Below are positions 1-64,000 of a stretch of 64,000 nucleotides of DNA, piece by piece. The DNA comes from Myxococcales bacterium 68-20 (GTDB lineage: Bacteria > Myxococcota_A > Polyangia > Polyangiales > Polyangiaceae): NCBI GenBank assembly GCA_001899635.1, contig MKVQ01000002.1, positions 126,198-190,197 on the forward strand, given 5' to 3'. The translations under genes and the position numbers were made by a program. The notes under the pieces were generated by a model. The model was not told the DNA's origin. It saw only the letters and a program-made list of their open reading frames with translations, and made no database searches. Numbering within the stretch: position 1 is the first letter of the stretch; each line of letters opens with the position of its first letter.

Positions 1-722
1 TCTACTCCATCGACCTCGCGCCGGCGGCGAAGGAAGGACTGCTCGTCGACGCATGGGCCCAGGTCCCGGACGACTCGACGATGGCGCCGCTCCTCCTTGC
101 CTATCCGGAGAGCGGGAGCGCCGCAGACCTGCTCGCTCAGGGAAGCTACGAGCAGGGCATCCCGTTCCTCGGCATCCCGGGCAGCGAGGCGCGCGTCGCC
201 TATCCGGTGACCGAGGCATCGAAGGGCTACTTCGTCCTCCTCGATGGCGAGCTCGCCCACGGACCGACGACGAAGACGGTGCTCGACTACACCGCCGTCC
301 GCGCGCAGATCGTCGCGGAGAAGCCCGCGGACCACGCGACCGGCGCCACCGCGCAAAACATCGGCTCGCTCCCCCTCGCGACGAACGCGATCCCCGCGCG
401 CTTGATCACGGGCGAGCTCAAGACGGCCGAGGAGGTCGACGTCTATTCGTTCGACGGCTTCTCTGCGAGCAATGCGACCGACATCCTCGTGAGCGTCGTC
501 TCCGACAGCGACGTGCTGGTGCACGTCGACTTCGTCCCCACGTTCGACAGCGATCAGCTCGTCGAGATCTCCCGCGGCGGCAAGGCCGGCATGGGTGTCA
601 CGGCCGACGTCGTCGGACAGAAGCGCTTCATCAAGGTCGTCTCCGTGCCGGACTCCGGCAAGCCGACCGGCAAGTACACGCTCGGCATCAAGCGCATCGC
701 GCCAGTCGTCGTGCAGCCCTGA
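1..722 (+). CDS. Exported protein with repeated beta-rich domain, C-terminal part
   Basis: The reading frame is open from base 3 and runs to TGA at 720-722, so only the last 239 residues are visible. I do not recognise a named family. The stretch E-E-V-D-V-Y-S-F, followed by a segment rich in V, S and D, matches E-V-D-A-Y-S-F in the next gene, and both proteins end with T-G-K-Y-T-L-G-(I/M)-(K/R)-(R/K). The two are therefore tandem paralogues sharing a C-terminal domain that resembles bacterial pre-peptidase-like beta sandwiches. The neighbour has a lipoprotein signal, so this one is probably also exported; that is inference because the N terminus lies outside the window. No catalytic motif is visible. 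Confidence 0.7.
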   Translation, partial: YSIDLAPAAKEGLLVDAWAQVPDDSTMAPLLLAYPESGSAADLLAQGSYEQGIPFLGIPGSEARVAYPVTEASKGYFVLLDGELAHGPTTKTVLDYTAVRAQIVAEKPADHATGATAQNIGSLPLATNAIPARLITGELKTAEEVDVYSFDGFSASNATDILVSVVSDSDVLVHVDFVPTFDSDQLVEISRGGKAGMGVTADVVGQKRFIKVVSVPDSGKPTGKYTLGIKRIAPVVVQP

Positions 723-784
723 TCGCATCGCGCATCGCGCCGCCCGCTCCGGCCGTTCGCTCGGCGCGGCGATGCGGGCACGAT

Positions 785-873
785 TTGCGGGGCGGCGCCT
801 GCGGGTAGTTGGGGCGGCGATTGCGGGTAGTTGGGGCGCAGCCCCAAGTTTCGACTATCGGGCAATGCCCGTT
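785..873 (+). repeat. Multi-hairpin dispersed repeat, copy 1
   Basis: The spacer between the first two genes holds GCGGGTAGTTGGGGCG twice (about 801 and 823). The second is followed by the hairpin TTGGGGC-GCA-GCCCCAA (831-847) and then CGGGC-AAT-GCCCG (859-871). Closely related sequence in the same orientation occurs near 59.3 kb and 62.5 kb. The second hairpin ends about 20 bases before the ATG of the next gene, so it would lie in that gene's leader RNA. Confidence 0.6.
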
Positions 874-892
874 GGAAGCAGAGGATTTGTTC

Positions 893-2371
893 ATGAAGCT
901 CGTAAAGCTCTCTTTCTTGGTGGCAGCGGCGCTCGCTGCGCAGGCGTGCGGAGCCGACGGCTCGCCGGGCGTGGACGGCAAGGACGGCAAGGACGGCAAG
1001 CCCGGCGAGGCGCAGGCCTCGGACGAGAACGGGGCGCTCGGCCTCGTCACCCCGACCAAGGGCATCCTCGATCGCGAGCTCGAGGTGAGCATCGGCGGTA
1101 GCGGAACCAAGTTCGCCGACGGCGCGAAGCCGAGCTTCGGTCCCGGCATCGAGGTCCTCGAGGTGACGACGTCGACGGCGTCGCTCATCACCGCGAAGAT
1201 CCGCATCTCGAAGGACGCGCAGATCGGACCGCGCACGCTCACGGTCGGCGACCTCGAGGCGAAGAACGCTTTTACGGTCATCCCCGCGATCAACGTGCTC
1301 GCCGAGGGCGGCAAGGCCGAGATCGAGCAGGGAGGCCTGCTCCAGTTCGCGATCGAGAACAACGACTCGCGCGCGTTCGATCCGGAGAACTTCCAGCTCG
1401 ACGCCGGCGAGCTCATCGATCTCGGCTCGCAAGCCAGCGGGCCTCAGTCCGCGGTGGGTTTCGTCCTCGCTGCTCCGCTAACGAAGGCCGGCTCGAGCCA
1501 GGTGTCGGTCTCGAACCTCGACGCGAGCGGCAAGCCGCGCGTCTCGTTCCTCAGCGCGAACGACGCGCTCACCGTGAAGGCGCGCGCGGCGGACCCGTTC
1601 AAGCTCGGCACTCCGACGGACGCGGCGTTCGCGACCCCGACCGAGACGAAGCTCTTCAAGCTCACCTCCCCCGCAAGCGAGGCTGCGATCGTCGACTACC
1701 GGATCGAGGTCGCCGCGGGCGGCACCGCACGTCCCCTCGCATTCGTGTTCGGCACCGGCGGCGGCAAAGACGACCGCGTCGGCCAGGTCCTCCCCGGCCA
1801 GAACTCCCTCCCCGGACAGTTCAATCCTCCCCCGTACGATCTCCGCGTCGCGCTCCCGATCCCGGCCGGCGCGGCAGCGACCGATCACTACGTCGTCCTC
1901 GCAGACCTCAGCGGCAAGGCCGGGGCGACGGCGAAGGTCACGGCGACGCGCTCGGCAGCGAGCGTCGCGAACGAGTCGGGAGCCGCTCACGGCGCGAACG
2001 CACCGCAGCTCGTCGGCAGCGTCAACTCGAGCGCCGGCCAGGTGCTGAACGCGAACCTCGCCTCCGCCGACGAGGTCGACGCCTACTCCTTCACCGTCGA
2101 GGCCGACGCGAAGCTTCAGCTCAGTGCGGTGAGCGACGCCGACCTCGAGATCGTGCTGACGAAGGATCCGACGGTGATCGAGGATCCCCAGGGCACCGCC
2201 CCCGCCAACCGCAAGGTGCTCGGCTACCTCTACCCGGGCAAGCAGTTCGCCGCGCAGCGCACCCTCACGGCCGGCGTCGGCGCCACCACGGTGTACGCTG
2301 TCGTCATGAGTGATTCGCAAGGCACGGTGAAGACCGGGAAGTACACCCTCGGAATGCGGAAGGTTCCGTGA
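893..2371 (+). CDS. Lipoprotein with collagen-like N-terminal triplets
   Basis: The start is ATG 893 (492 residues); GAAGCAGAGGA just upstream can act as ribosome binding site, and this start exposes a signal peptide, whereas upstream TTG 809 would add 28 residues translated from repeat DNA. A hydrophobic segment at residues 6-17 ends in A-A-Q-A-C, a plausible lipobox with lipid on Cys19. Then come short G-x-x triplets (GVD-GKD-GKD-GKP), followed by an IPT/TIG-like Ig fold (about 45-120) and a long beta-rich region. The C-terminal 110 residues are paralogous to the preceding gene. It is probably a surface-anchored structural or adhesive protein. No enzymatic motif is visible. Confidence 0.75.
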   Translation: MKLVKLSFLVAAALAAQACGADGSPGVDGKDGKDGKPGEAQASDENGALGLVTPTKGILDRELEVSIGGSGTKFADGAKPSFGPGIEVLEVTTSTASLITAKIRISKDAQIGPRTLTVGDLEAKNAFTVIPAINVLAEGGKAEIEQGGLLQFAIENNDSRAFDPENFQLDAGELIDLGSQASGPQSAVGFVLAAPLTKAGSSQVSVSNLDASGKPRVSFLSANDALTVKARAADPFKLGTPTDAAFATPTETKLFKLTSPASEAAIVDYRIEVAAGGTARPLAFVFGTGGGKDDRVGQVLPGQNSLPGQFNPPPYDLRVALPIPAGAAATDHYVVLADLSGKAGATAKVTATRSAASVANESGAAHGANAPQLVGSVNSSAGQVLNANLASADEVDAYSFTVEADAKLQLSAVSDADLEIVLTKDPTVIEDPQGTAPANRKVLGYLYPGKQFAAQRTLTAGVGATTVYAVVMSDSQGTVKTGKYTLGMRKVP

Positions 2372-2574
2372 GGCTCCTTCTCACAGCCCTCGCCGCGGCC
2401 TCGCTCGGAGCATCGCTGGTCGCCTGTCCCAGCCCCAAGATGCCGAGCGGGCCGCCCCCGGAGTACGAAGAGCCGCCGCCGCCGTCCTGGCTCGGAGACG
2501 CTGCGGCGGCGCCGGACGCGCCTCCTCCGGCGGAGTCGACGCCGGCCGCGGACACGGCGCCGCCGTCGTCGTGA
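2368..2574 (+). CDS. Small proline-rich lipoprotein
   Basis: GTG 2368 overlaps the TGA of the preceding gene (GTGA), which points to translational coupling. The 68-residue product has a hydrophobic N terminus (L-L-L-T-A-L-A-A-A-S-L-G-A-S-L) and the lipobox L-V-A-C at residues 17-20. The remainder is almost entirely Pro, Ala, Ser and Glu, with no recognisable fold. It probably forms an operon with the two larger surface proteins upstream and may be an envelope accessory of theirs. Function unknown. Confidence 0.6.
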   Translation: MRLLLTALAAASLGASLVACPSPKMPSGPPPEYEEPPPPSWLGDAAAAPDAPPPAESTPAADTAPPSS

Positions 2575-2759
2575 ACGCAACCTCCTGACCCGCCTCGGGG
2601 CCGACGATTCCACGAGCGCGGGGGCGCGGCGGCGATGTCGAGCGACGCGTCGCCGCCGCGCCGTCCGTGACCGAGGGCGGCTCGATCGCGCGGCGAACGG
2701 TGAGTAGACCGAACAGCCCGCTGGTCCTGAGGACGCTCGGCGCCGGGAGGTGGTAGCGT

Positions 2760-3086
2760 GTGACGCCGATGGACCGCGCACAGATCCGGCATGTCGCCGA
2801 GCTCGCCGAGCTCGAGCTCACCGCAGAGGAAGAAGAGCGGCTCGCGGCCGAGATCGGTCGCGTCGTCGCCTACGTGAGCGAGCTCGACGCGATCGACACC
2901 ACCGACGTCGCCCCGACCGCCCACGTGACGGCGGCGGCCACGCCGGGGGAAGGTTCCGCTGCCGACGACCTCGCCGGGCTCTTCCGCCCCGACGAGCCTC
3001 GGCCCGGTCTGTCTCACGACGAGGCGCTCGCCGGCGCCCCGCGAGCGGCTCACGGCGGGTTCTCCGTCCCCACCTTCGTGGAGTGA
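2760..3086 (+). CDS. gatC: Asp-tRNA(Asn)/Glu-tRNA(Gln) amidotransferase subunit C
   Basis: Small subunit (108 residues) of the GatCAB amidotransferase, which converts Glu-tRNA(Gln) or Asp-tRNA(Asn) to the amide form. The N-terminal R-H-V-A-E-L-A-E-L-E-L and the C-terminal P-G-L-S-(H)-D-E-A-L are typical of the family. GGGAGG at 2745-2750 lies 9 bases before GTG 2760 but 18 before ATG 2769, so GTG is preferred although many homologues begin at the residue encoded by the ATG. Three bases separate it from gatA. gatB is not in this window. Confidence 0.92.
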   Translation: MTPMDRAQIRHVAELAELELTAEEEERLAAEIGRVVAYVSELDAIDTTDVAPTAHVTAAATPGEGSAADDLAGLFRPDEPRPGLSHDEALAGAPRAAHGGFSVPTFVE

Positions 3087-3089
3087 GCG

Positions 3090-4559
3090 ATGGAAACCGT
3101 CACCACCATCGCCGAGAGTGTTCGCAAGGGAGAGAAACGCGCGGTCGAGATCGCCGAGTCGACCCTCGCGCGGATCGCGGAGCGTGATGGATCGCTGCAC
3201 GCGTTCCTCGCGGTCGCCAAGGACGAGCTGATCGCCCAGGCGCGCGCCGTCGACGAGAAGCGCGCGCGCGGCGAGGCGCTCGGCCCCCTCGCAGGCGTGC
3301 CGATCGCGCTGAAGGACGCGCTCTGCATGCGCGGCGTCCCCACGACCTCGGGCTCGAAGATCCTCGAAGGCTGGCGGCCGCCGTACGACGCCACCGTCGT
3401 CGCGAAGCTCCGCGCAGCGGACGCGCTCATCCCGGGCAAGACGAACCTCGACGAGTTCGCGATGGGCTCGTCGACGGAGAGCTCCGCCTATGGTCCGACG
3501 AAAAACCCCGTCGACGAGACGCGCACGCCCGGCGGGTCATCGGGCGGAAGCGCGGTCGCGGTCGCGGCTGGGATGTCGCCTGCGTCGCTCGGCAGCGATA
3601 CCGGCGGGTCGATCCGGCAGCCCGCGGCCTTCACGGGTGTCGTCGGCCTCAAGCCCACTTACGGCCGCGTCTCGCGCTTCGGCCTCGTCGCCTTCGCCTC
3701 GAGCCTCGATCAGATCGGCCCCTTCGCGAGCGACGTGCGCGGCGCCGCGCGCGTCCTCTCGGTGATCGCCGGACACGACCCGAAGGACATGACGTCGCTC
3801 ACCGCGAGCGTGAGCGACTACGAGGCAGCCTGCGGCGCGAGCGTGCGCGGGCTCCGCCTCGGCGTCCCCGAGGAGTACTTCGCCGAAGGCCTCGATCCCG
3901 AGGTCGCGACCAGCATTCGCGCGGCGATCGCCGCGCTCGAGAAGGGCGGTTGCGTCGTCCGTCCGGTGAAGCTCCCGCACACGCGCCACGCCGTCGCCAC
4001 GTACTACGTGATCGCGACGGCCGAGGCGTCGAGCAACCTCGCGCGCTTCGACGGCGTCCGCTACGGGCTCCGCGTCGAGCCCAAGACGGCAAGCGGCACG
4101 AGCCAGGGCTCGGCCCTCCGCGCGATGTACGGCGCGACGCGCGATGCCGGGTTCGGGCCGGAGGTGAAGCGCCGGATCCTGCTCGGCACGTTCGTCCTCT
4201 CGGCCGGGTACTACGACGCGTACTATTTGAAGGCGCAGAAGGTTCGCACGCTCATCCGCCGCGACTTCGAGGCCGCGTTCACCGAGGTCGACGCCATCGT
4301 GTGCCCGACCGCGCCGACGCCGCCGTTCAAGCTCGGAGAGAAGACGAGCGACCCGCTCTCCATGTACCTCTCCGACGTCTATACGCTGCCCGCCAGCCTC
4401 GCCGGTCTGCCGGCGATCAGCGTGCCCTGCGCACCCACGCGCGCAGGGCTCCCGGTCGGCCTGCAGATCATCGCGCGTCCCCTCGAAGAGACGACGGCGC
4501 TGTCGCTCGCGGCAGCCGTGGAGTCGATGGGGCTGACCGGAAGCGAAGGCAGGCAGTGA
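3090..4559 (+). CDS. gatA: Asp-tRNA(Asn)/Glu-tRNA(Gln) amidotransferase subunit A
   Basis: Glutaminase subunit of GatCAB; it releases ammonia from glutamine for transamidation in the cytoplasm. The 489-residue length is normal. The amidase-signature triad is complete: Lys75 (in P-I-A-L-K-D), cis-Ser150 (in G-G-S-S-G-G-S) and nucleophile Ser174 (in D-T-G-G-S-I-R-Q-P). The ATG lies 3 bases after the gatC stop, with GGAG at the end of gatC as its ribosome binding site. A GNAT-family gene overlaps its stop codon. The gatCA pair without gatB implies that the glutamyl-tRNA-binding subunit is encoded elsewhere. Confidence 0.96.
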   Translation: METVTTIAESVRKGEKRAVEIAESTLARIAERDGSLHAFLAVAKDELIAQARAVDEKRARGEALGPLAGVPIALKDALCMRGVPTTSGSKILEGWRPPYDATVVAKLRAADALIPGKTNLDEFAMGSSTESSAYGPTKNPVDETRTPGGSSGGSAVAVAAGMSPASLGSDTGGSIRQPAAFTGVVGLKPTYGRVSRFGLVAFASSLDQIGPFASDVRGAARVLSVIAGHDPKDMTSLTASVSDYEAACGASVRGLRLGVPEEYFAEGLDPEVATSIRAAIAALEKGGCVVRPVKLPHTRHAVATYYVIATAEASSNLARFDGVRYGLRVEPKTASGTSQGSALRAMYGATRDAGFGPEVKRRILLGTFVLSAGYYDAYYLKAQKVRTLIRRDFEAAFTEVDAIVCPTAPTPPFKLGEKTSDPLSMYLSDVYTLPASLAGLPAISVPCAPTRAGLPVGLQIIARPLEETTALSLAAAVESMGLTGSEGRQ

Positions 4560-5137
4560 CGACGCGCGTCGAAGCCCTGACGGAAGCTCACCTGCCGGCA
4601 CTTCGCGCGCTCTTCGATGCGTCGTCGAGCACGTGCTTCTGCCGCTACTGGCACTTCGTCGGTACGAAGAACGACTGGCTCGACCGTTGCGCGAACCGTC
4701 CCGAGGAGAACGCGGCGGAGCTCGAAGGCGCGGTCCGGGCCGGGGACCCGGGCGCCCGCGGGCTCGTGGCGCTCGACGACCAAGGGGCGGTGGTCGGCTG
4801 GATGAAGCTGACGCCCCGCGATGCCGTCCCGAAGCTGAAGGCGCTCCCGGTGTATCGAAGCCTCGACCTCGGCGACGGCGCGACGACCTACAGCATCGGC
4901 TGCCTCCTCGTGCGGCCCGAAGCGCGGAGCACGGGGGTTGCCCGGGCACTGATCGAGGCGGCTCCGCGGTTCGCGCGGGAATGGGGAGCCCGAGCGGTCG
5001 AGGCCTACCCACGGCGGTCGGCCGAGCCGCTGCACGCCGAAGAAGCCTGGCAGGGCCCGGAGCGCCTGTACCTGGAGACGGGGTTCGAGGCCGTGGTCGA
5101 CGTCGCGCCCTACCCCGTCTACCGCAAGAACCTCTGA
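4556..5137 (+). CDS. GNAT-family N-acetyltransferase
   Basis: The 193-residue product starts at GTG 4556, overlapping the gatA TGA (GTGA), with GAAGGCAG as ribosome binding site. The core S-I-G-C-L-L-V-R-P-E-A-R-S-T-G-V-A-R-A-L matches the beta4/acetyl-CoA loop of GNAT enzymes, with R-S-T-G-V-A in place of R-x-x-G-x-G/A. Near the N terminus is C-F-C-R-Y-W-H-F (27-34), a motif found in a subgroup of uncharacterised GNAT proteins. The substrate is unknown. Linkage to gatCA looks like co-transcription and does not by itself imply a role in translation. Confidence 0.85.
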   Translation: MTTRVEALTEAHLPALRALFDASSSTCFCRYWHFVGTKNDWLDRCANRPEENAAELEGAVRAGDPGARGLVALDDQGAVVGWMKLTPRDAVPKLKALPVYRSLDLGDGATTYSIGCLLVRPEARSTGVARALIEAAPRFAREWGARAVEAYPRRSAEPLHAEEAWQGPERLYLETGFEAVVDVAPYPVYRKNL

Positions 5138-5257
5138 GCCTAGGCCCCGCAGGCCACCCCGGCGGCCCCCACCCCCCACGAGGCCTGCACGACGAGGCCT
5201 GAAGAGCGGCCTCACTGTTGTTTCAGCTGAGGCGCAGGCCCTGTACACTGGGCGACA

Positions 5258-8200
5258 GTGGATTCGAGCTTGCCGGTGCTCGTGTCGAGGCTGCCGGACC
5301 GACGAGCGCTCACGCGCCTCGTACGCGCGGCCTTGCGGCATGAGGTGGCGCAGGTCGAGCTGACGCGTGGTCCGCAGAAGGCGGAGGCGCACACGCTCGA
5401 TCTCCACGTCGTCGGCCAGCCGCCGCTCGCGCTCCTCGCCGAGCCGGCCGGCGCGCCTCAGAACGGTCACTTCCCGCTCCGACTCCGCCCGCTCTACCGC
5501 GCTCAAGCAGCGCAGCTCTACGCGCTGCTCGAGGCCGAGAACGTCTCCGTCGACGGTCCGCCCGACACCTCGCCGATCCCGACAGCCACCGCGTCGCCGG
5601 CGCCGGCGCCCCCGCCTCCGGACACCGTCGGCCTCATCGACACGCTCTCGCTCGCGCCCGGCGTCGGCGAGGCCGCGGACGCGTCGCCGCTCGCGCGGGG
5701 CATGTCCGGCGCCGCGCCCGCGCCCGTGGTCGCGCAGCAGCCGCCTCTCGCGCCGACCGAGGGCCATGTCTCGGCAACGGCGAGCGATCCACGGCGGACG
5801 GCCCCGAACGCGTCATCCTGGAATGCACCGCTCGCCGAGAGCGATCCGCGGCGCACCGCGCCGAGCGCGTCCTGGGGAATGATCCACGGCGCTCGGCACG
5901 AGGCGCGCCCCGACCTGCCCGTCGACGACATGTCCTCGGTCGTCGTCGTCGAGACCGACGAGGGAGCTTTTGCCGACGATCCGTCGCTGAGCGTCAGCGT
6001 GGTCTTCGAGCCCGACGACATGCCGGCCGCGGTACGGGCGATGACCGCGAACGCCGGCGCCGCCGTCCCGCTTCAGCGCGACACGACGGCCGCTCCGCCA
6101 CTGGCGATCGACGATGACGACGAGGCCCCCGCGAACGTCGACGAGCCGAGCCTCAGCGTCAGCGTTGTCTTCGAGCCGGACGCACTGCCGAGCGCGCTCC
6201 TTGCCGGCATCCCCTCGCCGCTCGGAGCCACACACCTCGCCCCCGCGCCGGCGCGGGGGGATGTCCCCGCCAGCAGCATCCCGGAAACGGTCGCGGATGC
6301 GGGCCCACCGACCGACAAGAGTGAGTCGGCCGAGCCCCACAGCGACGAGGCCACGTCCGACGACAGCTTCTTCGACGATGCGCTCGCGAACTTTCCGACG
6401 ACGGAGTTCGCGGACGAGGCGGAGGCCGAGGCCGAGGCCGAGACATCGACGAGCGATGGCGTACGGCCCCCGGCGGAGTCGTTTGTCGACGTCGCGGTCG
6501 ACGAGGTCGAGCTCGTCGACGACGCGGCGGCGGGCGGCTTCGACGACGACGGCCTCGTGCCCGTTCCTCCGCCGCCCGAGGACGACGACGAGGACGCGAC
6601 GCTGGTTCGACTTCCGATGTCGTCGCCGATGCCCGCGGCCGCTGCCCGCGAGCCGATCGTACGCCCCGAGGCGCGCGAGCAGCACGAGCTCACGCCCACG
6701 CAGACGAAGATCGACCCGACGCAGCAATCGGCGACTGGTAGCGGTCGCAAGAAGAAGAGCACGCGCCGGAAGCCCAAGGAGAAGCCCCAGCTCTCGCCTG
6801 CGGACGACGAAGCGGACACGCCGGGGGAGCTCGAGGCGCCAGTCGCGGCCGCCGCGGCCGTTGCGCACGCACAGGTGATGCCGGTCGTTCCGGTCGCCCC
6901 GATCGAAGAGCCGCCGAGCAGCCGCTCCGGGCGCGATGGCGATCACGATCCGGCGATTGGACGCCGGATCGCGGACGGCAAGTACATCATCGAATCGCTC
7001 ATCGGCAGCGGCGCGGCCGGCGCGGTGTATCGCGCGACCCACCGCGAGCTGCGCCGCACGGTGGCGATCAAGATCCTCCATCCGCACTACCAGCAAGACC
7101 CGCAGTTCATGACGAGCTTCCGGGGCGAGGCCCTCGCCGCGAGCCAGCTCGACCATCCGAACGTGATGCGCGTCCTCGACTTCGACCAGGAGGCGGACGG
7201 GCTCATCTACATCGTGATGGAGTACCTCTCCGGGCGGACGCTGCAGAGCCTGCTCGACGAGGAGCGGCGCCTGCCGATGGATCGCGCCGTCGAGATCATG
7301 ATCCAGGTCTGCGCGGCCCTGAGCATCGCGCACGACCACGGCATCATCCATCGCGACATCAAGCCCGACAACATCATGCTCGTGCCCAGCCGCAACGACG
7401 AGGGCACGACGTTCGAGCTCGTGAAGGTCTGTGACTTCGGCATCGCCGCGCTCCAGAACCCGCGCGCGGAAGACGCCGAGCTCGCGGCGACCGAGCACGT
7501 CATCGCCGGGACGCCCGAGTACATGTCGCCGGAGCAGGCGCGGGGCACGGAGGTCGACGCACGCTCCGACGTGTACGCGTGCGGCATCTGCCTCTACGAG
7601 CTGGTCACGGGCCGGCCTCCGTTCCTCGGCGACAACCCCGCCGAGATCCTGATCAAGCAGCTCGAGGAGATCCCGAAGCCGCCCTCGCAGATCATCAAGG
7701 GCCTCGACCCGATCCTCGAGGAGGTGATCCTCCGCGCGGTCCAGAAGGATCCTTCGATACGCCACCAGTCCGCGCGCGAGATGCGCGTCGAGCTGAAGGA
7801 GCTCATCGAGCCGGGCGACGGCTACTCGAAGGACGACGAAGACGAGCTGTCGATCGTCGAGAACGTCCCGGTCCTCGACGACCCCGCCTCGGGCTTCCCT
7901 GGGTTCTTCATCGCGTTCGCGAGCGCGGTCCTGCGCTTCGGACGCTTCGAGCGGGGCCATCACGAGGCCGCTCAGGCGATGAAGGAGCTATCGAAGTCGC
8001 TCCGCATCGCGCTCCGCGGGCGAAGCGAGCTGACGCTGGCACGGCGGGACGTGCAGAAGACGATCAGCTTCGTCGTCATGACCGGCACCGCCGAGATCGT
8101 CGACCTGCGACGCCTCCTCGGCTCGCAGCTCTACGGAAGCTTCGGCGAGCCCTTCATCCAGGAGCTCGTCAAGAAGGGCGTCGCTTCGCTGACCCTCCGC

Positions 8201-9886
8201 GAGGGCATCCCCGACGTCGAGCTGCACTACATCGTGGAGATGCTGCTCGGCCCCTTCGCAGGCGAGGATCTCCGGCGAGAGCTGTTCTCGAAGCCACTAC
8301 GACACATCTCGATGCTGTTCGTCACGGACGTCGTCGGACGGGACCGGAAGCTCTCGTGGAAGGTGGGCCTCGGTGCCTCTCGCCTCTCACGCGATCTCCA
8401 GGCGCTCTGCAACGTCCGCGGCATCAGCCTGAAGAAGATGCGCGAGACCCGCGACGAGCTCGTCGGCGGCGTCGCGCGCCTGCTCACGCGCGGCGACGAG
8501 GTGAAGCAGTTCATCTTCAACGCCGACCTCGTCGACGATGCGGTCGCGAACCTCCGCGGGTTCTCGTCGTTCCAAGTCGCGCCACAGATCATCGAGCGCG
8601 TGCTCCACGAGTCGTGCGCCGAGGCGGCGACCAGCCTCCTCGCCGATCACGACGCCGGTTCGGACGACGAGAAGATCGGCGTCTTCCTCCAGCTCTTCGC
8701 AGCGCGCCTCGTCACCGAGCGATCGCCGAAGTCCGACGCCGCGGTCGCGGAGTTCTATCGACGCAAGATCATCACCGAGAAGATGATCCCGCGCGATCTC
8801 CAGGAGTCGATCCGCGCGACCACGCTCGCAGACGCCCTCGTCCGCGAGCCGTCGCAGTTCCTGCTCACGCTCGATCTCATCGGCGATCCGGAAACCTACG
8901 CCAACGAGCTCGCCACGCTCGAGGCCGCAATGGCCACCCTCGCGCGCCGGGCCGAAGCATCCGCCCTCCTCATCGTGATGAGCACGCTCGCGCGGCACGC
9001 GAAGGGCTCCGGCAAGCCCGGACCGCGAGAGAACGCCGCGCTCCGCACGATGAAGTCGATGATCGACAAGCAGCGCCTCCTGCCGATCGCGACTACCCTG
9101 CTCATCGGGCCGCCGCACCAGCGCGAGGCGGCGCGTCAGCTCATCTTGATCGCCGGCTCGGTCGGTACCTCCGCGCTCTTCACCGCCCGCGAGGCGGCGG
9201 TCGATCCGGCCGCGCGGCAGATCTTCGTGAAGGTCCTCCGTGACGCGGGCCCGGCCGGTTGGACGCTCCTCTCGCAGGTGCTCCCGCAGATGGAGGTCCG
9301 GGACGACGCCGAGCTCGCGCTCGTCGAGGACCTGCTCCGCGCGATGCCCGAGCGGGCCGACCCGGTTCTCGGCGAGGCGGTCGCGAAGTTCCTCGCGCAT
9401 CCCCTCCTCCGGCCCACGGCGATCGCGGCGATCGTGCCGCTCTGGGGTGAGCGCGCCAAGAAGCCGCTGGTCGAGGCGCTCGAGTACGCCGAGGAGCCGA
9501 CGCGCATCGTCGCGCTCGGAGAGCTGCGCCGCCTCCGAGCGATCGACGAGTACGTGGTCTCGGTCATCGAGCGCTTCCTCACGATGCGCGGAAGCGCCGG
9601 TGACGAGCTCCGCGCCTCGGCGGCAGCGGCGCTCGTGGACGTCCCCGCGCCGCTCCGCACTCGCGCGGTCCAGCTCCTCTCGAAGGCGGTCGAGGGCAAG
9701 CGCGGCTTCGTCGCGATGCTCCGCGGGAACGACAACAACGACGAGAGCGTCGTCGTGATGGAAGCGATGGGGCGAGCACTCCTCTCCCTCGACCGCGTCG
9801 AGGGGGTCCGCGCGCTGAGAGGCCGCCTCTCGCGGTCGGAGGGCCTCATGAAGGCGCGCCTCACGGCGGTCCTGCAGATGGCCTGA
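5258..9886 (+). CDS. Large Ser/Thr protein kinase with HEAT-like C-terminal region
   Basis: A 1542-residue protein. Residues 1-90 form a small globular domain. About 90-565 is acidic and low in complexity, and holds two copies of S-L-S-V-S-V-V-F-E-P-D (about 244 and 298) and two of S-D-P-R-R-T-A-P. The kinase domain spans about 572-845: glycine loop G-S-G-A-A-G-A-V-Y, Lys605, catalytic H-R-D-I-K-P-D-N with Asp700, and D-F-G with Asp726. It is a complete and probably active Hanks-type kinase. The last 680 residues are helical with HEAT-like repeats and no transmembrane segment. Start GTG 5258 is the best available. The downstream gene converges 18 bases away. Confidence 0.9.
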   Translation: MDSSLPVLVSRLPDRRALTRLVRAALRHEVAQVELTRGPQKAEAHTLDLHVVGQPPLALLAEPAGAPQNGHFPLRLRPLYRAQAAQLYALLEAENVSVDGPPDTSPIPTATASPAPAPPPPDTVGLIDTLSLAPGVGEAADASPLARGMSGAAPAPVVAQQPPLAPTEGHVSATASDPRRTAPNASSWNAPLAESDPRRTAPSASWGMIHGARHEARPDLPVDDMSSVVVVETDEGAFADDPSLSVSVVFEPDDMPAAVRAMTANAGAAVPLQRDTTAAPPLAIDDDDEAPANVDEPSLSVSVVFEPDALPSALLAGIPSPLGATHLAPAPARGDVPASSIPETVADAGPPTDKSESAEPHSDEATSDDSFFDDALANFPTTEFADEAEAEAEAETSTSDGVRPPAESFVDVAVDEVELVDDAAAGGFDDDGLVPVPPPPEDDDEDATLVRLPMSSPMPAAAAREPIVRPEAREQHELTPTQTKIDPTQQSATGSGRKKKSTRRKPKEKPQLSPADDEADTPGELEAPVAAAAAVAHAQVMPVVPVAPIEEPPSSRSGRDGDHDPAIGRRIADGKYIIESLIGSGAAGAVYRATHRELRRTVAIKILHPHYQQDPQFMTSFRGEALAASQLDHPNVMRVLDFDQEADGLIYIVMEYLSGRTLQSLLDEERRLPMDRAVEIMIQVCAALSIAHDHGIIHRDIKPDNIMLVPSRNDEGTTFELVKVCDFGIAALQNPRAEDAELAATEHVIAGTPEYMSPEQARGTEVDARSDVYACGICLYELVTGRPPFLGDNPAEILIKQLEEIPKPPSQIIKGLDPILEEVILRAVQKDPSIRHQSAREMRVELKELIEPGDGYSKDDEDELSIVENVPVLDDPASGFPGFFIAFASAVLRFGRFERGHHEAAQAMKELSKSLRIALRGRSELTLARRDVQKTISFVVMTGTAEIVDLRRLLGSQLYGSFGEPFIQELVKKGVASLTLREGIPDVELHYIVEMLLGPFAGEDLRRELFSKPLRHISMLFVTDVVGRDRKLSWKVGLGASRLSRDLQALCNVRGISLKKMRETRDELVGGVARLLTRGDEVKQFIFNADLVDDAVANLRGFSSFQVAPQIIERVLHESCAEAATSLLADHDAGSDDEKIGVFLQLFAARLVTERSPKSDAAVAEFYRRKIITEKMIPRDLQESIRATTLADALVREPSQFLLTLDLIGDPETYANELATLEAAMATLARRAEASALLIVMSTLARHAKGSGKPGPRENAALRTMKSMIDKQRLLPIATTLLIGPPHQREAARQLILIAGSVGTSALFTAREAAVDPAARQIFVKVLRDAGPAGWTLLSQVLPQMEVRDDAELALVEDLLRAMPERADPVLGEAVAKFLAHPLLRPTAIAAIVPLWGERAKKPLVEALEYAEEPTRIVALGELRRLRAIDEYVVSVIERFLTMRGSAGDELRASAAAALVDVPAPLRTRAVQLLSKAVEGKRGFVAMLRGNDNNDESVVVMEAMGRALLSLDRVEGVRALRGRLSRSEGLMKARLTAVLQMA

Positions 9887-9904
9887 CGAACGCCTGAAGC
9901 CGCG

Positions 9905-11977
9905 TCACGTCCCGAGCGGCGACACCGACGTGAACTCCATCCAGCGAACCGACTGGAGGAGGTCACAGGAGAGCGCGCAGAAGAGGGCGCGGTGCGTCTC
10001 CTCGCGCGTCGCGAAGCGTCGCGACGCCTTCACGATGTCCGCGATCGACGTCCGTCCCCGGATGCTCTTGATGACGTGCTCCTCGGCGTCGGCGAAGCGG
10101 AACGCTTCGATGCGCACGGGTAGCGGGACCACCGGCTCGATGAAGTCCTCTTCGAGCGGAGACAGGATGACCTCGAGCTCCTCGGCCCCGTAGGCGGTGC
10201 GGACGCCGCGGAGCACGAGCTCGAAGGGGTCGAAGCCGAGCGGGAAGGTCTCTTCGTGCGAGCGCGCCCCCCGCACGAAGGCGACCTCGCCCTTCCGCCA
10301 GTGGAAGAGCTCGAGATAACGATCCTGCATCTGCTTCTGGATCGCGCGGAACAGCTCGATCGGCCGGAGCACGCCGAGGCCGACGAGCGCGTCGCCGAGG
10401 CGGCCGCTCCAGCGAGGCAGCATCGCGAGCGCCATCTCCACCTCCATCCGGAGGACCTGTCCGCTCGCGACGAGATGCTCGCCGAAGAGCTCCCGCTTGT
10501 CGGTCGAGACGACGAACTCGGGGACGCCTTCGACGAGGTAGACCTTCTTCTTCCGCGCGCCGTCGCGGAAGTAGAGCGCGCCGGTCTCGCGGCGGAGCGC
10601 GATCTGGAAGAGGCGCGTCGGCAGGAGCACACGGTCGATGAGGGAGACGGCGTTCTGCGGGGTGAACACGCCATCGTCCCAGCGGAGTGCCGGGCTGTTC
10701 ACGAAGCGCGCGAGCTCGGCGTAGCTCGCGGCGTCGCGGAACGGCGAGGTCTCGCGTGAGACGAGCGCGCGATGATCGATACCGCCGGTGACGTACAACT
10801 CGATGAGACGCGGGTAGCTGAGTGGTCCGAAGGTCGGCCCTCCCGGCATCTTCGCGCGGTAGATCGCGGGGGACACGTCGCGCGCCTCGCCCGCGCTCGG
10901 CGGAAGCGCCGACTGCCTCGGCGGCGCCGCTCCACCCAACGGCGGAGTAGTCGGCCGACTCGCCGCGGACGGCGCCGAGAGGTTCGCCGTCTGACGCGTT
11001 CCGGTCTCGTGCGGGTCGTCGGAGTCTCCCCGCGAGGACGGCGCGAGGCCGAGCCGCTCGATCCATGCTGCGAGCTTCCCGGGGCCGACCTGGAGCCGAC
11101 GGCGACGGAGCACCTCCTCGAGCGCCTCCGCGAAGGCCGCCGCGTTCGGGTAACGAAGCACGCGATCGCGCGCCATCGCCCGGATGAGGATCGTCTTGAC
11201 GTCGTCGGGGACGCGCGAGCCGGCACGGTCGATGACCTGGAGGTCGGCGTCGCGGATCCGCATCAGCACGTCGATCTCGCTCGGCCCCGAGAAGAGCGGC
11301 CGAAGCATGACGAGCTCCGCGAGGACGATCGCCGCGGTGAAGAGATCGCTCCGCGCGTCGAGCTCCTTGCCGACGACCTGCTCGGGGGACATGTACCCGA
11401 GCTTCCCCTTGAGCTGCCCGGCATCCGTGCGCCGCTCGATCTCCGCGGCACGCGCGATCCCGAAGTCCGTGAGCTTCACGGCTCCCGAACGATCGATGAG
11501 CACGTTGCCGGGAGAGACGTCGCGGTGGACGAGGTCGAGCGGCCTCCCGTCGTCGTCGCGCGCGTTGTGGGCGTAATCGAGGCCACGGAGGACGCTGAGC
11601 GCGATGTACAGCGCCGCCTCGAGCGGAACGTCCTCTCCGCGAGCCGCCGCCGCGCGCACGAGCCGAGCGGCCGTGGTGCCGTCGACGTACTCCATCGCCA
11701 TGTACAGCTCGCCGTCGTGCTCGCCGAAGTCGAACACCTGGACGATGTTCGGGTGCGCGAGCCGGGCGCAGACGCGCGCCTCGTCGATGAACATCGCGAC
11801 GAAGTCGGAGTCCTGCGCCAGCTGGGGCAAGATGCGTTTCACCGCGACGACCTTCTGGAAGCCGTGCGGCCCCGCGCGGCGCGCGAGGTACACCTCCGCC
11901 ATCCCTCCCGTCGCGATCCGCTGAATCAGCTCGTAGGGACCGAGCATGAGCGGGGCCGGATGGATCGACGCGCTCAT
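9905..11977 (-). CDS. Ser/Thr protein kinase with C-terminal DUF4388-type domain
   Basis: A 690-residue protein. The kinase domain spans about 13-285: glycine loop A-T-G-G-M-A-E-V-Y, Lys47, H-R-D-V-S-P-G-N with Asp153 and D-F-G with Asp171. The H-R-D-V-S variant is common in myxobacterial kinases and keeps the catalytic Asp. A proline-rich linker follows. Residues about 375-690 resemble the DUF4388/PATAN module seen in myxobacterial signalling proteins (G-A-L-Y-F-R-D-G-x-R-K-K-K-V-Y; G-E-V-A-F). It is cytoplasmic, with no membrane helix. The start is ATG 11977; another Met lies 10 codons downstream. The divergent neighbour begins only 20 bases away, leaving little room for promoters. Confidence 0.9.
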   Translation of the reverse strand: MSASIHPAPLMLGPYELIQRIATGGMAEVYLARRAGPHGFQKVVAVKRILPQLAQDSDFVAMFIDEARVCARLAHPNIVQVFDFGEHDGELYMAMEYVDGTTAARLVRAAAARGEDVPLEAALYIALSVLRGLDYAHNARDDDGRPLDLVHRDVSPGNVLIDRSGAVKLTDFGIARAAEIERRTDAGQLKGKLGYMSPEQVVGKELDARSDLFTAAIVLAELVMLRPLFSGPSEIDVLMRIRDADLQVIDRAGSRVPDDVKTILIRAMARDRVLRYPNAAAFAEALEEVLRRRRLQVGPGKLAAWIERLGLAPSSRGDSDDPHETGTRQTANLSAPSAASRPTTPPLGGAAPPRQSALPPSAGEARDVSPAIYRAKMPGGPTFGPLSYPRLIELYVTGGIDHRALVSRETSPFRDAASYAELARFVNSPALRWDDGVFTPQNAVSLIDRVLLPTRLFQIALRRETGALYFRDGARKKKVYLVEGVPEFVVSTDKRELFGEHLVASGQVLRMEVEMALAMLPRWSGRLGDALVGLGVLRPIELFRAIQKQMQDRYLELFHWRKGEVAFVRGARSHEETFPLGFDPFELVLRGVRTAYGAEELEVILSPLEEDFIEPVVPLPVRIEAFRFADAEEHVIKSIRGRTSIADIVKASRRFATREETHRALFCALSCDLLQSVRWMEFTSVSPLGT

Positions 11978-11997
11978 CGGCGGTAGAAGCGTACCTC

Positions 11998-13068
11998 ATG
12001 GTGCCGCCGAAGAGTAAGGAGTCGCACTCCCCGCCTGCCCCATTGGCCTCGGGCGGCTCTTCCGCGCTTCTGGGCCAGAAGCCGGGCTCCAAGGTCGTGG
12101 TCATCACCGGGGCAGCGTCATTTCTAGGCGCAAATCTGATCGGCCTGCTCGAGGAGGACCCGCGGGTCGCCCGGATCGTCGCGATCGACATCAAGCCGCC
12201 CGGCACGGCTCAGCGGAAGACGCGCTTCTACGAGGTCGACTTCACGGGCGCCTCGACCGAGGCGAGGCTCTCCGAAATCCTCTGCGCCGAACGGGCCGAT
12301 ACCCTCGTCCACCTCGCGTTCATGTCGTCGCCGACCCATGCGACGGCCCACGCGCACGAGCTCGAGAGTGTCGGCACCCGTCATCTCCTGGTCGCCGCAC
12401 GGCACGCGAACATCCGCAAGGTCGTGATGTGGTCCCAGACGCTGCTCTACGGCGCGCACCCGTCGAACCCGAACTACCTGACGGAGAAACATCCGCTCCG
12501 AGCACCCGTGAGCGAGCCCTGGTTCGCCGACAAGATCGAGGCGGAGGGCGAGGTCGCGCGCTTCGCGGAGCGGACGCAGGAGTCGGTTGTCACCGTCCTT
12601 CGGACCGCGCCAATCCTGGGGCCCACCGTCCACAACTATCTGACGCGCTACCTCGCGCGCCGCATCGTCCCGGTCGCGATGGGCTTCGACCCGCTCGTGC
12701 AGTTCCTCCACGAGGTCGACGCGATCGCCGCATTCAAGCTCGCGATCGATCGCGATCACCCGGGCGTCTACAACGTCGTCGGCGACGGAGTCCTCCCGCT
12801 CTCCACGGTCATCAAGCTCGCTGGCCGGCTCGCCCTCCCGGTCCCCCACCCGCTCGCGCACACGATGGGCGCAGCGCTCTGGCTCGCGCAGATCGTCGAG
12901 GCGCCGCCGAGCTTCATGCACTACCTGCGCTTCCTCTGCGTCGCCGACGGGGCGAAGGCGAAGGAAAAGCTCGGGTTCCGGCCCGCGTACACCACCCGCG
13001 AGGCCGTCCTCGACTTCACGAGCGCGCAGCGCCTCCGCGACCTCAAGCTCCTCCATGAGGCCGTGTGA
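11998..13068 (+). CDS. NAD-dependent epimerase/dehydratase-like protein, degenerate active site
   Basis: 356 residues with an extended short-chain dehydrogenase fold. The Rossmann start is V-V-V-I-T-G-A-A-S-F-L-G (33-44), in which the middle Gly of G-x-x-G-x-x-G is Ser41. The acidic cofactor-binding residue is present in A-I-D-I-K. Four residues before the active-site Lys180 (W-F-A-D-K) the catalytic Tyr is replaced by Trp176. It may therefore bind NAD(P) without normal SDR catalysis, or act as an NmrA-like sensor. The first 30 residues are Ser/Pro-rich, so the true start may be later. An acyltransferase gene follows after 46 bases. Confidence 0.82.
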   Translation: MVPPKSKESHSPPAPLASGGSSALLGQKPGSKVVVITGAASFLGANLIGLLEEDPRVARIVAIDIKPPGTAQRKTRFYEVDFTGASTEARLSEILCAERADTLVHLAFMSSPTHATAHAHELESVGTRHLLVAARHANIRKVVMWSQTLLYGAHPSNPNYLTEKHPLRAPVSEPWFADKIEAEGEVARFAERTQESVVTVLRTAPILGPTVHNYLTRYLARRIVPVAMGFDPLVQFLHEVDAIAAFKLAIDRDHPGVYNVVGDGVLPLSTVIKLAGRLALPVPHPLAHTMGAALWLAQIVEAPPSFMHYLRFLCVADGAKAKEKLGFRPAYTTREAVLDFTSAQRLRDLKLLHEAV

Positions 13069-13114
13069 CGGCGATCCCGCGCTACGCTCTCTTTTCGACC
13101 GAAGAGACCAGGGC

Positions 13115-14770
13115 ATGAAGACCAAGCGTTCCGGGACCTCGAACAAGAAGCCGCCGCCTCCGAAGGCATCGTCCACGCGGTCCCGCCCGAAGGCCGCGCG
13201 GCAAGAGCTCGGCTCGAGCGTGCTCGCCGGAGCGCGGCCGGCGCGGGATCGCGCGCGCGATGGCGGACAGAGCGACGCCGGACGAGCCGCTCGGTCAGCC
13301 GCTCTGCCTGCGAAGCCCGAGAAGCCCCCGACCGCCCAGAGCGCTCCGCCTCGCAGGAAGGCGCCGGCCCCCGCCGTCCCCGCGCGCGACCTCGACAACG
13401 CTCCCACGACGACGTTCTTGCCGGTCGAGGTAGCCCCGGAGATGCCGCCAGCCGAAGCGCCCATGACTCCGGCGCGCAAGGGCGCGACGAAGGCCGCCGC
13501 CGTCGGCAAGCTCGAGGCTCGCGCCCCGACCACCGGCAGCGATGAGCCCCCGGCCCGCGTCGCATTGCAGGCCCCCACCGTCGTCGCGCAGATCCGTGAG
13601 CTCGAGGCGCAGCTCGATCGCCTCATCGACGAGGCGTCGCGACGGGATCTGTCTTCCCTCTCCGATCCGGACGACGACGGCTCCGACCTCGAGGTCACGC
13701 GCGATGCGATGCCGGACGAGACCGACGCGACCGCACGCATCGAGACAGCGCCCGATCCCGAAGTGCTGGACGAGACCCAGGAGGTCGCACACGTCGAGCT
13801 CCCGGACCCCGCGTCTGCGCCGCCCCCGTCGTCACGCGCAAGCGCTCCACCTGCGCGCACGAGCACGCCCGATCGCCTGTCCGGACCGTCGCTCGGCGGG
13901 AGCGAAGCGACCGTCTTCGACACCGCGCGCGAGCTGCTCTCGAGCGACTTCTACCTCCGGAAGTGGGGCCGCCTCGCGATGCGCGGCCGCTCCGAGGAGG
14001 TCGACGACTTCGGCTTCGACCCGATCTACGACCAGAAGGCGCGCACGATCCTCGAGTTCCTCTACACGCGCTACTTTCGCGTCGAAACGACGGGGATCGA
14101 GCGAGTGCCCGCGCGCGGCCGCTGCCTGCTCGTGGCGAACCACTCCGGAACGCTTCCGCTCGACGGCGTCATGATCAAGACGGCCGTGAAGCTGGAGCAC
14201 CTCGCGCCGCGCGACGTGCGCTGGCTGACGGAGGACTTCATCTATCACATGCCCTTTCTGGGCTCGATCATGAACCGGCTCGGCGCGGTGCGCGCGTGCC
14301 AGGAGAACGCCGAGCGTCTCCTCGGCAAGGAGCAGCTCTGCGCGGTCTTCCCGGAGGGCGTGAAGGGCATCGGCAAGCTGTTCGGAGAGCGCTACCGCCT
14401 CCAGCGCTTCGGGCGCGGCGGCTTCATCAAGCTGTGCCTTCGGACGAACACCCCGATCGTCCCGGTCGCCGTCGTCGGCGCGGAGGAGACGAATCCGCTC
14501 CTCTTCAAGATCGAGTACCTCTCGAAGGCGCTCGGGCTTCCGTACGTCCCGGTCACGCCCACGTTCCCGGCGCTCGGTCCGCTCGGCCTCCTTCCCGCGC
14601 CGACGAAGTGGCAGATTCATTTCGGCGAGCCGATCGATTTTAGCGGCTATGGTCGCGACGCCGCGGACGACGACCTGCTCGTCGGCAAGCTCGCCGAGCG
14701 CGTACGGGCGACGATCCAGAGCATGCTGGATCGCGCCGTCGGCGCGCGGAAGAGCGTCTTCTTCGGCTGA
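13115..14770 (+). CDS. PlsC-like lysophospholipid acyltransferase with long disordered N terminus
   Basis: 551 residues from ATG 13115, preceded by AGGG; the frame extends upstream to 13055 but would then overlap the previous gene. Residues 1-270 are basic, then Ala/Pro-rich and acidic, and probably disordered. The acyltransferase domain occupies about 275-540, with V-A-N-H-S-G-T-L-P-L-D-G (the His/Asp motif, here with six residues between H and D), F-P-E-G-V-K-G and V-P-V-A-V-V-G-A-E-E. The expected reaction is acyl transfer from acyl-CoA or acyl-ACP to a lysolipid at the inner membrane. The unusual N-terminal extension may mediate protein contacts. truB follows after 4 bases. Confidence 0.87.
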   Translation: MKTKRSGTSNKKPPPPKASSTRSRPKAARQELGSSVLAGARPARDRARDGGQSDAGRAARSAALPAKPEKPPTAQSAPPRRKAPAPAVPARDLDNAPTTTFLPVEVAPEMPPAEAPMTPARKGATKAAAVGKLEARAPTTGSDEPPARVALQAPTVVAQIRELEAQLDRLIDEASRRDLSSLSDPDDDGSDLEVTRDAMPDETDATARIETAPDPEVLDETQEVAHVELPDPASAPPPSSRASAPPARTSTPDRLSGPSLGGSEATVFDTARELLSSDFYLRKWGRLAMRGRSEEVDDFGFDPIYDQKARTILEFLYTRYFRVETTGIERVPARGRCLLVANHSGTLPLDGVMIKTAVKLEHLAPRDVRWLTEDFIYHMPFLGSIMNRLGAVRACQENAERLLGKEQLCAVFPEGVKGIGKLFGERYRLQRFGRGGFIKLCLRTNTPIVPVAVVGAEETNPLLFKIEYLSKALGLPYVPVTPTFPALGPLGLLPAPTKWQIHFGEPIDFSGYGRDAADDDLLVGKLAERVRATIQSMLDRAVGARKSVFFG

Positions 14771-14774
14771 TGAC

Positions 14775-15737
14775 ATGACCCCCGAAGCATCTGAACGACC
14801 TGCTCCTGCTCTTGCTACCGGCGCACCGAACGGCGTCCTCATCGTCGACAAGCCCCGCGGCCCGACGAGCCACGACGTCGTGGCGCGCGTGCGCCGCGCG
14901 CTCAAGACTCGTCACGTCGGCCACGCCGGCACGCTCGACCCGATGGCGACCGGCGTGCTCGTGGTCGCCGTCGGTGAAGCGACCAAGCTCGTTCCGTGGC
15001 TGACCGCGGACGACAAGACGTACGAGACGACGATCCGTCTCGGCATCGCGACCGATACCCTCGACGCCGAAGGCAAGGAGACGGATCGCGCGGAGGTGCC
15101 GGAGGAGCTCGTGCGCGCGATCGAGAGCGGCAACCTCCGTTCCGCGCTCCTCGACGCTGCCGTCGCAAGCGAGCGCGCTCGCTGCCTGCAGGTCCCGCCG
15201 GCGTTCTCCGCGATCCGGATCGGCGGGCAGCGCGCCCACGAGCTCGCTCGGGCGGGGCGGCTCGAAGCCGACCTCCCCGAACGCCCCATCGAGGTCCGCT
15301 CGCTGGACGTCATCGGCGGGCGCATCCTCGACGGCGCCGTCGAGCTCGACGTGCGGGTCGAGGCAACGAAGGGCTTCTTCGTTCGCTCGCTCGCCCGCGA
15401 CCTCGCGCGCGGGCTCGGGACCGTGGGTCACCTCACGTCGCTCCGGCGCGTTCGCTCCGGCGCCTTCACCATCTCCGACGCCATCGCGCTCGAGGCCGTG
15501 AGCCGCGACGGGCTGATGAGCGTGACGCATGCGGCGTCGCGGGCATTGCCCGTGACCGTGCTCGACGAGGCGGGCGTCCGCGCGGTCTCGTACGGCCAGC
15601 GCGTCGCTCCCGAGCAGATGAAGGACGCGCACACGTGTCCTTCGGCCTGGCTCGACGGCGCGCCCCGCCTCGTCGCGATCGGCGAATGCGGCACCGACGG
15701 CTGGGGCCGCGTCCTCCGCGGCTTCCCGGTGGCCTGA
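14775..15737 (+). CDS. truB: tRNA pseudouridine(55) synthase
   Basis: Makes pseudouridine 55 in the T-loop of tRNAs. The 320-residue product begins at ATG 14775, five bases after the upstream stop. G-H-A-G-T-L-D-P-M-A-T-G carries the catalytic Asp55, and V-D-K-P-x-G-P-T-S-H-D, the K-T-Y-E segment and G-F-F-V-R-S-L-A-R-D-L complete the family pattern. In many bacteria truB follows rbfA; here it is the last gene of an acyltransferase operon instead. A gene-free interval of almost 1 kb follows, so transcription probably ends shortly after it. Confidence 0.95.
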   Translation: MTPEASERPAPALATGAPNGVLIVDKPRGPTSHDVVARVRRALKTRHVGHAGTLDPMATGVLVVAVGEATKLVPWLTADDKTYETTIRLGIATDTLDAEGKETDRAEVPEELVRAIESGNLRSALLDAAVASERARCLQVPPAFSAIRIGGQRAHELARAGRLEADLPERPIEVRSLDVIGGRILDGAVELDVRVEATKGFFVRSLARDLARGLGTVGHLTSLRRVRSGAFTISDAIALEAVSRDGLMSVTHAASRALPVTVLDEAGVRAVSYGQRVAPEQMKDAHTCPSAWLDGAPRLVAIGECGTDGWGRVLRGFPVA

Positions 15738-15887
15738 GCTCCAACTCGAGGGGATCTCGGATGGTCGGTCGGCTGGCCCAATACGCCCTTCAGTCGCGCA
15801 CTCGCGACGACGCACGGCGGTTCGAGATAGAGCAGTGCCGTCATCCCGCCTGCGAGTGACAGCGCTCAAAGTGTGACAGCTCTCAGA

Positions 15888-16396
15888 GAGAGAGAATTTT
15901 CACAGGGAGACAGGGAGACAGGGAGCGAGAGGGCCCTGCTTCCTTCTCGACCTGTACCCTCGTCGGGCTCCCAGAATTGCTCCGCAATTCTGCTCGCAGA
16001 ATTGAGCCTCCCTTTCGGCCTGCCAGGTGATTCAGCACAGGCACGGGCGTCATTGCTGGCTGCCCAGCTCGCCGGTAGCTGCGCACTCGCTACCATGCAG
16101 GACGGCTCGAGAAAGCTCGATCCGCCTAGAGGCCTACAGGACGAAGCTTCGATTCATGCAGCCGCCACGAGCACGCAGCTCAATACGTGCAGCTCAACAC
16201 AGCAACGTTCTCCCGAAGGTCTCGGGTCGGAGCTTGGAAGACGCACCGTTTGGGGGAGGCCCAGGAAGCTTGGAAGCGAGATCTCCCCTTCCGAGGGAAA
16301 TGCGAAGCATTTCCTGAGGCCTACGAGGCACCAGGTCGAAACTGAAGAACGGGCCTCTCGCTCCCTGTCTCCCTGTCTCCCTGTAAATTCTCTCTC
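15888..16396. repeat. Inverted-repeat element, about 110-bp arms
   Basis: A 45-base block at 15888-15932 (containing ACAGGGAGACAGGGAGACAG) returns inverted at 16354-16396 with only a 2-base indel. Similarity continues inward in diverged form to about 16000 and 16285. Each arm contains a hairpin in the equivalent place: AGAATTGC-TCC-GCAATTCT (15973-15991) and GGAAATGC-GAA-GCATTTCC (16296-16314). Read in the same orientation, two of the eight base pairs differ by double changes that keep pairing. The roughly 290 bases between the arms have no gene. It is MITE-like in form, but no target duplication or transposase link was established. Confidence 0.7.
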
Positions 16397-16511
16397 GGAA
16401 CGAGCGTTCTGTGAGGCAAAGCGGCTCCCGCCTCGCGACGTCCTCCCGGTCTGCTGCGAGTTCTCTCCGGAACTCCCCCAGCAGCCCGCCAAAAAACGGA
16501 GCGATCCGGCC

Positions 16512-16660
16512 CGGACGAACCCGCCTATCCACAAAGTGTGGATCGATCCAGTCCGGACGAACCCGACTATCCGCAAAGTGTGGATCGATCCAGCACGGAC
16601 GAACCCGACTATCCGCAAAGTGTGGATCGATCCAGCACGGACGAGCCCGAGGGTCCGAAC
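16512..16660. repeat. 42-bp tandem repeat, three full units plus part of a fourth
   Basis: Units beginning CGGACGA recur at 16512, 16554, 16596 and 16638, an exact 42-base period. Each full unit contains a hairpin, ATCCACA-AAG-TGTGGAT in unit 1 (16527-16543) and ATCCGCA-AAG-TGTGGAT in units 2 and 3, where the change leaves a G-U pair. Overlapping it is the perfect 12-base palindrome TGGATCGATCCA (16539-16550 in unit 1). The array ends about 45 bases from the 3' end of the minus-strand TPR gene. Confidence 0.85.
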
Positions 16661-16704
16661 GCGCGGGACCAATCCAACGAGCGGCGCGCGAGCCGAGAGC
16701 GGCG

Positions 16705-17799
16705 CTACTTCTTGCCGCCGGCTTTCGCCTTCGCGATGGCGATCTTCTTCTCCGCGGCCTTCGCCTGGGGGCCTTCCGGAGCGAGCTTCAGATACGTCTC
16801 CCACTCGGAGATCGCGTCGGTGAGCTTGCCACCGTCCGCGAGCGCGTTGCCCAGCGAGTAGTGCGCGAGGGCGTTGTTCGGCTCCTTCGCGACGGCGTCC
16901 TTGAACTCCGTGGTCGCGCCGGGCAGGTCCTTCAGACCGAGCTTGCAGGTCCCGCGGTAGATCCGGAGCTCGGCGAGGTCCTTCTGACTGACGGCCTTGT
17001 CGAGCACGGCGACGCACGACTTGAAGTCCTTCAGGCCCTTGTACTCGAGGGCCACGGACGCGAGGACACCGGCGTCGTTCGCCGCCGTCTTCTCCGCCTG
17101 CTTCAGCTTCGTGATCGCCTCGTCCTTCTTGTTGTTGCGCGCCAGGTGGCTCGCGTACGTGACGAGGTGGATGCCGTTGTTCGGCTCGAGCTTGATCGCC
17201 TCCTCGAACGTCTTGCTGGCGGCGTCGACGTCGCCCTTGCCGGAGAGCGCCATCCCGAGGTTCACCTGGAGCGCCGCGCTCTTCGGGTTCTTCGCGATGG
17301 CCTTCTTCATCAGGCTGGCGGCCTCGTCGAACTTGCCGTTCTCGACGAGGAGCGCACCGAGGTTGACCGCGGACTCCTCGAGGTCGGGCGAGAGCTCGAG
17401 TGCCTTGCGGTAGTGCTTCTCCGCTTCGGTCCGATCCCCGATCTGATCGTTGACGAGGCCGAGGTAGTGATGAGCGTCGGCCTGCTTCGGGTTCTTCTGG
17501 ACGGCGACCTCGAAGGCGGCCTTGGCGCCGTTGACGTCCCCAGCCTTGAGCGCGGCGATGCCCTTCTTGACGTCGTCGCTGCTCGACGCGGCGACGGGGC
17601 CGTCGTTCGGCTTTCCGGAGCCCGCACCAGGTTCGGGAGCGCCGGTCTCGCTGGTCGCCGCAGCCGATGCGCGCTGCTGCGCGGGCGTCTCCGGCGGCTT
17701 GCTCTCGCCGCCGCACGCCGCGACGGAGAGCAGGACGCCGACTAGACCGAAGGTGGCCGTAGACCCGATCGTGCGCAGCTCGTGGTGGATGCGTTTCAT
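16705..17799 (-). CDS. TPR-repeat lipoprotein
   Basis: 364 residues from ATG 17799, chosen because AAGGAG lies 8 bases upstream; a frame open to 17835 would bypass the signal. A signal peptide (F-G-L-V-G-V-L-L-S-V-A-A-C) ends in a lipobox. After a Ser/Ala/Pro-rich linker of about 45 residues, TPR units run nearly to the end (for example A-D-A-H-H-Y-L-G-L and A-L-A-H-Y-S-L-G-N-A-L-A-D-G-G-K). It is probably a periplasmic or outer-membrane scaffold. It lies downstream of glnD on the same strand, 45 bases apart, and may share its transcript. The product of this scaffold's interaction is not predictable. Confidence 0.87.
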   Translation of the reverse strand: MKRIHHELRTIGSTATFGLVGVLLSVAACGGESKPPETPAQQRASAAATSETGAPEPGAGSGKPNDGPVAASSSDDVKKGIAALKAGDVNGAKAAFEVAVQKNPKQADAHHYLGLVNDQIGDRTEAEKHYRKALELSPDLEESAVNLGALLVENGKFDEAASLMKKAIAKNPKSAALQVNLGMALSGKGDVDAASKTFEEAIKLEPNNGIHLVTYASHLARNNKKDEAITKLKQAEKTAANDAGVLASVALEYKGLKDFKSCVAVLDKAVSQKDLAELRIYRGTCKLGLKDLPGATTEFKDAVAKEPNNALAHYSLGNALADGGKLTDAISEWETYLKLAPEGPQAKAAEKKIAIAKAKAGGKK

Positions 17800-17844
17800 C
17801 CGCTCGTCTCCTTTTTCCGGTCGCGTCACTGTCACGCGTCACTG

Positions 17845-20748
17845 TCAGCGAAACGCTGGTGCCGCCGACACACGAGCACTGTCTCGCGATTGTCCCGTCT
17901 CCTGTCCCCCTCGAGCGGCTTCGAGCAAGGCTTCGCGGATGTCTTTGAACCGCTGGCCTGGCGCGACCTTGGAGCCGTCGAGCTCGTTGACGTAGAAGAC
18001 GTCGGCGACCTTCGTCCCTTCGGTGTTGATCTTCGACAAGGCGATCGACAGGCCGAGCCCGTGGAGCGCCCGCGCGAGACTATACAGCAGGCCGGGGCGG
18101 TCCTTCGCGAAGACCTCCACGACCGTGTGCCGCGGCGATGCGCGGTCGTCGACGACCACCTCGGAGAGGACGGCCGGGCTCGGGCGCTCGCGCCACCGTG
18201 ACGCACCGCCGACGCGCTCGCGAAGGAGGTCGTCGGCGTCGAGCTCGCCGGAGCAGACGCGCTCGAGATCGCGCAGGAGCCTGGGCATCGCCGCCGCGAC
18301 GCCCTCGCCGCCCGTGCGCACGTCGCGCACCCAGAAGAGGTCGACGGCCTCCGTCATCTCGTGAGCCCTGCCCGCCGGACGGACGTGTCGCGAATACACC
18401 TGCGCGCCGAGGACCTCGAGGCGCGCTGCCGTGATCGCCGCCGCGATGCGCGCGAGGAGGCCGGGAGCGTCCGCCGCGACGATGCAGATCTCGCTCACCT
18501 CGGGATGGCGCGACGGAACGAGCGCCGCGTGAACCGCGCTCCTGCCCGCGGCCCGGTCGAGCGCGACACGCGCGTGAGCGCAGATCGCCTCCGGCGCGTT
18601 CGCGAGCAGGTAGCGATCGGGCATCGTCTGGAGGAAGGCGCCGAGCTCCGCCTTCTTGCCCGACCAAGTCGCGAGCGCGGCGGTGCGGATCCGGTCGGTC
18701 CGCGCGGCGTCGAAGGCATCCGACGTCCCGGCAAGGTGCGCATCGGCCGCGAAGTAGAGCTCGTCGAGCATGCGCGCCTTCCACGACGTCATCGCCGTAG
18801 GCGACGTCGTCGTGATGTCGACGACCGTGAGGAGGTACAGATCGCGGAGCCCTTCGCGCCCCTGGACGTGAGCGCAGAAGTCCTGTGCCGTGCTCGGGTC
18901 GTCGAGATCGCGGCGCGTGGCGACGTGATACATCGCGAGGTGGTTCAGGATGAGCGACCGCACATCGGCGGCGTCATCCCCGACGACGCCGAGGCGGGGC
19001 AGGATCACGTCGCACAGCTCCGCGCCCGTGACCGAGTGGTTCTTCCGCGAACCGCTCGCGTCCGGGTAGCCCTTGCCGACGTCGTGGAGGAGCGTCGCGA
19101 GGAAGATGGGCACCGGCCGCGCGATCTCCGCCGCGAGGCGGCTCGCGAGCGGCCGCTCGTGCGCGAGATCCCCCCGGCAGATCGCACGGAGGCTGTCGAC
19201 GGCGGCCACGCTGTGAACGTCGACCGTGTACACGTGGTAGACGTCGTGATGTACGCGACCGGTGACCGGCATGAACTCCGGGATCATCGCGAGCAGCAGC
19301 CCGACCTCGTGGAGCTCGCCGACGACGGAGCCGCGACGGAGCGGCGCCTCGGGGACGGTGCACAAGAGCTCGAGGAACAGCTTCGCGGCCTCGGGACTGG
19401 CCCGCAGTCGCTCGGCCCAGGCGGTGTCTGCCGCCGCGCGTGCGATGGCGTCGCGCGCGAACGGAAGGACCGGCGCCTTCTTCTTTATGCATGCAGCATA
19501 CATGCGTAGCGCGAGCGCCGGATCTCCCGCGAGCGCCTGCGAGTCGATCGTGACGTGGCCGTCGAAGAGACGCACGCCGGCGCCAAGATCGACCTCGACG
19601 GGCTTGCCGCGACGACGCGGCGGCTTCGCGCGAAGGAGCAGCGACTCTCGCGCACGCGATACGACGCGCGCGTGGCCGAAGTAGTCCTGCATGAAGCGCT
19701 CGGCCGCTGCTGCGCGCGCCTCGGGCGCCACGCTCGCCGGCGCCGCATCGACCTCCTCTTGCGTCGATTGCCTCGAGCTCGACGGCGGACCGGCGTAGCC
19801 GAGCTCGATCGCGATCGTCTCCTGCTGGTCGAACGTGAGCCGGTCGCTCTTGCGCTCCGCGTGCGCGTGGAGGCGGTTCCGGACGCGCCAGAGGAACTCC
19901 TCCGCGCGCGCCATCTCCGCTGCCTCACGCGGGACGATCACGCCGAGCCGCACGAGCTCGGTCCACGGATCGTTCGTGCCGACCCGATACCGCGCGCGAG
20001 CTGCCCAGCGCGCGATGTCGATGTCCCGAAGGCCTCCGGCGCCGGCCTTCACCTCCGGCTCGAGCAAGTAGAGCGACTCCCCGAAGCGCGCGTGCCGAGA
20101 GGCGGCCTCCTCCTCGAGACGCTCGACGAAGCGCCCCAGCTCACCTTCGCTGAAGAGCCCGAGGTAGGCGCGATCGACCAGCTCGGCGACGAGCCGCTCG
20201 TCGCCCGCGAGCACGCGGAGATCGAGCAGCGAGGTCGCGGTCGCGAGGTCGGTCTGGGCGAGCTCGAGAGCCTCGCTCCCGGAGCTCACCTGATGGCCGA
20301 CCGACAGCCCCGCGTCCCAGAGTGGGTAGAGGAGCGCATCGGCGACACGGGCAGCGGCCTCGTGGCTCTTCTGGCTGGGCTCGACGACGAGGCGGACGTC
20401 GACGTCCGAACGAAGGGCGACGGCGCCGCGGCCGAAGCTCCCCACCGCAGCGAGGCAAATCGGCTCGGTGACGCCCGTCGAGGTGACCGCCTCTGTGAAG
20501 AGGTGGGCGAGCAGCCCGTCGAGGACCGCCGCGCGGCGGCGGCCGAGGCTCGTCCCGTCTCGCGGGGCGTTCTTCGATGTATCGGAAGAGGCAGGAGAGC
20601 CAGGAGCGCGTGCGGCGACGACGGACGACGCCGCCAGCTCGGCTCCGAGCTCCTCCCAGTGGCGACGGACCTCTCGCGCGACATCCACAACCGAAGTGAA
20701 TCGCGGGCTGCTCTCTTCGTCCAAGGAAGGCTCCGGGCGGTCGACCAT
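17845..20748 (-). CDS. glnD: [Protein-PII] uridylyltransferase / uridylyl-removing enzyme
   Basis: The bifunctional nitrogen sensor that adds or removes UMP on PII according to glutamine level. The nucleotidyltransferase motif G-S-F-G-R-G with S-D-V-D lies near residues 103-117. An HD phosphohydrolase domain carries L-L-H-D-V-G-K-G at about 550. Two ACT domains close the protein; the second contains D-R-P-G-L-L-Y-S-L-A-R-A-L. The length of 967 residues is slightly above the usual 850-930 because of a Ser/Ala-rich insert at about 40-70. ATG 20748 is chosen; GTG 20760 is an alternative, and neither has a strong ribosome binding site. It is divergent from the OmpA-like gene. Confidence 0.95.
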   Translation of the reverse strand: MVDRPEPSLDEESSPRFTSVVDVAREVRRHWEELGAELAASSVVAARAPGSPASSDTSKNAPRDGTSLGRRRAAVLDGLLAHLFTEAVTSTGVTEPICLAAVGSFGRGAVALRSDVDVRLVVEPSQKSHEAAARVADALLYPLWDAGLSVGHQVSSGSEALELAQTDLATATSLLDLRVLAGDERLVAELVDRAYLGLFSEGELGRFVERLEEEAASRHARFGESLYLLEPEVKAGAGGLRDIDIARWAARARYRVGTNDPWTELVRLGVIVPREAAEMARAEEFLWRVRNRLHAHAERKSDRLTFDQQETIAIELGYAGPPSSSRQSTQEEVDAAPASVAPEARAAAAERFMQDYFGHARVVSRARESLLLRAKPPRRRGKPVEVDLGAGVRLFDGHVTIDSQALAGDPALALRMYAACIKKKAPVLPFARDAIARAAADTAWAERLRASPEAAKLFLELLCTVPEAPLRRGSVVGELHEVGLLLAMIPEFMPVTGRVHHDVYHVYTVDVHSVAAVDSLRAICRGDLAHERPLASRLAAEIARPVPIFLATLLHDVGKGYPDASGSRKNHSVTGAELCDVILPRLGVVGDDAADVRSLILNHLAMYHVATRRDLDDPSTAQDFCAHVQGREGLRDLYLLTVVDITTTSPTAMTSWKARMLDELYFAADAHLAGTSDAFDAARTDRIRTAALATWSGKKAELGAFLQTMPDRYLLANAPEAICAHARVALDRAAGRSAVHAALVPSRHPEVSEICIVAADAPGLLARIAAAITAARLEVLGAQVYSRHVRPAGRAHEMTEAVDLFWVRDVRTGGEGVAAAMPRLLRDLERVCSGELDADDLLRERVGGASRWRERPSPAVLSEVVVDDRASPRHTVVEVFAKDRPGLLYSLARALHGLGLSIALSKINTEGTKVADVFYVNELDGSKVAPGQRFKDIREALLEAARGGQETGQSRDSARVSAAPAFR

Positions 20749-20914
20749 GGCGTGCCGCACCGCAGCAATACGCTACCACTGACTCTTCCCAACAGCGCGC
20801 CTTTCCCGTACGTTCGCCCCTCACCACAAGGGACGTCGGGCACGCCGAGGTCCCGTCGGAGGGGCTCGCCGCGCGCCTGCGCAAGTCGAGTCGGTATCGA
20901 GGAGGCATCGAGTC

Positions 20915-21583
20915 ATGTCCAAGAAGGTTCTCTTCCCGCTCGTGGCGGTGTTCAGTTTGGGTGTCGCGGCCGGCTCGCTCGGTTGCCGCGCCGAGGCCAA
21001 GTTCGGCAACGCCGAGGCCAAGGCTGCCACGCCCCCGGCGCCGGAGCCGCCGCCGCCGCCCGCGGAGGAGCCCAAGCCCGTCGAGGCGCCGCCCCCGAAG
21101 CCCATCAAGGCGCTCGGCAAGGCCAAGGTCGAGGGCAACGAGATCAAGATCCCGGGCAAGGTCCACTTCGAGACCAACAAGGCCACGATCAAGGAGGACA
21201 AGGAGACCAAGGAGCTCCTCCAGACCGTCGCCGACATGCTCAAGGAGAACCCCCAGATCACGAAGCTCCGCATCGAGGGTCACACCGACGACAGCGGCAC
21301 GAGCGAGCACAACCACACGCTCTCGCAGGCGCGCGCCGAGGCGGTCATCGAGTGGCTCGCCAAGAACGGCGTCGACAAGAGCCGCCTCGAGGGCAAGGGC
21401 CTCGGCGAGGAGCGCCCGCTCGTCAAGAACGACACCGCCGCGAACAAGGAGCTGAACCGCCGCGTCGAGTTCAAGCTCTGGGAGCTCGACGGCAAGGCGA
21501 CGGACGCGCAGAAGGGCGACTCCGCGGCCCCGGCCGCGGCAGGGACGACCCCGACCGTGGCGGCGCCGGCCACGAAGAAGTGA
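20915..21583 (+). CDS. OmpA/Pal-family peptidoglycan-binding lipoprotein
   Basis: 222 residues from ATG 20915 with GAGGAGG 9 bases upstream. The signal peptide ends at G-S-L-G-C (Cys24), so it is a lipoprotein. A proline-rich linker (about 36-66) leads to an OmpA-like domain at about 75-190: V-H-F-E-T-N-K-A-T-I, I-E-G-H-T-D-D-S-G-T and N-R-R-V-E-F. The G-H-T-D and N-R-R-V elements are the diaminopimelate-binding hallmarks, so it probably anchors the outer membrane to peptidoglycan. An Ala/Thr-rich tail ends in K-K. Transcribed alone. Confidence 0.92.
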   Translation: MSKKVLFPLVAVFSLGVAAGSLGCRAEAKFGNAEAKAATPPAPEPPPPPAEEPKPVEAPPPKPIKALGKAKVEGNEIKIPGKVHFETNKATIKEDKETKELLQTVADMLKENPQITKLRIEGHTDDSGTSEHNHTLSQARAEAVIEWLAKNGVDKSRLEGKGLGEERPLVKNDTAANKELNRRVEFKLWELDGKATDAQKGDSAAPAAAGTTPTVAAPATKK

Positions 21584-21748
21584 GCCTCTAGGCACCTAGC
21601 TCCTAGGCTCGTTCGCGAGCCGGCGAGCTTCGACCACGCGCGGCGCCCTCATTTGCGAGGAGCGCCGCGCTGGCGTTTTGTGGCCGTCACCGCGCACACG
21701 CCGGTCCCGTGCCCGTCGCCGATCGTCGCCGAGGGCCCTGAATGCAGA

Positions 21749-21780
21749 AGAGCGGCGTGCCCGGATGGCCACGCCGCTCT
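21749..21780. terminator. Hairpin, probable bidirectional terminator
   Basis: AGAGCGGCGTG and its exact complement CACGCCGCTCT form an 11-bp stem with a 10-base loop in the spacer between two convergent genes (OmpA-like on plus, Cys-rich lipoprotein on minus). On the minus strand the stem is followed by TTCTGC, a weak T-rich tail. Confidence 0.65.
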
Positions 21781-21855
21781 CGCGCGCTCGAACTATCGAA
21801 GCTCTTACCGAAGAACGGGCCCGCGCCAGACGGCGGCGCCAGAGCCCCTACGACC

Positions 21856-22620
21856 TCAGGCTCCGCCGAAGTCCTTGCAGGTCCCGTTCTCGCTCGCATA
21901 GCTGCGGGCGCGGCACTTCTTGTCGGCATCGCAGAAACCGCTGACGCACTCACTGTTCGCGTCGCAGCCCTCACCCACGCCGGTCTTCGCGACGCAAGAC
22001 GTCGTGTTGCAGCGGAGGGTCTCCTCGCAGGGAGCGTCCGTCTCGCTACAGGTCTCGCCGACCTTGTTCTTCGGCGTGCAGAACTTCACAGCGCCGCGGG
22101 ACTGGCAGTAGAGGCCCTTGCCACAGATGTCGCCCGGGTTGTTGCAGGGTTCGTCGGCCTTCTTCTCGGCCTTCACCGCGCATAGCTTCTTGTCGAGGTC
22201 GCAGACGAGCGTGCCCTCGCAGTCGTAGGCATTCGAGCAGGCCTCGTTCTTCTTCTTCGTCCCCATGAAGACGCGCTCGCAGGCCTCGGCGAACGCCTCC
22301 TCCTTCACCGCGTCGATGACGCGATCGGCGTAGACGATCGTGGTCTTCGCGATGCAGCTCTCGGCGTTCTCCGGACGGTAGCTGCGCCCCTGCCCCGTGG
22401 CTGCGCCGGCAGCGGCATTGCACGCGCCAGCGCGGGTCGCCTTGCACTTGTCATCGGGAACGGCGCAGGAGGCACCGACCGCCTTGCACTCCTCCGCCGC
22501 CTTCGCCGCGCAGAACGAGTCAGCCGTGGGGTACTTCTCCGCCGGGGTGTCGTCGCCGCACGCGGCCACGACCACCAGCCCGCAACCAAAAGCCATCAGT
22601 CCAAGCGCCCTGCGAATCAT
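21856..22620 (-). CDS. Cys-rich lipoprotein
   Basis: 254 residues from ATG 22620, with GGAGG four bases upstream; the longer frame to 22680 would hide the signal peptide. The lipobox is V-V-A-A-C followed by G-D-D. The mature part has about 25 Cys residues, many in short C-x4-7-C loops (C-E-G-T-L-V-C-D; C-G-K-G-L-Y-C), a layout common in secreted Cys-rich myxobacterial proteins of unknown role. Disulfide-stabilised surface protein is the likely description. It is divergent from the next gene with a 222-base shared upstream region. Confidence 0.8.
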   Translation of the reverse strand: MIRRALGLMAFGCGLVVVAACGDDTPAEKYPTADSFCAAKAAEECKAVGASCAVPDDKCKATRAGACNAAAGAATGQGRSYRPENAESCIAKTTIVYADRVIDAVKEEAFAEACERVFMGTKKKNEACSNAYDCEGTLVCDLDKKLCAVKAEKKADEPCNNPGDICGKGLYCQSRGAVKFCTPKNKVGETCSETDAPCEETLRCNTTSCVAKTGVGEGCDANSECVSGFCDADKKCRARSYASENGTCKDFGGA

Positions 22621-22842
22621 TCGACCTCCAAAAGCTCTTCCCGTTTTCTCCCAAGGCGCGCACGACCGCAAGGTTTCCATGGCAGAGACGCGGGCGCGCC
22701 TGCGAGCCGTCTCGGCTCATCGTGGAGCCGGCGACCCGCGCGCGCCGGCTCACCGTTGGACGCGCGGCGCGGGCGGACCTTCAGTCCGCCAGACGAGACG
22801 CGTGCAGCGGCGTGCACGCGTCACATCGACGACGGAGAAACC

Positions 22843-23148
22843 ATGAAACCTATCGCGACGCTCCTCTCCGCTGCGGCCTTCGCCGCCGTGACCTCGCTCG
22901 GAGCCGACGCGGGCGCGCAGAAGCCTGCGGCCCCCGCCCCGCCGCCGACGCCGACGACGACCGCCTACACGGAGCTGAATGTCGGCGGCAACCAGGTCGT
23001 CACGTTCACGGGCGACGAGCTCGACGGGCCGTCCGGTAGACCTTCCGGAGCCATGTTTGTCCGGCCTCCGGGGGTCGCCAGGGTGGGCCTGATCCGGCCT
23101 CGAATGAACTTTGTCTCCGAGCTCTTGAAAAGCGTCGAAAATCTTTAG
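22843..23148 (+). CDS. Small exported protein of unknown function
   Basis: 101 residues from ATG 22843 (GGAG at 22834). A signal peptide (A-T-L-L-S-A-A-A-F-A-A-V-T-S-L-G-A-D-A-G-A-Q) is followed by a Pro/Thr linker and a compact region with V-V-T-F-T-G-D-E-L-D and the tail F-V-S-E-L-L-K-S-V-E-N-L. No Cys after the signal, so secreted or periplasmic rather than lipid-anchored. The acidic-then-amphipathic C terminus looks conserved in character, but I cannot assign a family. Its stop codon overlaps the probable promoter of the tRNA gene. Confidence 0.65.
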   Translation: MKPIATLLSAAAFAAVTSLGADAGAQKPAAPAPPPTPTTTAYTELNVGGNQVVTFTGDELDGPSGRPSGAMFVRPPGVARVGLIRPRMNFVSELLKSVENL

Positions 23149-23151
23149 TAT
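23123..23151 (+). promoter_or_regulatory. Probable sigma70-type promoter of tRNA-Leu
   Basis: TCTTGA (23123-23128) and TAGTAT (23146-23151) are separated by 17 bases, about 70 bases upstream of the tRNA. The region is locally AT-rich compared with its surroundings. An alternative -35, TTGAAA, gives a 15-base spacer. Confidence 0.4.
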
Positions 23152-23221
23152 GGTGCCGCCTCCGTCGGGTTACGGCCGCGACGGAAACGCGTGTTCCCCT
23201 CATCCGTGAGGAAGCCCGCGT

Positions 23222-23305
23222 GCGAAGGTGGCGGAATTGGCAGACGCGCCGGATTCAGGTTCCGGTGGGGTAACTCCTGTACGGGTTCAACTCCCGTCCT
23301 TCGCA
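23222..23305 (+). tRNA. tRNA-Leu (anticodon CAG)
   Basis: The acceptor stem GCGAAGG pairs with CCTTCGC (23298-23304), followed by discriminator A. The anticodon stem CCGGA/TCCGG encloses the loop TTCAGGT, giving anticodon CAG, which reads CUG. The long variable arm (TGGGGTAACTCCTGT) is the class II form expected for leucine, and the T arm has GGTTCAACTCC. The 3' CCA is not encoded, so it must be added by a nucleotidyltransferase. Confidence 0.96.
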
Positions 23306-23315
23306 CCGCCTGACG

Positions 23316-23352
23316 TTTCGGAAGACCCTCCTCTAGGCCGGGTTTTCCGGAA
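23316..23352 (+). terminator. Hairpin downstream of tRNA-Leu
   Basis: TTTCGGAAGACCC (23316-23328) pairs along all 13 positions with GGGTTTTCCGGAA (23340-23352), with two G-U pairs and an 11-base loop. It begins 10 bases after the tRNA. No U-tract follows, so it may act in 3' processing as well as termination. Confidence 0.6.
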
Positions 23353-23503
23353 CGCTCGTCGTTCACTTGGTCGGGTGCGACGCGGCTGATGCTTCAGCCG
23401 TGCCCCGTGAGATCGATGGCGCGGCGCAGGCGGCGTCGCAGCGACAGCGCTCGGCTTGTCGGTCGAGGTGCCGGTGGCCCGATGCGTGTTTGCGGACCCG
23501 GGT

Positions 23504-24394
23504 ATGGGTGTCCGGTTCCGAGGCGGTCTGCAGATCGTCGCGTTCGTGGCCCTCGGTGGTGCGGTCGCGCTCGTGGGGCAGTCGTGTGATGGACGCCGCT
23601 CGGAGCGCGATGCGACGGCGACCGCCCAGCCCGGAGTGGGGCCGTCAGCACCGGGGTCCGGCGGCGACGCGTCGTCGGCGTCGTCCGCGTCAGCTGGAGT
23701 GGTCGCCGGCAGCACCGATGACCCGCCACGCCTCTGCGGTGGTGGAGGAAACGAGTGCCCCGAGGGGCTGATCTGCTGCCCGCAGTGCTGCCTTGCCGGC
23801 TTGCCGCCCGTCTGCGTCCCGCCTGCCGACGGCGGCTGTCCCCTCCCCGATCTCTCCGTCGACGAGGGAATGCTCGCGACGAAGACCTACCTGGAGACGA
23901 TCGACGCCACCGAGTGCGAGGTCGCGGAGAAATGTCTCGACGGGCCGGGGAAGCGCCGCGTGCTCCGCTTCGACGTCTCGGTACCGAATCGCGGCGCCGC
24001 GGATCTCGTCCTCGGCAAGCCCGACGCCGGTGGGCCGTTCGAGTTCGCGACGTGCCACAAGCACTACCACTTCCTCGGCTTCGCGCACTACCGCCTCGTC
24101 TCCGAGACCGACGGCAAGGTGCTCCTCCTCGGAAGGAAGCAGGCCTTCTGCGCCCGCGACTCTGCGCGCGTCGCTCGATCGGCACCGTACAACCCCCGCT
24201 ACGACTGCAACCTCCAGGGCATCCAGGTCGGCTGGTCCGACATCTACGATCCCTCGTTGCCGTGTCAGTTCCTCGATGTGACCGACGTGCCGAGCGGCAC
24301 CTACCGGCTCGAGGTCGAGGTGAACCCCGACCGCACGATGACCGAGCTCCGCTACGACAACAACATCGCGTCGGTGAGGGTGAAGCTCCCGTGA
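23504..24394 (+). CDS. Lysyl oxidase-like copper amine oxidase domain protein
   Basis: 296 residues from ATG 23504; TTG 23456 would add 16. A hydrophobic N-terminal helix (9-27) indicates export or anchoring, followed by a Ser/Gly linker and a Cys-rich patch (78-112). Residues about 140-296 match lysyl oxidase: the copper talon F-A-T-C-H-K-H-Y-H-F supplies His185, His187 and His189; G-R-K-Q-A-F-C supplies Lys212 and I-Y-D-P-S-L-P-C-Q supplies Tyr248, the positions that form the lysyl-tyrosyl quinone cofactor in animal enzymes. D-V-T-D-V and Y-D-N-N-I also match. It probably oxidises lysine amines of extracellular proteins to aldehydes; the substrate is unknown. Confidence 0.85.
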   Translation: MGVRFRGGLQIVAFVALGGAVALVGQSCDGRRSERDATATAQPGVGPSAPGSGGDASSASSASAGVVAGSTDDPPRLCGGGGNECPEGLICCPQCCLAGLPPVCVPPADGGCPLPDLSVDEGMLATKTYLETIDATECEVAEKCLDGPGKRRVLRFDVSVPNRGAADLVLGKPDAGGPFEFATCHKHYHFLGFAHYRLVSETDGKVLLLGRKQAFCARDSARVARSAPYNPRYDCNLQGIQVGWSDIYDPSLPCQFLDVTDVPSGTYRLEVEVNPDRTMTELRYDNNIASVRVKLP

Positions 24395-24504
24395 CGCCGT
24401 GTGCCCTAGCGCTCGGCAACCGCTCGCGCGAGCGCCGATCTTACGGGGTCGACGCGAGACTGGTATGACTCGGGGATGCGCTCCGACAACGTCGCGGGTC
24501 GCTC

Positions 24505-25296
24505 CTGATCACCGTCAGTCGAGTCTCGAGCTGGACCGAGAGCGTCTTCCACGTCCTCGCGCACGTAGAGGCGCCCGGCCTCGCCGCGTCGTGCCACTCC
24601 TCGGCGTGGATCGCGTTCGCGGCGAGAGCGCTCGGGCCGGCGGCGGCGCGGTCGCTCGGCGAGGACGTCTCCGTCATCGCGCGCGCGGCGACGACGCACG
24701 ACGTGCTCGCGAGCGCGCAGGGCCTCGCGTGGGTCTTCGACTCCAGCGGCGCGTGTACGCGAGCCGGGGCGCGGGAGCTCGCAGCCCTCGAGCGCGACGA
24801 CGTCGCGAGCGTCGATGCGCTCGCACTGACCGTGCGCGCGGGCCCGATCGCGGAGGTCCTACGCGCGGCCGCGGAGCTCGAGCTCCCGCTCCTCGAAGCG
24901 CTCCCGCCGATCCCCGCCGAGGAGCTCGCGGTGATCGCGCTCGCCCTCGAAGCGACCCTCGAAGCCGCGCCTTCCCTGCCCCGCTTCACGGTGTCGGTCG
25001 CGCGGCCGCTCGGCCTTCGCGGTCGCGCGTTCGGCAGCTCGATCGTGATCGGGCTTCCCGGCATCGACTGCCCGGACGCCGAGCACGCGGCTTGGCAAGC
25101 CGCCCACGAAGCCACCGTCATGGAGGTGGCCGCGGACTCCCGTCTCTCGTTCCTCGATCTGGAGAGAAGAGCGCTCGCGCTCCTACGCTCGCGCGCCCGT
25201 GCTGCCGGCCTCGCGGAGGCCCACGGCCGCTGGCTGTCGCGGCTCGACCTCCGCGCGCTCGGACCGATCGCGGACGTAGACGACGCGTCCGAGTGA
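24505..25296 (+). CDS. Uncharacterised protein, start unclear
   Basis: The frame is open from 24469 and codon use is gene-like from about 24505, but no ATG, GTG or TTG occurs in frame before GTG 24703. CTG 24505 is one possible start. Alternatively ATG 24476, in another frame, opens a 10-codon stretch that stops exactly where this frame takes over, suggesting a frameshift or a sequence error. The 263-residue product is Ala/Leu-rich and probably soluble; W-Q-A-A-H-E-A-T-V near 210 is the only metal-site-like segment. Its last 114 bases overlap the 3' end of the radical SAM gene on the opposite strand. I recognise no family. Confidence 0.5.
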   Translation: MITVSRVSSWTESVFHVLAHVEAPGLAASCHSSAWIAFAARALGPAAARSLGEDVSVIARAATTHDVLASAQGLAWVFDSSGACTRAGARELAALERDDVASVDALALTVRAGPIAEVLRAAAELELPLLEALPPIPAEELAVIALALEATLEAAPSLPRFTVSVARPLGLRGRAFGSSIVIGLPGIDCPDAEHAAWQAAHEATVMEVAADSRLSFLDLERRALALLRSRARAAGLAEAHGRWLSRLDLRALGPIADVDDASE

Positions 25297-27426
25297 TCGG
25301 CGCACGACCTCCCCGCCGGCGCCCTTGTCGATCACGACAAGCTCACCCGAGACCGGGGCGACGAGCCTGCCGCCCGCCGCGAGCGCATCGATCCACGCGT
25401 TCGGGATCGCTCCGACGTCGAAGCCGACGCTGACCTTCCGGGCGCCGCACCAGAGCGAGGTGTCGTGGGCGTCGCCCGCGATCGCGCGGACATTGGCCTG
25501 GGATGCGAGCTCCTTCTTCGCGCGCGCCGCGAGCGCGCCGTCGATCTCGATCGTGATCACCGAGCCACGCTCGCCGACGACCCTCCCCGCGACCGCGGCG
25601 CCGTAGCCGGTGCCTCCGCCGAGGTCGACGAGGGAGTCGCCGGGCTCGAGCTCGAGGGCGCGGAAGAGCGCGACGTACGCGTGCATCGCCGAGATCGTCG
25701 CCTTGCCCGTCTCGTCGAGCGCGAGCGCGCGATCGCGGTGCGCCTCGGCGAGCACGTCGATCGGCACGAACCGCTCGCGCGGGACGTCGCGCACGGCGCG
25801 TCCGACCTCGTCGTCGAGCTCGATCCCGGCCTCCTCGAGCACTTGCTCTCGTGCAGCACGCGAGAACGCCGCGAAGGCCTGATCGGCCTCCAGCGGGATC
25901 TCCTGCAGAACGCTCGCGCGCGCGGGATCGTCGCCGTCGCCCGCCAGGATCGCGCGCCAGAGGTGGTCGAGCGCAAGCGTACGCGTGGCGGCTGCGGGGG
26001 AGATCAGGTCGACCTGCTCGTCGATCGCGCGCATGAAGTAGTCACGCGCGGGTCCGTCGTAGGCGAACGCCTTCGGGATCCCCTCGAGGATCGGCCGGAA
26101 CAGCTCGTGGCGGAGCGCATGGCAGCGGCGGAAGTCGAGCTCGCTCGACGGGTCGACCCACTCGGCGAGGAAGTCCTGATCCCCGTCGTGCCACCACGGA
26201 TAGCGATGAACACGCATCCCCGTCGACGCCTCCCACGAGGCCCGCTCCTCGTCGATCGGCGAGCCCGGGTAGAGGCGGAACGCGTCGACCGAGAGGAAGC
26301 CCGTCGTGCCGCCGGGGCCGAGGTACAGGCGCTCGAGGTACTTCACGGTCGTCCGGATCGACGACTCGGTCTCGCCGGGATGCCCGACGATGACGTTGGC
26401 TCCCCACGGCACCCCTAGCTCACGCGCCCAGCCTGCGACGCGCATCATCTGATCGAGGTAGTCGGAGAGGCGGCCGACCTTGCGGATCCTCCGGACCTGC
26501 TCGGGATCGCCCGACTCGAGGCCGAAACCGGGCGCGACGTTCGCGCGCTTCATCAGCGCGATGTCCTCCCGCTCGAGCAGATCGATCCGGACGAGCAGCC
26601 ACACCTTGCGCGCCCGGACCGGCCGCCGCGCCAGCGCCTCCAGGAACTGCCGCCGCCACGAGGTCTTCATGCCGAAGAGCGCATCCGCGATGAACAGCGT
26701 CCAGCGCGAGAGATCGAGGAACGCGTCGAGGCGGTGCATCTCCTCGATCGCCTGCTCCGGCTCGAGCGCCCGCCACGAGGTGTCGCGCTTCGCCCGCTCC
26801 ATGCAGAACGCGCAGTCGTACGGACAGCCGCGCGACAGGTAGATCTCCGCTTGCGAGGCGACCTTGCGCGCGACCGGGCGGTAGCGCGCGAGGAGCTCCC
26901 AGTCGACGGGCGGCATCTTGCCCGGATCGGCGACGGCCTCGGGGCCGAGCACGGAGAGGAGCGGACGGCTTCCCTTGACGAGCGCGCTCGCGAGCCGGCT
27001 CATCGGTCCTTCGCCGTCTCCGACGACGACGAAGTCGAACGGGGACGCTCCACCGTCCGGCGTCGCACCGGTGAACTCGGCGGGACGCGCGCTCGCGTGA
27101 TAACCGCCGGTGACGAGCCACGCCTTGGGCAGAAGGGCTCGGAAGCGGCGCCCGAGCTCGATCACCTTCAGGTAGTCGTACGACGAGTAGCAGGCGATAC
27201 CGACGAGGTCGTAGTGCCCGCCGCCCCGCGCGACGATCTCGGAGAGCACGATCGGGCCGAGCGCGCGCTCGGCATCGAGATCGACGACATCGACGTCGAT
27301 CTCGGGGGCAGCGGCGCGCATCGCGCTCGCCATCGCGAGGAGCTGCGGCACGCCGAAGTTCGCCCCGCCGGTGAAGAGACCGCCGGGCCAGACGAGGAGC
27401 GCGCGCGGTCGATCTCTCCGGCTCAC
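25183..27426 (-). CDS. B12-binding-type radical SAM protein fused to a PCMT-like methyltransferase
   Basis: 747 residues from GTG 27426. Residues 1-165 have a cobalamin-binding-type fold (G-I-A-C-Y-S-S-Y-D-Y, V-T-G-G-Y-H), without an obvious D-x-H-x-x-G. The radical SAM cluster motif is Cys201-P-Y-D-Cys205-A-F-Cys208, followed by an oxygen-independent-coproporphyrinogen-oxidase-like barrel. About 535-735 resembles protein-L-isoaspartate methyltransferase: D-V-P-R-E-R-F-V-P, G-K-A-T-I-S near 573 and the SAM-binding L-V-D-L-G-G-G-T-G-Y-G near 600. It is the last gene of the minus-strand peptide cluster, 52 bases after precursor A. The likely role is peptide or natural-product modification, using the PCMT domain to activate Asp carboxylates; inference. 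Confidence 0.82.
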   Translation of the reverse strand: MSRRDRPRALLVWPGGLFTGGANFGVPQLLAMASAMRAAAPEIDVDVVDLDAERALGPIVLSEIVARGGGHYDLVGIACYSSYDYLKVIELGRRFRALLPKAWLVTGGYHASARPAEFTGATPDGGASPFDFVVVGDGEGPMSRLASALVKGSRPLLSVLGPEAVADPGKMPPVDWELLARYRPVARKVASQAEIYLSRGCPYDCAFCMERAKRDTSWRALEPEQAIEEMHRLDAFLDLSRWTLFIADALFGMKTSWRRQFLEALARRPVRARKVWLLVRIDLLEREDIALMKRANVAPGFGLESGDPEQVRRIRKVGRLSDYLDQMMRVAGWARELGVPWGANVIVGHPGETESSIRTTVKYLERLYLGPGGTTGFLSVDAFRLYPGSPIDEERASWEASTGMRVHRYPWWHDGDQDFLAEWVDPSSELDFRRCHALRHELFRPILEGIPKAFAYDGPARDYFMRAIDEQVDLISPAAATRTLALDHLWRAILAGDGDDPARASVLQEIPLEADQAFAAFSRAAREQVLEEAGIELDDEVGRAVRDVPRERFVPIDVLAEAHRDRALALDETGKATISAMHAYVALFRALELEPGDSLVDLGGGTGYGAAVAGRVVGERGSVITIEIDGALAARAKKELASQANVRAIAGDAHDTSLWCGARKVSVGFDVGAIPNAWIDALAAGGRLVAPVSGELVVIDKGAGGEVVRRSLGRVVYVRDRSERAEVEPRQPAAVGLREAGSTGARA

Positions 27427-27478
27427 TGCTCGTCTCGCTCGAGCGCGACCACAAGCGCGACCCGCTGAGCGTCGTCGT

Positions 27479-27949
27479 TCACTGGCCCCTCGGCGGAGCG
27501 ATCTTCAGGCACGGCTGCGGAGGGGGCGTGGGCTTGCCGCCATCGGCGGTCGAAGGCGGAGCCACGCTGAGACACACCTGGGGCCGAGGTCCGCCTGGCG
27601 GCGCGGCCACCCGCAGGCACGGAACGGGCGCGGCCGCATCGGGCGGCGCGCCTGCCCCCACCGCGTCCGGCATCACGGAGCCCGCGTCGACGGGCGCGCC
27701 CGCGTCGCTCGGCAACTGCTCGGGCGGCATCGGTGAAAGACAAGGCTCGGGTCCCGCATCCTCGACGACCAGCACGGGCGAAAGACAAGGCTGCGGGGGC
27801 TGAGCCGGCTCCTTGCCACACGCGGTGCTCACGCCCGCGAGGGCGGCCGCGACGAAGCTCGCCCGTCGGGCGAGGATCCGCTTCCTCGCCTCGTCGGCGT
27901 CGCTGCGCGTTTCTTCACCGGACCGAAGCTCGGGGTCTTTCTTCTTCAC
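27479..27949 (-). CDS. Candidate precursor peptide A, five Cys-Leu motifs
   Basis: GTG 27949 overlaps the TGA of the radical SAM gene (GTGA), so it is translationally coupled to it. Of 156 residues, 20-47 hold the leader core R-K-R-I-L-A-R-R-A-S-F-V-A-A-A-L-A-G-V shared with peptides B and C, followed by A-C-G (Cys44). Then come five motifs, at Cys55 (P-Q-P-C-L-S-P), Cys70 (P-E-P-C-L-S-P), Cys111 (P-V-P-C-L-R-V), Cys126 (P-Q-V-C-L-S-V) and Cys147 (P-Q-P-C-L-K-I), in Pro/Ala/Asp-rich spacers. The leader could equally be a twin-arginine or lipoprotein signal. Function unknown; RiPP precursor is the leading idea. Confidence 0.7.
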   Translation of the reverse strand: MKKKDPELRSGEETRSDADEARKRILARRASFVAAALAGVSTACGKEPAQPPQPCLSPVLVVEDAGPEPCLSPMPPEQLPSDAGAPVDAGSVMPDAVGAGAPPDAAAPVPCLRVAAPPGGPRPQVCLSVAPPSTADGGKPTPPPQPCLKIAPPRGQ

Positions 27950-29061
27950 GCGATCACCTCGAGACGGCGTCGGGAGCGCGCCGCTTCGCGCTCGCTCGAC
28001 AGCTTGGCCGCGAACTCGTCGTCGACGTGTTGCCACACGAAGGGATCCGGGAACCTCCGCGCACCGAGCACCCACTCGGAGGCCGCGCCGCATCCGCCCG
28101 CACACGACGACGCGTGACTGCAGCCGGCGCAAAACTCGGGGAGCGTGCGCTTGTACTCCTTCACCTCGGGGCCGACGACGATCCGCGCGGGGTCGACATC
28201 CGGATCGAGGATGTCCTTCGCGCCTCCGAGCCCCGAGCCGTGGAGCGTGCAGTGGCGGAGGCGGCCGTCCGGTCCGAGCGCGAACTCCTGCATCGACGAG
28301 CCGATCGCGCAGACGCCGAACTCGAGCGGCGCGAGCTCCTCCACCTCCACCGCGCAGGGCGGGACGGGCATCGTGCAGGTGATGCGCATCCGCTCGCCGC
28401 GCTCGCCCTTCGCGAACGGGATGGCTTGCTTGAACGCCACGAGGAGATCGTCGCGCGACGGGAGGAGCTCCGCGGCGTGGCGCGCAGCGTAGCCCGCCGG
28501 GCTGAAGCGCGAGAGCGCGATGTGCCGTACGCCGAGCGACTGGAAGAGCGCGAGGATCTCCGCGACCCGCGACGCGTTTTTGCGGGTGACGACGGTGCAG
28601 CCGACGACGGGAACGCCGGCGCCGCGCAGAGCCGCGATTCCCCGGAGCGTCTTCGCGTAGTGCCCTTCGCCGCCGACGTGCTCGTCGTGGAGCTCGGCGG
28701 TCGGTCCGTCGAGCGTCACCTGCACGTAAGAAACGCCGTAGGGCGCGAGGCGCGCGGCGAGCGCGTCGTCGACGAGGCCGCCGTTCGAGATGATCTGGAT
28801 CCCGACGCCCTTCGACTTCACGAGATCGAGGAGCTCGAAGAGATCGCGACGCGCGAAGGGCTCGCCCCCGGTGATCGTGACGTGATCGACGTCGACCGCC
28901 GAGAGCAGCTTCTCGACGCGCGCGTGGAGCTTCTTCGCGCTCCCCGCCTCCATTCCGGCGCCGTTGTCCTCGCGCCAGGCGTTGTAGCAATAGGCGCACT
29001 TCTGCTGGCAGTGCGCCGTCACCTCGATCGCTACGCTGTAGACCTTCGGCCGCCCCGACAT
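27946..29061 (-). CDS. Radical SAM/SPASM peptide-modifying enzyme
   Basis: 371 residues from ATG 29061. The iron-sulfur motif is Cys18-Q-Q-K-Cys22-A-Y-Cys25, followed by I-T-G-G-E-P-F (63-69) and I-S-N-G-G. The C-terminal third has a SPASM-type Cys set (V-C-A-I-G; R-H-C-T-L-H-G; F-C-A-G-C; S-S-C-A-G-G-C) for auxiliary clusters, as in enzymes that make thioether, C-C or other crosslinks in RiPPs. Its stop overlaps the start of precursor A, and precursor B ends 40 bases upstream, so all are probably on one transcript. There is no obvious N-terminal peptide-recognition (RRE) domain. The exact chemistry cannot be read from the sequence. Confidence 0.88.
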   Translation of the reverse strand: MSGRPKVYSVAIEVTAHCQQKCAYCYNAWREDNGAGMEAGSAKKLHARVEKLLSAVDVDHVTITGGEPFARRDLFELLDLVKSKGVGIQIISNGGLVDDALAARLAPYGVSYVQVTLDGPTAELHDEHVGGEGHYAKTLRGIAALRGAGVPVVGCTVVTRKNASRVAEILALFQSLGVRHIALSRFSPAGYAARHAAELLPSRDDLLVAFKQAIPFAKGERGERMRITCTMPVPPCAVEVEELAPLEFGVCAIGSSMQEFALGPDGRLRHCTLHGSGLGGAKDILDPDVDPARIVVGPEVKEYKRTLPEFCAGCSHASSCAGGCGAASEWVLGARRFPDPFVWQHVDDEFAAKLSSEREAARSRRRLEVIA

Positions 29062-29101
29062 CGGATCGAGGCTAGCACGACCGTGCTCGCCGGCTCGTGT
29101 C

Positions 29102-29425
29102 TCAGCCGCCATCCAGCGGCGCGATGAGGCATGGCTGCGGCCCTGCCTCGGCGTCATCCTCGTCCCCGGAGTCAACCGGTACCTGGGCGTCCACGGAGAG
29201 GCACGGCTGCGGCCCCGCCTCGGCGGCATCCGCCTTGCCGAAGTCGGCATCCACGGAGAGGCACGGCTGCGGGCTCTGCTCCGTCTCGGTGTCGCCGCCA
29301 CACGCCTCGGTGGCCGCCGCGAGCCCCGCGGTCGCGGTCACCCCTGCGAGCGCGGCCGCGACGAAGCGAGCTCGGCGGGCAAGGATCAGTCGGCGTGCGG
29401 AGTCGTCACCCATGGAGGCGCTCAT
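29102..29425 (-). CDS. Candidate precursor peptide B, three Cys-Leu motifs
   Basis: 107 residues from ATG 29425, with a second in-frame ATG 12 bases on; the sequence around both (ATTGCTGAGGTATGA) is shared with peptide C. The leader M-G-D-D-S-A-R-R-L-I-L-A-R-R-A-R-F-V-A-A-A-L-A (5-27) is almost identical to that of C, and Cys42 sits in A-C-G-G in both. Three motifs follow: P-Q-P-C-L-S-V-D-A twice (Cys55, Cys75) and P-Q-P-C-L-I-A (Cys99), separated by Asp/Ala/Glu-rich spacers of about 15-20 residues. It ends 40 bases before the radical SAM gene. Confidence 0.75.
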   Translation of the reverse strand: MSASMGDDSARRLILARRARFVAAALAGVTATAGLAAATEACGGDTETEQSPQPCLSVDADFGKADAAEAGPQPCLSVDAQVPVDSGDEDDAEAGPQPCLIAPLDGG

Positions 29426-29498
29426 ACCTCAGCAATCGATCGGGCGCTACGAAGCGGGCCCCTCGCTCCGCGAGGATCCTGCGCCTCGCGTTGCTCAT
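29406..29498 (-). CDS. Leader-only mini reading frame between precursors C and B
   Basis: ATG 29498 overlaps the stop of precursor C (ATGA). The 30 codons give S-N-A-R-R-R-I-L-A-E-R-G-A-R-F-V-A, clearly related to the leader of A, B and C, then stop inside the start of precursor B without any Cys-Leu motif. It may be the remnant of a lost precursor copy, or a coupling peptide that passes ribosomes from C to B. It is not certain that it is translated. Confidence 0.4.
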   Translation of the reverse strand: MSNARRRILAERGARFVAPDRLLRYERLHG

Positions 29499-29863
29499 CG
29501 GTCCGCCGGATCCGGAGCGAACTTCAAGCAAGGCATCGGGCCGGCGTCGAAGTCGTCGTCGTCGTCCGCCGGTGGCGTGAGGCACGGCTGCGGGTCGTCC
29601 GGCTTGCGCGGAGAGAGGCACGGCTGCGGGGTCGCGTCCTTCGACGCTCCATCCGCCCCATCCGAGGCCTGCGCATCGCGGTCGCCGGCCGTCCCGCCGC
29701 CACCCGTATCGCTCTCGGTAGGGTCGAGCTCGCCGCCGCACGCGTTTACCGACGTACCGGCAACCGCAGCCGCGGTCACGCTTGCAAGCGCGGCCGCGAC
29801 GAAGCGCGCACGTCGCGCGAGGATCAGCCGCCGAGCGGAGTCGTCTCCCATGCGGGCAATCAT
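29495..29863 (-). CDS. Candidate precursor peptide C, three Cys-Leu motifs
   Basis: 122 residues from ATG 29863 (second ATG 12 bases later at the conserved M-G-D-D). The leader is the same as in B through residue 27; Cys42 lies in N-A-C-G-G. The motifs are P-Q-P-C-L-S-P (Cys82), P-Q-P-C-L-T-P (Cys94) and P-M-P-C-L-K-F (Cys112), with an acidic run D-D-D-D-D-F-D between the last two. It is the first gene of the minus-strand cluster; the promoter must lie in the 190 bases before pyrC, which is transcribed divergently. No clear -35/-10 pair was seen. Confidence 0.75.
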   Translation of the reverse strand: MIARMGDDSARRLILARRARFVAAALASVTAAAVAGTSVNACGGELDPTESDTGGGGTAGDRDAQASDGADGASKDATPQPCLSPRKPDDPQPCLTPPADDDDDFDAGPMPCLKFAPDPADR

Positions 29864-30053
29864 ACCTCAGCAATGGACCGCCGCTAGGCCCGCCACCGGG
29901 GCTCGAGTGCGCTCGTCATTGAGGACGGCGAAGCAAGCGCGTCGCGCAAAGGATCAGCTTCTTCGGGTCGTCGTCCGCCGACGAGAAAAGTATGTCTCGA
30001 CCGCCCCTACGCACGCTTCCGCCGCTCGGGCCCGCGTGCTAACTCGCGCGCCG

Positions 30054-31370
30054 ATGCAGGACGTGCTCGTCTTCCGCCGCGTTCGTGCCGTCGACCCCGG
30101 CCGCCAGCTCGACGCCGAAATCGACGTCGTCATCGAGAAGAAGCTCATCACTCGAGCAGGGCCGCGCGCCGCCGACCAGCTCATCGGCAGCGTCCCGAAC
30201 GACCGCATCCGCGTCATCGAGGTGCCCGGTGCGCTTCTGCTGCCCGGACTCGTCGACCTCCATGCGCACCTCCGCGAGCCCGGCCAGGAGTACAAGGAGG
30301 ACATCGCGAGCGGCCTCGCCGCCGCCGCCGCCGGCGGGTTCACCGACGTCTGCGTGATGCCGAACACCCGACCGGTAAACGACACGCGCGCCGTCACCGA
30401 GCTGCTCGTCCACAAGGCGCGCGCGGTGGGCGGCACGCGCCTCCATCCGATCGCCGCGATCACGGTCGGCCAGAAGGGCGACACGCTCACGGAGATGGCG
30501 GACCTCAAGGAGGGCGGCGCCGTCGCCCTGAGCGACGACGGTCGCTGCGTCACGCGGAGCGACGTCATGCGACGCGCGCTCGAGTACGCAAGCACGTTCG
30601 ACCTTCCGATCATCCAGCACGCCGAGGACCACGCGCTCACGGCCGGCGCCGAGATGCACGAAGGCGGCGTCTCCACGCGCCTCGGTCTGCGCGGCTGGCC
30701 GAGGATCGCCGAGGACGTGATCGTCGCGCGCGACGTGCTCATCGCCGAGTACGTGAAGGCGAAGTACCACGTCGCTCACGTCTCCACGATGGGCTCGGTG
30801 CGGATCCTGCGCGAGGCGAAGTCCCGCGGCATCCCCGTGACCGCCGAGGTGACGCCGCATCACCTTCTCCTCACCGACCAGAAGCTGATCGGCTACGACA
30901 CCGCCTGCAAGGTGAACCCGCCGCTGCGCGAGACCGAGGATCTCCTCGCGCTCCGCGAAGCCCTGGCCGACGGGACGATCGACTGCATCGCGACCGACCA
31001 CGCCCCGCACTCGCCACTCGAGAAAGACTGCGAGCTCTCGGAGGCCGCGCCCGGGATGATCGGCCTCGAGCTCTGCCTCCCGCTCATGCTCGGCCTCGTC
31101 GAGAAGGGCATCCTCCCGATGGGCCGCATGGTCGAGGCGCTCACGCGCGCGCCCGCACGCATCGTCGGGCTCGACGCGCCGACGATCGCGGAGGGAGCGC
31201 CGGCAAACCTCACGCTGGTCGACCCGAACCGCGAATGGACGGTGGCGCCTGAGCGCCTCCGCACGAAGAGCAAGAACACACCGTTCATGGGACACACGAT
31301 GAAGGGCATGGTGCTCGCGACGATCGTCCACGGTTCGATCGCGTTCGACGCCACCGCAAAGGGATGCTGA
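30054..31370 (+). CDS. pyrC: Dihydroorotase
   Basis: Third step of pyrimidine synthesis, cyclising carbamoyl-aspartate to dihydroorotate. 438 residues from ATG 30054. The metal site is complete for the class I type: H-A-H-L-R-E-P-G near residue 63, A-E-V-T-P-H-H near 267 and I-A-T-D-H-A-P-H near 310 with the catalytic Asp. The frame remains open far upstream but only as the antisense of the precursor peptides. Its stop overlaps the region of the carA start, so the two pyrimidine genes form an operon. Start ATG lacks a strong ribosome binding site. Confidence 0.95.
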   Translation: MQDVLVFRRVRAVDPGRQLDAEIDVVIEKKLITRAGPRAADQLIGSVPNDRIRVIEVPGALLLPGLVDLHAHLREPGQEYKEDIASGLAAAAAGGFTDVCVMPNTRPVNDTRAVTELLVHKARAVGGTRLHPIAAITVGQKGDTLTEMADLKEGGAVALSDDGRCVTRSDVMRRALEYASTFDLPIIQHAEDHALTAGAEMHEGGVSTRLGLRGWPRIAEDVIVARDVLIAEYVKAKYHVAHVSTMGSVRILREAKSRGIPVTAEVTPHHLLLTDQKLIGYDTACKVNPPLRETEDLLALREALADGTIDCIATDHAPHSPLEKDCELSEAAPGMIGLELCLPLMLGLVEKGILPMGRMVEALTRAPARIVGLDAPTIAEGAPANLTLVDPNREWTVAPERLRTKSKNTPFMGHTMKGMVLATIVHGSIAFDATAKGC

Positions 31371-31375
31371 CGAAG

Positions 31376-32509
31376 ATGGACTCGACCAAGAACGACCGCA
31401 TCCACCTCGTGCTCGCCGATGGGACCGCGTTCCCGGGCGAGCCTTACGGCGCACGCGGAACGACCGTCGGTGAGGCGGTCTTCACCACGACGATGACGGG
31501 CTACCAGGAGGTCCTCACGGATCCCTCCTACAAGGGCCAGCTCGTCACGATGACGGCTCCCGAGATCGGCAACGTCGGCGTCAACGCGCTCGACGCCGAA
31601 TCGGTCGACGGACGGCCGCACGTCGCGGGGTTCATCCTCCGAGACGCGAGCCCGATCGCCTCGAACTGGCGCTCCGAGCAGACGCTCGACGCGTACCTCG
31701 CCGAGCACGGCGTCGTCGCCATCTCGGGCGTCGACACGCGCAAGCTCACGCGCCACCTGCGCGATCACGGCTCGCAGAACGCGGCCATCGGGCCCGAGCC
31801 GATCGAAGAGCTCGCCCGCAAGGCACGCGAGGCCCCGGACATGTCCGGCCTCGACCTCGTGAAGCTGGTCACGCCCAAAGAGCCCTACACGTTCGCGGAG
31901 AGCAGCGGCGCCTGGGGCATGGGCGGCGCAACGGGCGCAAAGCCACCGAAGCACCATGTCGTCGCGATCGACTACGGCGTGAAGAAGAACATCCTCCGCT
32001 GCCTCGTCGACGCCGGCTGCAAGGTCACCGTGGTCCCGGCGACGACGAGCGCCGCGGACGTCCTCGCGCTGTCGCCCGACGGCATCTTTCTCTCGAACGG
32101 CCCGGGCGATCCCGCGGCCGTCGGCTACGCCGTCGAGACGCTCAAGGGCCTGCTCGGCAAGAAGCCGATCTTCGGCATCTGCCTCGGTCACCAGCTCCTC
32201 GCGCTCGCCCTCGGCGGCAAGACGTACAAGCTGAAGTTCGGTCATCGCGGCGCCAACCAGCCGGTGAAGGATCTCGCTACGGGACGGATCGAGATCACGA
32301 CGCAGAACCATGGCTTCTGCGTCGACCTCACGTCGCTCCCGAGCAACGCCGTCAGCACGCACGTGCACCTGAACGACGGGACGAGCGAAGGGCTCGCCGT
32401 GAAAGAGCTCGCCGCGTTCAGCGTGCAGTACCACCCGGAGGCCGCCGCCGGCCCGCACGACTCGCTCTACCTGTTCGATCGCTTCACTGCGGCGATGGAC
32501 CAGCGCTGA
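31376..32509 (+). CDS. carA: Carbamoyl-phosphate synthase small subunit
   Basis: Glutamine amidotransferase subunit that supplies ammonia for carbamoyl phosphate in pyrimidine and arginine synthesis. ATG 31376 is preferred because AAGGGA lies 10 bases upstream; ATG 31364, overlapping the pyrC stop, is the alternative. N-terminal L-A-D-G-T-x-F-x-G and T-G-Y-Q-E-V-L-T-D-P-S-Y are diagnostic. The class I amidotransferase triad is present: Cys in F-G-I-C-L-G-H-Q, and His and Glu in V-Q-Y-H-P-E-A. The large subunit (carB) is not adjacent. Confidence 0.96.
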   Translation: MDSTKNDRIHLVLADGTAFPGEPYGARGTTVGEAVFTTTMTGYQEVLTDPSYKGQLVTMTAPEIGNVGVNALDAESVDGRPHVAGFILRDASPIASNWRSEQTLDAYLAEHGVVAISGVDTRKLTRHLRDHGSQNAAIGPEPIEELARKAREAPDMSGLDLVKLVTPKEPYTFAESSGAWGMGGATGAKPPKHHVVAIDYGVKKNILRCLVDAGCKVTVVPATTSAADVLALSPDGIFLSNGPGDPAAVGYAVETLKGLLGKKPIFGICLGHQLLALALGGKTYKLKFGHRGANQPVKDLATGRIEITTQNHGFCVDLTSLPSNAVSTHVHLNDGTSEGLAVKELAAFSVQYHPEAAAGPHDSLYLFDRFTAAMDQR

Positions 32510-32522
32510 GCGACGCGCCCGC

Positions 32523-32548
32523 GAAAGCCGTGCATCTGCGCGGCTTTC
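32523..32548 (+). terminator. Hairpin after carA
   Basis: GAAAGCCG and CGGCTTTC pair over 8 bases with a 10-base loop, 14 bases after the carA stop. The U-rich part is in the descending arm (CUUUC) with no longer tail, so it is a modest rho-independent candidate. Confidence 0.55.
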
Positions 32549-32576
32549 CAGCTCGACCTGGCGTGTGTAGGGAAAG

Positions 32577-33425
32577 GTGCTAAACCACGAGCACCGGATG
32601 ACCTTGGGTTTCGCTCGTTCCTGGCGCTCCTTCGTCATCGTCCTCACGGGCGCGTCCGTCCTCTTCGCGTGCGCCGTCGGTGAGGCGGACGCGACGACGA
32701 AAAAGAAGAAGGGGCCGATCGACGACCCCTTCGGTGAGGACATCCCCACGGCCGAAGAGCCGATGGAGCCCGAGCACGTCAACGAGAACTCCGGCGCCTT
32801 CGGCGCGAGCGAGCGGCCGGCGAGCCCGTCGTCGAGCCCCCGCGACGATGGGGGCCCGGGCGACGCCGGCGACGGCGGCGCGCGACCGAAGGTCTACTGC
32901 GGCCAGCCACTCGCCTCCGGCGATCTCGCGATCATCGAGCTGATGATCTCGTCGCGAGCCGGCTCGAACGACTCCGGCGAGTGGGTCGAGATCAAGAACA
33001 CCCGCGACTGCTGGCTGAAGCTCCAGGGCGTCGCCGTCGAGTCGCCGCGCGGAACGGCCGCTCCGAACGTCGCCACGATCACCGACGACTTCGAGCTCGA
33101 GCCCCACGGCACGTTCGTCGTCGCCGACTCCGCCGACCCGCTGAAGAACCACGGCATCCAGGGCAAGGTCGTCGCCTGGGAGTCGACCGACGTCCTCAAG
33201 AACGACGGCGATACGGTGACGGTCAAGAGCGGCAGCACCGTGATCGACTCGGTCACCTACCCCGCGTTCAACAACCTCACACCCGGCCGCACGCTGGCGT
33301 TCCCGTCCGATTGCAAGTGGACCGACCGCGCGACCTGGGCGCGCTGGAGCCTCACGTTCACGGAGTTCGCGCCCGGCTTCAAGGGCACGCCGAACGCGGT
33401 CAACGCCGACGTCGTCTGCTTCTGA
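32577..33425 (+). CDS. Exported protein with lamin-tail (LTD) domain
   Basis: 282 residues from GTG 32577 (GGGAAAG adjacent); ATG 32598 is an equally possible start. The segment I-V-L-T-G-A-S-V-L-F-A-C is a lipoprotein signal. An acidic, Ser/Pro/Gly-rich linker runs to about residue 105. The C-terminal 170 residues form a lamin-tail Ig fold: L-A-I-I-E-L-M-I-S-S, G-E-W-V-E-I-K-N, and T-F-V-V-A-D-S-A-D. Secreted bacterial LTD proteins bind DNA, other surface proteins or enzymes; the partner here is unknown. Paired Cys residues (near 107, 142 and 281) suggest disulfides. Confidence 0.85.
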   Translation: MLNHEHRMTLGFARSWRSFVIVLTGASVLFACAVGEADATTKKKKGPIDDPFGEDIPTAEEPMEPEHVNENSGAFGASERPASPSSSPRDDGGPGDAGDGGARPKVYCGQPLASGDLAIIELMISSRAGSNDSGEWVEIKNTRDCWLKLQGVAVESPRGTAAPNVATITDDFELEPHGTFVVADSADPLKNHGIQGKVVAWESTDVLKNDGDTVTVKSGSTVIDSVTYPAFNNLTPGRTLAFPSDCKWTDRATWARWSLTFTEFAPGFKGTPNAVNADVVCF

Positions 33426-33431
33426 CGCACG

Positions 33432-33487
33432 TCACTCGCCGTCCGAGCGACGACCGCGCTCTTCACTCGCCGTCCGAGCGACGACCG
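33432..33487. repeat. 25-bp direct repeat at the 3' end of the SPFH gene
   Basis: TCACTCGCCGTCCGAGCGAC followed by GACCG occurs at 33432-33456 and again at 33463-33487, six bases apart. The second copy encodes the last residues and stop codon of the minus-strand SPFH gene, so the first is a duplicated gene end lying just past the stop. Confidence 0.85.
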
Positions 33488-34560
33488 TCCTTCACCGCCG
33501 CGAGGACGTGATCGATCCCCGCGGAGAGGAACGCGAACGGATCGCCGCCGGACGGCGCCGTCACGTGGACGCGATCGAAGGTGCCGCGGAAGGCGCGCGC
33601 GAGCTCCGGCATCGTCTCGGTGAGCATGATCTCGCGGAGCCGCGGCTCGCTGAGGTCGTCGTGCGCCATCCGACGCATGCGGAGAATGGCGGCCTCGGCC
33701 TCGCCCGCCTCGCGCCTCGCCGCGAGCTCGATCCGCGCGCGCTCGGCGTCGGCTTCGGCCTTGCGTCGCGCGCGGGCGAGCTCGGCCTCGAGCCGCTGGG
33801 CGGCGAGCTCGTCCTCGTGACGTCTCGCCTCCTCCGCGCGGCGACGCTCGGCCGCGATGCGCGCCTCCTCCTCCGCCATGAGCTCGCGGCGTGCCTGCTC
33901 CGCCGCGCGACGTCGCTCGGCGTCGAGGCGAGCGCGCTCCTCGACCACCCGATCCTCGGCGACCAGCGCCTCGAGCGCGAGCTTCTCCCGATACGGCGCC
34001 TGGAGCCGCTGGAAGACCTCGCTCGAAAGGACGCGGACGTCCTGGATCTCGATCGTGTCGAGCACGACGCCCCACCCCGTGCCGCTCTCATCGCCGGTCG
34101 CGCTCGCGCTCTCGTTCTCGTCCCAAAGCGTCGCCGGCTCCCCCGCGAGGATCGGCGCGATCTCCCCCATCAGCGCGGCAGCGATCTGGTCCTTGCGGTG
34201 ACGGATGCACTCGTCGAGCGTGAGGCTGGCCACGATCCGACGGGTGGCGCCGACGAACATCTCGCGGAGGATCTCGGTGAGCGAGCTCCGATCGCGCTCC
34301 ATCATCCGGAACGCGAGGAGCGGCTCGGCGATGCGGTAGACCGCGAGCCCGCGCACCTCGACACCGACCTTCTCGATCGTGACCTGATCGGCCGAGAACC
34401 CGAGCTTGGCGATCGACGTCGGCACGATCGCGACACTGTCGGACGGCCACTTGAAGCAAGAGAGCCCCTGCCCGGCTCGCACCACCTTTCCGCCGCGCAT
34501 CTGGATGAGAAACTCGTTCGCCTGAGCGGTCACCTGACCCCAGCGAGGGATGGTCGTCAT
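33463..34560 (-). CDS. SPFH/band-7 domain protein
   Basis: 365 residues from ATG 34560. Residues about 15-215 form an SPFH (stomatin/flotillin) domain with the typical L-x-V-Y-R-I and a conserved D-x-I-E-I-Q-D-V-R-V. About 215-310 is a long charged coiled coil, almost all Glu, Arg and Ala. Unlike stomatins it has no N-terminal membrane helix, so it may associate peripherally with membranes or form a cytoplasmic assembly, as some soluble bacterial SPFH proteins do. The gene stands alone, convergent with the LTD gene and divergent from rimO. No NfeD partner is adjacent. Confidence 0.83.
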   Translation of the reverse strand: MTTIPRWGQVTAQANEFLIQMRGGKVVRAGQGLSCFKWPSDSVAIVPTSIAKLGFSADQVTIEKVGVEVRGLAVYRIAEPLLAFRMMERDRSSLTEILREMFVGATRRIVASLTLDECIRHRKDQIAAALMGEIAPILAGEPATLWDENESASATGDESGTGWGVVLDTIEIQDVRVLSSEVFQRLQAPYREKLALEALVAEDRVVEERARLDAERRRAAEQARRELMAEEEARIAAERRRAEEARRHEDELAAQRLEAELARARRKAEADAERARIELAARREAGEAEAAILRMRRMAHDDLSEPRLREIMLTETMPELARAFRGTFDRVHVTAPSGGDPFAFLSAGIDHVLAAVKDGRRSDGE

Positions 34561-34925
34561 GCCTCGCTGGGGTGCACGCGCGGTGCCGCCTGAGAATCAC
34601 GGGACGGCGCGCGGGCGGCACGGACGCAGCGCGCTGGAATGGACCGGCGCGCTCCAGGATGGAGCAGTCCGTCGCGCCGCCGCCCCGCGCGAGGTGGGCT
34701 CGGAGCCCGCGACGTATCGAAGTGGTTCCGGAAGCGATCCCGACCGCGCATCGGCTGGGCTTGCTCCATCGATTCCCCCGAACATCCCCGCGGGCCTCTC
34801 CCGGCCGACCATCCCCGAACGCAGTGCCTCGATCGACGCCCGCCGTCTCGCTGGGTCGGGCGTGACCTCGATCCTGAATGCTGAAGGTTGCGTCCGCGTA
34901 AAAAATCGCTAGGTTTCGCGCCCTC
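34561..34925. other. Intergenic region between SPFH gene and rimO
   Basis: 365 bases without a supported gene; it must carry the promoters for both divergent genes. A locally AT-rich patch, GTAAAAAATCGCTAGG (about 34900-34915), lies just before the rimO GTG. I see no clear operator or repeat. Confidence 0.5.
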
Positions 34926-36344
34926 GTGTCGAAGAAACGCATCCACTTCGTGAGCCTCGGCTGCCCCAAGAACCGAGTCGACACGGAGGTCATGGTCGGC
35001 GTCGCGCTCGGCGAAAAAGGCCGCGGCGGGTGGGAGCTCACCGACGAGGCGGACGAGGCCGAGGTCATCGTCGTCAACACGTGCGGCTTCATCGGCGAAG
35101 CGAAGAAGGAGTCGATCGACACCATCTTCGAAATGGCCGAGCTCAAGAAGGTCGGCGCGTGCAAGAAGCTCGTGGTCACGGGCTGCCTCTCCCAGCGCTA
35201 CCCGCAAGAGCTCTCGACGCAGATGCCCGAGGTCGACCACTTCCTCGGGTCGAGCGACATGCTCGCGCTCGGCCGCATCCTCGCCGACAAGAAGAACACG
35301 ACGCCGCGCATGCTCGTCGGCAACCCCGCCGACTGGGTCATCAAGGCGAGCGATCCGCGCGTCGTCACCGGCTCGAGCGCAAGCGCCTACCTGAAGCTCG
35401 CCGAGGGCTGCAACCGCACCTGCGCCTTCTGCACGATCCCCCAGTTTCGCGGCAAGCAGCGCTCCCGTCCCGCCGACGACATCGTCCGCGAGGCCGAGCA
35501 GCTCGCAGCGCGCGGCATCCTCGAGGTGAACCTCATCTCGCAGGACACGATCGCCTACGGGCGCGACCTCCCGAAGGACCAGCGCTCCTCCCTCGCCGAG
35601 CTCGTCCGCCGCGTCGCCGACGTGAAGGGCCTCCGCTGGGTCCGCGTCTTCTATCTCTACCCCGAGACGATCGACGAGGCGCTGCTCGATCTGTTCGCGA
35701 ATCACCCGCGCGTCGTCCCCTACGTCGACATGCCGCTCCAGCACGCGTCCGACGCGATGCTCGCGCGGATGAGGCGTGGTCACGGCAAGGATCGCCAGAA
35801 GCGCGTCGTCGAGCGGATGCGCAAGGCGGTCCCCGACCTCTTCTTCCGTACCGCGTTCATCGTCGGGCACCCGGGCGAGACCGACGCCGACTTCGCCGAG
35901 CTCGTGAGCTTCGTCGAGTGGGCGGAGTTCAACCACGTCGGCGTGTTCAAGTACTCCGACGAGGAGACCGCGCGCAGCTTCGAGCAGGACGGGAAGGTCA
36001 AGCAGCTCACCATCTCGAACCGCTGGCGCAAGCTGATGGGCATCCAGCGCAGGATCGCCCGGCGGAAGAACAAGGCGCTCATCGGACGCGAGCTCGAAGT
36101 CCTCGTCGAAGGCCCGAGCGAGGAGCACGACCTCGTCATGGCCGGCCGCCACGCCGGACAGGCGCCCGACGTCGACGGGCAGGTCTACCTCGGCGGCGGA
36201 GAGGTCGAGCGCGGGCAGATCCGCCGCGTCCGGATCACGCAGGCCGCCGACTACGATCTCGTCGGGGACGTCATCGACGAGGCCCCGACTGCACCGAAGA
36301 AGAAGAAGAAGGTCTCGCTCAAGGTCCTCGGCGCCGCCACCTAG
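34926..36344 (+). CDS. rimO: Ribosomal protein uS12 methylthiotransferase
   Basis: Radical SAM enzyme that adds a methylthio group to an Asp of ribosomal protein S12. 472 residues from GTG 34926. The N-terminal UPF0004 cluster ligands are Cys13 (G-C-P-K-N-R), Cys53 (N-T-C-G-F) and Cys87 (T-G-C-L). The radical SAM motif is Cys162-N-R-T-Cys166-A-F-Cys169. A C-terminal TRAM domain (about 375-455) ends with a K-K-K-K-K tail. S-L-G-C-P-K-N-R-V-D-T-E is typical of RimO rather than MiaB. It is monocistronic, followed directly by a strong palindrome. Confidence 0.95.
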   Translation: MSKKRIHFVSLGCPKNRVDTEVMVGVALGEKGRGGWELTDEADEAEVIVVNTCGFIGEAKKESIDTIFEMAELKKVGACKKLVVTGCLSQRYPQELSTQMPEVDHFLGSSDMLALGRILADKKNTTPRMLVGNPADWVIKASDPRVVTGSSASAYLKLAEGCNRTCAFCTIPQFRGKQRSRPADDIVREAEQLAARGILEVNLISQDTIAYGRDLPKDQRSSLAELVRRVADVKGLRWVRVFYLYPETIDEALLDLFANHPRVVPYVDMPLQHASDAMLARMRRGHGKDRQKRVVERMRKAVPDLFFRTAFIVGHPGETDADFAELVSFVEWAEFNHVGVFKYSDEETARSFEQDGKVKQLTISNRWRKLMGIQRRIARRKNKALIGRELEVLVEGPSEEHDLVMAGRHAGQAPDVDGQVYLGGGEVERGQIRRVRITQAADYDLVGDVIDEAPTAPKKKKKVSLKVLGAAT

Positions 36345-36346
36345 TA

Positions 36347-36440
36347 CCCGGACACCATGAATGCGACCGGTTCGTTCCGCCCCCACGACAAGCGAGGGGT
36401 CGGAACGAACCTCCCGTCATCGCAGAGGCTTGTGTCCGGG
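36347..36440. terminator. Nested palindrome, probable bidirectional terminator
   Basis: Two inverted repeats are nested. The outer pair is CCCGGACAC (36347-36355) with GTGTCCGGG (36432-36440). The inner is GGTTCGTTCCG (36369-36379) with CGGAACGAACC (36401-36411), with a further CCCC/GGGG inside its loop. All three are perfect. It starts 3 bases after the rimO stop and lies 60 bases from the end of the convergent lipoprotein gene, so it suits termination in both directions. Confidence 0.7.
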
Positions 36441-36499
36441 AGTTGCGTTCTCACGGCCGCGGGCGGCGCCTCGTGCCATGGATCACGAAGCGCCGCTCT

Positions 36500-36862
36500 C
36501 TACTTCAACGTGATCGTCGTCACCGGCGAGCGAGTCGTCCCGTCCTCTTGCGAGATGTCGACGACATCGCCTGTGGTCGCGAAGACCTCGAGGTCCCAGG
36601 AGCCCTGGTCGTCGGCGATGGTGCCCGTGACGCGCTGGGTTCGCGGCAGCGTCTCGTTCCGGTTGACGACGACGATGAGCGCGTTCGGCATCGCGCCCTT
36701 CTCACTCTTCAGATGGAAAGTGTTCGGCTCGCTCCCGATCGACACCGTCGGCTGCGCCGGGGGCGGCAGCGGCAGCGTGGGGCTAGTACAGGCGACGCCG
36801 AGCGAGACCGCGACGGCGAGCGCTCCGAGACGGGCCCTGCGAAGCCACCGCGACATACGCAT
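36500..36862 (-). CDS. Small lipoprotein of unknown function
   Basis: The frame is open from 36937. ATG 36862 (or 36856) best places the signal peptide L-G-A-L-A-V-A-V-S-L-G-V-A-C, giving about 120 residues. After a Pro-rich linker the mature part is beta-rich (F-H-L-K-S-E; L-I-V-V-V-N-R-N; W-D-L-E-V-F-A) and may be a single Ig-like sandwich. No family recognised. It is transcribed toward rimO and divergently from the phosphodiester-glycosidase-like gene. Confidence 0.65.
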   Translation of the reverse strand: MRMSRWLRRARLGALAVAVSLGVACTSPTLPLPPPAQPTVSIGSEPNTFHLKSEKGAMPNALIVVVNRNETLPRTQRVTGTIADDQGSWDLEVFATTGDVVDISQEDGTTRSPVTTITLK

Positions 36863-37066
36863 GAGCAACTTTGTAGCACGAGCCATGAGCAGCCCGCCAG
36901 GCCGGTATTTATGCGATTTCATGAGCTCATGCGCCAACTACGTTGACACCCCATCCGCCGACGCGCTCTACCCGCGCAAGCTGGGAAGTTTGTTCGGTTC
37001 CCTCTACTCTCCATCGTGCGCGGAGGAGAATGGCCGCGCCGCGCGTTCGTCATCATCAGGCGCCCC

Positions 37067-39844
37067 GTGAAAATCTGGCTCAGGCCGCTCCCGTTCGCTC
37101 TGCTCGCCGCTTACGGCCTCTCACGTCTCGGTCGCGCGCCCGTCGACGACGCCGCCCCGAGCCGCTCGGCGGCGCTCTGCACCACGCTCGCGGAGGTGCG
37201 CGGCGTGACGTGCGATGCCGCCGATGTCGTGTGGCTCGACGGTCCGAGCGGCGTTCTCGGCGCGATCGGCGGCAAGGCGCGCGCGCTCGTCCGCGGCCGA
37301 GAGCGCTCCCAGACGACGAGCGATCCGAACAGCGGAGCGCCCGCCGACCCGGACACGCTCGATCTCTTCAGCGTCACGACGCGCCTCTCGCCGGAGGGCC
37401 ACCTCCTCGACGTAGGCGACGCTCACAACCTCACGCGCTCGACGGGCGCCGACGAAGGCCTGCCCGTCACCGACGCCTCGTCGTCGCGCGTGGCATACCT
37501 CGTCGAGGTCGACGGCCACCCCGAAGCCGTGCACGTGCTCGACCTGGCCGGTCACGATCGACACGCCTACGACGAGCTCACGAAGCTCGAGCGTTTCCAG
37601 GTGAAGATCGCCGACCTGCAGGCGACCGGACAGACGCGGGGCGTGAAGAAGACGGTCTTCACCCTCGTCCCGCCGCCGAGGAAGGCCTCGATCGCGTTCC
37701 TTCCCGGCGGGATGCTCGAGGTGAAGGGCATTCACGGGGCGGACGACACCTCGGACGTCCGGGTGACGACGATCGACGCGGCGAAGGGCACCGTCGCGGA
37801 CGCCGACGCCGCCAACATGCGCGTGACCGCGGAGGTGGTCGCGAAGCCGCCGACCTTCGGCCCGTGGATGAGCGATCGCCTCCGCGCGGCCTCCTGGTTC
37901 GGCGACGAGAAGAACCAGGTGCTCAAGGCCGTCGTCTTCACGACGATGGAGTGGGTGAAAGGGACGAAGGCGCAGCTCACCGGCGACACCGGCGAGGAGG
38001 CGGCGCAGGAGGATCTCGGCTCGCTCCCGACCTCCACGCCGTTCCCCTCGAACTTCACCGATCCGGAGATCGGCTGGCCGCCGAAGCCGCTCGTGCCGAT
38101 GATCAAACCGGCGATCGCGGGCGAAGGTCAGTGGATCCGCCTCGACGACGATCCGTTCATCACTCCGATCCCGGGCCTCCCCTCGCCCTTCGTCACGACG
38201 TTCGTGCGGAGCGACCCGTCGGCGCAGCACACGCGCGTCTACGTCACGCTCTGGGATCCGCGGCTCATCGCGCTACACATGGAGGCCGGCACCGTCGAGC
38301 CAGTGAGCGCCACCGGCGCAGCCGGCCCCGGCAAGATCCCGCGCACGCCGGAGACCATCCGGCGCGTGGTCGGCGGCTTCAACGGCGGGTTCCAGGCGAC
38401 CCACGGTGAGTTCGGGATGCAAGCCAACGGCGTGCTCTACCTTCCGCCGAAGCCGTACGCGGCGACGGTCGCCGAGCTTCGCGACGGCACGACGGCGTTC
38501 GCTGCGTGGCCGAAGGACCAGGAGGTCCCGGAGGAGATCCTCTCGTTCCGCCAGAACATGACGTTCATGGTGCAGAACGACAAGTACAACCCGTGGGGGC
38601 GCGCCTGGTGGGGCGGCGTCCCGCCCGGATGGCAGGACGCCATCCACACGACGCGCAGCGGGCTCTGCCTCACGAAGGAGGGCTTCGTCGCCTACCTCTT
38701 CGGGCACGACATCGGCCCCGAGCCGCTCGGCCGCGCGATGCTCGCGGCGCGCTGCCAGGTGGGCATGCACCTCGACATGAACCCGGGCCTCGCCGGCTTC
38801 GAGTTCTACAACATGCAGTCCGCAAGCACCTTCAAACCGCTCGGTCGTCCCCTCCAGAAGGACTGGGAGCACGAGGGCACCGTGAAGGACATGCCGGAGT
38901 TCAAGTTCCGGTCGCGCCGCATGACGAAGAGCATGGGGCACATCCTCTTCCCGCGGTACATCCAGCGCGACGCACGCGACTTCTTCTACCTCACCGCGCG
39001 GCACGTGCTCCCCGGCGAGCCGATCGCGCCCGGCGCCGAATGGCGTGTGAAGGGCCTTCCGCAGCACGGCTACCCCTACGCGAGCGCGATCACCTCGGTG
39101 ACGCTGCCGACGGCCGGCGAGCGACGCGTGCGGGTTCTCCGGCTCGATCCCCGAGCCGTCGCGATCGCGAGCGACGGGCCGACCGGCGATGGCGAGAACG
39201 CACAAACGGTCGCCATCTTCGGACGCGCCCCGCGGGCCGCGCGAGGCGCGCGAGGCGCGCGAGAGAAGAGTGCGCCGGGCGATGCCGGAGCTCCGTCGGT
39301 CGCGCCGGCCGACGCCGCGAAGAAGCTGTGGCTCGGCCAGCACATCTTCACGATCGACGAGCCCCCGACGCCGAACGCGGTCGCGATCACGAGCGTGGTG
39401 CAGCCGTCCTCGAGCAGCGCGGCGAATGCTCGCGGCGCCGTCGGCGTCTCCGACGAGGATGGGATGCTCCAGTGGGTCGAGCTCCTGCCCGAGGACGCGC
39501 CGAGCGCGGAGACGAGCGCGGCGATGCTCGCGCTGCTCGAGCGCATCGGTTGCTCCTCGCGCGGCCTCCTGATGGGCGACCTCCGTGCCTACCTCGGCGG
39601 GACGCTCGACATCGGCGGCGAGCCCGCCGCGCCCGCAGCCGTCGCGGTCAAGCTCACACGAACGCCCTCGCCCGCGGCGAAGCAGATCTTCGAGTCGACG
39701 CCGATCGTCCCTCAGGCAGTCTGGCAGCCGCTCCAGAAGCAGCGCGTCAAGTGGCGGCCGACCCTGGCACCGCCGGAGAAGCCGGCGTCGAGCGCGAGCA
39801 GCGGCCCGGCACCATCGACTCCGTCGTCACCCCCTCCTCTTTGA
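37067..39844 (+). CDS. Phosphodiester glycosidase (NAGPA/DUF2233)-like exported protein
   Basis: 925 residues from GTG 37067, which gives a clean signal-like N terminus (K-I-W-L-R-P-L-P-F-A-L-L-A-A-Y-G-L); GTG 37016 would add 17 residues. The recognisable domain at about 390-620 contains V-V-G-G-F-N-G-G-F near 437, G-M-Q-A-N-G-V-L-Y, T-R-S-G-L-C-L-T and D-M-N-P-G-L, the pattern of proteins related to the mannose-6-phosphate uncovering enzyme. In bacteria such domains act on exopolysaccharide or wall glycans. The other 700 residues, including a Pro/Ala-rich tail, have no family I recognise. It is probably periplasmic or surface-exposed. Confidence 0.72.
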   Translation: MKIWLRPLPFALLAAYGLSRLGRAPVDDAAPSRSAALCTTLAEVRGVTCDAADVVWLDGPSGVLGAIGGKARALVRGRERSQTTSDPNSGAPADPDTLDLFSVTTRLSPEGHLLDVGDAHNLTRSTGADEGLPVTDASSSRVAYLVEVDGHPEAVHVLDLAGHDRHAYDELTKLERFQVKIADLQATGQTRGVKKTVFTLVPPPRKASIAFLPGGMLEVKGIHGADDTSDVRVTTIDAAKGTVADADAANMRVTAEVVAKPPTFGPWMSDRLRAASWFGDEKNQVLKAVVFTTMEWVKGTKAQLTGDTGEEAAQEDLGSLPTSTPFPSNFTDPEIGWPPKPLVPMIKPAIAGEGQWIRLDDDPFITPIPGLPSPFVTTFVRSDPSAQHTRVYVTLWDPRLIALHMEAGTVEPVSATGAAGPGKIPRTPETIRRVVGGFNGGFQATHGEFGMQANGVLYLPPKPYAATVAELRDGTTAFAAWPKDQEVPEEILSFRQNMTFMVQNDKYNPWGRAWWGGVPPGWQDAIHTTRSGLCLTKEGFVAYLFGHDIGPEPLGRAMLAARCQVGMHLDMNPGLAGFEFYNMQSASTFKPLGRPLQKDWEHEGTVKDMPEFKFRSRRMTKSMGHILFPRYIQRDARDFFYLTARHVLPGEPIAPGAEWRVKGLPQHGYPYASAITSVTLPTAGERRVRVLRLDPRAVAIASDGPTGDGENAQTVAIFGRAPRAARGARGAREKSAPGDAGAPSVAPADAAKKLWLGQHIFTIDEPPTPNAVAITSVVQPSSSSAANARGAVGVSDEDGMLQWVELLPEDAPSAETSAAMLALLERIGCSSRGLLMGDLRAYLGGTLDIGGEPAAPAAVAVKLTRTPSPAAKQIFESTPIVPQAVWQPLQKQRVKWRPTLAPPEKPASSASSGPAPSTPSSPPPL

Positions 39845-40336
39845 GAGATTGGCAGACGAAATCGAATTGAGATTCGAAAAAGACGAAGTCTTCGACGCGC
39901 GTTATCCGTCGGAGACGGCGTGCCTTTTTCGCGTTCTTGTCGGGCATTTCGGTGTGGGCCTCTATCGTACTGTCCCGAGGTAGCCGCGCGCAGGCCAACA
40001 CCTCTGAAGGTCGGGCGAATCGAGATGCCGAAGTCGCTCGCCATCAGCGCGGACGAGCGCTACAAGTCCGCGTTCGAAGAACTCTACGCTTTCGTCGGAA
40101 CATGGGGGTACTTGGGCCATGTGCCCAAGCTCAGAGGGCGCAGAGACACGGCGAGTGAACAGTCCCCGATCATTCGCTGAGGGCTTGTGAGGCGCGAGCA
40201 CACAAGGCCAACCAGGACACGCAGCAGTACCTCGACGATGCCAAACCCTCTTCCGCGGCGAAGGAACCGGGAAGACTCTCGGCATCGCTGAGAAAAAAGG
40301 AGCACGGGGCGTATCATGGAGCTTCAGGAGACGCGG
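39845..40336. other. AT-richer interval, possible gene remnants
   Basis: About 490 bases with noticeably lower GC than the flanking genes. Two short frames look protein-like but have no family match or ribosome binding site: 39849-39983 (TTG start, 44 residues, A-D-E-I-E-L-R-F-E-K-D-E-V-F-D-A-R-Y) and 40025-40180 (ATG, 51 residues, with S-A-F-E-E-L-Y-A-F-V-G-T-W-G-Y). They may be decayed pieces of an acquired gene. The interval also holds the promoter of the PEGA-domain gene. Confidence 0.45.
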
Positions 40337-42577
40337 ATGTCAAACGATACCAAGAGCGGCGGCGGGTCTGACCTCGACATCTTCGAGGGCCTCGGGAAGA
40401 AGACAGCCGAACGCTCCCCTGCTGCTGCTGCTGCGCCCCCGCCCCCGCCGGCTTCGTCCGCGCACGTGTCGGCCACCCAGCCGCTCGACGCGAAGAAGAC
40501 GCTGCTCGGGATGCCCAACCCCGCGACGTCGACCGCGCCGATGCCGCCTCCGGCATCCTCGCAGCCGCTGCCGCCGCCGCCGTCGGCGCGCTCCGCCGGG
40601 CCGGCGACCAGCCCCATGGGCTCCGTTCCTGCGAGCAAGCCGCCGCCGCCGCCCGGTCGCGGCTCGCTGCCGAACATCGCCGCGACGAAGGAAGCCGGGA
40701 GCATCCCTGCTCCGCCGGGCTCGCAGAAGCCGCCGTCCGTCCCCCCGCCCGCCGCCAGCACGCGTCCGGCTCCCACGTCGAGCTCGCCGACCGCCGCCCA
40801 GGGCAAGAACGGCGCGAAGCTCGACATGGACTGGGACGACGACCAGGAAGCGACCCATGTCTTCGACAAGGACAAGGAGAAGCTGAGCGCGGACGGGTCT
40901 GCCGAGTCGCTCACGCCGCCGGACTCGAAGGAGCCCGAGCGCGCCAGCATGGACGCGATCATGAGCTCGCCGCCACCGCGAAACCCGGCGGCGATCCCCT
41001 CCAATCCCCCCGCCGCGGGCACCCCGCCGCCGGCGACGGCAACGCTCTCGGGTCAGTTCGGCGCGCTCGGCCAGCCGCGCGACAAGGCGAATGGCTCCGG
41101 ACCGCCCTCGGCGAAGCTCCGTGGGCCGGCCTCGCAGCGCTCGGCGCCGCCGCCGCCTCCGACCTCGCAGAAGAACCCGAGCCTGACGACGCAGCCGCTA
41201 CCGCCGCCGCCGCCCCCAGGCCAGACCACGACCGCGCCGATGCACATGCCGCCGACGCAGCAGTCGACCCCGGCGTCGGCTTCTCCGCAGACGAAGACGA
41301 TGCAGTCGGCCCAGTCGCCGATGGCGTCGGTGCCGCCGCCGGCGCAGTCGTCGCCGCAGCAGACGGCACCGCTCCCGAGCCAGCCGCCGGCCCCGCAGCT
41401 CCCGCCGGTCAGCCGCGCGATGGAAGCGACGCACATGGTCGCGCGCCCGCAGCCGAGCAAGACCCCGCTCGTCGCCGGCCTCATCGGCGTCATGGCCATC
41501 GCGGGCATCGCCGTCTACGCGCTCATGCCGCGCACGGGCACGCTCGTCGTGAACGTCGCCGACACGAAGGGCGCCGCCGTGAACAACCTCGAGATCTTCG
41601 TCGACGGCACGAAGCGCTGCGAGACCGCGCCGTGCATCGTGCGCGACATCCCGTCCGGCGTGCACGAGGTGAAGGTCCTCGCGAAGGGCTTCGAGCCGCC
41701 GGCGCCGCGGGCCGTCACGGTCGACAGCAAGCGCGATGTCCCCACCGACTTCCAGCTCGCTCCGTCGAAGACGGCGGCCGGTACCGGCTTCAAGGTGGCG
41801 GCCTCGCACTCGGGCGTGAAGCTCGCGGTCGACGGCAAGGACATCGGCCTCCTCCCGCAGGAGCTGCGCGACCTCGAGCCCGGCGAGCACAAGCTCCGCT
41901 TCGTCGGCGACCGCTACGCGCCGCTCGAGAAGACGATCAGCATCGCGAAGGACGAGATCGTCGATCTCGGCAACGTCGAGCTCAAGGTCGTGAAGGGCAA
42001 GGCGACGATCCAGCTCGGCACGCCGGGCGCGAAGGTCTACCTCGTCAACGGCGCGAACCGCAAAGAGGTCCCCCAGTTCCCGATGGCGATCGAGTTCGAT
42101 CCGTCCGAGAAGTGGGAGCTCCAGGGCACCAAGGACGGCTTCGACGACTACCACGAGAAGATCAGCTTCGACGACGGCCAGGCAGAGAAGACCTTCACGG
42201 TCACGCTCTCGCCGAAGGGCGCGGCGACGCCCGCGCCCGCCACCCCGCCCGCGCGCCCGGCCGTCGCGGCCACGCCGGCTGCCCCCGCGAAGGAGCCGGC
42301 CGCGCCGACGCCGAAGGCCGCCGCCAACCCGCCCGCCGAGAAGCCGAAGAAGGAAGCCGCCGCCGGCGAGGCCTTCCTGAAGATCAACTCGCTGCCTGCT
42401 TCGAACATCGTCCTCGACGGCAAGCCGATCGGCGCGACGCCCCAGGCCCACGTCTCGGTCTCGCCCGGGACGCACACGATCATGTTCGTCAACGCAGAGG
42501 AAGGGCTCAAGAAGACGATCACGGTCGAAGTGAAGGCCGGCGAGACGAAGCCGGCGTTCGCGAAGCTCCGCGACTGA
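40337..42577 (+). CDS. Membrane protein with PEGA-type repeats
   Basis: 746 residues from ATG 40337, chosen because AGGAGA lies 8 bases upstream; ATG 40316 would add 7. The cytoplasmic N-terminal 370 residues are Pro/Ser/Ala/Gln-rich and low in complexity. One transmembrane helix lies at about 375-396 (L-V-A-G-L-I-G-V-M-A-I-A-G-I-A-V-Y-A-L). Outside are several PEGA-like beta modules; the last is the clearest (I-V-L-D-G-K-P-I-G-A-T-P with P-G-T-H-T-I). PEGA domains are found in surface proteins and kinases of this group. A Cys pair near 428 and 433 may form a disulfide. A strong terminator follows. Confidence 0.8.
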   Translation: MSNDTKSGGGSDLDIFEGLGKKTAERSPAAAAAPPPPPASSAHVSATQPLDAKKTLLGMPNPATSTAPMPPPASSQPLPPPPSARSAGPATSPMGSVPASKPPPPPGRGSLPNIAATKEAGSIPAPPGSQKPPSVPPPAASTRPAPTSSSPTAAQGKNGAKLDMDWDDDQEATHVFDKDKEKLSADGSAESLTPPDSKEPERASMDAIMSSPPPRNPAAIPSNPPAAGTPPPATATLSGQFGALGQPRDKANGSGPPSAKLRGPASQRSAPPPPPTSQKNPSLTTQPLPPPPPPGQTTTAPMHMPPTQQSTPASASPQTKTMQSAQSPMASVPPPAQSSPQQTAPLPSQPPAPQLPPVSRAMEATHMVARPQPSKTPLVAGLIGVMAIAGIAVYALMPRTGTLVVNVADTKGAAVNNLEIFVDGTKRCETAPCIVRDIPSGVHEVKVLAKGFEPPAPRAVTVDSKRDVPTDFQLAPSKTAAGTGFKVAASHSGVKLAVDGKDIGLLPQELRDLEPGEHKLRFVGDRYAPLEKTISIAKDEIVDLGNVELKVVKGKATIQLGTPGAKVYLVNGANRKEVPQFPMAIEFDPSEKWELQGTKDGFDDYHEKISFDDGQAEKTFTVTLSPKGAATPAPATPPARPAVAATPAAPAKEPAAPTPKAAANPPAEKPKKEAAAGEAFLKINSLPASNIVLDGKPIGATPQAHVSVSPGTHTIMFVNAEEGLKKTITVEVKAGETKPAFAKLRD

Positions 42578-42635
42578 CGCTCGGCGAGCCCACGCCCCGA
42601 GCTCACGTCGTGAGCGCTCGCGGGGCATGAGCACA

Positions 42636-42676
42636 CACATCGCGCAGACGGAGCTCCGTCTGCGCGATGTGCTTTT
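42636..42676 (+). terminator. Strong rho-independent terminator
   Basis: A perfect 36-base palindrome (42636-42671), with arms CACATCGCGCAGACGGAG and its complement, is followed by CTTTTG. It lies 58 bases after the PEGA-domain gene and only 26 bases before the regulator's ATG, so the regulator must have its promoter within or after it. Confidence 0.85.
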
Positions 42677-42701
42677 GTGGTCCTGGTATAGTGCTGCTCC
42701 A

Positions 42702-44129
42702 ATGGGCGCAAAAGGCACCGTCCTCGTCGTCGACGACGAGCCCGGACTCCGCGAGATGCTGTCGATCCTCTTCCGGAGGGAGGGCTACACCGTCACGACC
42801 GCGCCCGGCCTCGCGACGGCGCGCGACGCGCTCCAGAACACGCCGAAGCCCTACGGCGTCGTCCTCGCCGACCTGATGATGCCGGACGGCTCCGGGCTCG
42901 ATGTCGTCACGGTCGCCAAGGAGGTCTCGCCCGACACGGAGGTCATCGTGATGACCGCCCACTCCACCGTGGAGACGGCGATCGACGCGATGAAGCGCGG
43001 CGCGTACGACTTCGTCACGAAGCCGTTCGCCACCGCCGAGCTGCGCGCGCTCGTCGGCAAGGCGTTCGAGAAGCGCGCGCTCGTCGAGGAGAACGCGCGC
43101 CTCCGCGCTCAGGTCGACCGTCATCAACCGAAGGACCTGCTCGGGCGCTCGCCGGCGATGCAGCGCATCCTCGAGCTCGTGCAGCGCGTCGCGAGCGGGC
43201 GGAGCACCGTCCTCATCACCGGCGAGAGCGGCACGGGCAAGGAGCGCATTGCGCGCTTCCTCCACGAGGCTTCGGAGCGGAAGGACAAGCCGTTCCGGGT
43301 CGTCAACTGCGGGGCGATCCCCGAGGCCCTCGTCGAGAGCGAGCTCTTCGGACACGAGAAGGGCGCCTTCACCGGCGCCGCCACGCGCAAGCTCGGGTTC
43401 TTCCGCGAGGCCGAGGGCGGCACGGTGCTCCTCGACGAGATCGGCGAGCTGCCGCTTTCGATGCAGGTGAAGCTCCTGCGAGTCCTCCAGGAGCGGAAGG
43501 TCCGCGGCGTCGGCGAGACGGAGGAGTCGAGCGTCGACGTCCGGGTCGTCGCGGCGACGAACCGCAACGTCGAGGAGGACGTGAAGGCCGGCAAGTTTCG
43601 CCAGGACCTCTACTACCGCCTCAACGTGATCCGCCTCGAGGTGCCGCCGCTCCGGGATCGACGCGAGGACGTCCCCGAGCTCGCACGCTACTTCCTCGAG
43701 CGGTGTGGCCGCGAGCACGACAAGACCGTGCGGGCGCTCTCACCTGACGCTCTCCGCGCGCTCGACGGCTATCCGTTCCCGGGCAACGTGCGCGAGCTCG
43801 AGAACATCATCGAACGCGCCGTGGCGCTCGCATCGGGTCCCGTCATCGGGCTCGGTGATCTCCCCCACGAGGTCAGCGGACTGGTCGCGCGAACGACACC
43901 GGCGCTGCTCGATCTTCCAGACGAGGGCTGCGACCTCGACGTGGTCCTGGGCGAGGTGGAGCGCCGGCTCATTCTCCAGGCGCTCGAGCGCGAGGGCGGC
44001 GTCCGGACGACCGCCGCGAAGACGCTGAACATCACCCTCCGGAGCCTTCGGTACCGAATGCAGAAGCTGCGCATGCCGACCGGTGACGGCGATCCGGAGA
44101 GCTGCGACCCGCCGTCGGGGGAAGGCTGA
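42702..44129 (+). CDS. pilR: Sigma54-dependent response regulator, PilR-like
   Basis: 475 residues from ATG 42702; the frame extends to 42627, but that start lies inside the terminator region. The receiver domain has the phosphorylated Asp57 (V-L-A-D-L-M-M-P-D) and Lys107. The AAA+ domain has Walker A G-E-S-G-T-G-K (174-180) and the sigma54-contacting G-A-F-T-G-A. A Fis-type helix-turn-helix ends the protein. The nearest downstream genes are two prepilins, so it probably activates pilin transcription like PilR of Myxococcus. The symbol rests on this context; no sensor kinase (pilS) is adjacent. Confidence 0.85.
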   Translation: MGAKGTVLVVDDEPGLREMLSILFRREGYTVTTAPGLATARDALQNTPKPYGVVLADLMMPDGSGLDVVTVAKEVSPDTEVIVMTAHSTVETAIDAMKRGAYDFVTKPFATAELRALVGKAFEKRALVEENARLRAQVDRHQPKDLLGRSPAMQRILELVQRVASGRSTVLITGESGTGKERIARFLHEASERKDKPFRVVNCGAIPEALVESELFGHEKGAFTGAATRKLGFFREAEGGTVLLDEIGELPLSMQVKLLRVLQERKVRGVGETEESSVDVRVVAATNRNVEEDVKAGKFRQDLYYRLNVIRLEVPPLRDRREDVPELARYFLERCGREHDKTVRALSPDALRALDGYPFPGNVRELENIIERAVALASGPVIGLGDLPHEVSGLVARTTPALLDLPDEGCDLDVVLGEVERRLILQALEREGGVRTTAAKTLNITLRSLRYRMQKLRMPTGDGDPESCDPPSGEG

Positions 44130-44271
44130 GCCGTTTTTTGTCGGTGGCGATCGGCGCCCCGTGACACTTTTTGTCCGCGCACAACCAGAGCGCGTGTGCG
44201 TGTCGGAATCGAATCACAAGAACTTCGCAGTCTTACAATCGTGTGCGTTACGCTCGACCGCGGAGGACGAC

Positions 44272-44862
44272 ATGGCACGAGGCCTGCTTTTCAGTCACGC
44301 GATGGTCGGCCGCAAGACGCGCAGGGCGAAAGGAGCCGCGGGCTTCACGCTCGTCGAGCTCGGGGCGGTCGTCGCCATCATCGGCATCCTCGCGGTCATC
44401 GCGATCGCCGGATACCGGAAGTACATCCTCCACTCGAAGATCACCGAAGCCCAGAACGGCATCTCGGCGATCAAGATCGCGCAGGAGGACTTCCGCGCGG
44501 AGCGAGGCGTCTACGCCGACCTCGGCGCCTCGTATTGCCCGGCGGCAGCCGGTGTCCATGACCGCAAGGTCGGCTGGGACCCGGGATGCAGCGGCGGCGG
44601 CTCGCTCGCCGATCCGCGCTGGCAGTCGCTCCCGGTTCACATGAGCGGCGCGGTCCAGTTCAGGTACGCGACCGTCGCCGGGAACGGAACGTACACCGCG
44701 CCCGCGGACGCAAACTGGGTCACGATCACCACGCCGCCGAACGGCCTCTGGTACGTGGCGATGGCGAGGTGCGACCTCGACGGCGACACCTCCAACGTCG
44801 ATACGCAGCTCGCCAGCATGTCGTTCAGCAATCAAATTTTCATTCGTAACGACGGACAATGA
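44272..44862 (+). CDS. Type IV pilin-like protein
   Basis: 196 residues from ATG 44272 (GGAGG 7 bases upstream). The leader K-G-A-A-G is cleaved before F-T-L-V-E-L, leaving Glu at +5 of the mature protein; the hydrophobic stretch V-V-A-I-I-G-I-L-A-V-I-A-I-A-G-Y follows. The leader is unusually long (24 residues). The globular part has two Cys (near 88 and 107) and near the C terminus C-D-L-D-G-D-T, an acidic loop also found in two other pilins of this locus. It may be a minor or alternative pilin. The pilA-like gene follows 97 bases downstream. Confidence 0.88.
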   Translation: MARGLLFSHAMVGRKTRRAKGAAGFTLVELGAVVAIIGILAVIAIAGYRKYILHSKITEAQNGISAIKIAQEDFRAERGVYADLGASYCPAAAGVHDRKVGWDPGCSGGGSLADPRWQSLPVHMSGAVQFRYATVAGNGTYTAPADANWVTITTPPNGLWYVAMARCDLDGDTSNVDTQLASMSFSNQIFIRNDGQ

Positions 44863-44919
44863 ACCTCGGCGAGACTCGCTCTCGCCCGATCGATAACTGC
44901 ATCACACCGGCGAACAAGG

Positions 44920-44940
44920 ACGATGCGAACATCGCATCGT
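44920..44940 (+). promoter_or_regulatory. Perfect hairpin in the pilin leader RNA
   Basis: ACGATGCGA-ACA-TCGCATCGT forms a 9-bp stem with a 3-base loop, ending 10 bases before AGGAG, the ribosome binding site of the pilin gene. No U-tract follows, so a terminator is unlikely. A 5' stabilising or processing structure for an abundant pilin mRNA fits better. Confidence 0.55.
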
Positions 44941-44959
44941 GCGCCAGCCAGGAGACACC

Positions 44960-45583
44960 ATGAAGCTGATTGGTCTGAAGAACAGGAAGAATGCGGAGGG
45001 CTTCACGCTCGTGGAGCTCATGATCGTCGTCGCCATCATCGGCATCCTGGCCGTGCTCGCGATCTACGGCGTGACCAAGTACATGGCCAACGCGAAGACG
45101 GGCGAGGCCCGAAACGCGATCGGTCAGCTCGCGAAGGCGGCCGTCGCTTCGTACGAGGAGGAGCGCATCATGAACGAGCTCCTCGCTCCGGGAACCGCGG
45201 GAACCAAGTCTGCCCACGTGATCTGCGCGACGGCGAGCAAGACGGTTCCTGGTGACATCGCCGATGTTGGTAACAAGAAGTATCAGAGCTCGGTCGAGGC
45301 CACCAAGGACTGGGCGATCGGGGACCAGATGACGGGTTGGCCCTGCCTCAAGTTCTCGCTCACCGAGCCGCAGTACTTCCTCTACGGCTACGAGGCCAGC
45401 ACCGCCGCGGGCGCCAACGCGTTCGCCGCCTACGCGCAGGCCGACTTCAAGGGTTCGGGCGGCGCCACGAACCAGCTCAGCATCACGGGCAAGCAGCTGG
45501 GCGGAGCCAAGCAGATGGTCGTCGATACCGCCATGCGCGAAGACGACGGCGCCGCCGCGGCGACCAAGCGCGCCGTTCCCTGA
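44960..45583 (+). CDS. pilA: Type IV major pilin
   Basis: 207 residues from ATG 44960 with AGGAG 7 bases upstream. The prepilin leader ends K-N-A-E-G, cleaved before F-T-L-V-E-L-M-I-V-V-A-I-I-G; Glu5 of the mature chain is present. The long N-terminal helix continues to N-A-K-T-G-E-A-R-N-A-I-G. Cys residues near 95 and 132 may form a disulfide. Good ribosome binding site, leader hairpin and a strong terminator directly after suit high expression. It is assigned as the major subunit on these grounds and on its similarity to myxobacterial PilA. Confidence 0.9.
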   Translation: MKLIGLKNRKNAEGFTLVELMIVVAIIGILAVLAIYGVTKYMANAKTGEARNAIGQLAKAAVASYEEERIMNELLAPGTAGTKSAHVICATASKTVPGDIADVGNKKYQSSVEATKDWAIGDQMTGWPCLKFSLTEPQYFLYGYEASTAAGANAFAAYAQADFKGSGGATNQLSITGKQLGGAKQMVVDTAMREDDGAAAATKRAVP

Positions 45584-45612
45584 TCGCATCGCTCGCCCAA
45601 TCGTGGGACACG

Positions 45613-45650
45613 ACGGCCCGGTCAGCAACGCTGGCTGGGCCGTTCTCTTT
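45613..45650 (+). terminator. Rho-independent terminator after pilA
   Basis: ACGGCCC (45613-45619) pairs with GGGCCGT (45637-45643), with an inner CAGC-AAC-GCTG stem, followed by TCTCTTT. It lies 30 bases after the pilin stop. Confidence 0.82.
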
Positions 45651-45780
45651 GGTGGGGCCCCTTCCGCGACTTACGCGCTCTACCGCCGGACGCGGCTCTC
45701 CACGTCCAGTAGTGTGCGGCGGGGACCCATCGGGTAAAGCCCGTCAGTAGCCTCCCGAGTGCCTTCAACCCCCGAGCCTC

Positions 45781-48700
45781 ATGAACAGCTCATCTTCCCT
45801 TCGCCGCGTCGCCCCCCTGCTCTTCCTCTCCGGCGCGTGCGCGCTCATCTACCAGGTCGCGTGGTTCCGTGAGCTCCGTCTGATCTTCGGCGCATCGACC
45901 GCCGCGTCAGCCGCGGTCCTCGGCGTCTTCATGGGCGGGCTCGGGATCGGCGGGCGGGTGCTGGGCAAACGCGCCGACCGCGCGAAGAACCCGCTCGACC
46001 TGTATGCCCGCCTCGAGCTCGGCGTCGCCGTCGCCGCGGCCATCACGCCAGCGCTCGTCCGCGTCGCGCAGCTCGTCTACCTCGGCGTCGGCGGCGCGGC
46101 CACGCTTGGGAGCGCAGGGGCGACCCTGGTACGCCTCGTCCTCTCCGTGGTGGTGCTCGGGCCGCCCGCGCTGCTGATGGGAGGGACGCTCCCTGCGATG
46201 GCGCGCGCGGTCGAGCAGGCGAGCGACGCCGGCCGGCAGCGCGTCGCGGTGCTCTACGGCGTGAACACGCTGGGCGCCGTCGTCGGCACGGTCGGCGCGA
46301 ATTTCGTCCTCATCGAGGTGTTCGGCACGCGCCTCACGCTCTGGCTCGCGTGCCTGGTGAACGTGCTCGTCGCGGTGATCGCGCGGGTGATGGCGCGCGG
46401 GGCCATCGGGAGAGACGCGAAGGCGGCGAGCTCCGGCGACGAGGGCGCCGCGCCGCGAGCCCACGCGGAGACCGGGCTGCCCGCGAGCCTGCGCTGGTTC
46501 CCGCCCTTCGCCGCCGGCATCTCGGGCCTCGCGTTCATGCTGATGGAGCTCGTCTGGTACCGCATGCTCGCGCCGCTCCTCGGCGGCTCGTCGTACACGT
46601 TCGGCCTCATCCTCGCGATCGCGCTGTTCGGGATCGGCATCGGAGGCCTCGCGTACGCGCGGACGAAGCGGCCCGCGACGCTCTCGATGTTCGCGGTCAC
46701 GTGCGCACTGGAGGCCCTCGCCCTCGCCCTCCCCTACGCGCTCGGCGACAAGCTCGCGCTCTTCGCCCTCCTCCTCCGCCCGCTTGCGCGCGCGTCGTTC
46801 GCGACCTCGGTGCTGTCGTGGAGCGTCATCGCGGCGATCGTCGTCTTGCCCGCGGCGATCATCTCCGGCTACCAGTTCTCGCTCGTCATCGGCCTCTACG
46901 GCCGGGGCGCGAAGAACGTGGCGCGCGACGTCGGCAATGCGTACCTCGCCAACACGATCGGGTCGATCGCCGGATCCATCGGCGGCGGGTTCGGCCTCAT
47001 CCCGCTCCTGTCGGCACCGCGCTGCTGGCAGGCGGTGGCCGTGCTGCTCCTCGCCGTGGCGTGTCTCGCGACCGTGCTCGACGTGCGGGAGCGAAGGCTC
47101 TCGCTCGGGGCGCTCGCGAGCGTCGTGATCGCGGTCCCCGCCGCCCTGATGCTCGCGGCGACCGGGCCCACCCACGTCTGGCGGCACTCGGGCATCGGCG
47201 CCGGACGCGCCGACCTCGGCATGGATGTTTCGCGCAAGGGCATCGAGGCCTTCGTCTCGAAGGCCCGCGCCAAGATCGTCTGGGAGATGGACGGGCTCGA
47301 GAGCAGCGTCGCCCTGGGCGATGACCACGGCTACAACTTCATCGTCAACGGCAAGATCGACGGTCACATCATCGCCGACTCCGGCACGCAGGTGATGAGC
47401 GGCCTGCTCGCCGCGCTTCTCCATCCCAATCCGAGGCGGGCGCTGGTCATCGGGCTCGGCACCGGGAGCACCGCCGGCTGGCTCGGCGCGATCCCCTCGA
47501 TGGATCACATCGAGGTCCTGGAGCTCGAGCCCGCCATCGTGCGCGTGGCGCGCGACTGCGGGCCCGCGAACATGAACGTGATGGACAACCCGAAGGTGCA
47601 CGTCACCCTCGGGGACGCACGCGAGGTTCTCCGTACGACGCGGGAGCGCTACGACATCGTCTTCTCCGAGCCGTCGAACCCCTATCGGGCAGGCATCTCC
47701 AGCCTCTACACGGAGGAGTTCTACCGCGCGGCCGCGGAGCGGCTCGCCGACGGCGGCTTCTTCGTGCAGTGGGTGCAGACGTACGAGATCGACGCCGGGG
47801 CGGTCGCCACCGCGGCCGTGACGCTGCGCCAGGTGTTTCCTTCCGTCGCAGTGTGGAGTACGGAGCGTGGCGACCTCGTGCTGATCGGCTCGCACGCGCG
47901 CCAGCCGGTCGACGTCACGCGCATCCGCGAGCGTCTCGCGACGGAGCCCTACCGCACCGCTGCGCGCTCAGCCTGGCGGACGACGTCGGCCGAGGGGGTG
48001 CTCGCTCACTTCGTCGCCACACCGCAGTTCGTGGACACACTGGCGGAGCAGGGGCTCGGAGCGGTCAACACGGACGATCAGAACTTTCTCGAGTTCGCGT
48101 TCGCGCGCAACGTCGGCAACCAGCGGCGCGTGGCGGACGAGATCTACAACTTTGCCGCGCGGCTCGGCGTCGACCGGCCGGAGGTCGAGGGCATGTTCGA
48201 TCCGCTCCTCGTGCAGGAGGAGAAGGTGCTCGAGCGGGTGCTCCAGAAACTCCCGGCCGCCCCCGGTCCCGACGTGCCGCCTGCGCTCGTCGCGGCGCTG
48301 CGAAGCTTCCAGGCCGACGACTTCGCCGGCGGACTCCGCGCATGGTCGACCCTCGGTCGGGCGCCCCGCACCTATCACGAGGCGATGCTCGTCGCGAACG
48401 CCGCCGCATTCGTCGGCGACGAGCGCACGGAGACGCTCATTCCGGAAGGCACCCCTCCCGCCGAGCAGAGCCTCCTGCGGGGCATCCTGCGCTTCCGGAA
48501 CAACGACCCAGTGGTAGCCGTCGAGCTCTTCGAGCGCGGCTTCGTCGAGGCGCGCACCGAGCCGTGGGTGCATCCGTCGACGATGCTCATCGCGTTGGAC
48601 CTCGTACTCAAGCTGGGCCACAAAGACCCGCCGGTCGCGCGGCGCCTCGCGGTGGCCCTCTCCGAGCCATTCGCCGTCGAGAGCTTCCGATGGTCTCGCA

Positions 48701-49035
48701 TCGAGGCGTTCATGCGCCTCGCGCGCGCCGCGGAAGACCCGAAGCTCTGCGTTCAGGCGATCGAGCGCAATGAGCCGTTCCCGATGGAGCATGTCTACCT
48801 CGAGTCCCGCGTGATCTGCTTCACGCAGGCCAACCATCCTCGCCTGGCGGAAGCCGAGGACGCGTTCGGCCGTTTGCTCGCGAACACCCGGCCCTTCGGC
48901 GCGGACATCCCGACTCCGCCGGGCCAGAAGCGCCCGAGCCCGCCCGTCGTCGACGCGCCCGAGCCGCCTCGCCCCGTCGAGGACGCAACGCTCGGGCTCG
49001 ACGCGGGCAAGGACGCGGAATCCTCATCCCCGTAG
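45781..49035 (+). CDS. Polytopic membrane protein fused to spermidine synthase-like domain
   Basis: 1084 residues from ATG 45781. Residues 1-460 form about 12 hydrophobic helices resembling the transporter-like half of fused spermidine synthases (V-A-W-F-R-E-L; N-T-L-G-A-V-V-G-T). About 490-735 is an aminopropyltransferase/methyltransferase fold, with V-I-G-L-G-T-G-S near 557 and S-E-P-S-N-P-Y near 640; the latter has Glu-Pro where spermidine synthases have catalytic Asp, so true polyamine synthesis is doubtful. The remaining 350 residues look helical, TPR-like. Set between pilin genes, it may modify or help assemble pilins; inference. Confidence 0.8.
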   Translation: MNSSSSLRRVAPLLFLSGACALIYQVAWFRELRLIFGASTAASAAVLGVFMGGLGIGGRVLGKRADRAKNPLDLYARLELGVAVAAAITPALVRVAQLVYLGVGGAATLGSAGATLVRLVLSVVVLGPPALLMGGTLPAMARAVEQASDAGRQRVAVLYGVNTLGAVVGTVGANFVLIEVFGTRLTLWLACLVNVLVAVIARVMARGAIGRDAKAASSGDEGAAPRAHAETGLPASLRWFPPFAAGISGLAFMLMELVWYRMLAPLLGGSSYTFGLILAIALFGIGIGGLAYARTKRPATLSMFAVTCALEALALALPYALGDKLALFALLLRPLARASFATSVLSWSVIAAIVVLPAAIISGYQFSLVIGLYGRGAKNVARDVGNAYLANTIGSIAGSIGGGFGLIPLLSAPRCWQAVAVLLLAVACLATVLDVRERRLSLGALASVVIAVPAALMLAATGPTHVWRHSGIGAGRADLGMDVSRKGIEAFVSKARAKIVWEMDGLESSVALGDDHGYNFIVNGKIDGHIIADSGTQVMSGLLAALLHPNPRRALVIGLGTGSTAGWLGAIPSMDHIEVLELEPAIVRVARDCGPANMNVMDNPKVHVTLGDAREVLRTTRERYDIVFSEPSNPYRAGISSLYTEEFYRAAAERLADGGFFVQWVQTYEIDAGAVATAAVTLRQVFPSVAVWSTERGDLVLIGSHARQPVDVTRIRERLATEPYRTAARSAWRTTSAEGVLAHFVATPQFVDTLAEQGLGAVNTDDQNFLEFAFARNVGNQRRVADEIYNFAARLGVDRPEVEGMFDPLLVQEEKVLERVLQKLPAAPGPDVPPALVAALRSFQADDFAGGLRAWSTLGRAPRTYHEAMLVANAAAFVGDERTETLIPEGTPPAEQSLLRGILRFRNNDPVVAVELFERGFVEARTEPWVHPSTMLIALDLVLKLGHKDPPVARRLAVALSEPFAVESFRWSRIEAFMRLARAAEDPKLCVQAIERNEPFPMEHVYLESRVICFTQANHPRLAEAEDAFGRLLANTRPFGADIPTPPGQKRPSPPVVDAPEPPRPVEDATLGLDAGKDAESSSP

Positions 49036-49061
49036 CCGCTGGCGCCTGCTATCGTGGCCGC

Positions 49062-49601
49062 GTGCGTCGCGGATTCTCCGCCATCGAGCTAATGAACTTC
49101 TTCGCGCTTGCCGCGATCCTGACCGCGCTCGGGATGTACGCGCTCGCTCGATACGTTCGTCACAACAAGACCGCCGAGGCGAAGGAGTCGATCACGCGGA
49201 TCGCGAGCGGCGCGGCGGATTACTACAACCGCTCCGACGCAACGCAGCCGGCAGGCGCCGCTCCGCAGGCGGTCCATGCGATGCGCCACTTTCCTCCGAG
49301 CTCGCGCACCGCGGTACCGGAGGACGCGCTCAACGTTCGCGGTCGCAAGTACCAGAGCAACTCCGCGGACTGGGCAGCCAGCCCGTGGCGCGAGCTCGGC
49401 TTCTCGATCGTCCAGCCGCAGTGCTACCAGTACGCCTTCGAATCGCAGGGATCCGGAGCGACCGCCAAGGCGCTCGTGACGGCCGAAGGCGATCTCGACG
49501 GGGACGGAACGCGCTCCCGCTACTCGCTCGCGATCGCGCCCGACGAGAGCCTGACGGCCGTGGTCGCGACGGAGCTGGAGCGCGTCGATCCGGAGGAGTG
49601 A
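49062..49601 (+). CDS. Prepilin-like minor pilin
   Basis: 179 residues from GTG 49062. The leader is only M-R-R-G, cleaved before F-S-A-I-E-L, so Glu5 is retained. The hydrophobic helix then runs A-L-A-A-I-L-T-A-L-G-M-Y-A-L-A. The C-terminal domain contains E-G-D-L-D-G-D-G-T-R-S-R-Y, an EF-hand-like calcium loop typical of many deltaproteobacterial pilins. The next pseudopilin gene starts 6 bases later and a TPR membrane protein follows, so the three form an operon. Probably a minor pilin that primes or decorates the fibre. Confidence 0.85.
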   Translation: MRRGFSAIELMNFFALAAILTALGMYALARYVRHNKTAEAKESITRIASGAADYYNRSDATQPAGAAPQAVHAMRHFPPSSRTAVPEDALNVRGRKYQSNSADWAASPWRELGFSIVQPQCYQYAFESQGSGATAKALVTAEGDLDGDGTRSRYSLAIAPDESLTAVVATELERVDPEE

Positions 49602-49607
49602 GGGAGG

Positions 49608-50084
49608 ATGCGCCGCTTCACCCCCATCGAGCTCGCCATCGGCGTCGCGCTCGCTGGCTCGATCGCCGCGGTCGCGATCCCGACGTTCGTGCGTGAGGTC
49701 CACGCGTCTCGGTTCGTCGAGCCCGTAGACGGCCTCACGAGGCTCGGCGCGGCGGCCGTCGCGCATGCCGAGGCATTCCAGCGCTTCCCGGAGTCCGCAG
49801 AGCTCACGCCGAGCACGCCTCCGCGCGGGAAGAAGGAGGTGGATCCCCCGGGTACGTGGGACGGTCCGACCTGGAGCGTGCTCGACTTCCGCGCTGCGCC
49901 CGAGGGCGTTCCGCACGCCTACTCCTTCGAATTCGAGTCGACCGGCGGCACGTTCATCGCGCGTGCCCGCGGAGATCTCGACGGCGACGGTCTCCTCAGC
50001 ACGTTCGAGATCCGTGGCGCAGCTCCGCCCGGCGAGCCCCCGCGTGTCGAGCCGGGCATGTACGTTGAATCGGAGCTCGAATGA
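49608..50084 (+). CDS. Prepilin-like minor pilin with non-Gly cleavage position
   Basis: 158 residues from ATG 49608; AGGGAGG abuts the ATG directly, which is unusually close. The N terminus M-R-R-F-T-P-I-E-L resembles a prepilin with Glu5, but the residue before Phe is Arg where prepilin peptidase needs Gly. It may be uncleaved, or cleavage may tolerate the change. The hydrophobic helix and a C-terminal G-D-L-D-G-D-G-L-L-S-T-F loop match the preceding pilin. Its stop overlaps the next start (ATGA). Confidence 0.8.
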   Translation: MRRFTPIELAIGVALAGSIAAVAIPTFVREVHASRFVEPVDGLTRLGAAAVAHAEAFQRFPESAELTPSTPPRGKKEVDPPGTWDGPTWSVLDFRAAPEGVPHAYSFEFESTGGTFIARARGDLDGDGLLSTFEIRGAAPPGEPPRVEPGMYVESELE

Positions 50085-50971
50085 AGGCTTCGCGCGGAGA
50101 GTGGCTCGCCTGCGTCCTCGTGCTCCTCTGCGCAGTGGGGATCGCGCTGGTCCAAGGCCCCTTGGCCGCCGAGCACAAGGCGTACTCGCGACGCGATGAC
50201 ATCCTCCTGCTCCCGCCGCCCGACCAGCTCCGCGCCATGACGCTCGGATACCGGGCGGCCGGGGCGGACCTCCTGTGGGCCAAGCTGATCGTCGAGCACG
50301 GTCTCCACCACGAGGAGAAGCGCGCGTTCCCCGACATTCCGACGTACATCGACGGGATCCTGGAGCTCGATCCCGCGCATCCGATCATCTACGACTTCGT
50401 CGACGTGCTCCTCCTCTACTCCCCCGTCGAGGGTACCGCCGCCGATGCCCGCGTTGCGCGGCGGTACTTCGAGCGCGGGATCCGGGAGCGTCCGTACGAC
50501 TCGCAGGTGTGGCTTCGCTACGGCCAGTTCCTCGCGTTCCTCGCGCCGTCGTTCTTGAAGGACCAGGCCGAGATCGACCAGTGGAAGCAAGACGGCGCGC
50601 GGGCGATCACGCATGCCGTCGAGCTCGGGGCCGACCCCGACCGTGCGCTCGCCGCGACCTCGATCCTCAGCCGGGCGGGCGAGCGCAAGGCCGCCATCGC
50701 CCACCTCCAGCGGACGTACGCCCTGACGGACGACTACGAGACCCGGCGACAGATCAAGGGGAAGCTCGCGCAGCTCGAGGCTACGGTCGAGGCGGAAAGC
50801 GCGATCGCCATCGTCGAAGAGCAGTGGCGTGATCACTTCCCTCTCGTCTCGCGCGGAGCGACGCTCCTGCTCGGTCCGCATCGCGATCCGCGGCTGTGCG
50901 CGGGTCCCGACGCGAGCTCGAAGAAGGCCTGTCCCGAGAACTGGACGGAAGCCACCCGCGACGTGCGCTGA
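50081..50971 (+). CDS. Membrane-anchored TPR-like protein of the pilin operon
   Basis: 296 residues from ATG 50081, overlapping the previous stop (ATGA). One N-terminal membrane helix (C-V-L-V-L-L-C-A-V-G-I-A-L-V) is followed by a helical, TPR-like domain (L-E-L-D-P-A-H-P; Y-F-E-R-G-I-R-E-R-P; A-A-I-A-H-L-Q-R-T). Near the C terminus is the segment C-A-G-P-D-A-S-S-K-K-A-C. Coupling to two minor pilins suggests a role in pilus assembly, comparable in principle to the pilotin-like TPR proteins of type IV pilus systems, though it is not a lipoprotein. I do not recognise a named family. Confidence 0.75.
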   Translation: MKASRGEWLACVLVLLCAVGIALVQGPLAAEHKAYSRRDDILLLPPPDQLRAMTLGYRAAGADLLWAKLIVEHGLHHEEKRAFPDIPTYIDGILELDPAHPIIYDFVDVLLLYSPVEGTAADARVARRYFERGIRERPYDSQVWLRYGQFLAFLAPSFLKDQAEIDQWKQDGARAITHAVELGADPDRALAATSILSRAGERKAAIAHLQRTYALTDDYETRRQIKGKLAQLEATVEAESAIAIVEEQWRDHFPLVSRGATLLLGPHRDPRLCAGPDASSKKACPENWTEATRDVR

Positions 50972-50977
50972 CCAGCG

Positions 50978-52039
50978 TCACTCGACGAGGAGCGTGCGGA
51001 GGCTCACCATCGTCTGCTCCTCCGAGGCTCCGATCTTCGCCCAGATGCTGACCTCGTAGAGACCAGGCTGGCCCTTGTCGGAGAGCGGCACGTCGATCGC
51101 GATCTTCGGCCCTTCGATCTTGGCGACGATGGGCGTGACGAAGCCGGGCCCCCAGTACATCTGGAACGGCTTCGGCACCGGGTAGCTGCGACGACGATTG
51201 AGCTCGCGCGTGGGGATCGGCTTCGGCGTGACGACGCGCGCGATGCCGACGCCGGTAGGACGAGCGCCGTTCGAGAGCGTGCCCTCGACGTGAATCGTCG
51301 CGCCCACCTTCACCTTGGCGGGGAGCGGCGTGTAGCTGCCGTAGCCGTCGACGAACTCCTGCGCGAAGCAGGGCACGGCGAGCTCCTTCGCCGTCTCGGT
51401 GGACTGTGCGATACCGATCCCGACGCGGGTGTGGGTCGGCTTGAGGATGTTGCGACGGTGTCCGTCGTTCGGTGGGACCTCGTCGAAGAACATCGCCTCC
51501 GCCCGCTCGACCTGCTCCGGATCGATCAGCCCCTTCGGGTCGACGACGCGCTTCGCCTCGTCGGTGAAGCAGAGCGCATTCTCCAGCACCATGTCGGCGC
51601 CGCCCGCTTCGGTGTGCCGCTGCTCCGGCACGGAGCCGTCGCTCCCCCAGTGGCCGAGGAAGCCGAGACGCACCATGTCCTCGGCGTGGCGCTGCCCCGC
51701 CAGCGTCGGCGCGCCCTCGTCGAGCTCGACAGGAACGAGGCCCTGAGAGGCGCGGTCGCGATTGATGAGCGCGAGCATGTACCGTCGCGCCTCCGGCACG
51801 GTCAGCCGTCGCTGCGGCCTCGGAACCGTCCCCGCTGCCTTCGGCGCCGGCGCGCCCGCATCCCCGGGGCGGGAGGCCGTGACGCTGCCCGTGGAGGCAG
51901 CCGAGGCGGCCTCGCGGGACGTGGGTGCTTGCCGAGGCGACGAACCGGCGCTCACCGCAAGCGGCGCAGTTGCTGCCTCGCCACCGCAGGCGCCGAGCGC
52001 CCCGACGAGCACGACCTTCACGAGAGACCGAAACCGCAC
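50978..52039 (-). CDS. CAP/SCP-domain lipoprotein
   Basis: 353 residues from GTG 52039; the longer frame would run through nagZ on the other strand. The lipobox is V-G-A-L-G-A-C-G-G. A Ser/Ala/Pro linker (about 25-85) is followed by a CAP (SCP/PR1) domain at about 90-240: L-A-L-I-N-R-D-R-A-S-Q-G-L, Q-R-H-A-E-D-M, and G-H-R-R-N-I-L. The two His and Glu residues of the CAP cavity appear present. Bacterial CAP proteins are secreted and of mostly unknown function. A C-terminal beta domain of about 100 residues follows. It is divergent from nagZ with 21 bases between starts. Confidence 0.86.
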   Translation of the reverse strand: MRFRSLVKVVLVGALGACGGEAATAPLAVSAGSSPRQAPTSREAASAASTGSVTASRPGDAGAPAPKAAGTVPRPQRRLTVPEARRYMLALINRDRASQGLVPVELDEGAPTLAGQRHAEDMVRLGFLGHWGSDGSVPEQRHTEAGGADMVLENALCFTDEAKRVVDPKGLIDPEQVERAEAMFFDEVPPNDGHRRNILKPTHTRVGIGIAQSTETAKELAVPCFAQEFVDGYGSYTPLPAKVKVGATIHVEGTLSNGARPTGVGIARVVTPKPIPTRELNRRRSYPVPKPFQMYWGPGFVTPIVAKIEGPKIAIDVPLSDKGQPGLYEVSIWAKIGASEEQTMVSLRTLLVE

Positions 52040-52060
52040 GATCGTGGTAGACGATAACCG

Positions 52061-53164
52061 ATGGCGGGACAGTTGGCCGTGCTCTGTGGCCAGATCCTCG
52101 TGGTTGGGCTCGCCGGCACCGAGCTGTCGCCGAGCGAGCGGAAGGCGCTCGCGAGCGGCGAGCGCGGAGGCGTCGTCTTCTTCCGGCGGAACATTGCCGC
52201 TGGGCCTGACGGCCCGCGCAGCGTCAACGCGCTCGCGCGCGAGGTCCTCGATGCATCGCCGACCGACGCGCCGCCGCTCGTCGCGATCGATCAGGAAGGC
52301 GGGCGCGTCGTGCGGATCGGGCCCCCCGCCCTCGCGCTGCCGCCGATGCGCCGCATCGGAGACCTCGGCGACGTCGACTTCGCCGCTCGCCTCGCCGAGG
52401 CCCAGGCGAGAGAGCTCGCCGCGCTCGGGATCACGATGAGCTTCGCGCCCGTCGCCGACATCCACACGCGCCAGGAGAACCCGATCATCGGCGACCGCGC
52501 GTTCGCGGAGACGCCGGAGGGCGTCGTCCGGTTTGCGGGCGCGTGGGCGCGCGGCCTTGCGCGCGGTGGGGTGCTCTCGTGCCTCAAGCATTTCCCCGGC
52601 CACGGCGACACGCTCGTCGACTCGCACCTGGCGCTCCCCCGCGTCGAGCGCTCGCGCGAGGACCTCGACCGGATCGAGATCGCTCCCTTCCGTGAGCTCG
52701 CGCGCGAGCCTGCCGTCGCATCGATGATGACCGCCCACGTCGTCTACCCCGCCCTCGATCCGGGACCGGCGACGCTCTCACGTGCAGTCTGCACCGATCT
52801 CCTCCGCGGCTCGCTCGGCTTCGAGGGCGTCCTGTTCTCCGACGACCTCGAGATGAAAGCGATCCAGCTCCCCGTCGGCGAAGCAGCGGTCCTCGCGGTC
52901 GCGGCGGGCTGCGACGCGCTGCTCGTGTGCTCGCGCGAGGACCTCGCCGAGGAGGCGCTCGGCGCGCTCGTCCGCGAGGCAGAGTCCTCCGCGGCGTTCC
53001 GCGCGCGATGCGAAGAGGCGCGCGCGCGTTTCATCGCGATGCGCCGCCGTGTGCCGCCGGCCCCGGTCGACGCGCCTTCGCTCGCCGCGGTGTTCGAAGC
53101 CTCTCGACCGATCGCCGAGGAGCTCACCGCCCGCCTCGCGACCGAAGGAAGAGCCCAGTCATGA
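52061..53164 (+). CDS. nagZ: Beta-N-acetylhexosaminidase, glycoside hydrolase family 3
   Basis: 367 residues. Removes N-acetylglucosamine from anhydromuropeptides in cell-wall recycling in the cytoplasm. Family 3 signatures are clear: A-I-D-Q-E-G-G-R-V, F-A-P-V-A-D-I, K-H-F-P-G-H-G-D-T (with the catalytic His of NagZ) and the nucleophile Asp in L-F-S-D-D-L-E-M-K-A-I. No signal peptide, consistent with cytoplasmic NagZ. ATG 52061 has no strong ribosome binding site. Its stop overlaps the hutI start (ATGA), an unexpected pairing of wall recycling with histidine degradation. Confidence 0.92.
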   Translation: MAGQLAVLCGQILVVGLAGTELSPSERKALASGERGGVVFFRRNIAAGPDGPRSVNALAREVLDASPTDAPPLVAIDQEGGRVVRIGPPALALPPMRRIGDLGDVDFAARLAEAQARELAALGITMSFAPVADIHTRQENPIIGDRAFAETPEGVVRFAGAWARGLARGGVLSCLKHFPGHGDTLVDSHLALPRVERSREDLDRIEIAPFRELAREPAVASMMTAHVVYPALDPGPATLSRAVCTDLLRGSLGFEGVLFSDDLEMKAIQLPVGEAAVLAVAAGCDALLVCSREDLAEEALGALVREAESSAAFRARCEEARARFIAMRRRVPPAPVDAPSLAAVFEASRPIAEELTARLATEGRAQS

Positions 53165-54411
53165 GCCTCGTCGGAATTGCCGCCAAGCGCATCGTCACGT
53201 GCGACGTCAGTCGCGCAACGCCGGACAACCCCCTCGCCGTCGTCGAGGATGCGGCGGTGCTCTACGACGAGCACTCGATCAGCTGGATCGGCCCGCGCGC
53301 AGCTGCAGCCGACAAGGTGCCGATCATCGACTACGGCGATCGCGTCGTCACGCCCGGCCTGATCGACGCGCACACCCACTCGGCATGGGCCGGGTCGCGC
53401 CACGACGAATACGCGCTCCGGATGGCCGGCGCCGACTACCGCGCGATCGCGGCCGCCGGCGGCGGGATCCTCTCCACCTACCGCGCGGTGACCGCGGCGA
53501 GCGAAGAGACGCTCGCCCTCGAGCTCGCCGCCCGGCTTCGCCGCATGGCCGAGCTCGGCGTCACCACGGTCGAGGTGAAGAGCGGCTACGGCCTCGAGCC
53601 CGACGGCGAGCGCAAGCAGCTCCGCGCGATCGCGCGCGCCCGCGCCGACGCCTCGCTGCCGAGCGTCGTCGCCACTTATCTCGCGCTCCACGCGCTGCCG
53701 GAGTCCGCGCGCGGAAGCCGCGACTACTACGTGCTCCGCGCCAGCACCTCGATGGTGCAGGAGGTAGCGCAGCAGAAGCTCGCTCAGTTCGTCGACGCCT
53801 ACGTCGACGAGAAGGCGTTCACCGTCGACGAAGCGCGCCTCGTCTGCGAAGCAGCCCGGCGCGCCGGGCTCGGAGTGAGGCTCCACATCGGGCAGTTCGC
53901 CGACATCGGCGGCGCTCAGCTCTGCGCCGAGGTCGGTGCGCGCTCCGCCGATCACCTCGAGCACATCGACGCGAGCGGCATCGACGCCCTCGCGAAGAGC
54001 GGCACCCTCGCGACGCTCCTCCCCGTCGCGAGCTTCACGCTCCGCCAGGATCCGCCGCCGGTCGCCGCCTTCCGCGAGGCCGGAGTCGGGATGGTCGTAG
54101 CGAGCGACGCGAACCCGGGCACGGCACCGACCGAGAGCCTCCCGCTCGCGATGGCGCTCTCCGTGCCGATGTACGGGCTCACCCCCACGGAGGCCATCCT
54201 GGGCGCGACCCGCAACGCCGCGCTCTCGCTCGGCCTGGCCGGACACGGCGTCTCGCGGCCGCGCGGGACGCTCGCGTCGGGTGCCCGCGCCGACATGGTG
54301 GTCTGGGACCTCCCGCACGAGCTCGCGATCCTCCAGCCCTGGGGCGCGCCGAAGACACACCTGGTCCTCCGCAAGGGCCGCCCGATCGCCGGAAGCGCGC
54401 ATTCGCGCTGA
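53161..54411 (+). CDS. hutI: Imidazolonepropionase
   Basis: Third enzyme of histidine degradation; hydrolyses imidazolonepropionate to N-formimidoylglutamate. 416 residues from ATG 53161, translationally coupled to nagZ. The amidohydrolase metal site has D-A-H-T-H-S near 70, H-I-G-Q-F near 243 and S-D-A-N-P-G-T near 317, all typical of HutI, and V-K-S-G-Y-G-L near 140 is diagnostic. Other hut genes are absent from the window, so the pathway must be completed elsewhere. Confidence 0.94.
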   Translation: MSLVGIAAKRIVTCDVSRATPDNPLAVVEDAAVLYDEHSISWIGPRAAAADKVPIIDYGDRVVTPGLIDAHTHSAWAGSRHDEYALRMAGADYRAIAAAGGGILSTYRAVTAASEETLALELAARLRRMAELGVTTVEVKSGYGLEPDGERKQLRAIARARADASLPSVVATYLALHALPESARGSRDYYVLRASTSMVQEVAQQKLAQFVDAYVDEKAFTVDEARLVCEAARRAGLGVRLHIGQFADIGGAQLCAEVGARSADHLEHIDASGIDALAKSGTLATLLPVASFTLRQDPPPVAAFREAGVGMVVASDANPGTAPTESLPLAMALSVPMYGLTPTEAILGATRNAALSLGLAGHGVSRPRGTLASGARADMVVWDLPHELAILQPWGAPKTHLVLRKGRPIAGSAHSR

Positions 54412-54440
54412 CTCCGCGCGGGCCTCGGCCCTGCGCGACT

Positions 54441-55352
54441 TCAGACGGGGTGTTTGCCGAGCCCCTCGGGCGCGCGTGCGTTGCCCGTCGTCCGGCGGCT
54501 GACGACGGCCAGCGCGACCAGGGTCGCGACGAACGGGAGGACGGCGAAGATCTGCGACGGCACGCGCGTCTGGTTCTGGAGGACGATCTGGAGCGCATCG
54601 AGCGTGGCAAAGGCGAGGCACGCGCCGAGGGCGGGCCACGGACGCCAGCCGGCGACGATGACCGCCGCGAGCGCGATGAAGCCGCGACCGCCCGTCATCC
54701 CCGCCTGGAACTGGTGGAGCTCGAACGCCAGCGCCGTCCCGCCCAGCCCGCAGATCGCGCCGCCGATCGTCACGGCGAGCGTCCGGGTGAGCGCCACGTC
54801 GACGCCGACCGCCTGCGCCGCGGACGGGTCTTCGCCGCAGGCGCGAAGACGGAGCCCGAACCTCGTCCGCGCGAGGCTCCACGCGAGGAGCCCGGCGGCG
54901 GCGAGCGTCAGGAGGAGGAACGGATCGAGGAGCGTTCGCAGGACCAGGCCCCAGTCGTCGCCGTAGCGCACGCCGCGCACGCTCGGCGAGTTCGAGCTCG
55001 AGCCGTAGAGCGCCCGGAGCGCGAAGCGCGTCCCGCCGGCAGCGACGAGGTTGATCGCCAGACCGCTCACGATCGCGTCGATGCGTCCGCGCACGACCAG
55101 CGCCGCGTGAACGAGGCCGACGAGCGCGCCCGACCCCACGCCCGCGAGGACGCCGGCTGACGCGCTTCCGGTCGCGCCTTGCACCGCGACGGCCGCGAGC
55201 GCGGACGAGAGGAGGATACCCTCGAGCGCGATGTTGACGACGCCGCTCCGCTCGCTGACCACACCGCCGAGGCTGGCGCATGCATACGGGATCGTCATCC
55301 TCACGGTCTGCGCGAGCATGGTCCCGGAGACGATGACCTCGAACGCGCTCAT
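54441..55352 (-). CDS. ABC transporter permease, nucleoside/sugar type (second subunit)
   Basis: 303 residues, about 8 hydrophobic helices. It belongs to the BPD_transp_2 family (G-V-V-N-I-A-L-E-G-I-L-L near residue 38; G-R-G-F-I-A-L-A-A-V-I-V-A-G-W-R-P near 223), most like the purine-nucleoside permeases NupQ/YufQ. The start overlaps the stop of the other permease (ATGA), so subunits are made together. Substrate is predicted from family membership only. Confidence 0.9.
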   Translation of the reverse strand: MSAFEVIVSGTMLAQTVRMTIPYACASLGGVVSERSGVVNIALEGILLSSALAAVAVQGATGSASAGVLAGVGSGALVGLVHAALVVRGRIDAIVSGLAINLVAAGGTRFALRALYGSSSNSPSVRGVRYGDDWGLVLRTLLDPFLLLTLAAAGLLAWSLARTRFGLRLRACGEDPSAAQAVGVDVALTRTLAVTIGGAICGLGGTALAFELHQFQAGMTGGRGFIALAAVIVAGWRPWPALGACLAFATLDALQIVLQNQTRVPSQIFAVLPFVATLVALAVVSRRTTGNARAPEGLGKHPV

Positions 55353-56431
55353 GCCGCGCCGGCTCCTCTCGCCGGCTTCGCGATCGGCCGTGTGACCGCG
55401 TCGACGGCAGCAGCCCGAAGGCGCGCATCGGCGAGCGCGACAGCGCAGATGACGACGCCCTGGAGGACGTCCATGAGCTCCTTGGGCACGTGGGCGTTGA
55501 GCGCGAGCCCGCCCTGCTGGAGCGTGCCGAAGAGAAGCGCCGCGAGCACGAGCCCGCCGAGATGGCCGCGGCCGAGAAGCGCTACGGCGACCCCGCCGAA
55601 GCCGGCGCCGGCGCCGAGTCCCTCCTCGAAGTAGCCCTTGTAACCGAGCACCGTGCCGAGGCTCGCGGCGCCGGCGATCGCCCCCGACGCGATGAGCGCC
55701 TGCTCGAGGCGCCGCTTCACCGGCACCTTCTCCGCCTCCATCGCGCGCGCGTTGAGGCCGATGAGGCCGATCTCACGACCGAGCCGCGTTCGCCGGTGAG
55801 CCATCGTGACGAGCGCGGTCGCGACGACCGCGAGCACGATCGCGAAGCTCGCGGCGCTGCCTCGAAACGCGGGGAACACGGCCTCGAGACGAGGCATCCG
55901 GGCGCCGGGCACGACGTCCGCCGTGCGCACGGTTCCCGTCAGCGCGAGGCCACTGGCGATCGCGAGGCCAACGACACCGTCGGCGACGCGGTTCATCATG
56001 ATCGTCGAGATGACCTCGTGCGCCCCGAAGCGCCCCTTCAGGAGCGCCGGCACCGCCGCCCAAGCGGCCCCGGCAGCCATCGCCGCCGCCACCGTCGCGG
56101 GCAACGCGAGCACGGCAGGTGTTCCATGCGGCAGGCGCGAGCCGACGACGCCCGCGGCGAGGCTGGCGACCGCGAGCTGTCCCTCCGCGCCGATGTTGAA
56201 GAGCCCGGCGCGAAGCGCGAGATCGACCGCGACGCCGGTGAAGAGCAGCGGCGTCGCCTTGAAGAGCACCTGCCCGGCGCCGTAGCTCGTGCCCCAGGTC
56301 CCCTGGACGAGGAGCGTCGCCATCGCGCTCGGCGATGCACCGTAGGCCCACACGAGCACGCAGAACGCGAGCCATCCCGCGGCCAGACCGGCGAGCGCCG
56401 GCATCTGGAGGACGCGCACGAGGTGCTTCAT
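55349..56431 (-). CDS. ABC transporter permease, nucleoside/sugar type (first subunit)
   Basis: 360 residues, about 9 hydrophobic helices, BPD_transp_2 family, most like NupP/YufP. F-N-I-G-A-E-G-Q-L-A-V-A-S-L-A near residue 74 and G-A-G-F-G-G-V-A-V-A-L-L-G-R near 280 are family motifs. It overlaps both neighbours by ATGA, forming a compact ATPase-permease-permease operon. A gene for the periplasmic binding lipoprotein normally found beside these is missing here. Confidence 0.9.
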   Translation of the reverse strand: MKHLVRVLQMPALAGLAAGWLAFCVLVWAYGASPSAMATLLVQGTWGTSYGAGQVLFKATPLLFTGVAVDLALRAGLFNIGAEGQLAVASLAAGVVGSRLPHGTPAVLALPATVAAAMAAGAAWAAVPALLKGRFGAHEVISTIMMNRVADGVVGLAIASGLALTGTVRTADVVPGARMPRLEAVFPAFRGSAASFAIVLAVVATALVTMAHRRTRLGREIGLIGLNARAMEAEKVPVKRRLEQALIASGAIAGAASLGTVLGYKGYFEEGLGAGAGFGGVAVALLGRGHLGGLVLAALLFGTLQQGGLALNAHVPKELMDVLQGVVICAVALADARLRAAAVDAVTRPIAKPARGAGAA

Positions 56432-58023
56432 GTCTGCGTCGCCCCACCCGAGCCGTCCGTCTCCGCCTCGCTCTTGCCCGAGAGGCCGAGCATGAGGCGC
56501 CCGAGCTCGTCGTCGGTCGCCGTCTTTGGGAGCTCTGCGACGATGCGGCCACGCGCGAGGACGATGATGCGCGACGCCAGCTTGCGCAGCTCGTCGAGGT
56601 CAGCGCTGATGACGAGCACTCCGGCACCGCGCCGAGCCGCGCCGGTGAGCTCGGCGTGGATGTCGACCGACGCCGCCAGGTCGACGCCGCGCGTCGGCTG
56701 CGCCGCGACCACGAGCTTCGCGTCGCGTGCGAGCGTGCGCGCCACCACGATCTTCTGCTGGTTGCCACCGGAGAGCGTCCGAGCGGTGCGATCGAGATCG
56801 GGCGCGACGGCCGATGCGCCCTCGTCCGTCACGCTCCGCAAGGCGCCGGAGTGCTCGATCCGCGCGCGTGCCTCTCGCTCGAGGGAGGTCATGTCGAGGA
56901 CGCCCCAGCGCGTGAAGCGATCGAGCTCGCCGAGCATGACGTTGTCGCGGAGGGACGCGTCGAGCACGAGCCCTTCGACCTGGCGGTCCTCGCGGATGAC
57001 CGCGGTGCGGCCGACCACGAGCGTCCCCCGCGACGGCGCGACGTCTCCGGCGAGGAGCGCGACGAGCTCCTTCTGGCCGTTGCCCTCGATGCCCGCGACA
57101 CCGACGATCTCGCCCGCCCGAACCGTGAGCGAAGCATCCGCGAGGCCGCGGCCCAAGTGCACGTCCTTCATCAGGAGGACGGCGTCGGCCACCGACGACT
57201 CCATCTCCGTCGATCCGCCCACGGCCGAACGGGACTCGATCGGGCGCGAGGAGTGCAGGCCACGCGCGGCCGAGCCGATGATCGCCGCCGTGACGTCGTC
57301 GACCTGAGCGTCGATATCCGCCGAGCGATCGAGCGATCGCGTGAACACCAGCTCGCCTCGCCGCATGACGCTGACCACGTCGGCGTGGACGCGCACTTCA
57401 TCCATCTTGTGGGTGACGACGACGATGCCCTTCCCGCCGTTCGCGAGCCGCCGCAAGGTCACGTAGAGCGCCGACGCCTCGGCCTTTGTGAGCACCGCGG
57501 TCGGCTCGTCGAGAATGACGAGCCGCGCGTCTCGAAACAGCGCGCGCGCGATCTCGATCCGCTGCCGATCGCCGATGCCGAGCGTCTCCACGCGCGCGTC
57601 GAGCGGAAGCTTCACGCCGAGATCGCTCGCGATCGTCTCGGCACGAGCACGCGCGGCGGCGAGGTCGAGCACGCCAAGCCTCCCCGCGGGCTCGGCCCCG
57701 AGCACGATGTTTTCGAGCGCGGTGAAGACCGGCACGAGCGCGAAATGCTGCAAGACCATCGCGACGCCGCGCCGGATCGCCTCGCGTGGCGTATGCGGCT
57801 CGAGCGTTCGACCGCCCACCAGGACCTCGCCGGCATCGGGCGTGAGCATCCCGGCGACCAGCTTGAGGAGCGTGCTCTTGCCTGCGCCGTTTTCTCCGCA
57901 GACTGCATGGATCTCGCCGGAGCGGAACGCGCACGAGACACCGCGCACGGCCACGATCGCGCCGCATCGCCGCGTCACGGCTCGCGTCCGGGCGAGCTCG
58001 CGCTCGCTCTCCTCCCCTTTCAA
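56428..58023 (-). CDS. ABC transporter ATP-binding protein with two nucleotide-binding domains
   Basis: About 531 residues from TTG 58023. The frame is open to 58137, which would overlap the divergent Flp-like gene, and the first ATPase domain begins only about 15 residues after this TTG, so the start is uncertain. Domain 1 has G-E-N-G-A-G-K-S-T, signature L-G-I-G-D-R-Q-R, and I-L-D-E-P-T-A-V-L. Domain 2 has degenerate Walker A I-E-G-N-G-Q-K and signature L-S-G-G-N-Q-Q-K but A-A-Q-P-T-R-G in place of Walker B D/E. This asymmetry is usual in sugar/nucleoside tandem ATPases (RbsA, NupO). Confidence 0.9.
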   Translation of the reverse strand: MKGEESERELARTRAVTRRCGAIVAVRGVSCAFRSGEIHAVCGENGAGKSTLLKLVAGMLTPDAGEVLVGGRTLEPHTPREAIRRGVAMVLQHFALVPVFTALENIVLGAEPAGRLGVLDLAAARARAETIASDLGVKLPLDARVETLGIGDRQRIEIARALFRDARLVILDEPTAVLTKAEASALYVTLRRLANGGKGIVVVTHKMDEVRVHADVVSVMRRGELVFTRSLDRSADIDAQVDDVTAAIIGSAARGLHSSRPIESRSAVGGSTEMESSVADAVLLMKDVHLGRGLADASLTVRAGEIVGVAGIEGNGQKELVALLAGDVAPSRGTLVVGRTAVIREDRQVEGLVLDASLRDNVMLGELDRFTRWGVLDMTSLEREARARIEHSGALRSVTDEGASAVAPDLDRTARTLSGGNQQKIVVARTLARDAKLVVAAQPTRGVDLAASVDIHAELTGAARRGAGVLVISADLDELRKLASRIIVLARGRIVAELPKTATDDELGRLMLGLSGKSEAETDGSGGATQT

Positions 58024-58112
58024 GGCGCCAGCGACCGCCACTGGCGCGTAGCATAGGGCAATCCTCCCCGCATTTTGTATGATCGCTTGGGGCGTCGACA
58101 GGTCTGGTGGAC

Positions 58113-58745
58113 ATGAGCTCATCGAATCGCTCGGCAAGGCGCATCATCCGGCGCGCGCTCGGCGCTGTCCTCGGGCCCCGCGGCGCGTCGACGGTCGAGT
58201 ACGCCGTCATCCTCGTGGCCGTCCTGCTCCTCTCGGCAGGAGCGTGGAAGCTCCTCGGCGGCGCGCTCGGTAAGCGAAGCAGCGTCGCGGGAGACACGGT
58301 CTCCGGAGGCGGCAGCGGGAGCAGCTCCGGCGGCGGCAAGGGCGGTGGCGGCGGCAGCCACGCCAGCGGTGGCGGCAAAGGTGGCAGCGGCGGAGGGAGC
58401 GGTGGCGAGAAGGCCAGCGCCGCCGCGAAGGTCTCCGTCGGCGGCGTCGGCGGCGCCGCCGGTGAGAGCGGCGGCGGAGGGAGCTCCGGCAAGCCCTCGC
58501 AGGAGACGTCCTCCGAGTCGAGCGGCGCGAGCGGCGGCGGTCGGGACAGCGGAGGGTCCGACGTGGCCGAGGGCTTCACCGCGAAGCGCTGGTTCGGCAT
58601 CGGCCTCCTGGCCGCCGGGCTCCTCGCGGTCGGCTACGTCGTGACGTCGATGCGCCGTGCGAAGAAGTCGGCCGACGACATGGCGAAGGACGGAAGCGGC
58701 AACAAGACCGCGAAGGGTCCCGCGCCGCCTCCGCCGCTCGCGTAA
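58113..58745 (+). CDS. Elongated Flp-like pilin with Gly-rich linker and second membrane helix
   Basis: 210 residues from ATG 58113. The segment P-R-G-A-S-T-V-E-Y-A-V-I-L-V-A-V-L-L-L (22-40) matches the Flp (Tad) pilin signature: cleavage after Gly24 would put Glu at +5 and Tyr at +6. Flp pilins are normally 50-80 residues. This one continues with a run of about 90 residues mainly of Gly, Ser and Lys, then a second hydrophobic helix (F-G-I-G-L-L-A-A-G-L-L-A-V-G-Y-V) and a basic tail. It could be a membrane-tethered pilin-like protein. No tad assembly genes are nearby. Confidence 0.75.
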   Translation: MSSSNRSARRIIRRALGAVLGPRGASTVEYAVILVAVLLLSAGAWKLLGGALGKRSSVAGDTVSGGGSGSSSGGGKGGGGGSHASGGGKGGSGGGSGGEKASAAAKVSVGGVGGAAGESGGGGSSGKPSQETSSESSGASGGGRDSGGSDVAEGFTAKRWFGIGLLAAGLLAVGYVVTSMRRAKKSADDMAKDGSGNKTAKGPAPPPPLA

Positions 58746-58808
58746 CCCGAAAGCGCGAGGCGCATCGAGCATCGCGGCCCACCCGTCACGTCACGAACGC
58801 AGCGCCAC

Positions 58809-60503
58809 TCAGCGAGTCCGGAACCCCGTCCACGTGAGGAACCGCTGCCACATCGACGGCGGCGGCGTTTGTGGATGCTGCGGTTGCTGTGGCGACCACT
58901 GGGCAGCAGGCACGCCATGCAGCGGCGACGGAGTGCCGTACGGGATGCTCGGATGATAGGAGGGCGCCGGCATGCGCATCGGCATCTCGTAGGCACCGGA
59001 GGTCGGCGGCATGGATGGCGCCGGCGTGCTCGCGGTACGCGGCGCGTCCGTGCGAACGCGGGCTCGAACGGCGGCCTGCTCCTCGCTCGCGAGCGAGACA
59101 CCGCACGCGAGGCAGGATTGCACGTGAGGCGCATTCACCGTCTGGCACATCGCGCACGTCTGCGGCTCGGACCGACCGACGCGCCCGATCTCCGCCACGG
59201 CGGATCGCTTCGAGGTCGAGACGTCCTGCGGATAGTGCGGGGCCCCGTGCGCCGGGAGGCGCTGGCCGACCGCGCTCGACGCGGGCCGAAGGCCCACCCC
59301 TGCGGGTGGTTGGGGCGCGAGCCCCAAGGCGTTCGGCTGGCGAGGCGCGGGCATCCCGCGCGGCGTCATCGGGAGGCCCCCGCTTGCGTTGGGCCCCGAC
59401 GGCAGCTTCATCCCAGGCGGGCGGTCGATCTTCACCGTCGCGTCGTCGAACACCATCTCCTCGCGGACGCGCTCGTTGACCGTTGCGTCGTCGGCGGGGA
59501 GCGGATCGAGCATCGAGCGCCCGATCCGCATCGGCGGTGGCGGCGCATCGGCGAGCGAGCGCCCGATCGCGGTCTTGTCGCCATCGTCGTAGACGTCGTC
59601 GCCGTGGCCTCCGTACTCGAGGTCGATGAGATCGTCCGCCGGCATCACCGCGTGCGACAGCGCGCGTGCCAGCTCCGCCATCGACTCGAAGCGGCGCTCC
59701 GGCAGCTTGGCGAGACATCGCAAGACGACGTGATCGAGCTCGTTGGGAATGCCCGTCGCCACCTCGATGAGCGGCTTCGGCATCGTGTTCAGATGGGCGT
59801 GGATGAGCGCGGGAACGCCTGTATCCCGAAACGGCGCCATGCCGCTCAGCATCTTGTAGAGCACCACGCCGAGCGCATAGACGTCGGTACGGCCATCGAC
59901 CGGCTTGCCCGTGATCTGCTCGGGCGCCATGTAGTCGACCGTTCCGACCAGCATGCCCGTGTGCGTGAGCTGGGTCTCCTGATCGCCGCCGTCGAGCGAC
60001 TTGGCGACGCCGAAGTCGAGGACCTTCACGTAGTCGTCGTCGCCCGCACGCGAGAGCAGCATGATGTTGGCGGGCTTCAGATCGCGATGGATCACGCCGG
60101 CGGAGTGCGCCACCTGGAGGGCCTCGCAGATCTGCCGGCCGATGTGCACGGTCGTGGCGGGAGAGAGCTTGCCGTCACGACGCAAGCGCGCGGAGAGCGA
60201 CTCGCCCTCGAGCAGCTCCATGACGAAGTAGAGCCCGCCCTCTTCGGTGCGCCCGAGGTCGAACACCTCGATGATGTGCTCGTGCTGGAGGCGCGCCGTG
60301 TTCTTCGCTTCGCGGAGGAAGCGGCCGGCGATCTCGTCATCGAGCTCCATGCCGTCGACGCCGCGAATGAGCTTCACGGCGATCGACCGCTGCATCATCA
60401 GGTCGACGCCGCGATACACGACCCCCATACCACCGTGCCCGAGGGTCGCCTCGAGGCGGTAGCGGCCGCTCAGGAGCCGTGGGAGGTCGTCGTCCTCGGA
60501 CAT
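58809..60503 (-). CDS. Ser/Thr protein kinase with zinc-ribbon-like motif
   Basis: 564 residues from ATG 60503; GTG 60524 is an alternative. The kinase domain spans about 13-285: glycine loop G-H-G-G-M-G-V-V-Y, Lys44, H-R-D-L-K-P-A-N near 140 and D-F-G. After a Pro-rich linker comes C-A-M-C and C-L-A-C-G (about 455-475), a possible zinc ribbon. The C terminus is Pro/Gln-rich without a membrane helix. The linker A-P-Q-P-P-A-G-V-G-L-R-P-A is encoded by a dispersed hairpin repeat. The gene lies near a PP2C phosphatase that could oppose it. Confidence 0.92.
   Translation of the reverse strand: MSEDDDLPRLLSGRYRLEATLGHGGMGVVYRGVDLMMQRSIAVKLIRGVDGMELDDEIAGRFLREAKNTARLQHEHIIEVFDLGRTEEGGLYFVMELLEGESLSARLRRDGKLSPATTVHIGRQICEALQVAHSAGVIHRDLKPANIMLLSRAGDDDYVKVLDFGVAKSLDGGDQETQLTHTGMLVGTVDYMAPEQITGKPVDGRTDVYALGVVLYKMLSGMAPFRDTGVPALIHAHLNTMPKPLIEVATGIPNELDHVVLRCLAKLPERRFESMAELARALSHAVMPADDLIDLEYGGHGDDVYDDGDKTAIGRSLADAPPPPMRIGRSMLDPLPADDATVNERVREEMVFDDATVKIDRPPGMKLPSGPNASGGLPMTPRGMPAPRQPNALGLAPQPPAGVGLRPASSAVGQRLPAHGAPHYPQDVSTSKRSAVAEIGRVGRSEPQTCAMCQTVNAPHVQSCLACGVSLASEEQAAVRARVRTDAPRTASTPAPSMPPTSGAYEMPMRMPAPSYHPSIPYGTPSPLHGVPAAQWSPQQPQHPQTPPPSMWQRFLTWTGFRTR
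59282..59361 (+). repeat. Multi-hairpin dispersed repeat, copy 2, inside a kinase gene
   Basis: Four hairpins in a row: GGGCC-GAA-GGCCC, CACCC-CTGC-GGGTG, TTGGGGC-GCGA-GCCCCAA (59310-59327) and GCGCGGG-CAT-CCCGCGC (59345-59361). The order and spacing match the copies at 0.8 and 62.5 kb. It lies in frame within the proline-rich linker of the minus-strand kinase. Confidence 0.65.
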
Positions 60504-60630
60504 CTCGCGGGTCGAGAATATCACGGTGGGACGCGCGCTCCGTCTTTCTCGGGCCGAAGGCGCGGAGACCGAGGACGCCCCCTCCGCGGAGCAACGGCCC
60601 TCGACCTCGAGACCGTGCTATGGTCGGTCC

Positions 60631-60831
60631 GTGGATCCCGAGACCCACAAGCGCTTCCTCGAATACCGCGACCGGCACGCCTACTTCGGCGCCACGTCAC
60701 CGCTCCTCACGCGCGACCAGTTCCTCGCCGCCGATGCCGAGCAACGTGAGCTCGAAGCCAAGGGCGAAGGCCGCGACGATGAAGAGGAAGCCCGCTGGGC
60801 GGAGCTCTCGACGCTCCTCTTCCGCGACTGA
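60631..60831 (+). CDS. Small acidic protein of unknown function
   Basis: 66 residues from GTG 60631 (D-P-E-T-H-K-R-F-L-E-Y-R-D-R-H-A-Y-F-G). The product is highly charged and helical, ending E-A-R-W-A-E-L-S-T-L-L-F-R-D, without Cys or signal peptide. Codon use is typical of the region. No Shine-Dalgarno sequence is seen; a -10-like TGCTATGGT lies about 10 bases upstream, so leaderless translation is possible. Family unknown. It is divergent from the kinase gene, about 127 bases apart. Confidence 0.55.
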   Translation: MDPETHKRFLEYRDRHAYFGATSPLLTRDQFLAADAEQRELEAKGEGRDDEEEARWAELSTLLFRD

Positions 60832-61238
60832 TCGACGGCCTGACCGCTCCACTCCGCGGACAGCCAGCCGAAGGCTCAGCCGTCGACGCAGTCCGTCCGA
60901 CGCGACGTGCTCGCCACGAGCATCGACCGGGCGGAGCACCGAACTGGTGACTTCTTCGCGCGCCCCGAGCCACACCCTGGCACGGCGGATCGCATCCGGG
61001 ACCGTCAGGTCATCGAGGGGCGTCGTTGACGACCCTGCCTGGCACCTTCCTGCATGCGCGTGACGAGAAGGTCGCCGGCGGCGGAGCGATCGCTAGCGAA
61101 GCCAAAAAGCGTGCGCGGCCGATTGATCCCGTCGTACGGCAACGACGCTCGAGCTTTCGGCTCCACGTCACGCCGCCGAAGGCGCTCTGGGTCGGCGCGC
61201 GCGCCCCACTCTTCGGCGGGGCGCGGGGCGCCGACGGC
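60832..61238. other. Intergenic region downstream of ddl
   Basis: 407 bases between the ends of the small acidic gene and ddl (convergent). I see no supported gene, clear terminator or repeat. Open frames here have no ribosome binding site and read through the complement of ddl. Confidence 0.5.
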
Positions 61239-62264
61239 TCAGACGACCTTGCGCGCGGGCTCGACGAGCGACAGGTCGCTCTGGCGGAACGTCACGCCGG
61301 ACTTGGGGCGCTCCTCGCTGGCGGCGCGCTTCGGCGCCGGGCAGGCGTGGAGGTCGGCGCTCTCGAGGATCGCCTCGCAGAGGGACGCGTACTCCATCCC
61401 GGCGTGCTCCGCGATCTTCGGGAGGAGCGACGTCGGCGTCATCCCCGGGAGGGTGTTCACCTCGAGCACGTACTCGTTCTCGCCCTCGGTGACGAGGAGA
61501 TCGACACGGCAGGCGCCGCTGACCCCGAGCGCACGGGCCGCGCGCTCCGCGAGGTTCAAGACGCCGCGCGTCCGCGTCGGCGCGATGCGCGGCGGGAGGA
61601 TGTAGTCGGTCTCGCCGGGCGTGTACTTCGCGTTGTAGTCGTAGAGCCCCTTCTTCGGGGCGACCTCGATCGCGCCGAGCACGCGACCGTCGAGGATGCC
61701 GACGTGGACCTCGGTGGCCTTCACGTAGCGCTCGACCAGAGCGAAGCGATCGAGCTCGAGCGCGCTCTCGAGAGCGGCACGCAGCTCGTCGATGTCCTTC
61801 GCCATCGCGAGACCGACCGACGATCCCTCGCTGCGCGGTTTCACGATCACGGGGAACCCGAAGCTCCCATGGAGCTCCTCGAGGTCGATGATATCGGCCT
61901 CCGTCGCCACGTAGTACGGCGGCGTCGGGATGTTGTGGAGGCGGAACATCTCCTTCGCCTTCAGCTTGTCCATCGCGAGCGCCGAGCCGAGAACGCTCGA
62001 GCCGGTGTACGGGATGCCCATCATCTCGAGCATGCCCTGGATGCAGCCGTCCTCGCCGAACCGGCCGTGGAGCGCGAGGAAGGCAACGTCGATCGACGCC
62101 TCACGCACCGCCTGGTCCGCGGGCTTTCCCGCACCGAGCACCACGCGCACCACCTCATGGCCACGCGACTCGAGCGCCTTGGCAACGCCCTCACCCGTGC
62201 GGAGGGAGATCTCCCGCTCCGCGCTCGTCCCACCCATCAAGACCCCTACACGCCGCTTACTCAT
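61239..62264 (-). CDS. ddl: D-alanine--D-alanine ligase
   Basis: ATP-grasp ligase that makes D-Ala-D-Ala for peptidoglycan. 341 residues from ATG 62264 with GAGGTGA upstream. G-G-T-S-A-E-R-E-I-S places the conserved Glu16; H-G-R-F-G-E-D-G at 66-73; E-G-S-S-V-G-L near 145; the omega-loop Tyr in Y-D-Y-N-A-K-Y points to D-Ala-D-Ala rather than D-Ala-D-lactate; E-V-N-T-L-P-G-M-T carries the metal ligands. It is not in a mur/fts cluster here. A 35-residue C-terminal extension is longer than usual. Confidence 0.95.
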   Translation of the reverse strand: MSKRRVGVLMGGTSAEREISLRTGEGVAKALESRGHEVVRVVLGAGKPADQAVREASIDVAFLALHGRFGEDGCIQGMLEMMGIPYTGSSVLGSALAMDKLKAKEMFRLHNIPTPPYYVATEADIIDLEELHGSFGFPVIVKPRSEGSSVGLAMAKDIDELRAALESALELDRFALVERYVKATEVHVGILDGRVLGAIEVAPKKGLYDYNAKYTPGETDYILPPRIAPTRTRGVLNLAERAARALGVSGACRVDLLVTEGENEYVLEVNTLPGMTPTSLLPKIAEHAGMEYASLCEAILESADLHACPAPKRAASEERPKSGVTFRQSDLSLVEPARKVV

Positions 62265-62652
62265 CCGTGCTCACCTCGGGGTTGTCCTGGAATCCAACTT
62301 CTGGGCCGCGTGCAACACGCTGGAAAGACAAGCGCGATGCCGGTCCCAATGTGTCCGGGGGGACACGCCGTGCGCCGGTACTGCCTCTACTCCAGCGCGC
62401 GGCTTAGGGTGAGAGAGCACCGCGAAAGCTCGTTCTCACGTACATAGGTAGAGGTCAAGAGGCCAAGTTTATTGTGAGCCTCGCCGCCTCGTCGATTTCA
62501 ATGCGCGCCGCAGGCGCACCTCTGCGGGTGGTTGGGGCGCGAGCCCTTAGTTTCGTCGCCCGCAACGGGCCGACCATCAGCTCCCGAGCACGGCAAGACG
62601 AATCGCCCCTGGCGACCGCTCTCCGCTCGACGCGATTCGGCCGCGCCGACGC
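62265..62652. other. Spacer between ddl and PP2C genes
   Basis: 388 bases without a supported gene. It carries the ddl promoter (minus strand), an AT-rich patch near 62450-62480 and, at 62507-62574, the third copy of the dispersed hairpin repeat, which lies downstream of the PP2C gene and could act in its 3' untranslated region. Confidence 0.5.
62507..62574 (+). repeat. Multi-hairpin dispersed repeat, copy 3
   Basis: Same order as copy 2: GCGCC-GCA-GGCGC, CACC-TCTGCG-GGTG, TTGGGGC-GCGA-GCCCTTA (62532-62549, with a T-T mismatch and a G-U pair) and GCCCG-CAA-CGGGC. The first stem differs from copy 2 by a paired change (GG/CC to CG/CG). Intergenic, beyond the 3' end of the minus-strand PP2C gene. 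Confidence 0.6.
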
Positions 62653-63438
62653 TCAGTCGATCTCGACGAGGATCGCCGTGATGTTGTCCTTGCCGCCGCG
62701 CTCGTTGGCGAGCGCGATGAACTTCTTCACCGCCTCCTCGCCCTTCAGCGCGACGATCGGAGCGATGTCCGAGTCGCGGAGGTAACCGTGGAGCCCGTCG
62801 CTGCAGAGGAGGAAGCGGTCGCCCGGCGCCAGCTTCACGAGCCCGGTGTCGACCTGGACGTAGTCCCGGTTGCCGACCGCGCGCGTGATGACGTTCCTGT
62901 GAGGTGACTTCTTGGCTTCCTGCGGGGTGATGAGGCCCTGCTTCAACTGCCACGCGATGAGTGTGTGATCTTCCGTCAGTTGTTCGACGGTCTCATCCTG
63001 CACGCGGTAGATGCGGCTGTCGCCGACCTGGGCGGTCACGGCGTACTCGCCGAGCACGAGGAGCGCGCTCAACGTGGTCCCCATCCCCGTCTTACCGCGG
63101 TCCATCTCGGCCATCGAGAAGACCATGTACGTCGCGGCCTGAATCGAGCTCTCCATCAGGCGGCTCGCCGCGCGCACGTCCTCTTCGACGACGGGATCGG
63201 CGAGCTCGTGCAGGTTTCCGATCCCGCGCTTCACCATCCCGTAGACGGTCTCGACGGCCTCCTGGCTCGCGATCTCACCGGCGGCGTGACCACCCATTCC
63301 ATCGCCGACGATGTAGAGACCGAGGCGATCGTCGAAGAAGAACGCGTCTTCGTTCGATTGTCGTTTGCGGCCGACGTCGGAGAGACCGGTTCCGGTCCGA
63401 CGGAGCGGGGGTTGGGCTAGCTGAGTGCTCATCGCCAT
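62653..63438 (-). CDS. PP2C-type Ser/Thr phosphatase
   Basis: About 261 residues from ATG 63438; ATG 63432 or TTG 63456 are alternatives. Metal-binding motifs of the PPM family are complete: S-N-E-D-A-F-F, G-D-G-M-G-G-H-A-A-G, G-T-T-L-S-A-L, G-D-S-R-I-Y-R, S-D-G-L and G-G-K-D-N-I-T. It is a soluble Stp1-like phosphatase with no membrane helix and probably reverses the Ser/Thr kinases that are abundant in the window. Monocistronic as far as can be seen. Confidence 0.93.
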   Translation of the reverse strand: MAMSTQLAQPPLRRTGTGLSDVGRKRQSNEDAFFFDDRLGLYIVGDGMGGHAAGEIASQEAVETVYGMVKRGIGNLHELADPVVEEDVRAASRLMESSIQAATYMVFSMAEMDRGKTGMGTTLSALLVLGEYAVTAQVGDSRIYRVQDETVEQLTEDHTLIAWQLKQGLITPQEAKKSPHRNVITRAVGNRDYVQVDTGLVKLAPGDRFLLCSDGLHGYLRDSDIAPIVALKGEEAVKKFIALANERGGKDNITAILVEID

Positions 63439-63880
63439 CGGCTTCGAGACAAGCAACGGTCATGATACCGGGGACCAAGCACCGACACATCAAGAAATTG
63501 GGGCTCGCGGGCTGGCCTTCGACCCGCGTTGAATTTTCGAGGCTTGTCCACCGCAGTTTCCGGTTTCACCTGAGGAGGCTCGACCTCGGAGGGACGTGCG
63601 CTCCTCGATTGCCCAGTTTCCCCCGGACTTCTCGGAGCTTCCGAGCACTTCTCGAGACTCGACTTCAAGCATCGCGGCCCCGGTGGTCGGAGCGCCGACC
63701 GCCCGGCGGAGGACTCCGGTCGGCGCCGGCGCTCGGCTCGCCTCCCCTGAACCCGCTCTCCTCGAGCCCCGGATGAGATAGCTTCGGGCGGTGGTCGACG
63801 GGGGGCCTGTGCTCCGTCCTGTTGCGTGAGTCGCGTGAATCGCGTCCATCGCGCCGGTCGACATCGGGAGGAACAGGGGA
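63439..63880. other. Intergenic region before the last gene
   Basis: About 440 bases between the divergent PP2C gene and the last partial gene. It presumably holds both promoters. A run of similar short words (GTGAGTCGCGTGAATCGCGT, about 63826-63845) is the only local repeat noticed. No supported gene. Confidence 0.45.
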
Positions 63881-64000
63881 GTGAATCGCTCGACACTCAA
63901 GCTTGGCGGGCCGCGCGGCGCAGGCCGCGGCCTCGGCGGCGCAGAGCTCGGTCTCGCGCTGCTCGTCATCTCGGTCGTCGCGATGATGATCGTGCCGCTG
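63881..64000 (+). CDS. N terminus of a membrane protein, possibly FlhA/SctV-type export component
   Basis: GTG 63881 follows GGGAGG and AGGGG. The 40 visible codons read M-N-R-S-T-L-K-L-G-G-P-R-G-A-G-R-G then a hydrophobic segment, L-G-L-A-L-L-V-I-S-V-V-A-M-M-I-V-P-L, reaching the window edge. The ending M-M-I-V-P-L just before the first periplasmic turn resembles FlhA/SctV family proteins of type III export. Too short to be sure; another polytopic membrane protein is possible. Confidence 0.45.
   Translation, partial: MNRSTLKLGGPRGAGRGLGGAELGLALLVISVVAMMIVPL

Follow-up and report, generated by a model that had tools for sequence, protein, structure and literature searches.

A four-part gene set that appears to be undescribed lies in the window, a stretch of 64,000 nucleotides of DNA from Myxococcales bacterium 68-20 (Myxococcota, class Polyangia), whose nearest named relatives are Labilithrix MAGs. 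It consists of leader-bearing peptides, a SPASM radical SAM enzyme, a B12-type radical SAM enzyme fused to a PCMT-like methyltransferase, and a fourth conserved protein. The sequences support the co-occurrence of these parts, a common leader, and a Cys-Leu (CL) motif that is under selection. From this evidence the four parts probably form a dedicated post-translational modification system, which would modify Cys-Leu at multiple sites by radical chemistry, ahead of export. The initial annotation had recognised no described class here, and we found none in Pfam, NCBIfam or the literature; in the literature searched there is no description of the enzyme pair, the leader or the motif, and the nearest system is TVG (PMC9062424).

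Organization of the locus

Table 1. Features of the locus, in coordinates of the window.
Feature	Coordinates	Strand	Description
Substrate peptide C	29498..29863	(-)	122 aa; leader MGDDSARRLILARRARFVAAALASV...NAC; core with 3 PxPCL; leader profile E 1.9e-10
Leader-only frame	29406..29498	(-)	30 codons, MSNARRRILAERGARFVA... / MSNARRRILAERGARFVAPDRLLRYERLHG; read from the sequence
Substrate peptide B	29105..29425	(-)	107 aa; leader as in peptide C; 3 PQPCL; leader profile E 8.2e-10
SPASM radical SAM enzyme	27949..29061	(-)	371 aa; Pfam Radical_SAM 1.1e-24; putative Cys-Leu modifying enzyme
Substrate peptide A	27482..27946	(-)	155 aa; GTG start; 5 CL motifs; leader profile E 4.6e-13
B12-type radical SAM/PCMT-like methyltransferase fusion	25186..27426	(-)	747 aa; Pfam matches given in the text
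Fourth component	about 24504..25296	(+)	~265 aa; no Pfam/NCBIfam family; predicted metallopeptidase-like fold

The three peptides, the leader-only frame and the two enzymes are all present on the minus strand as initially annotated, and both enzymes are indeed radical SAM proteins by Pfam Radical_SAM (1.1e-24 for the SPASM enzyme, 4e-16 for the fusion). The GTG start of peptide A overlaps the stop codon of the SPASM gene (GTGA). Close to the leader-only frame lies a 117-nt direct repeat of 83% identity; both peptide B and peptide C arose, like this frame, by a local tandem duplication, of which the frame is the probable remnant. Dozens of genomes show the same arrangement of genes, in which the leaders read ILARRxxF and the cores carry CL, and because of this recurrence the locus is not a chance arrangement.

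The fourth conserved gene is convergent and lies just beyond the range of the initial annotation, where it had been overlooked. No in-frame ATG, GTG or TTG is found ahead of its conserved region. Two other recurrent neighbours were set aside: an ORF of 100-168 aa opposite the fusion (25 loci), rejected as the antisense of the enzyme gene, and protein-kinase-like and related ORFs (11 neighbourhoods), which are not constant and were excluded from the system.

A common leader and a conserved Cys-Leu motif

The peptides of the system match no named family of Pfam or NCBIfam and have in common the leader ILxRRx(x)F. As in radical SAM RiPPs, these are co-encoded precursors that combine a conserved leader with a variable core. 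The leaders are signal-like with an invariant Cys. In Polyangia they carry RRxxF, one residue longer than RRxF, and most terminate either in AC or GC, resembling a lipobox, or in a signal peptidase I-like site; those of Planctomycetota and of one delta genome have the canonical RRxF. Tat lipoprotein signals consist of S/T-R-R-x-F-L-K, a hydrophobic stretch and a lipobox Cys. The Aminicenantes peptides, one of whose precursors has 54 aa, retain ILARRxxF with no hydrophobic stretch, and this speaks against a plain Tat signal as the explanation of the leader; they have GG at the end of the leader, like classical RiPPs. The leader motif thus does more than mark proteins for export, and is probably the docking site of the enzymes.

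After the leader, 311 of the 359 Cys have Leu as the next residue (shuffle mean 23), and the CL motif is absent in 3 of the 93 leader-bearing peptides. In peptide A (5 homologues) pN/pS is 0.14 at the CL codons versus 0.81 in the spacers, a contrast that shows purifying selection on the motif. The core had been annotated as P-x-P-C-L: the Cys-Leu is constant, but the preceding P-x-P, although common, is not fixed. Across the 311 motifs the adjacent Leu is the only constant neighbour of the Cys, with no other fixed candidate acceptor. Distant SPASM/PCMT pairs are accompanied by peptides with another leader and the same repeated CL motif.

Co-occurrence and repertoire of putative substrates

The proposal that the leader-bearing peptides and the radical enzymes belong together was borne out in 317 Polyangia genomes. 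The SPASM enzyme and the leader are found together in 47 of these, only one of the two in 1 and 2, and neither in 267 (Fisher 1e-52); 43 of the genomes hold all four parts. Leader, CL motif and enzymes also go together, with all four parts present, in five distant genomes: one of Aminicenantes, one of Planctomycetota and three others. Exceptions nevertheless appear: G302, a draft of 98% completeness, encodes some ten proteins with leader and CL, and a search of it for the SPASM enzyme, the fusion and the fourth gene found none of them. For G103 (71% complete) there is one strong leader match and no enzyme was found.

The initial annotation's three-peptide RiPP cluster proves too simple a picture. 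Polyangia substrates are mostly dispersed over the genome and lipoprotein-like, with up to 15 leader matches per genome, many of them far from the enzymes. Some are large (at least 300 aa) and contain regions of the OmpA or PEGA/TPR type or likely beta-barrels; the OmpA-domain substrates have one CL motif each, and within these and the beta-barrel-like proteins it is located in linkers. Secreted lipoproteins and enzyme substrates had been opposed as alternatives, but since the substrates are unlinked, signal-bearing and in part domain-bearing, both descriptions probably apply together.

The two radical enzymes and the fourth component

The SPASM enzyme begins about 17 residues ahead of a CxxxCxxC that is invariant in 33 homologues. 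Equally invariant among them is the Cys pattern GxxxxC, CX2CX5CX3C, which matches the signature of SPASM peptide maturases; the final SPASM Cys is absent, and an invariant Asp-Pro (D339) stands at that place. Its closest solved relative is PqqE (3.5e-21); ScmE, the mycofactocin maturase and PqqE are among its nearest relatives in profile and structure comparisons. It does not reach the mycofactocin rSAM equivalog (103.7 bits, cut-off 265) or the PqqE equivalog (83.5, cut-off 381). Neither radical enzyme has an RRE or PqqD domain recognised by Pfam or NCBIfam.

The fusion matches Pfam PCMT above the gathering score (3.8e-27) and Pfam B12-binding slightly below it (3e-7; 30.7 bits, cut-off 32.1), while staying under the full PCMT equivalog cut-offs and under every B12 radical SAM equivalog cut-off. 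Residues C201, C205 and C208 are invariant in 26 homologues. Foldseek of its AlphaFold model (pLDDT 89) returned AprD4, TsrM, CysS and TokK, plus PCMT structures; the top match, AprD4, is not a methylase. Profiles and model together suggest that the fusion has the B12-binding domain and radical SAM core of B12-dependent radical SAM methyltransferases.

The fourth protein has an invariant H21, R179, H206-E207 and E225; the HE...E arrangement is thus constant, but the second His of HExxH is absent. Its predicted fold weakly resembles zincin metallopeptidases: the best twelve structural matches are all zincin-type metallo-hydrolases, with weak scores (Z at most 6.4, Foldseek E at least 2). A structural match to nuclear receptors was rejected as helical similarity.

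Proposed pathway and alternative explanations

From these features we infer the steps of the pathway, their order and chemistry, the enzyme responsible for each, the export route and the role of the protease. The N-terminal leader of the substrates would carry the docking motif, and the SPASM enzyme would act in the cytoplasm on Cys-Leu, in the disordered Pro/Asp-rich region that follows. This step would most likely be oxidative (-2 H), giving either a thioether from the Cys to the neighbouring Leu or an altered C-H of the Leu side chain, as TvgB produces on Val. The B12-type fusion would then C-methylate at or adjoining Cys-Leu, with possible esterification of a carboxylate in the vicinity through its PCMT half. 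Trimming or handling of the precursor after modification is probably the task of the metallopeptidase-like protein. For Myxococcota and relatives the leader would run on into an export signal of the lipoprotein or signal-peptidase-I type, from which we propose the cell envelope as the destination of the modified proteins; for Aminicenantes it closes with GG like classical RiPPs. Tentatively, this may be an envelope system, in which a docking/export tag sends two radical enzymes to many unlinked lipoproteins and outer-membrane-type proteins, OmpA-domain proteins included, and the Cys-Leu-derived residue serves on the surface as an integral cofactor, a cross-link or an anchor rather than as a released product.

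Each Cys-Leu could instead be the unit of a small molecule or cofactor, which after modification would be excised from multi-copy precursors with the help of the metallopeptidase-like protein and set free, as for mycofactocin and PQQ. The relatives of the SPASM enzyme, the linked protease-like gene, the multi-copy cores and the short, GG-containing Aminicenantes precursors speak for it. But the E-values towards those relatives reflect the shared radical SAM fold and stay far under the equivalog cut-offs, and the export signals of many substrates, with CL in linkers of domain-bearing proteins, fit a retained modification better than excision; we consider release of a cofactor unlikely. Ordinary RiPP natural products, whose cores would be cut off and released as bioactive peptides with the lipoprotein-like signals being incidental, would account for the leader/core anatomy, the hypervariable spacers, the tandem duplication of precursors and the GG-type leader. 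They account poorly for the lipobox-like or signal peptidase I-like ends of most Polyangia leaders and for the large substrates carrying domains, and the neighbourhoods of the system have no recurrent gene for transport or immunity, so that this origin seems quite improbable.

The initial annotation had also suggested aspartimide formation through the PCMT half, as PCMT-like enzymes perform in some RiPPs. The PCMT half would then convert residues of the Asp-rich spacers to aspartimide or isoAsp, the radical enzymes acting mainly there or on Pro, and CL would be a recognition element only. Asp is enriched 3.3-fold at position -6 from the Cys (31%), and most PCMT domains of the fusion homologues retain the SAM motif and the TISAMHAYA segment. 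Yet Asp is not constant there, the L055 substrates have almost none, and in the related L088 and L091 pairs the SAM motif is degenerate while their peptides still have CL motifs. The suggestion thus finds little support, and we give low weight to aspartimide as the main product and regard this whole reading as highly improbable. Least credible of all, to the point of being nearly negligible, are ordinary secreted lipoproteins that happen to adjoin unrelated radical SAM genes. The signal-like leaders with their invariant Cys and the peptides of G302 would agree with such proteins; the tight genome-wide co-occurrence despite most peptides being unlinked, the enrichment of CL after the leader, and its presence with a different leader beside related enzymes would not.

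Comparison with known systems

The TVG system (TvgA/TvgB), which yields poly-cyclopropylglycine, likewise combines a short repeated precursor motif with many modifications by one multi-[4Fe-4S] peptide-modifying radical SAM enzyme, and TvgB sets a precedent for a SPASM-family enzyme that modifies aliphatic residues repeatedly (PMC9062424). Its motif, however, is TVGG instead of CL, and its partners are a dioxygenase and membrane transporters, with no B12 enzyme or PCMT (PMC9062424); the lipoprotein signal and the scattered domain-bearing substrates are features of the present system that TVG does not have. Sactipeptides and ranthipeptides share a SPASM radical SAM enzyme and Cys-bearing precursors, but their thioether synthases often have an N-terminal RRE and join the Cys to residues several positions off (PMC8326336), whereas here the adjacent Leu alone is constant and the fusion and the fourth protein are additional. 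The mycofactocin and PQQ pathways (MftC, PqqE) contain near relatives of the SPASM enzyme and include a peptidase; they differ by a single precursor, a PqqD-type partner and a released cofactor, in contrast to the many exported substrates and the lack of a PqqD/RRE match here.

His-Xaa-Ser systems (HxsA/HxsBC), cited in PMC9062424, also pair a short repeated motif with two radical SAM proteins. The motif is different, one of the two enzymes in the present system is of the B12 type and carries a fused PCMT, and the peptides match no HxsA family in a family profile search. The fusion shares the fold of its N-terminal half with TsrM, TokK, CysS and AprD4, and differs from them by its fused PCMT domain.

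Radical SAM peptide maturation is known mostly from single clusters with one small product each. In the present case a single set of enzymes seems to act on as many as about fifteen exported substrates dispersed over a genome, some of them domain-bearing envelope proteins. The repeated Cys-Leu offers enzymologists a simple substrate in which to seek new chemistry, and the fourth component adds a protein family without annotation. The leader motif can be followed across leader types, with a classical GG leader at one end and a lipoprotein signal at the other; combined with CL, it gives a search handle for unannotated substrates.

Occurrence of the system

The system is patchily present inside the window's own genus, and its four parts recur in several phyla. 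Paraliomyxa miuraensis SMH-27-4 is a carrier in cultivation. No relatives were found in the viral contigs or plasmids searched, and thus there is no sign of mobile elements. In the phylum of the Aminicenantes genome, 5 other genomes hold more distant radical SAM proteins only. The carriers are soil and water bacteria.

Organization of the locus

The genes claimed by the initial annotation were all found on the minus strand, in the order from peptide C to the fusion, and a convergent gene for a fourth protein of about 265 aa was added. In the Pfam and NCBIfam searches the B12-binding score of the fusion was slightly below the cut-off, neither enzyme attained an equivalog cut-off, and peptides A, B and C had no match.

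Features of the locus in the window
Feature	Position	Strand	Remark
Peptide C	29498-29863	minus	first in minus-strand order
Leader-only frame, 30 codons	29406-29498	minus	between peptides C and B
Peptide B	29105-29425	minus	precedes SPASM enzyme
SPASM radical SAM enzyme	27949-29061	minus	domains confirmed by Pfam and NCBIfam
Peptide A	27482-27946	minus	start overlaps SPASM stop as GTGA
B12-type radical SAM/PCMT fusion	25186-27426	minus	domains confirmed by Pfam and NCBIfam
Fourth gene	~24504-25296	plus	convergent with fusion gene

A 117-nt direct repeat (83%; 29326-29442 and 29764-29880), spanning the leader and its upstream region, is common to peptides B and C, and the truncated leader frame sits between the two copies. 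Because peptides B and C share this repeat, the leader-only frame is probably a remnant of duplication. Repeats and truncated frame can be read as signs that substrate genes have recently arisen and decayed here. The host is a Polyangia genome of 11.9 Mb, with Labilithrix MAGs as close named relatives.

Co-occurrence of the parts in Polyangia

SPASM orthologues, leaders, the fourth protein and the fusion were searched in 317 Polyangia genomes. A clear SPASM orthologue is present in 48 (46-89% identity), the fourth protein in 48 and the B12/PCMT protein in 53. Strong leader-profile matches (E < 1e-5) were obtained for 49 genomes; a single genome has as many as 15, spread over many contigs. All four parts are found together in 43 genomes, and Fisher tests gave values below 1e-38 for each pair, the genomes not being independent. 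The co-occurrence of leader/Cys-Leu (CL) peptides with the SPASM enzyme, proposed initially as a check, is thus borne out. Within the window's genus the distribution is patchy: among 12 genomes five have everything, six lack SPASM, fusion and fourth gene, and G261 is partial.

Exceptions are G103, whose genome is 71% complete, and G288, where the SPASM gene stands alongside weak leaders. G302 encodes about ten leader/CL proteins; its enzyme matches are of the ordinary PCMT type only, and none of the system's enzymes was found in it. Most of the nine genomes with B12/PCMT but no clade SPASM orthologue hold distant relatives (e.g. locus L091) paired with another leader.

At nearly every locus where the contig continues, the SPASM gene is followed by the fusion gene, directly or after 1-3 peptides. 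The radical SAM triad is invariant in both enzymes, as are the SPASM cysteines (C251, GxxxxC271, C311xxC314x5C320x3C324). In structural searches the fusion matched AprD4, TsrM, CysS and TokK as well as PCMT structures.

Leader and Cys-Leu motif

A profile built from known leaders recovered peptides at most loci. The leader consensus is D..R..ILARRARFVAAALAG...AC, with R13, R14, A21 and C38 invariant. In 93 post-leader regions Leu follows 311 of the 359 Cys (23 upon shuffling). The surrounding consensus is D-A-x-P-Q/R/M-P/V-C-L-S-P/V-P/A-P, in which only C-L is constant; the P-x-P part of the P-x-P-C-L core first described is common but not fixed. Among five peptide A homologues pN/pS is 0.14 for CL codons, 0.44 for the leader and 0.81 for spacers, a contrast that is supporting evidence and not an independent test, the CL columns having been picked by presence of Cys.

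By genome scan, SPASM relatives (38-41%) were identified in one Aminicenantes, one Planctomycetota and three Myxococcota/deltaproteobacterial MAGs, and all five genomes hold the B12/PCMT protein (E <= 6e-226), the fourth protein (E <= 8e-34) and CL peptides. The Aminicenantes peptides (50-60 aa; ...DEDTKAILARREEFVKRALSSKEISSVKGG-SLPGICLSIVPVDPPCLSP plus a sister) retain ILARRxxF without a hydrophobic stretch, and their leader ends in GG, a feature of classical RiPPs. A canonical twin-arginine form of the motif (ILNRRKFLI/ILSRRNFLI) is seen in Planctomycetota and in one delta genome. More distant SPASM/PCMT pairs (L088, L091) and a SPASM-only locus (L087) have another leader with repeated CL motifs. 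Taken together, these GG-ending leaders, twin-arginine forms and other-leader loci keeping CL point to ILxRRx(x)F as a probable docking motif, fused with an export signal in most lineages, and to CL as the probable target of the enzymes.

L088, L091 and L087 represent related SPASM systems of other Polyangia families. In L088 and L091 the leader reads M[DN]L[KR][KR]LPPSML..., the peptides have a conserved C-terminal tail and the PCMT half a degenerate SAM motif; the L087 leader is unlike both types.

Scattered and larger substrates

Enzymes and peptides do adjoin, as expected of the RiPP-type cluster initially proposed, but the substrates are not confined to it: fetched examples of unlinked genes have the same leader and CL motifs. 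In most of these the leader ends in a lipobox-like AC or GC, replaced by a signal-peptidase-I-like AxA region in the OMP-like substrates L126, L130 and L141. An OmpA domain is found in L142, L258 and L260, and weakly in L261; these four G302 proteins carry a CLxC variant (PCLSCPMP-like, PCLKCAMP). The L126 substrate combines PEGA/TPR with a likely beta-barrel, and that of L259 looks like it, yet has no Pfam match. The beta-barrel regions, likely from reading of the sequence, are not named by Pfam. Larger domain-bearing substrates have one or two CL motifs each, within a Pro-rich stretch.

Collagen-like Gly-rich or Gly/Ala repeats separate the CL motifs in L055 (3100-3642) and L060 (5538-6230). 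In L152 two adjoining leader/CL genes precede an apparent Big-type Ig-like domain (no Pfam match), which looks like a further kind of substrate.

The fourth protein

Clustering of neighbouring ORFs yielded the fourth protein as an additional recurrent family, present at the window and many other loci, and directly beside a peptide gene at several (L063, L073, L075). It has no match in Pfam or NCBIfam. Invariant residues include H21, H206-E207 and E225; the second His of HExxH is absent. Foldseek with the AlphaFold model (pLDDT 94) gave no significant match, the best being selecase, a metallopeptidase. In a second comparison zincin-type metallo-hydrolases (YbeY, selecase, thermolysin, ProA, LTA4H, abylysin, gentlyase, PPEP-1) fill all of the best 12 rows, with Z <= 6.4; for scores of this size the tool cautions about common arrangements. 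Because of the missing His and these weak matches we call it metallopeptidase-like and not a peptidase.

In the window no in-frame ATG, GTG or TTG occurs from the stop at 24466 to the conserved FHVLAH segment, which a start at the first GTG (24703) would drop. The gene may start at CTG (24504) or ATC, or may be impaired in this strain.

Proposed course of modification

Most likely, modification would begin in the cytoplasm, with the precursor bound by its leader. The SPASM enzyme would oxidise every Cys-Leu, either forming a thioether to Leu or changing a Leu C-H, the B12 enzyme would C-methylate there, and the product would be exported, in most cases lipid-anchored. In this putative course a nearby carboxylate may be the target of the PCMT half, and the fourth protein may trim or escort. 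Alternatively, a cofactor or a RiPP might be released, or the chemistry might be centred on Asp; a further rival, lipoproteins unrelated to the enzymes, is disfavoured by the co-occurrence of the parts.

The initial annotation recognised no described class and, likewise, we found no description of the system in searches of open-access literature. The proposed modification of Cys-Leu falls within radical SAM peptide modification, which is a known field, and there is a considerable chance that it represents a new type of protein modification in the envelope. The closest precedent for the repeated aliphatic chemistry proposed is TvgB, which turns Val of TVGG repeats into cyclopropylglycine (PMC9062424).
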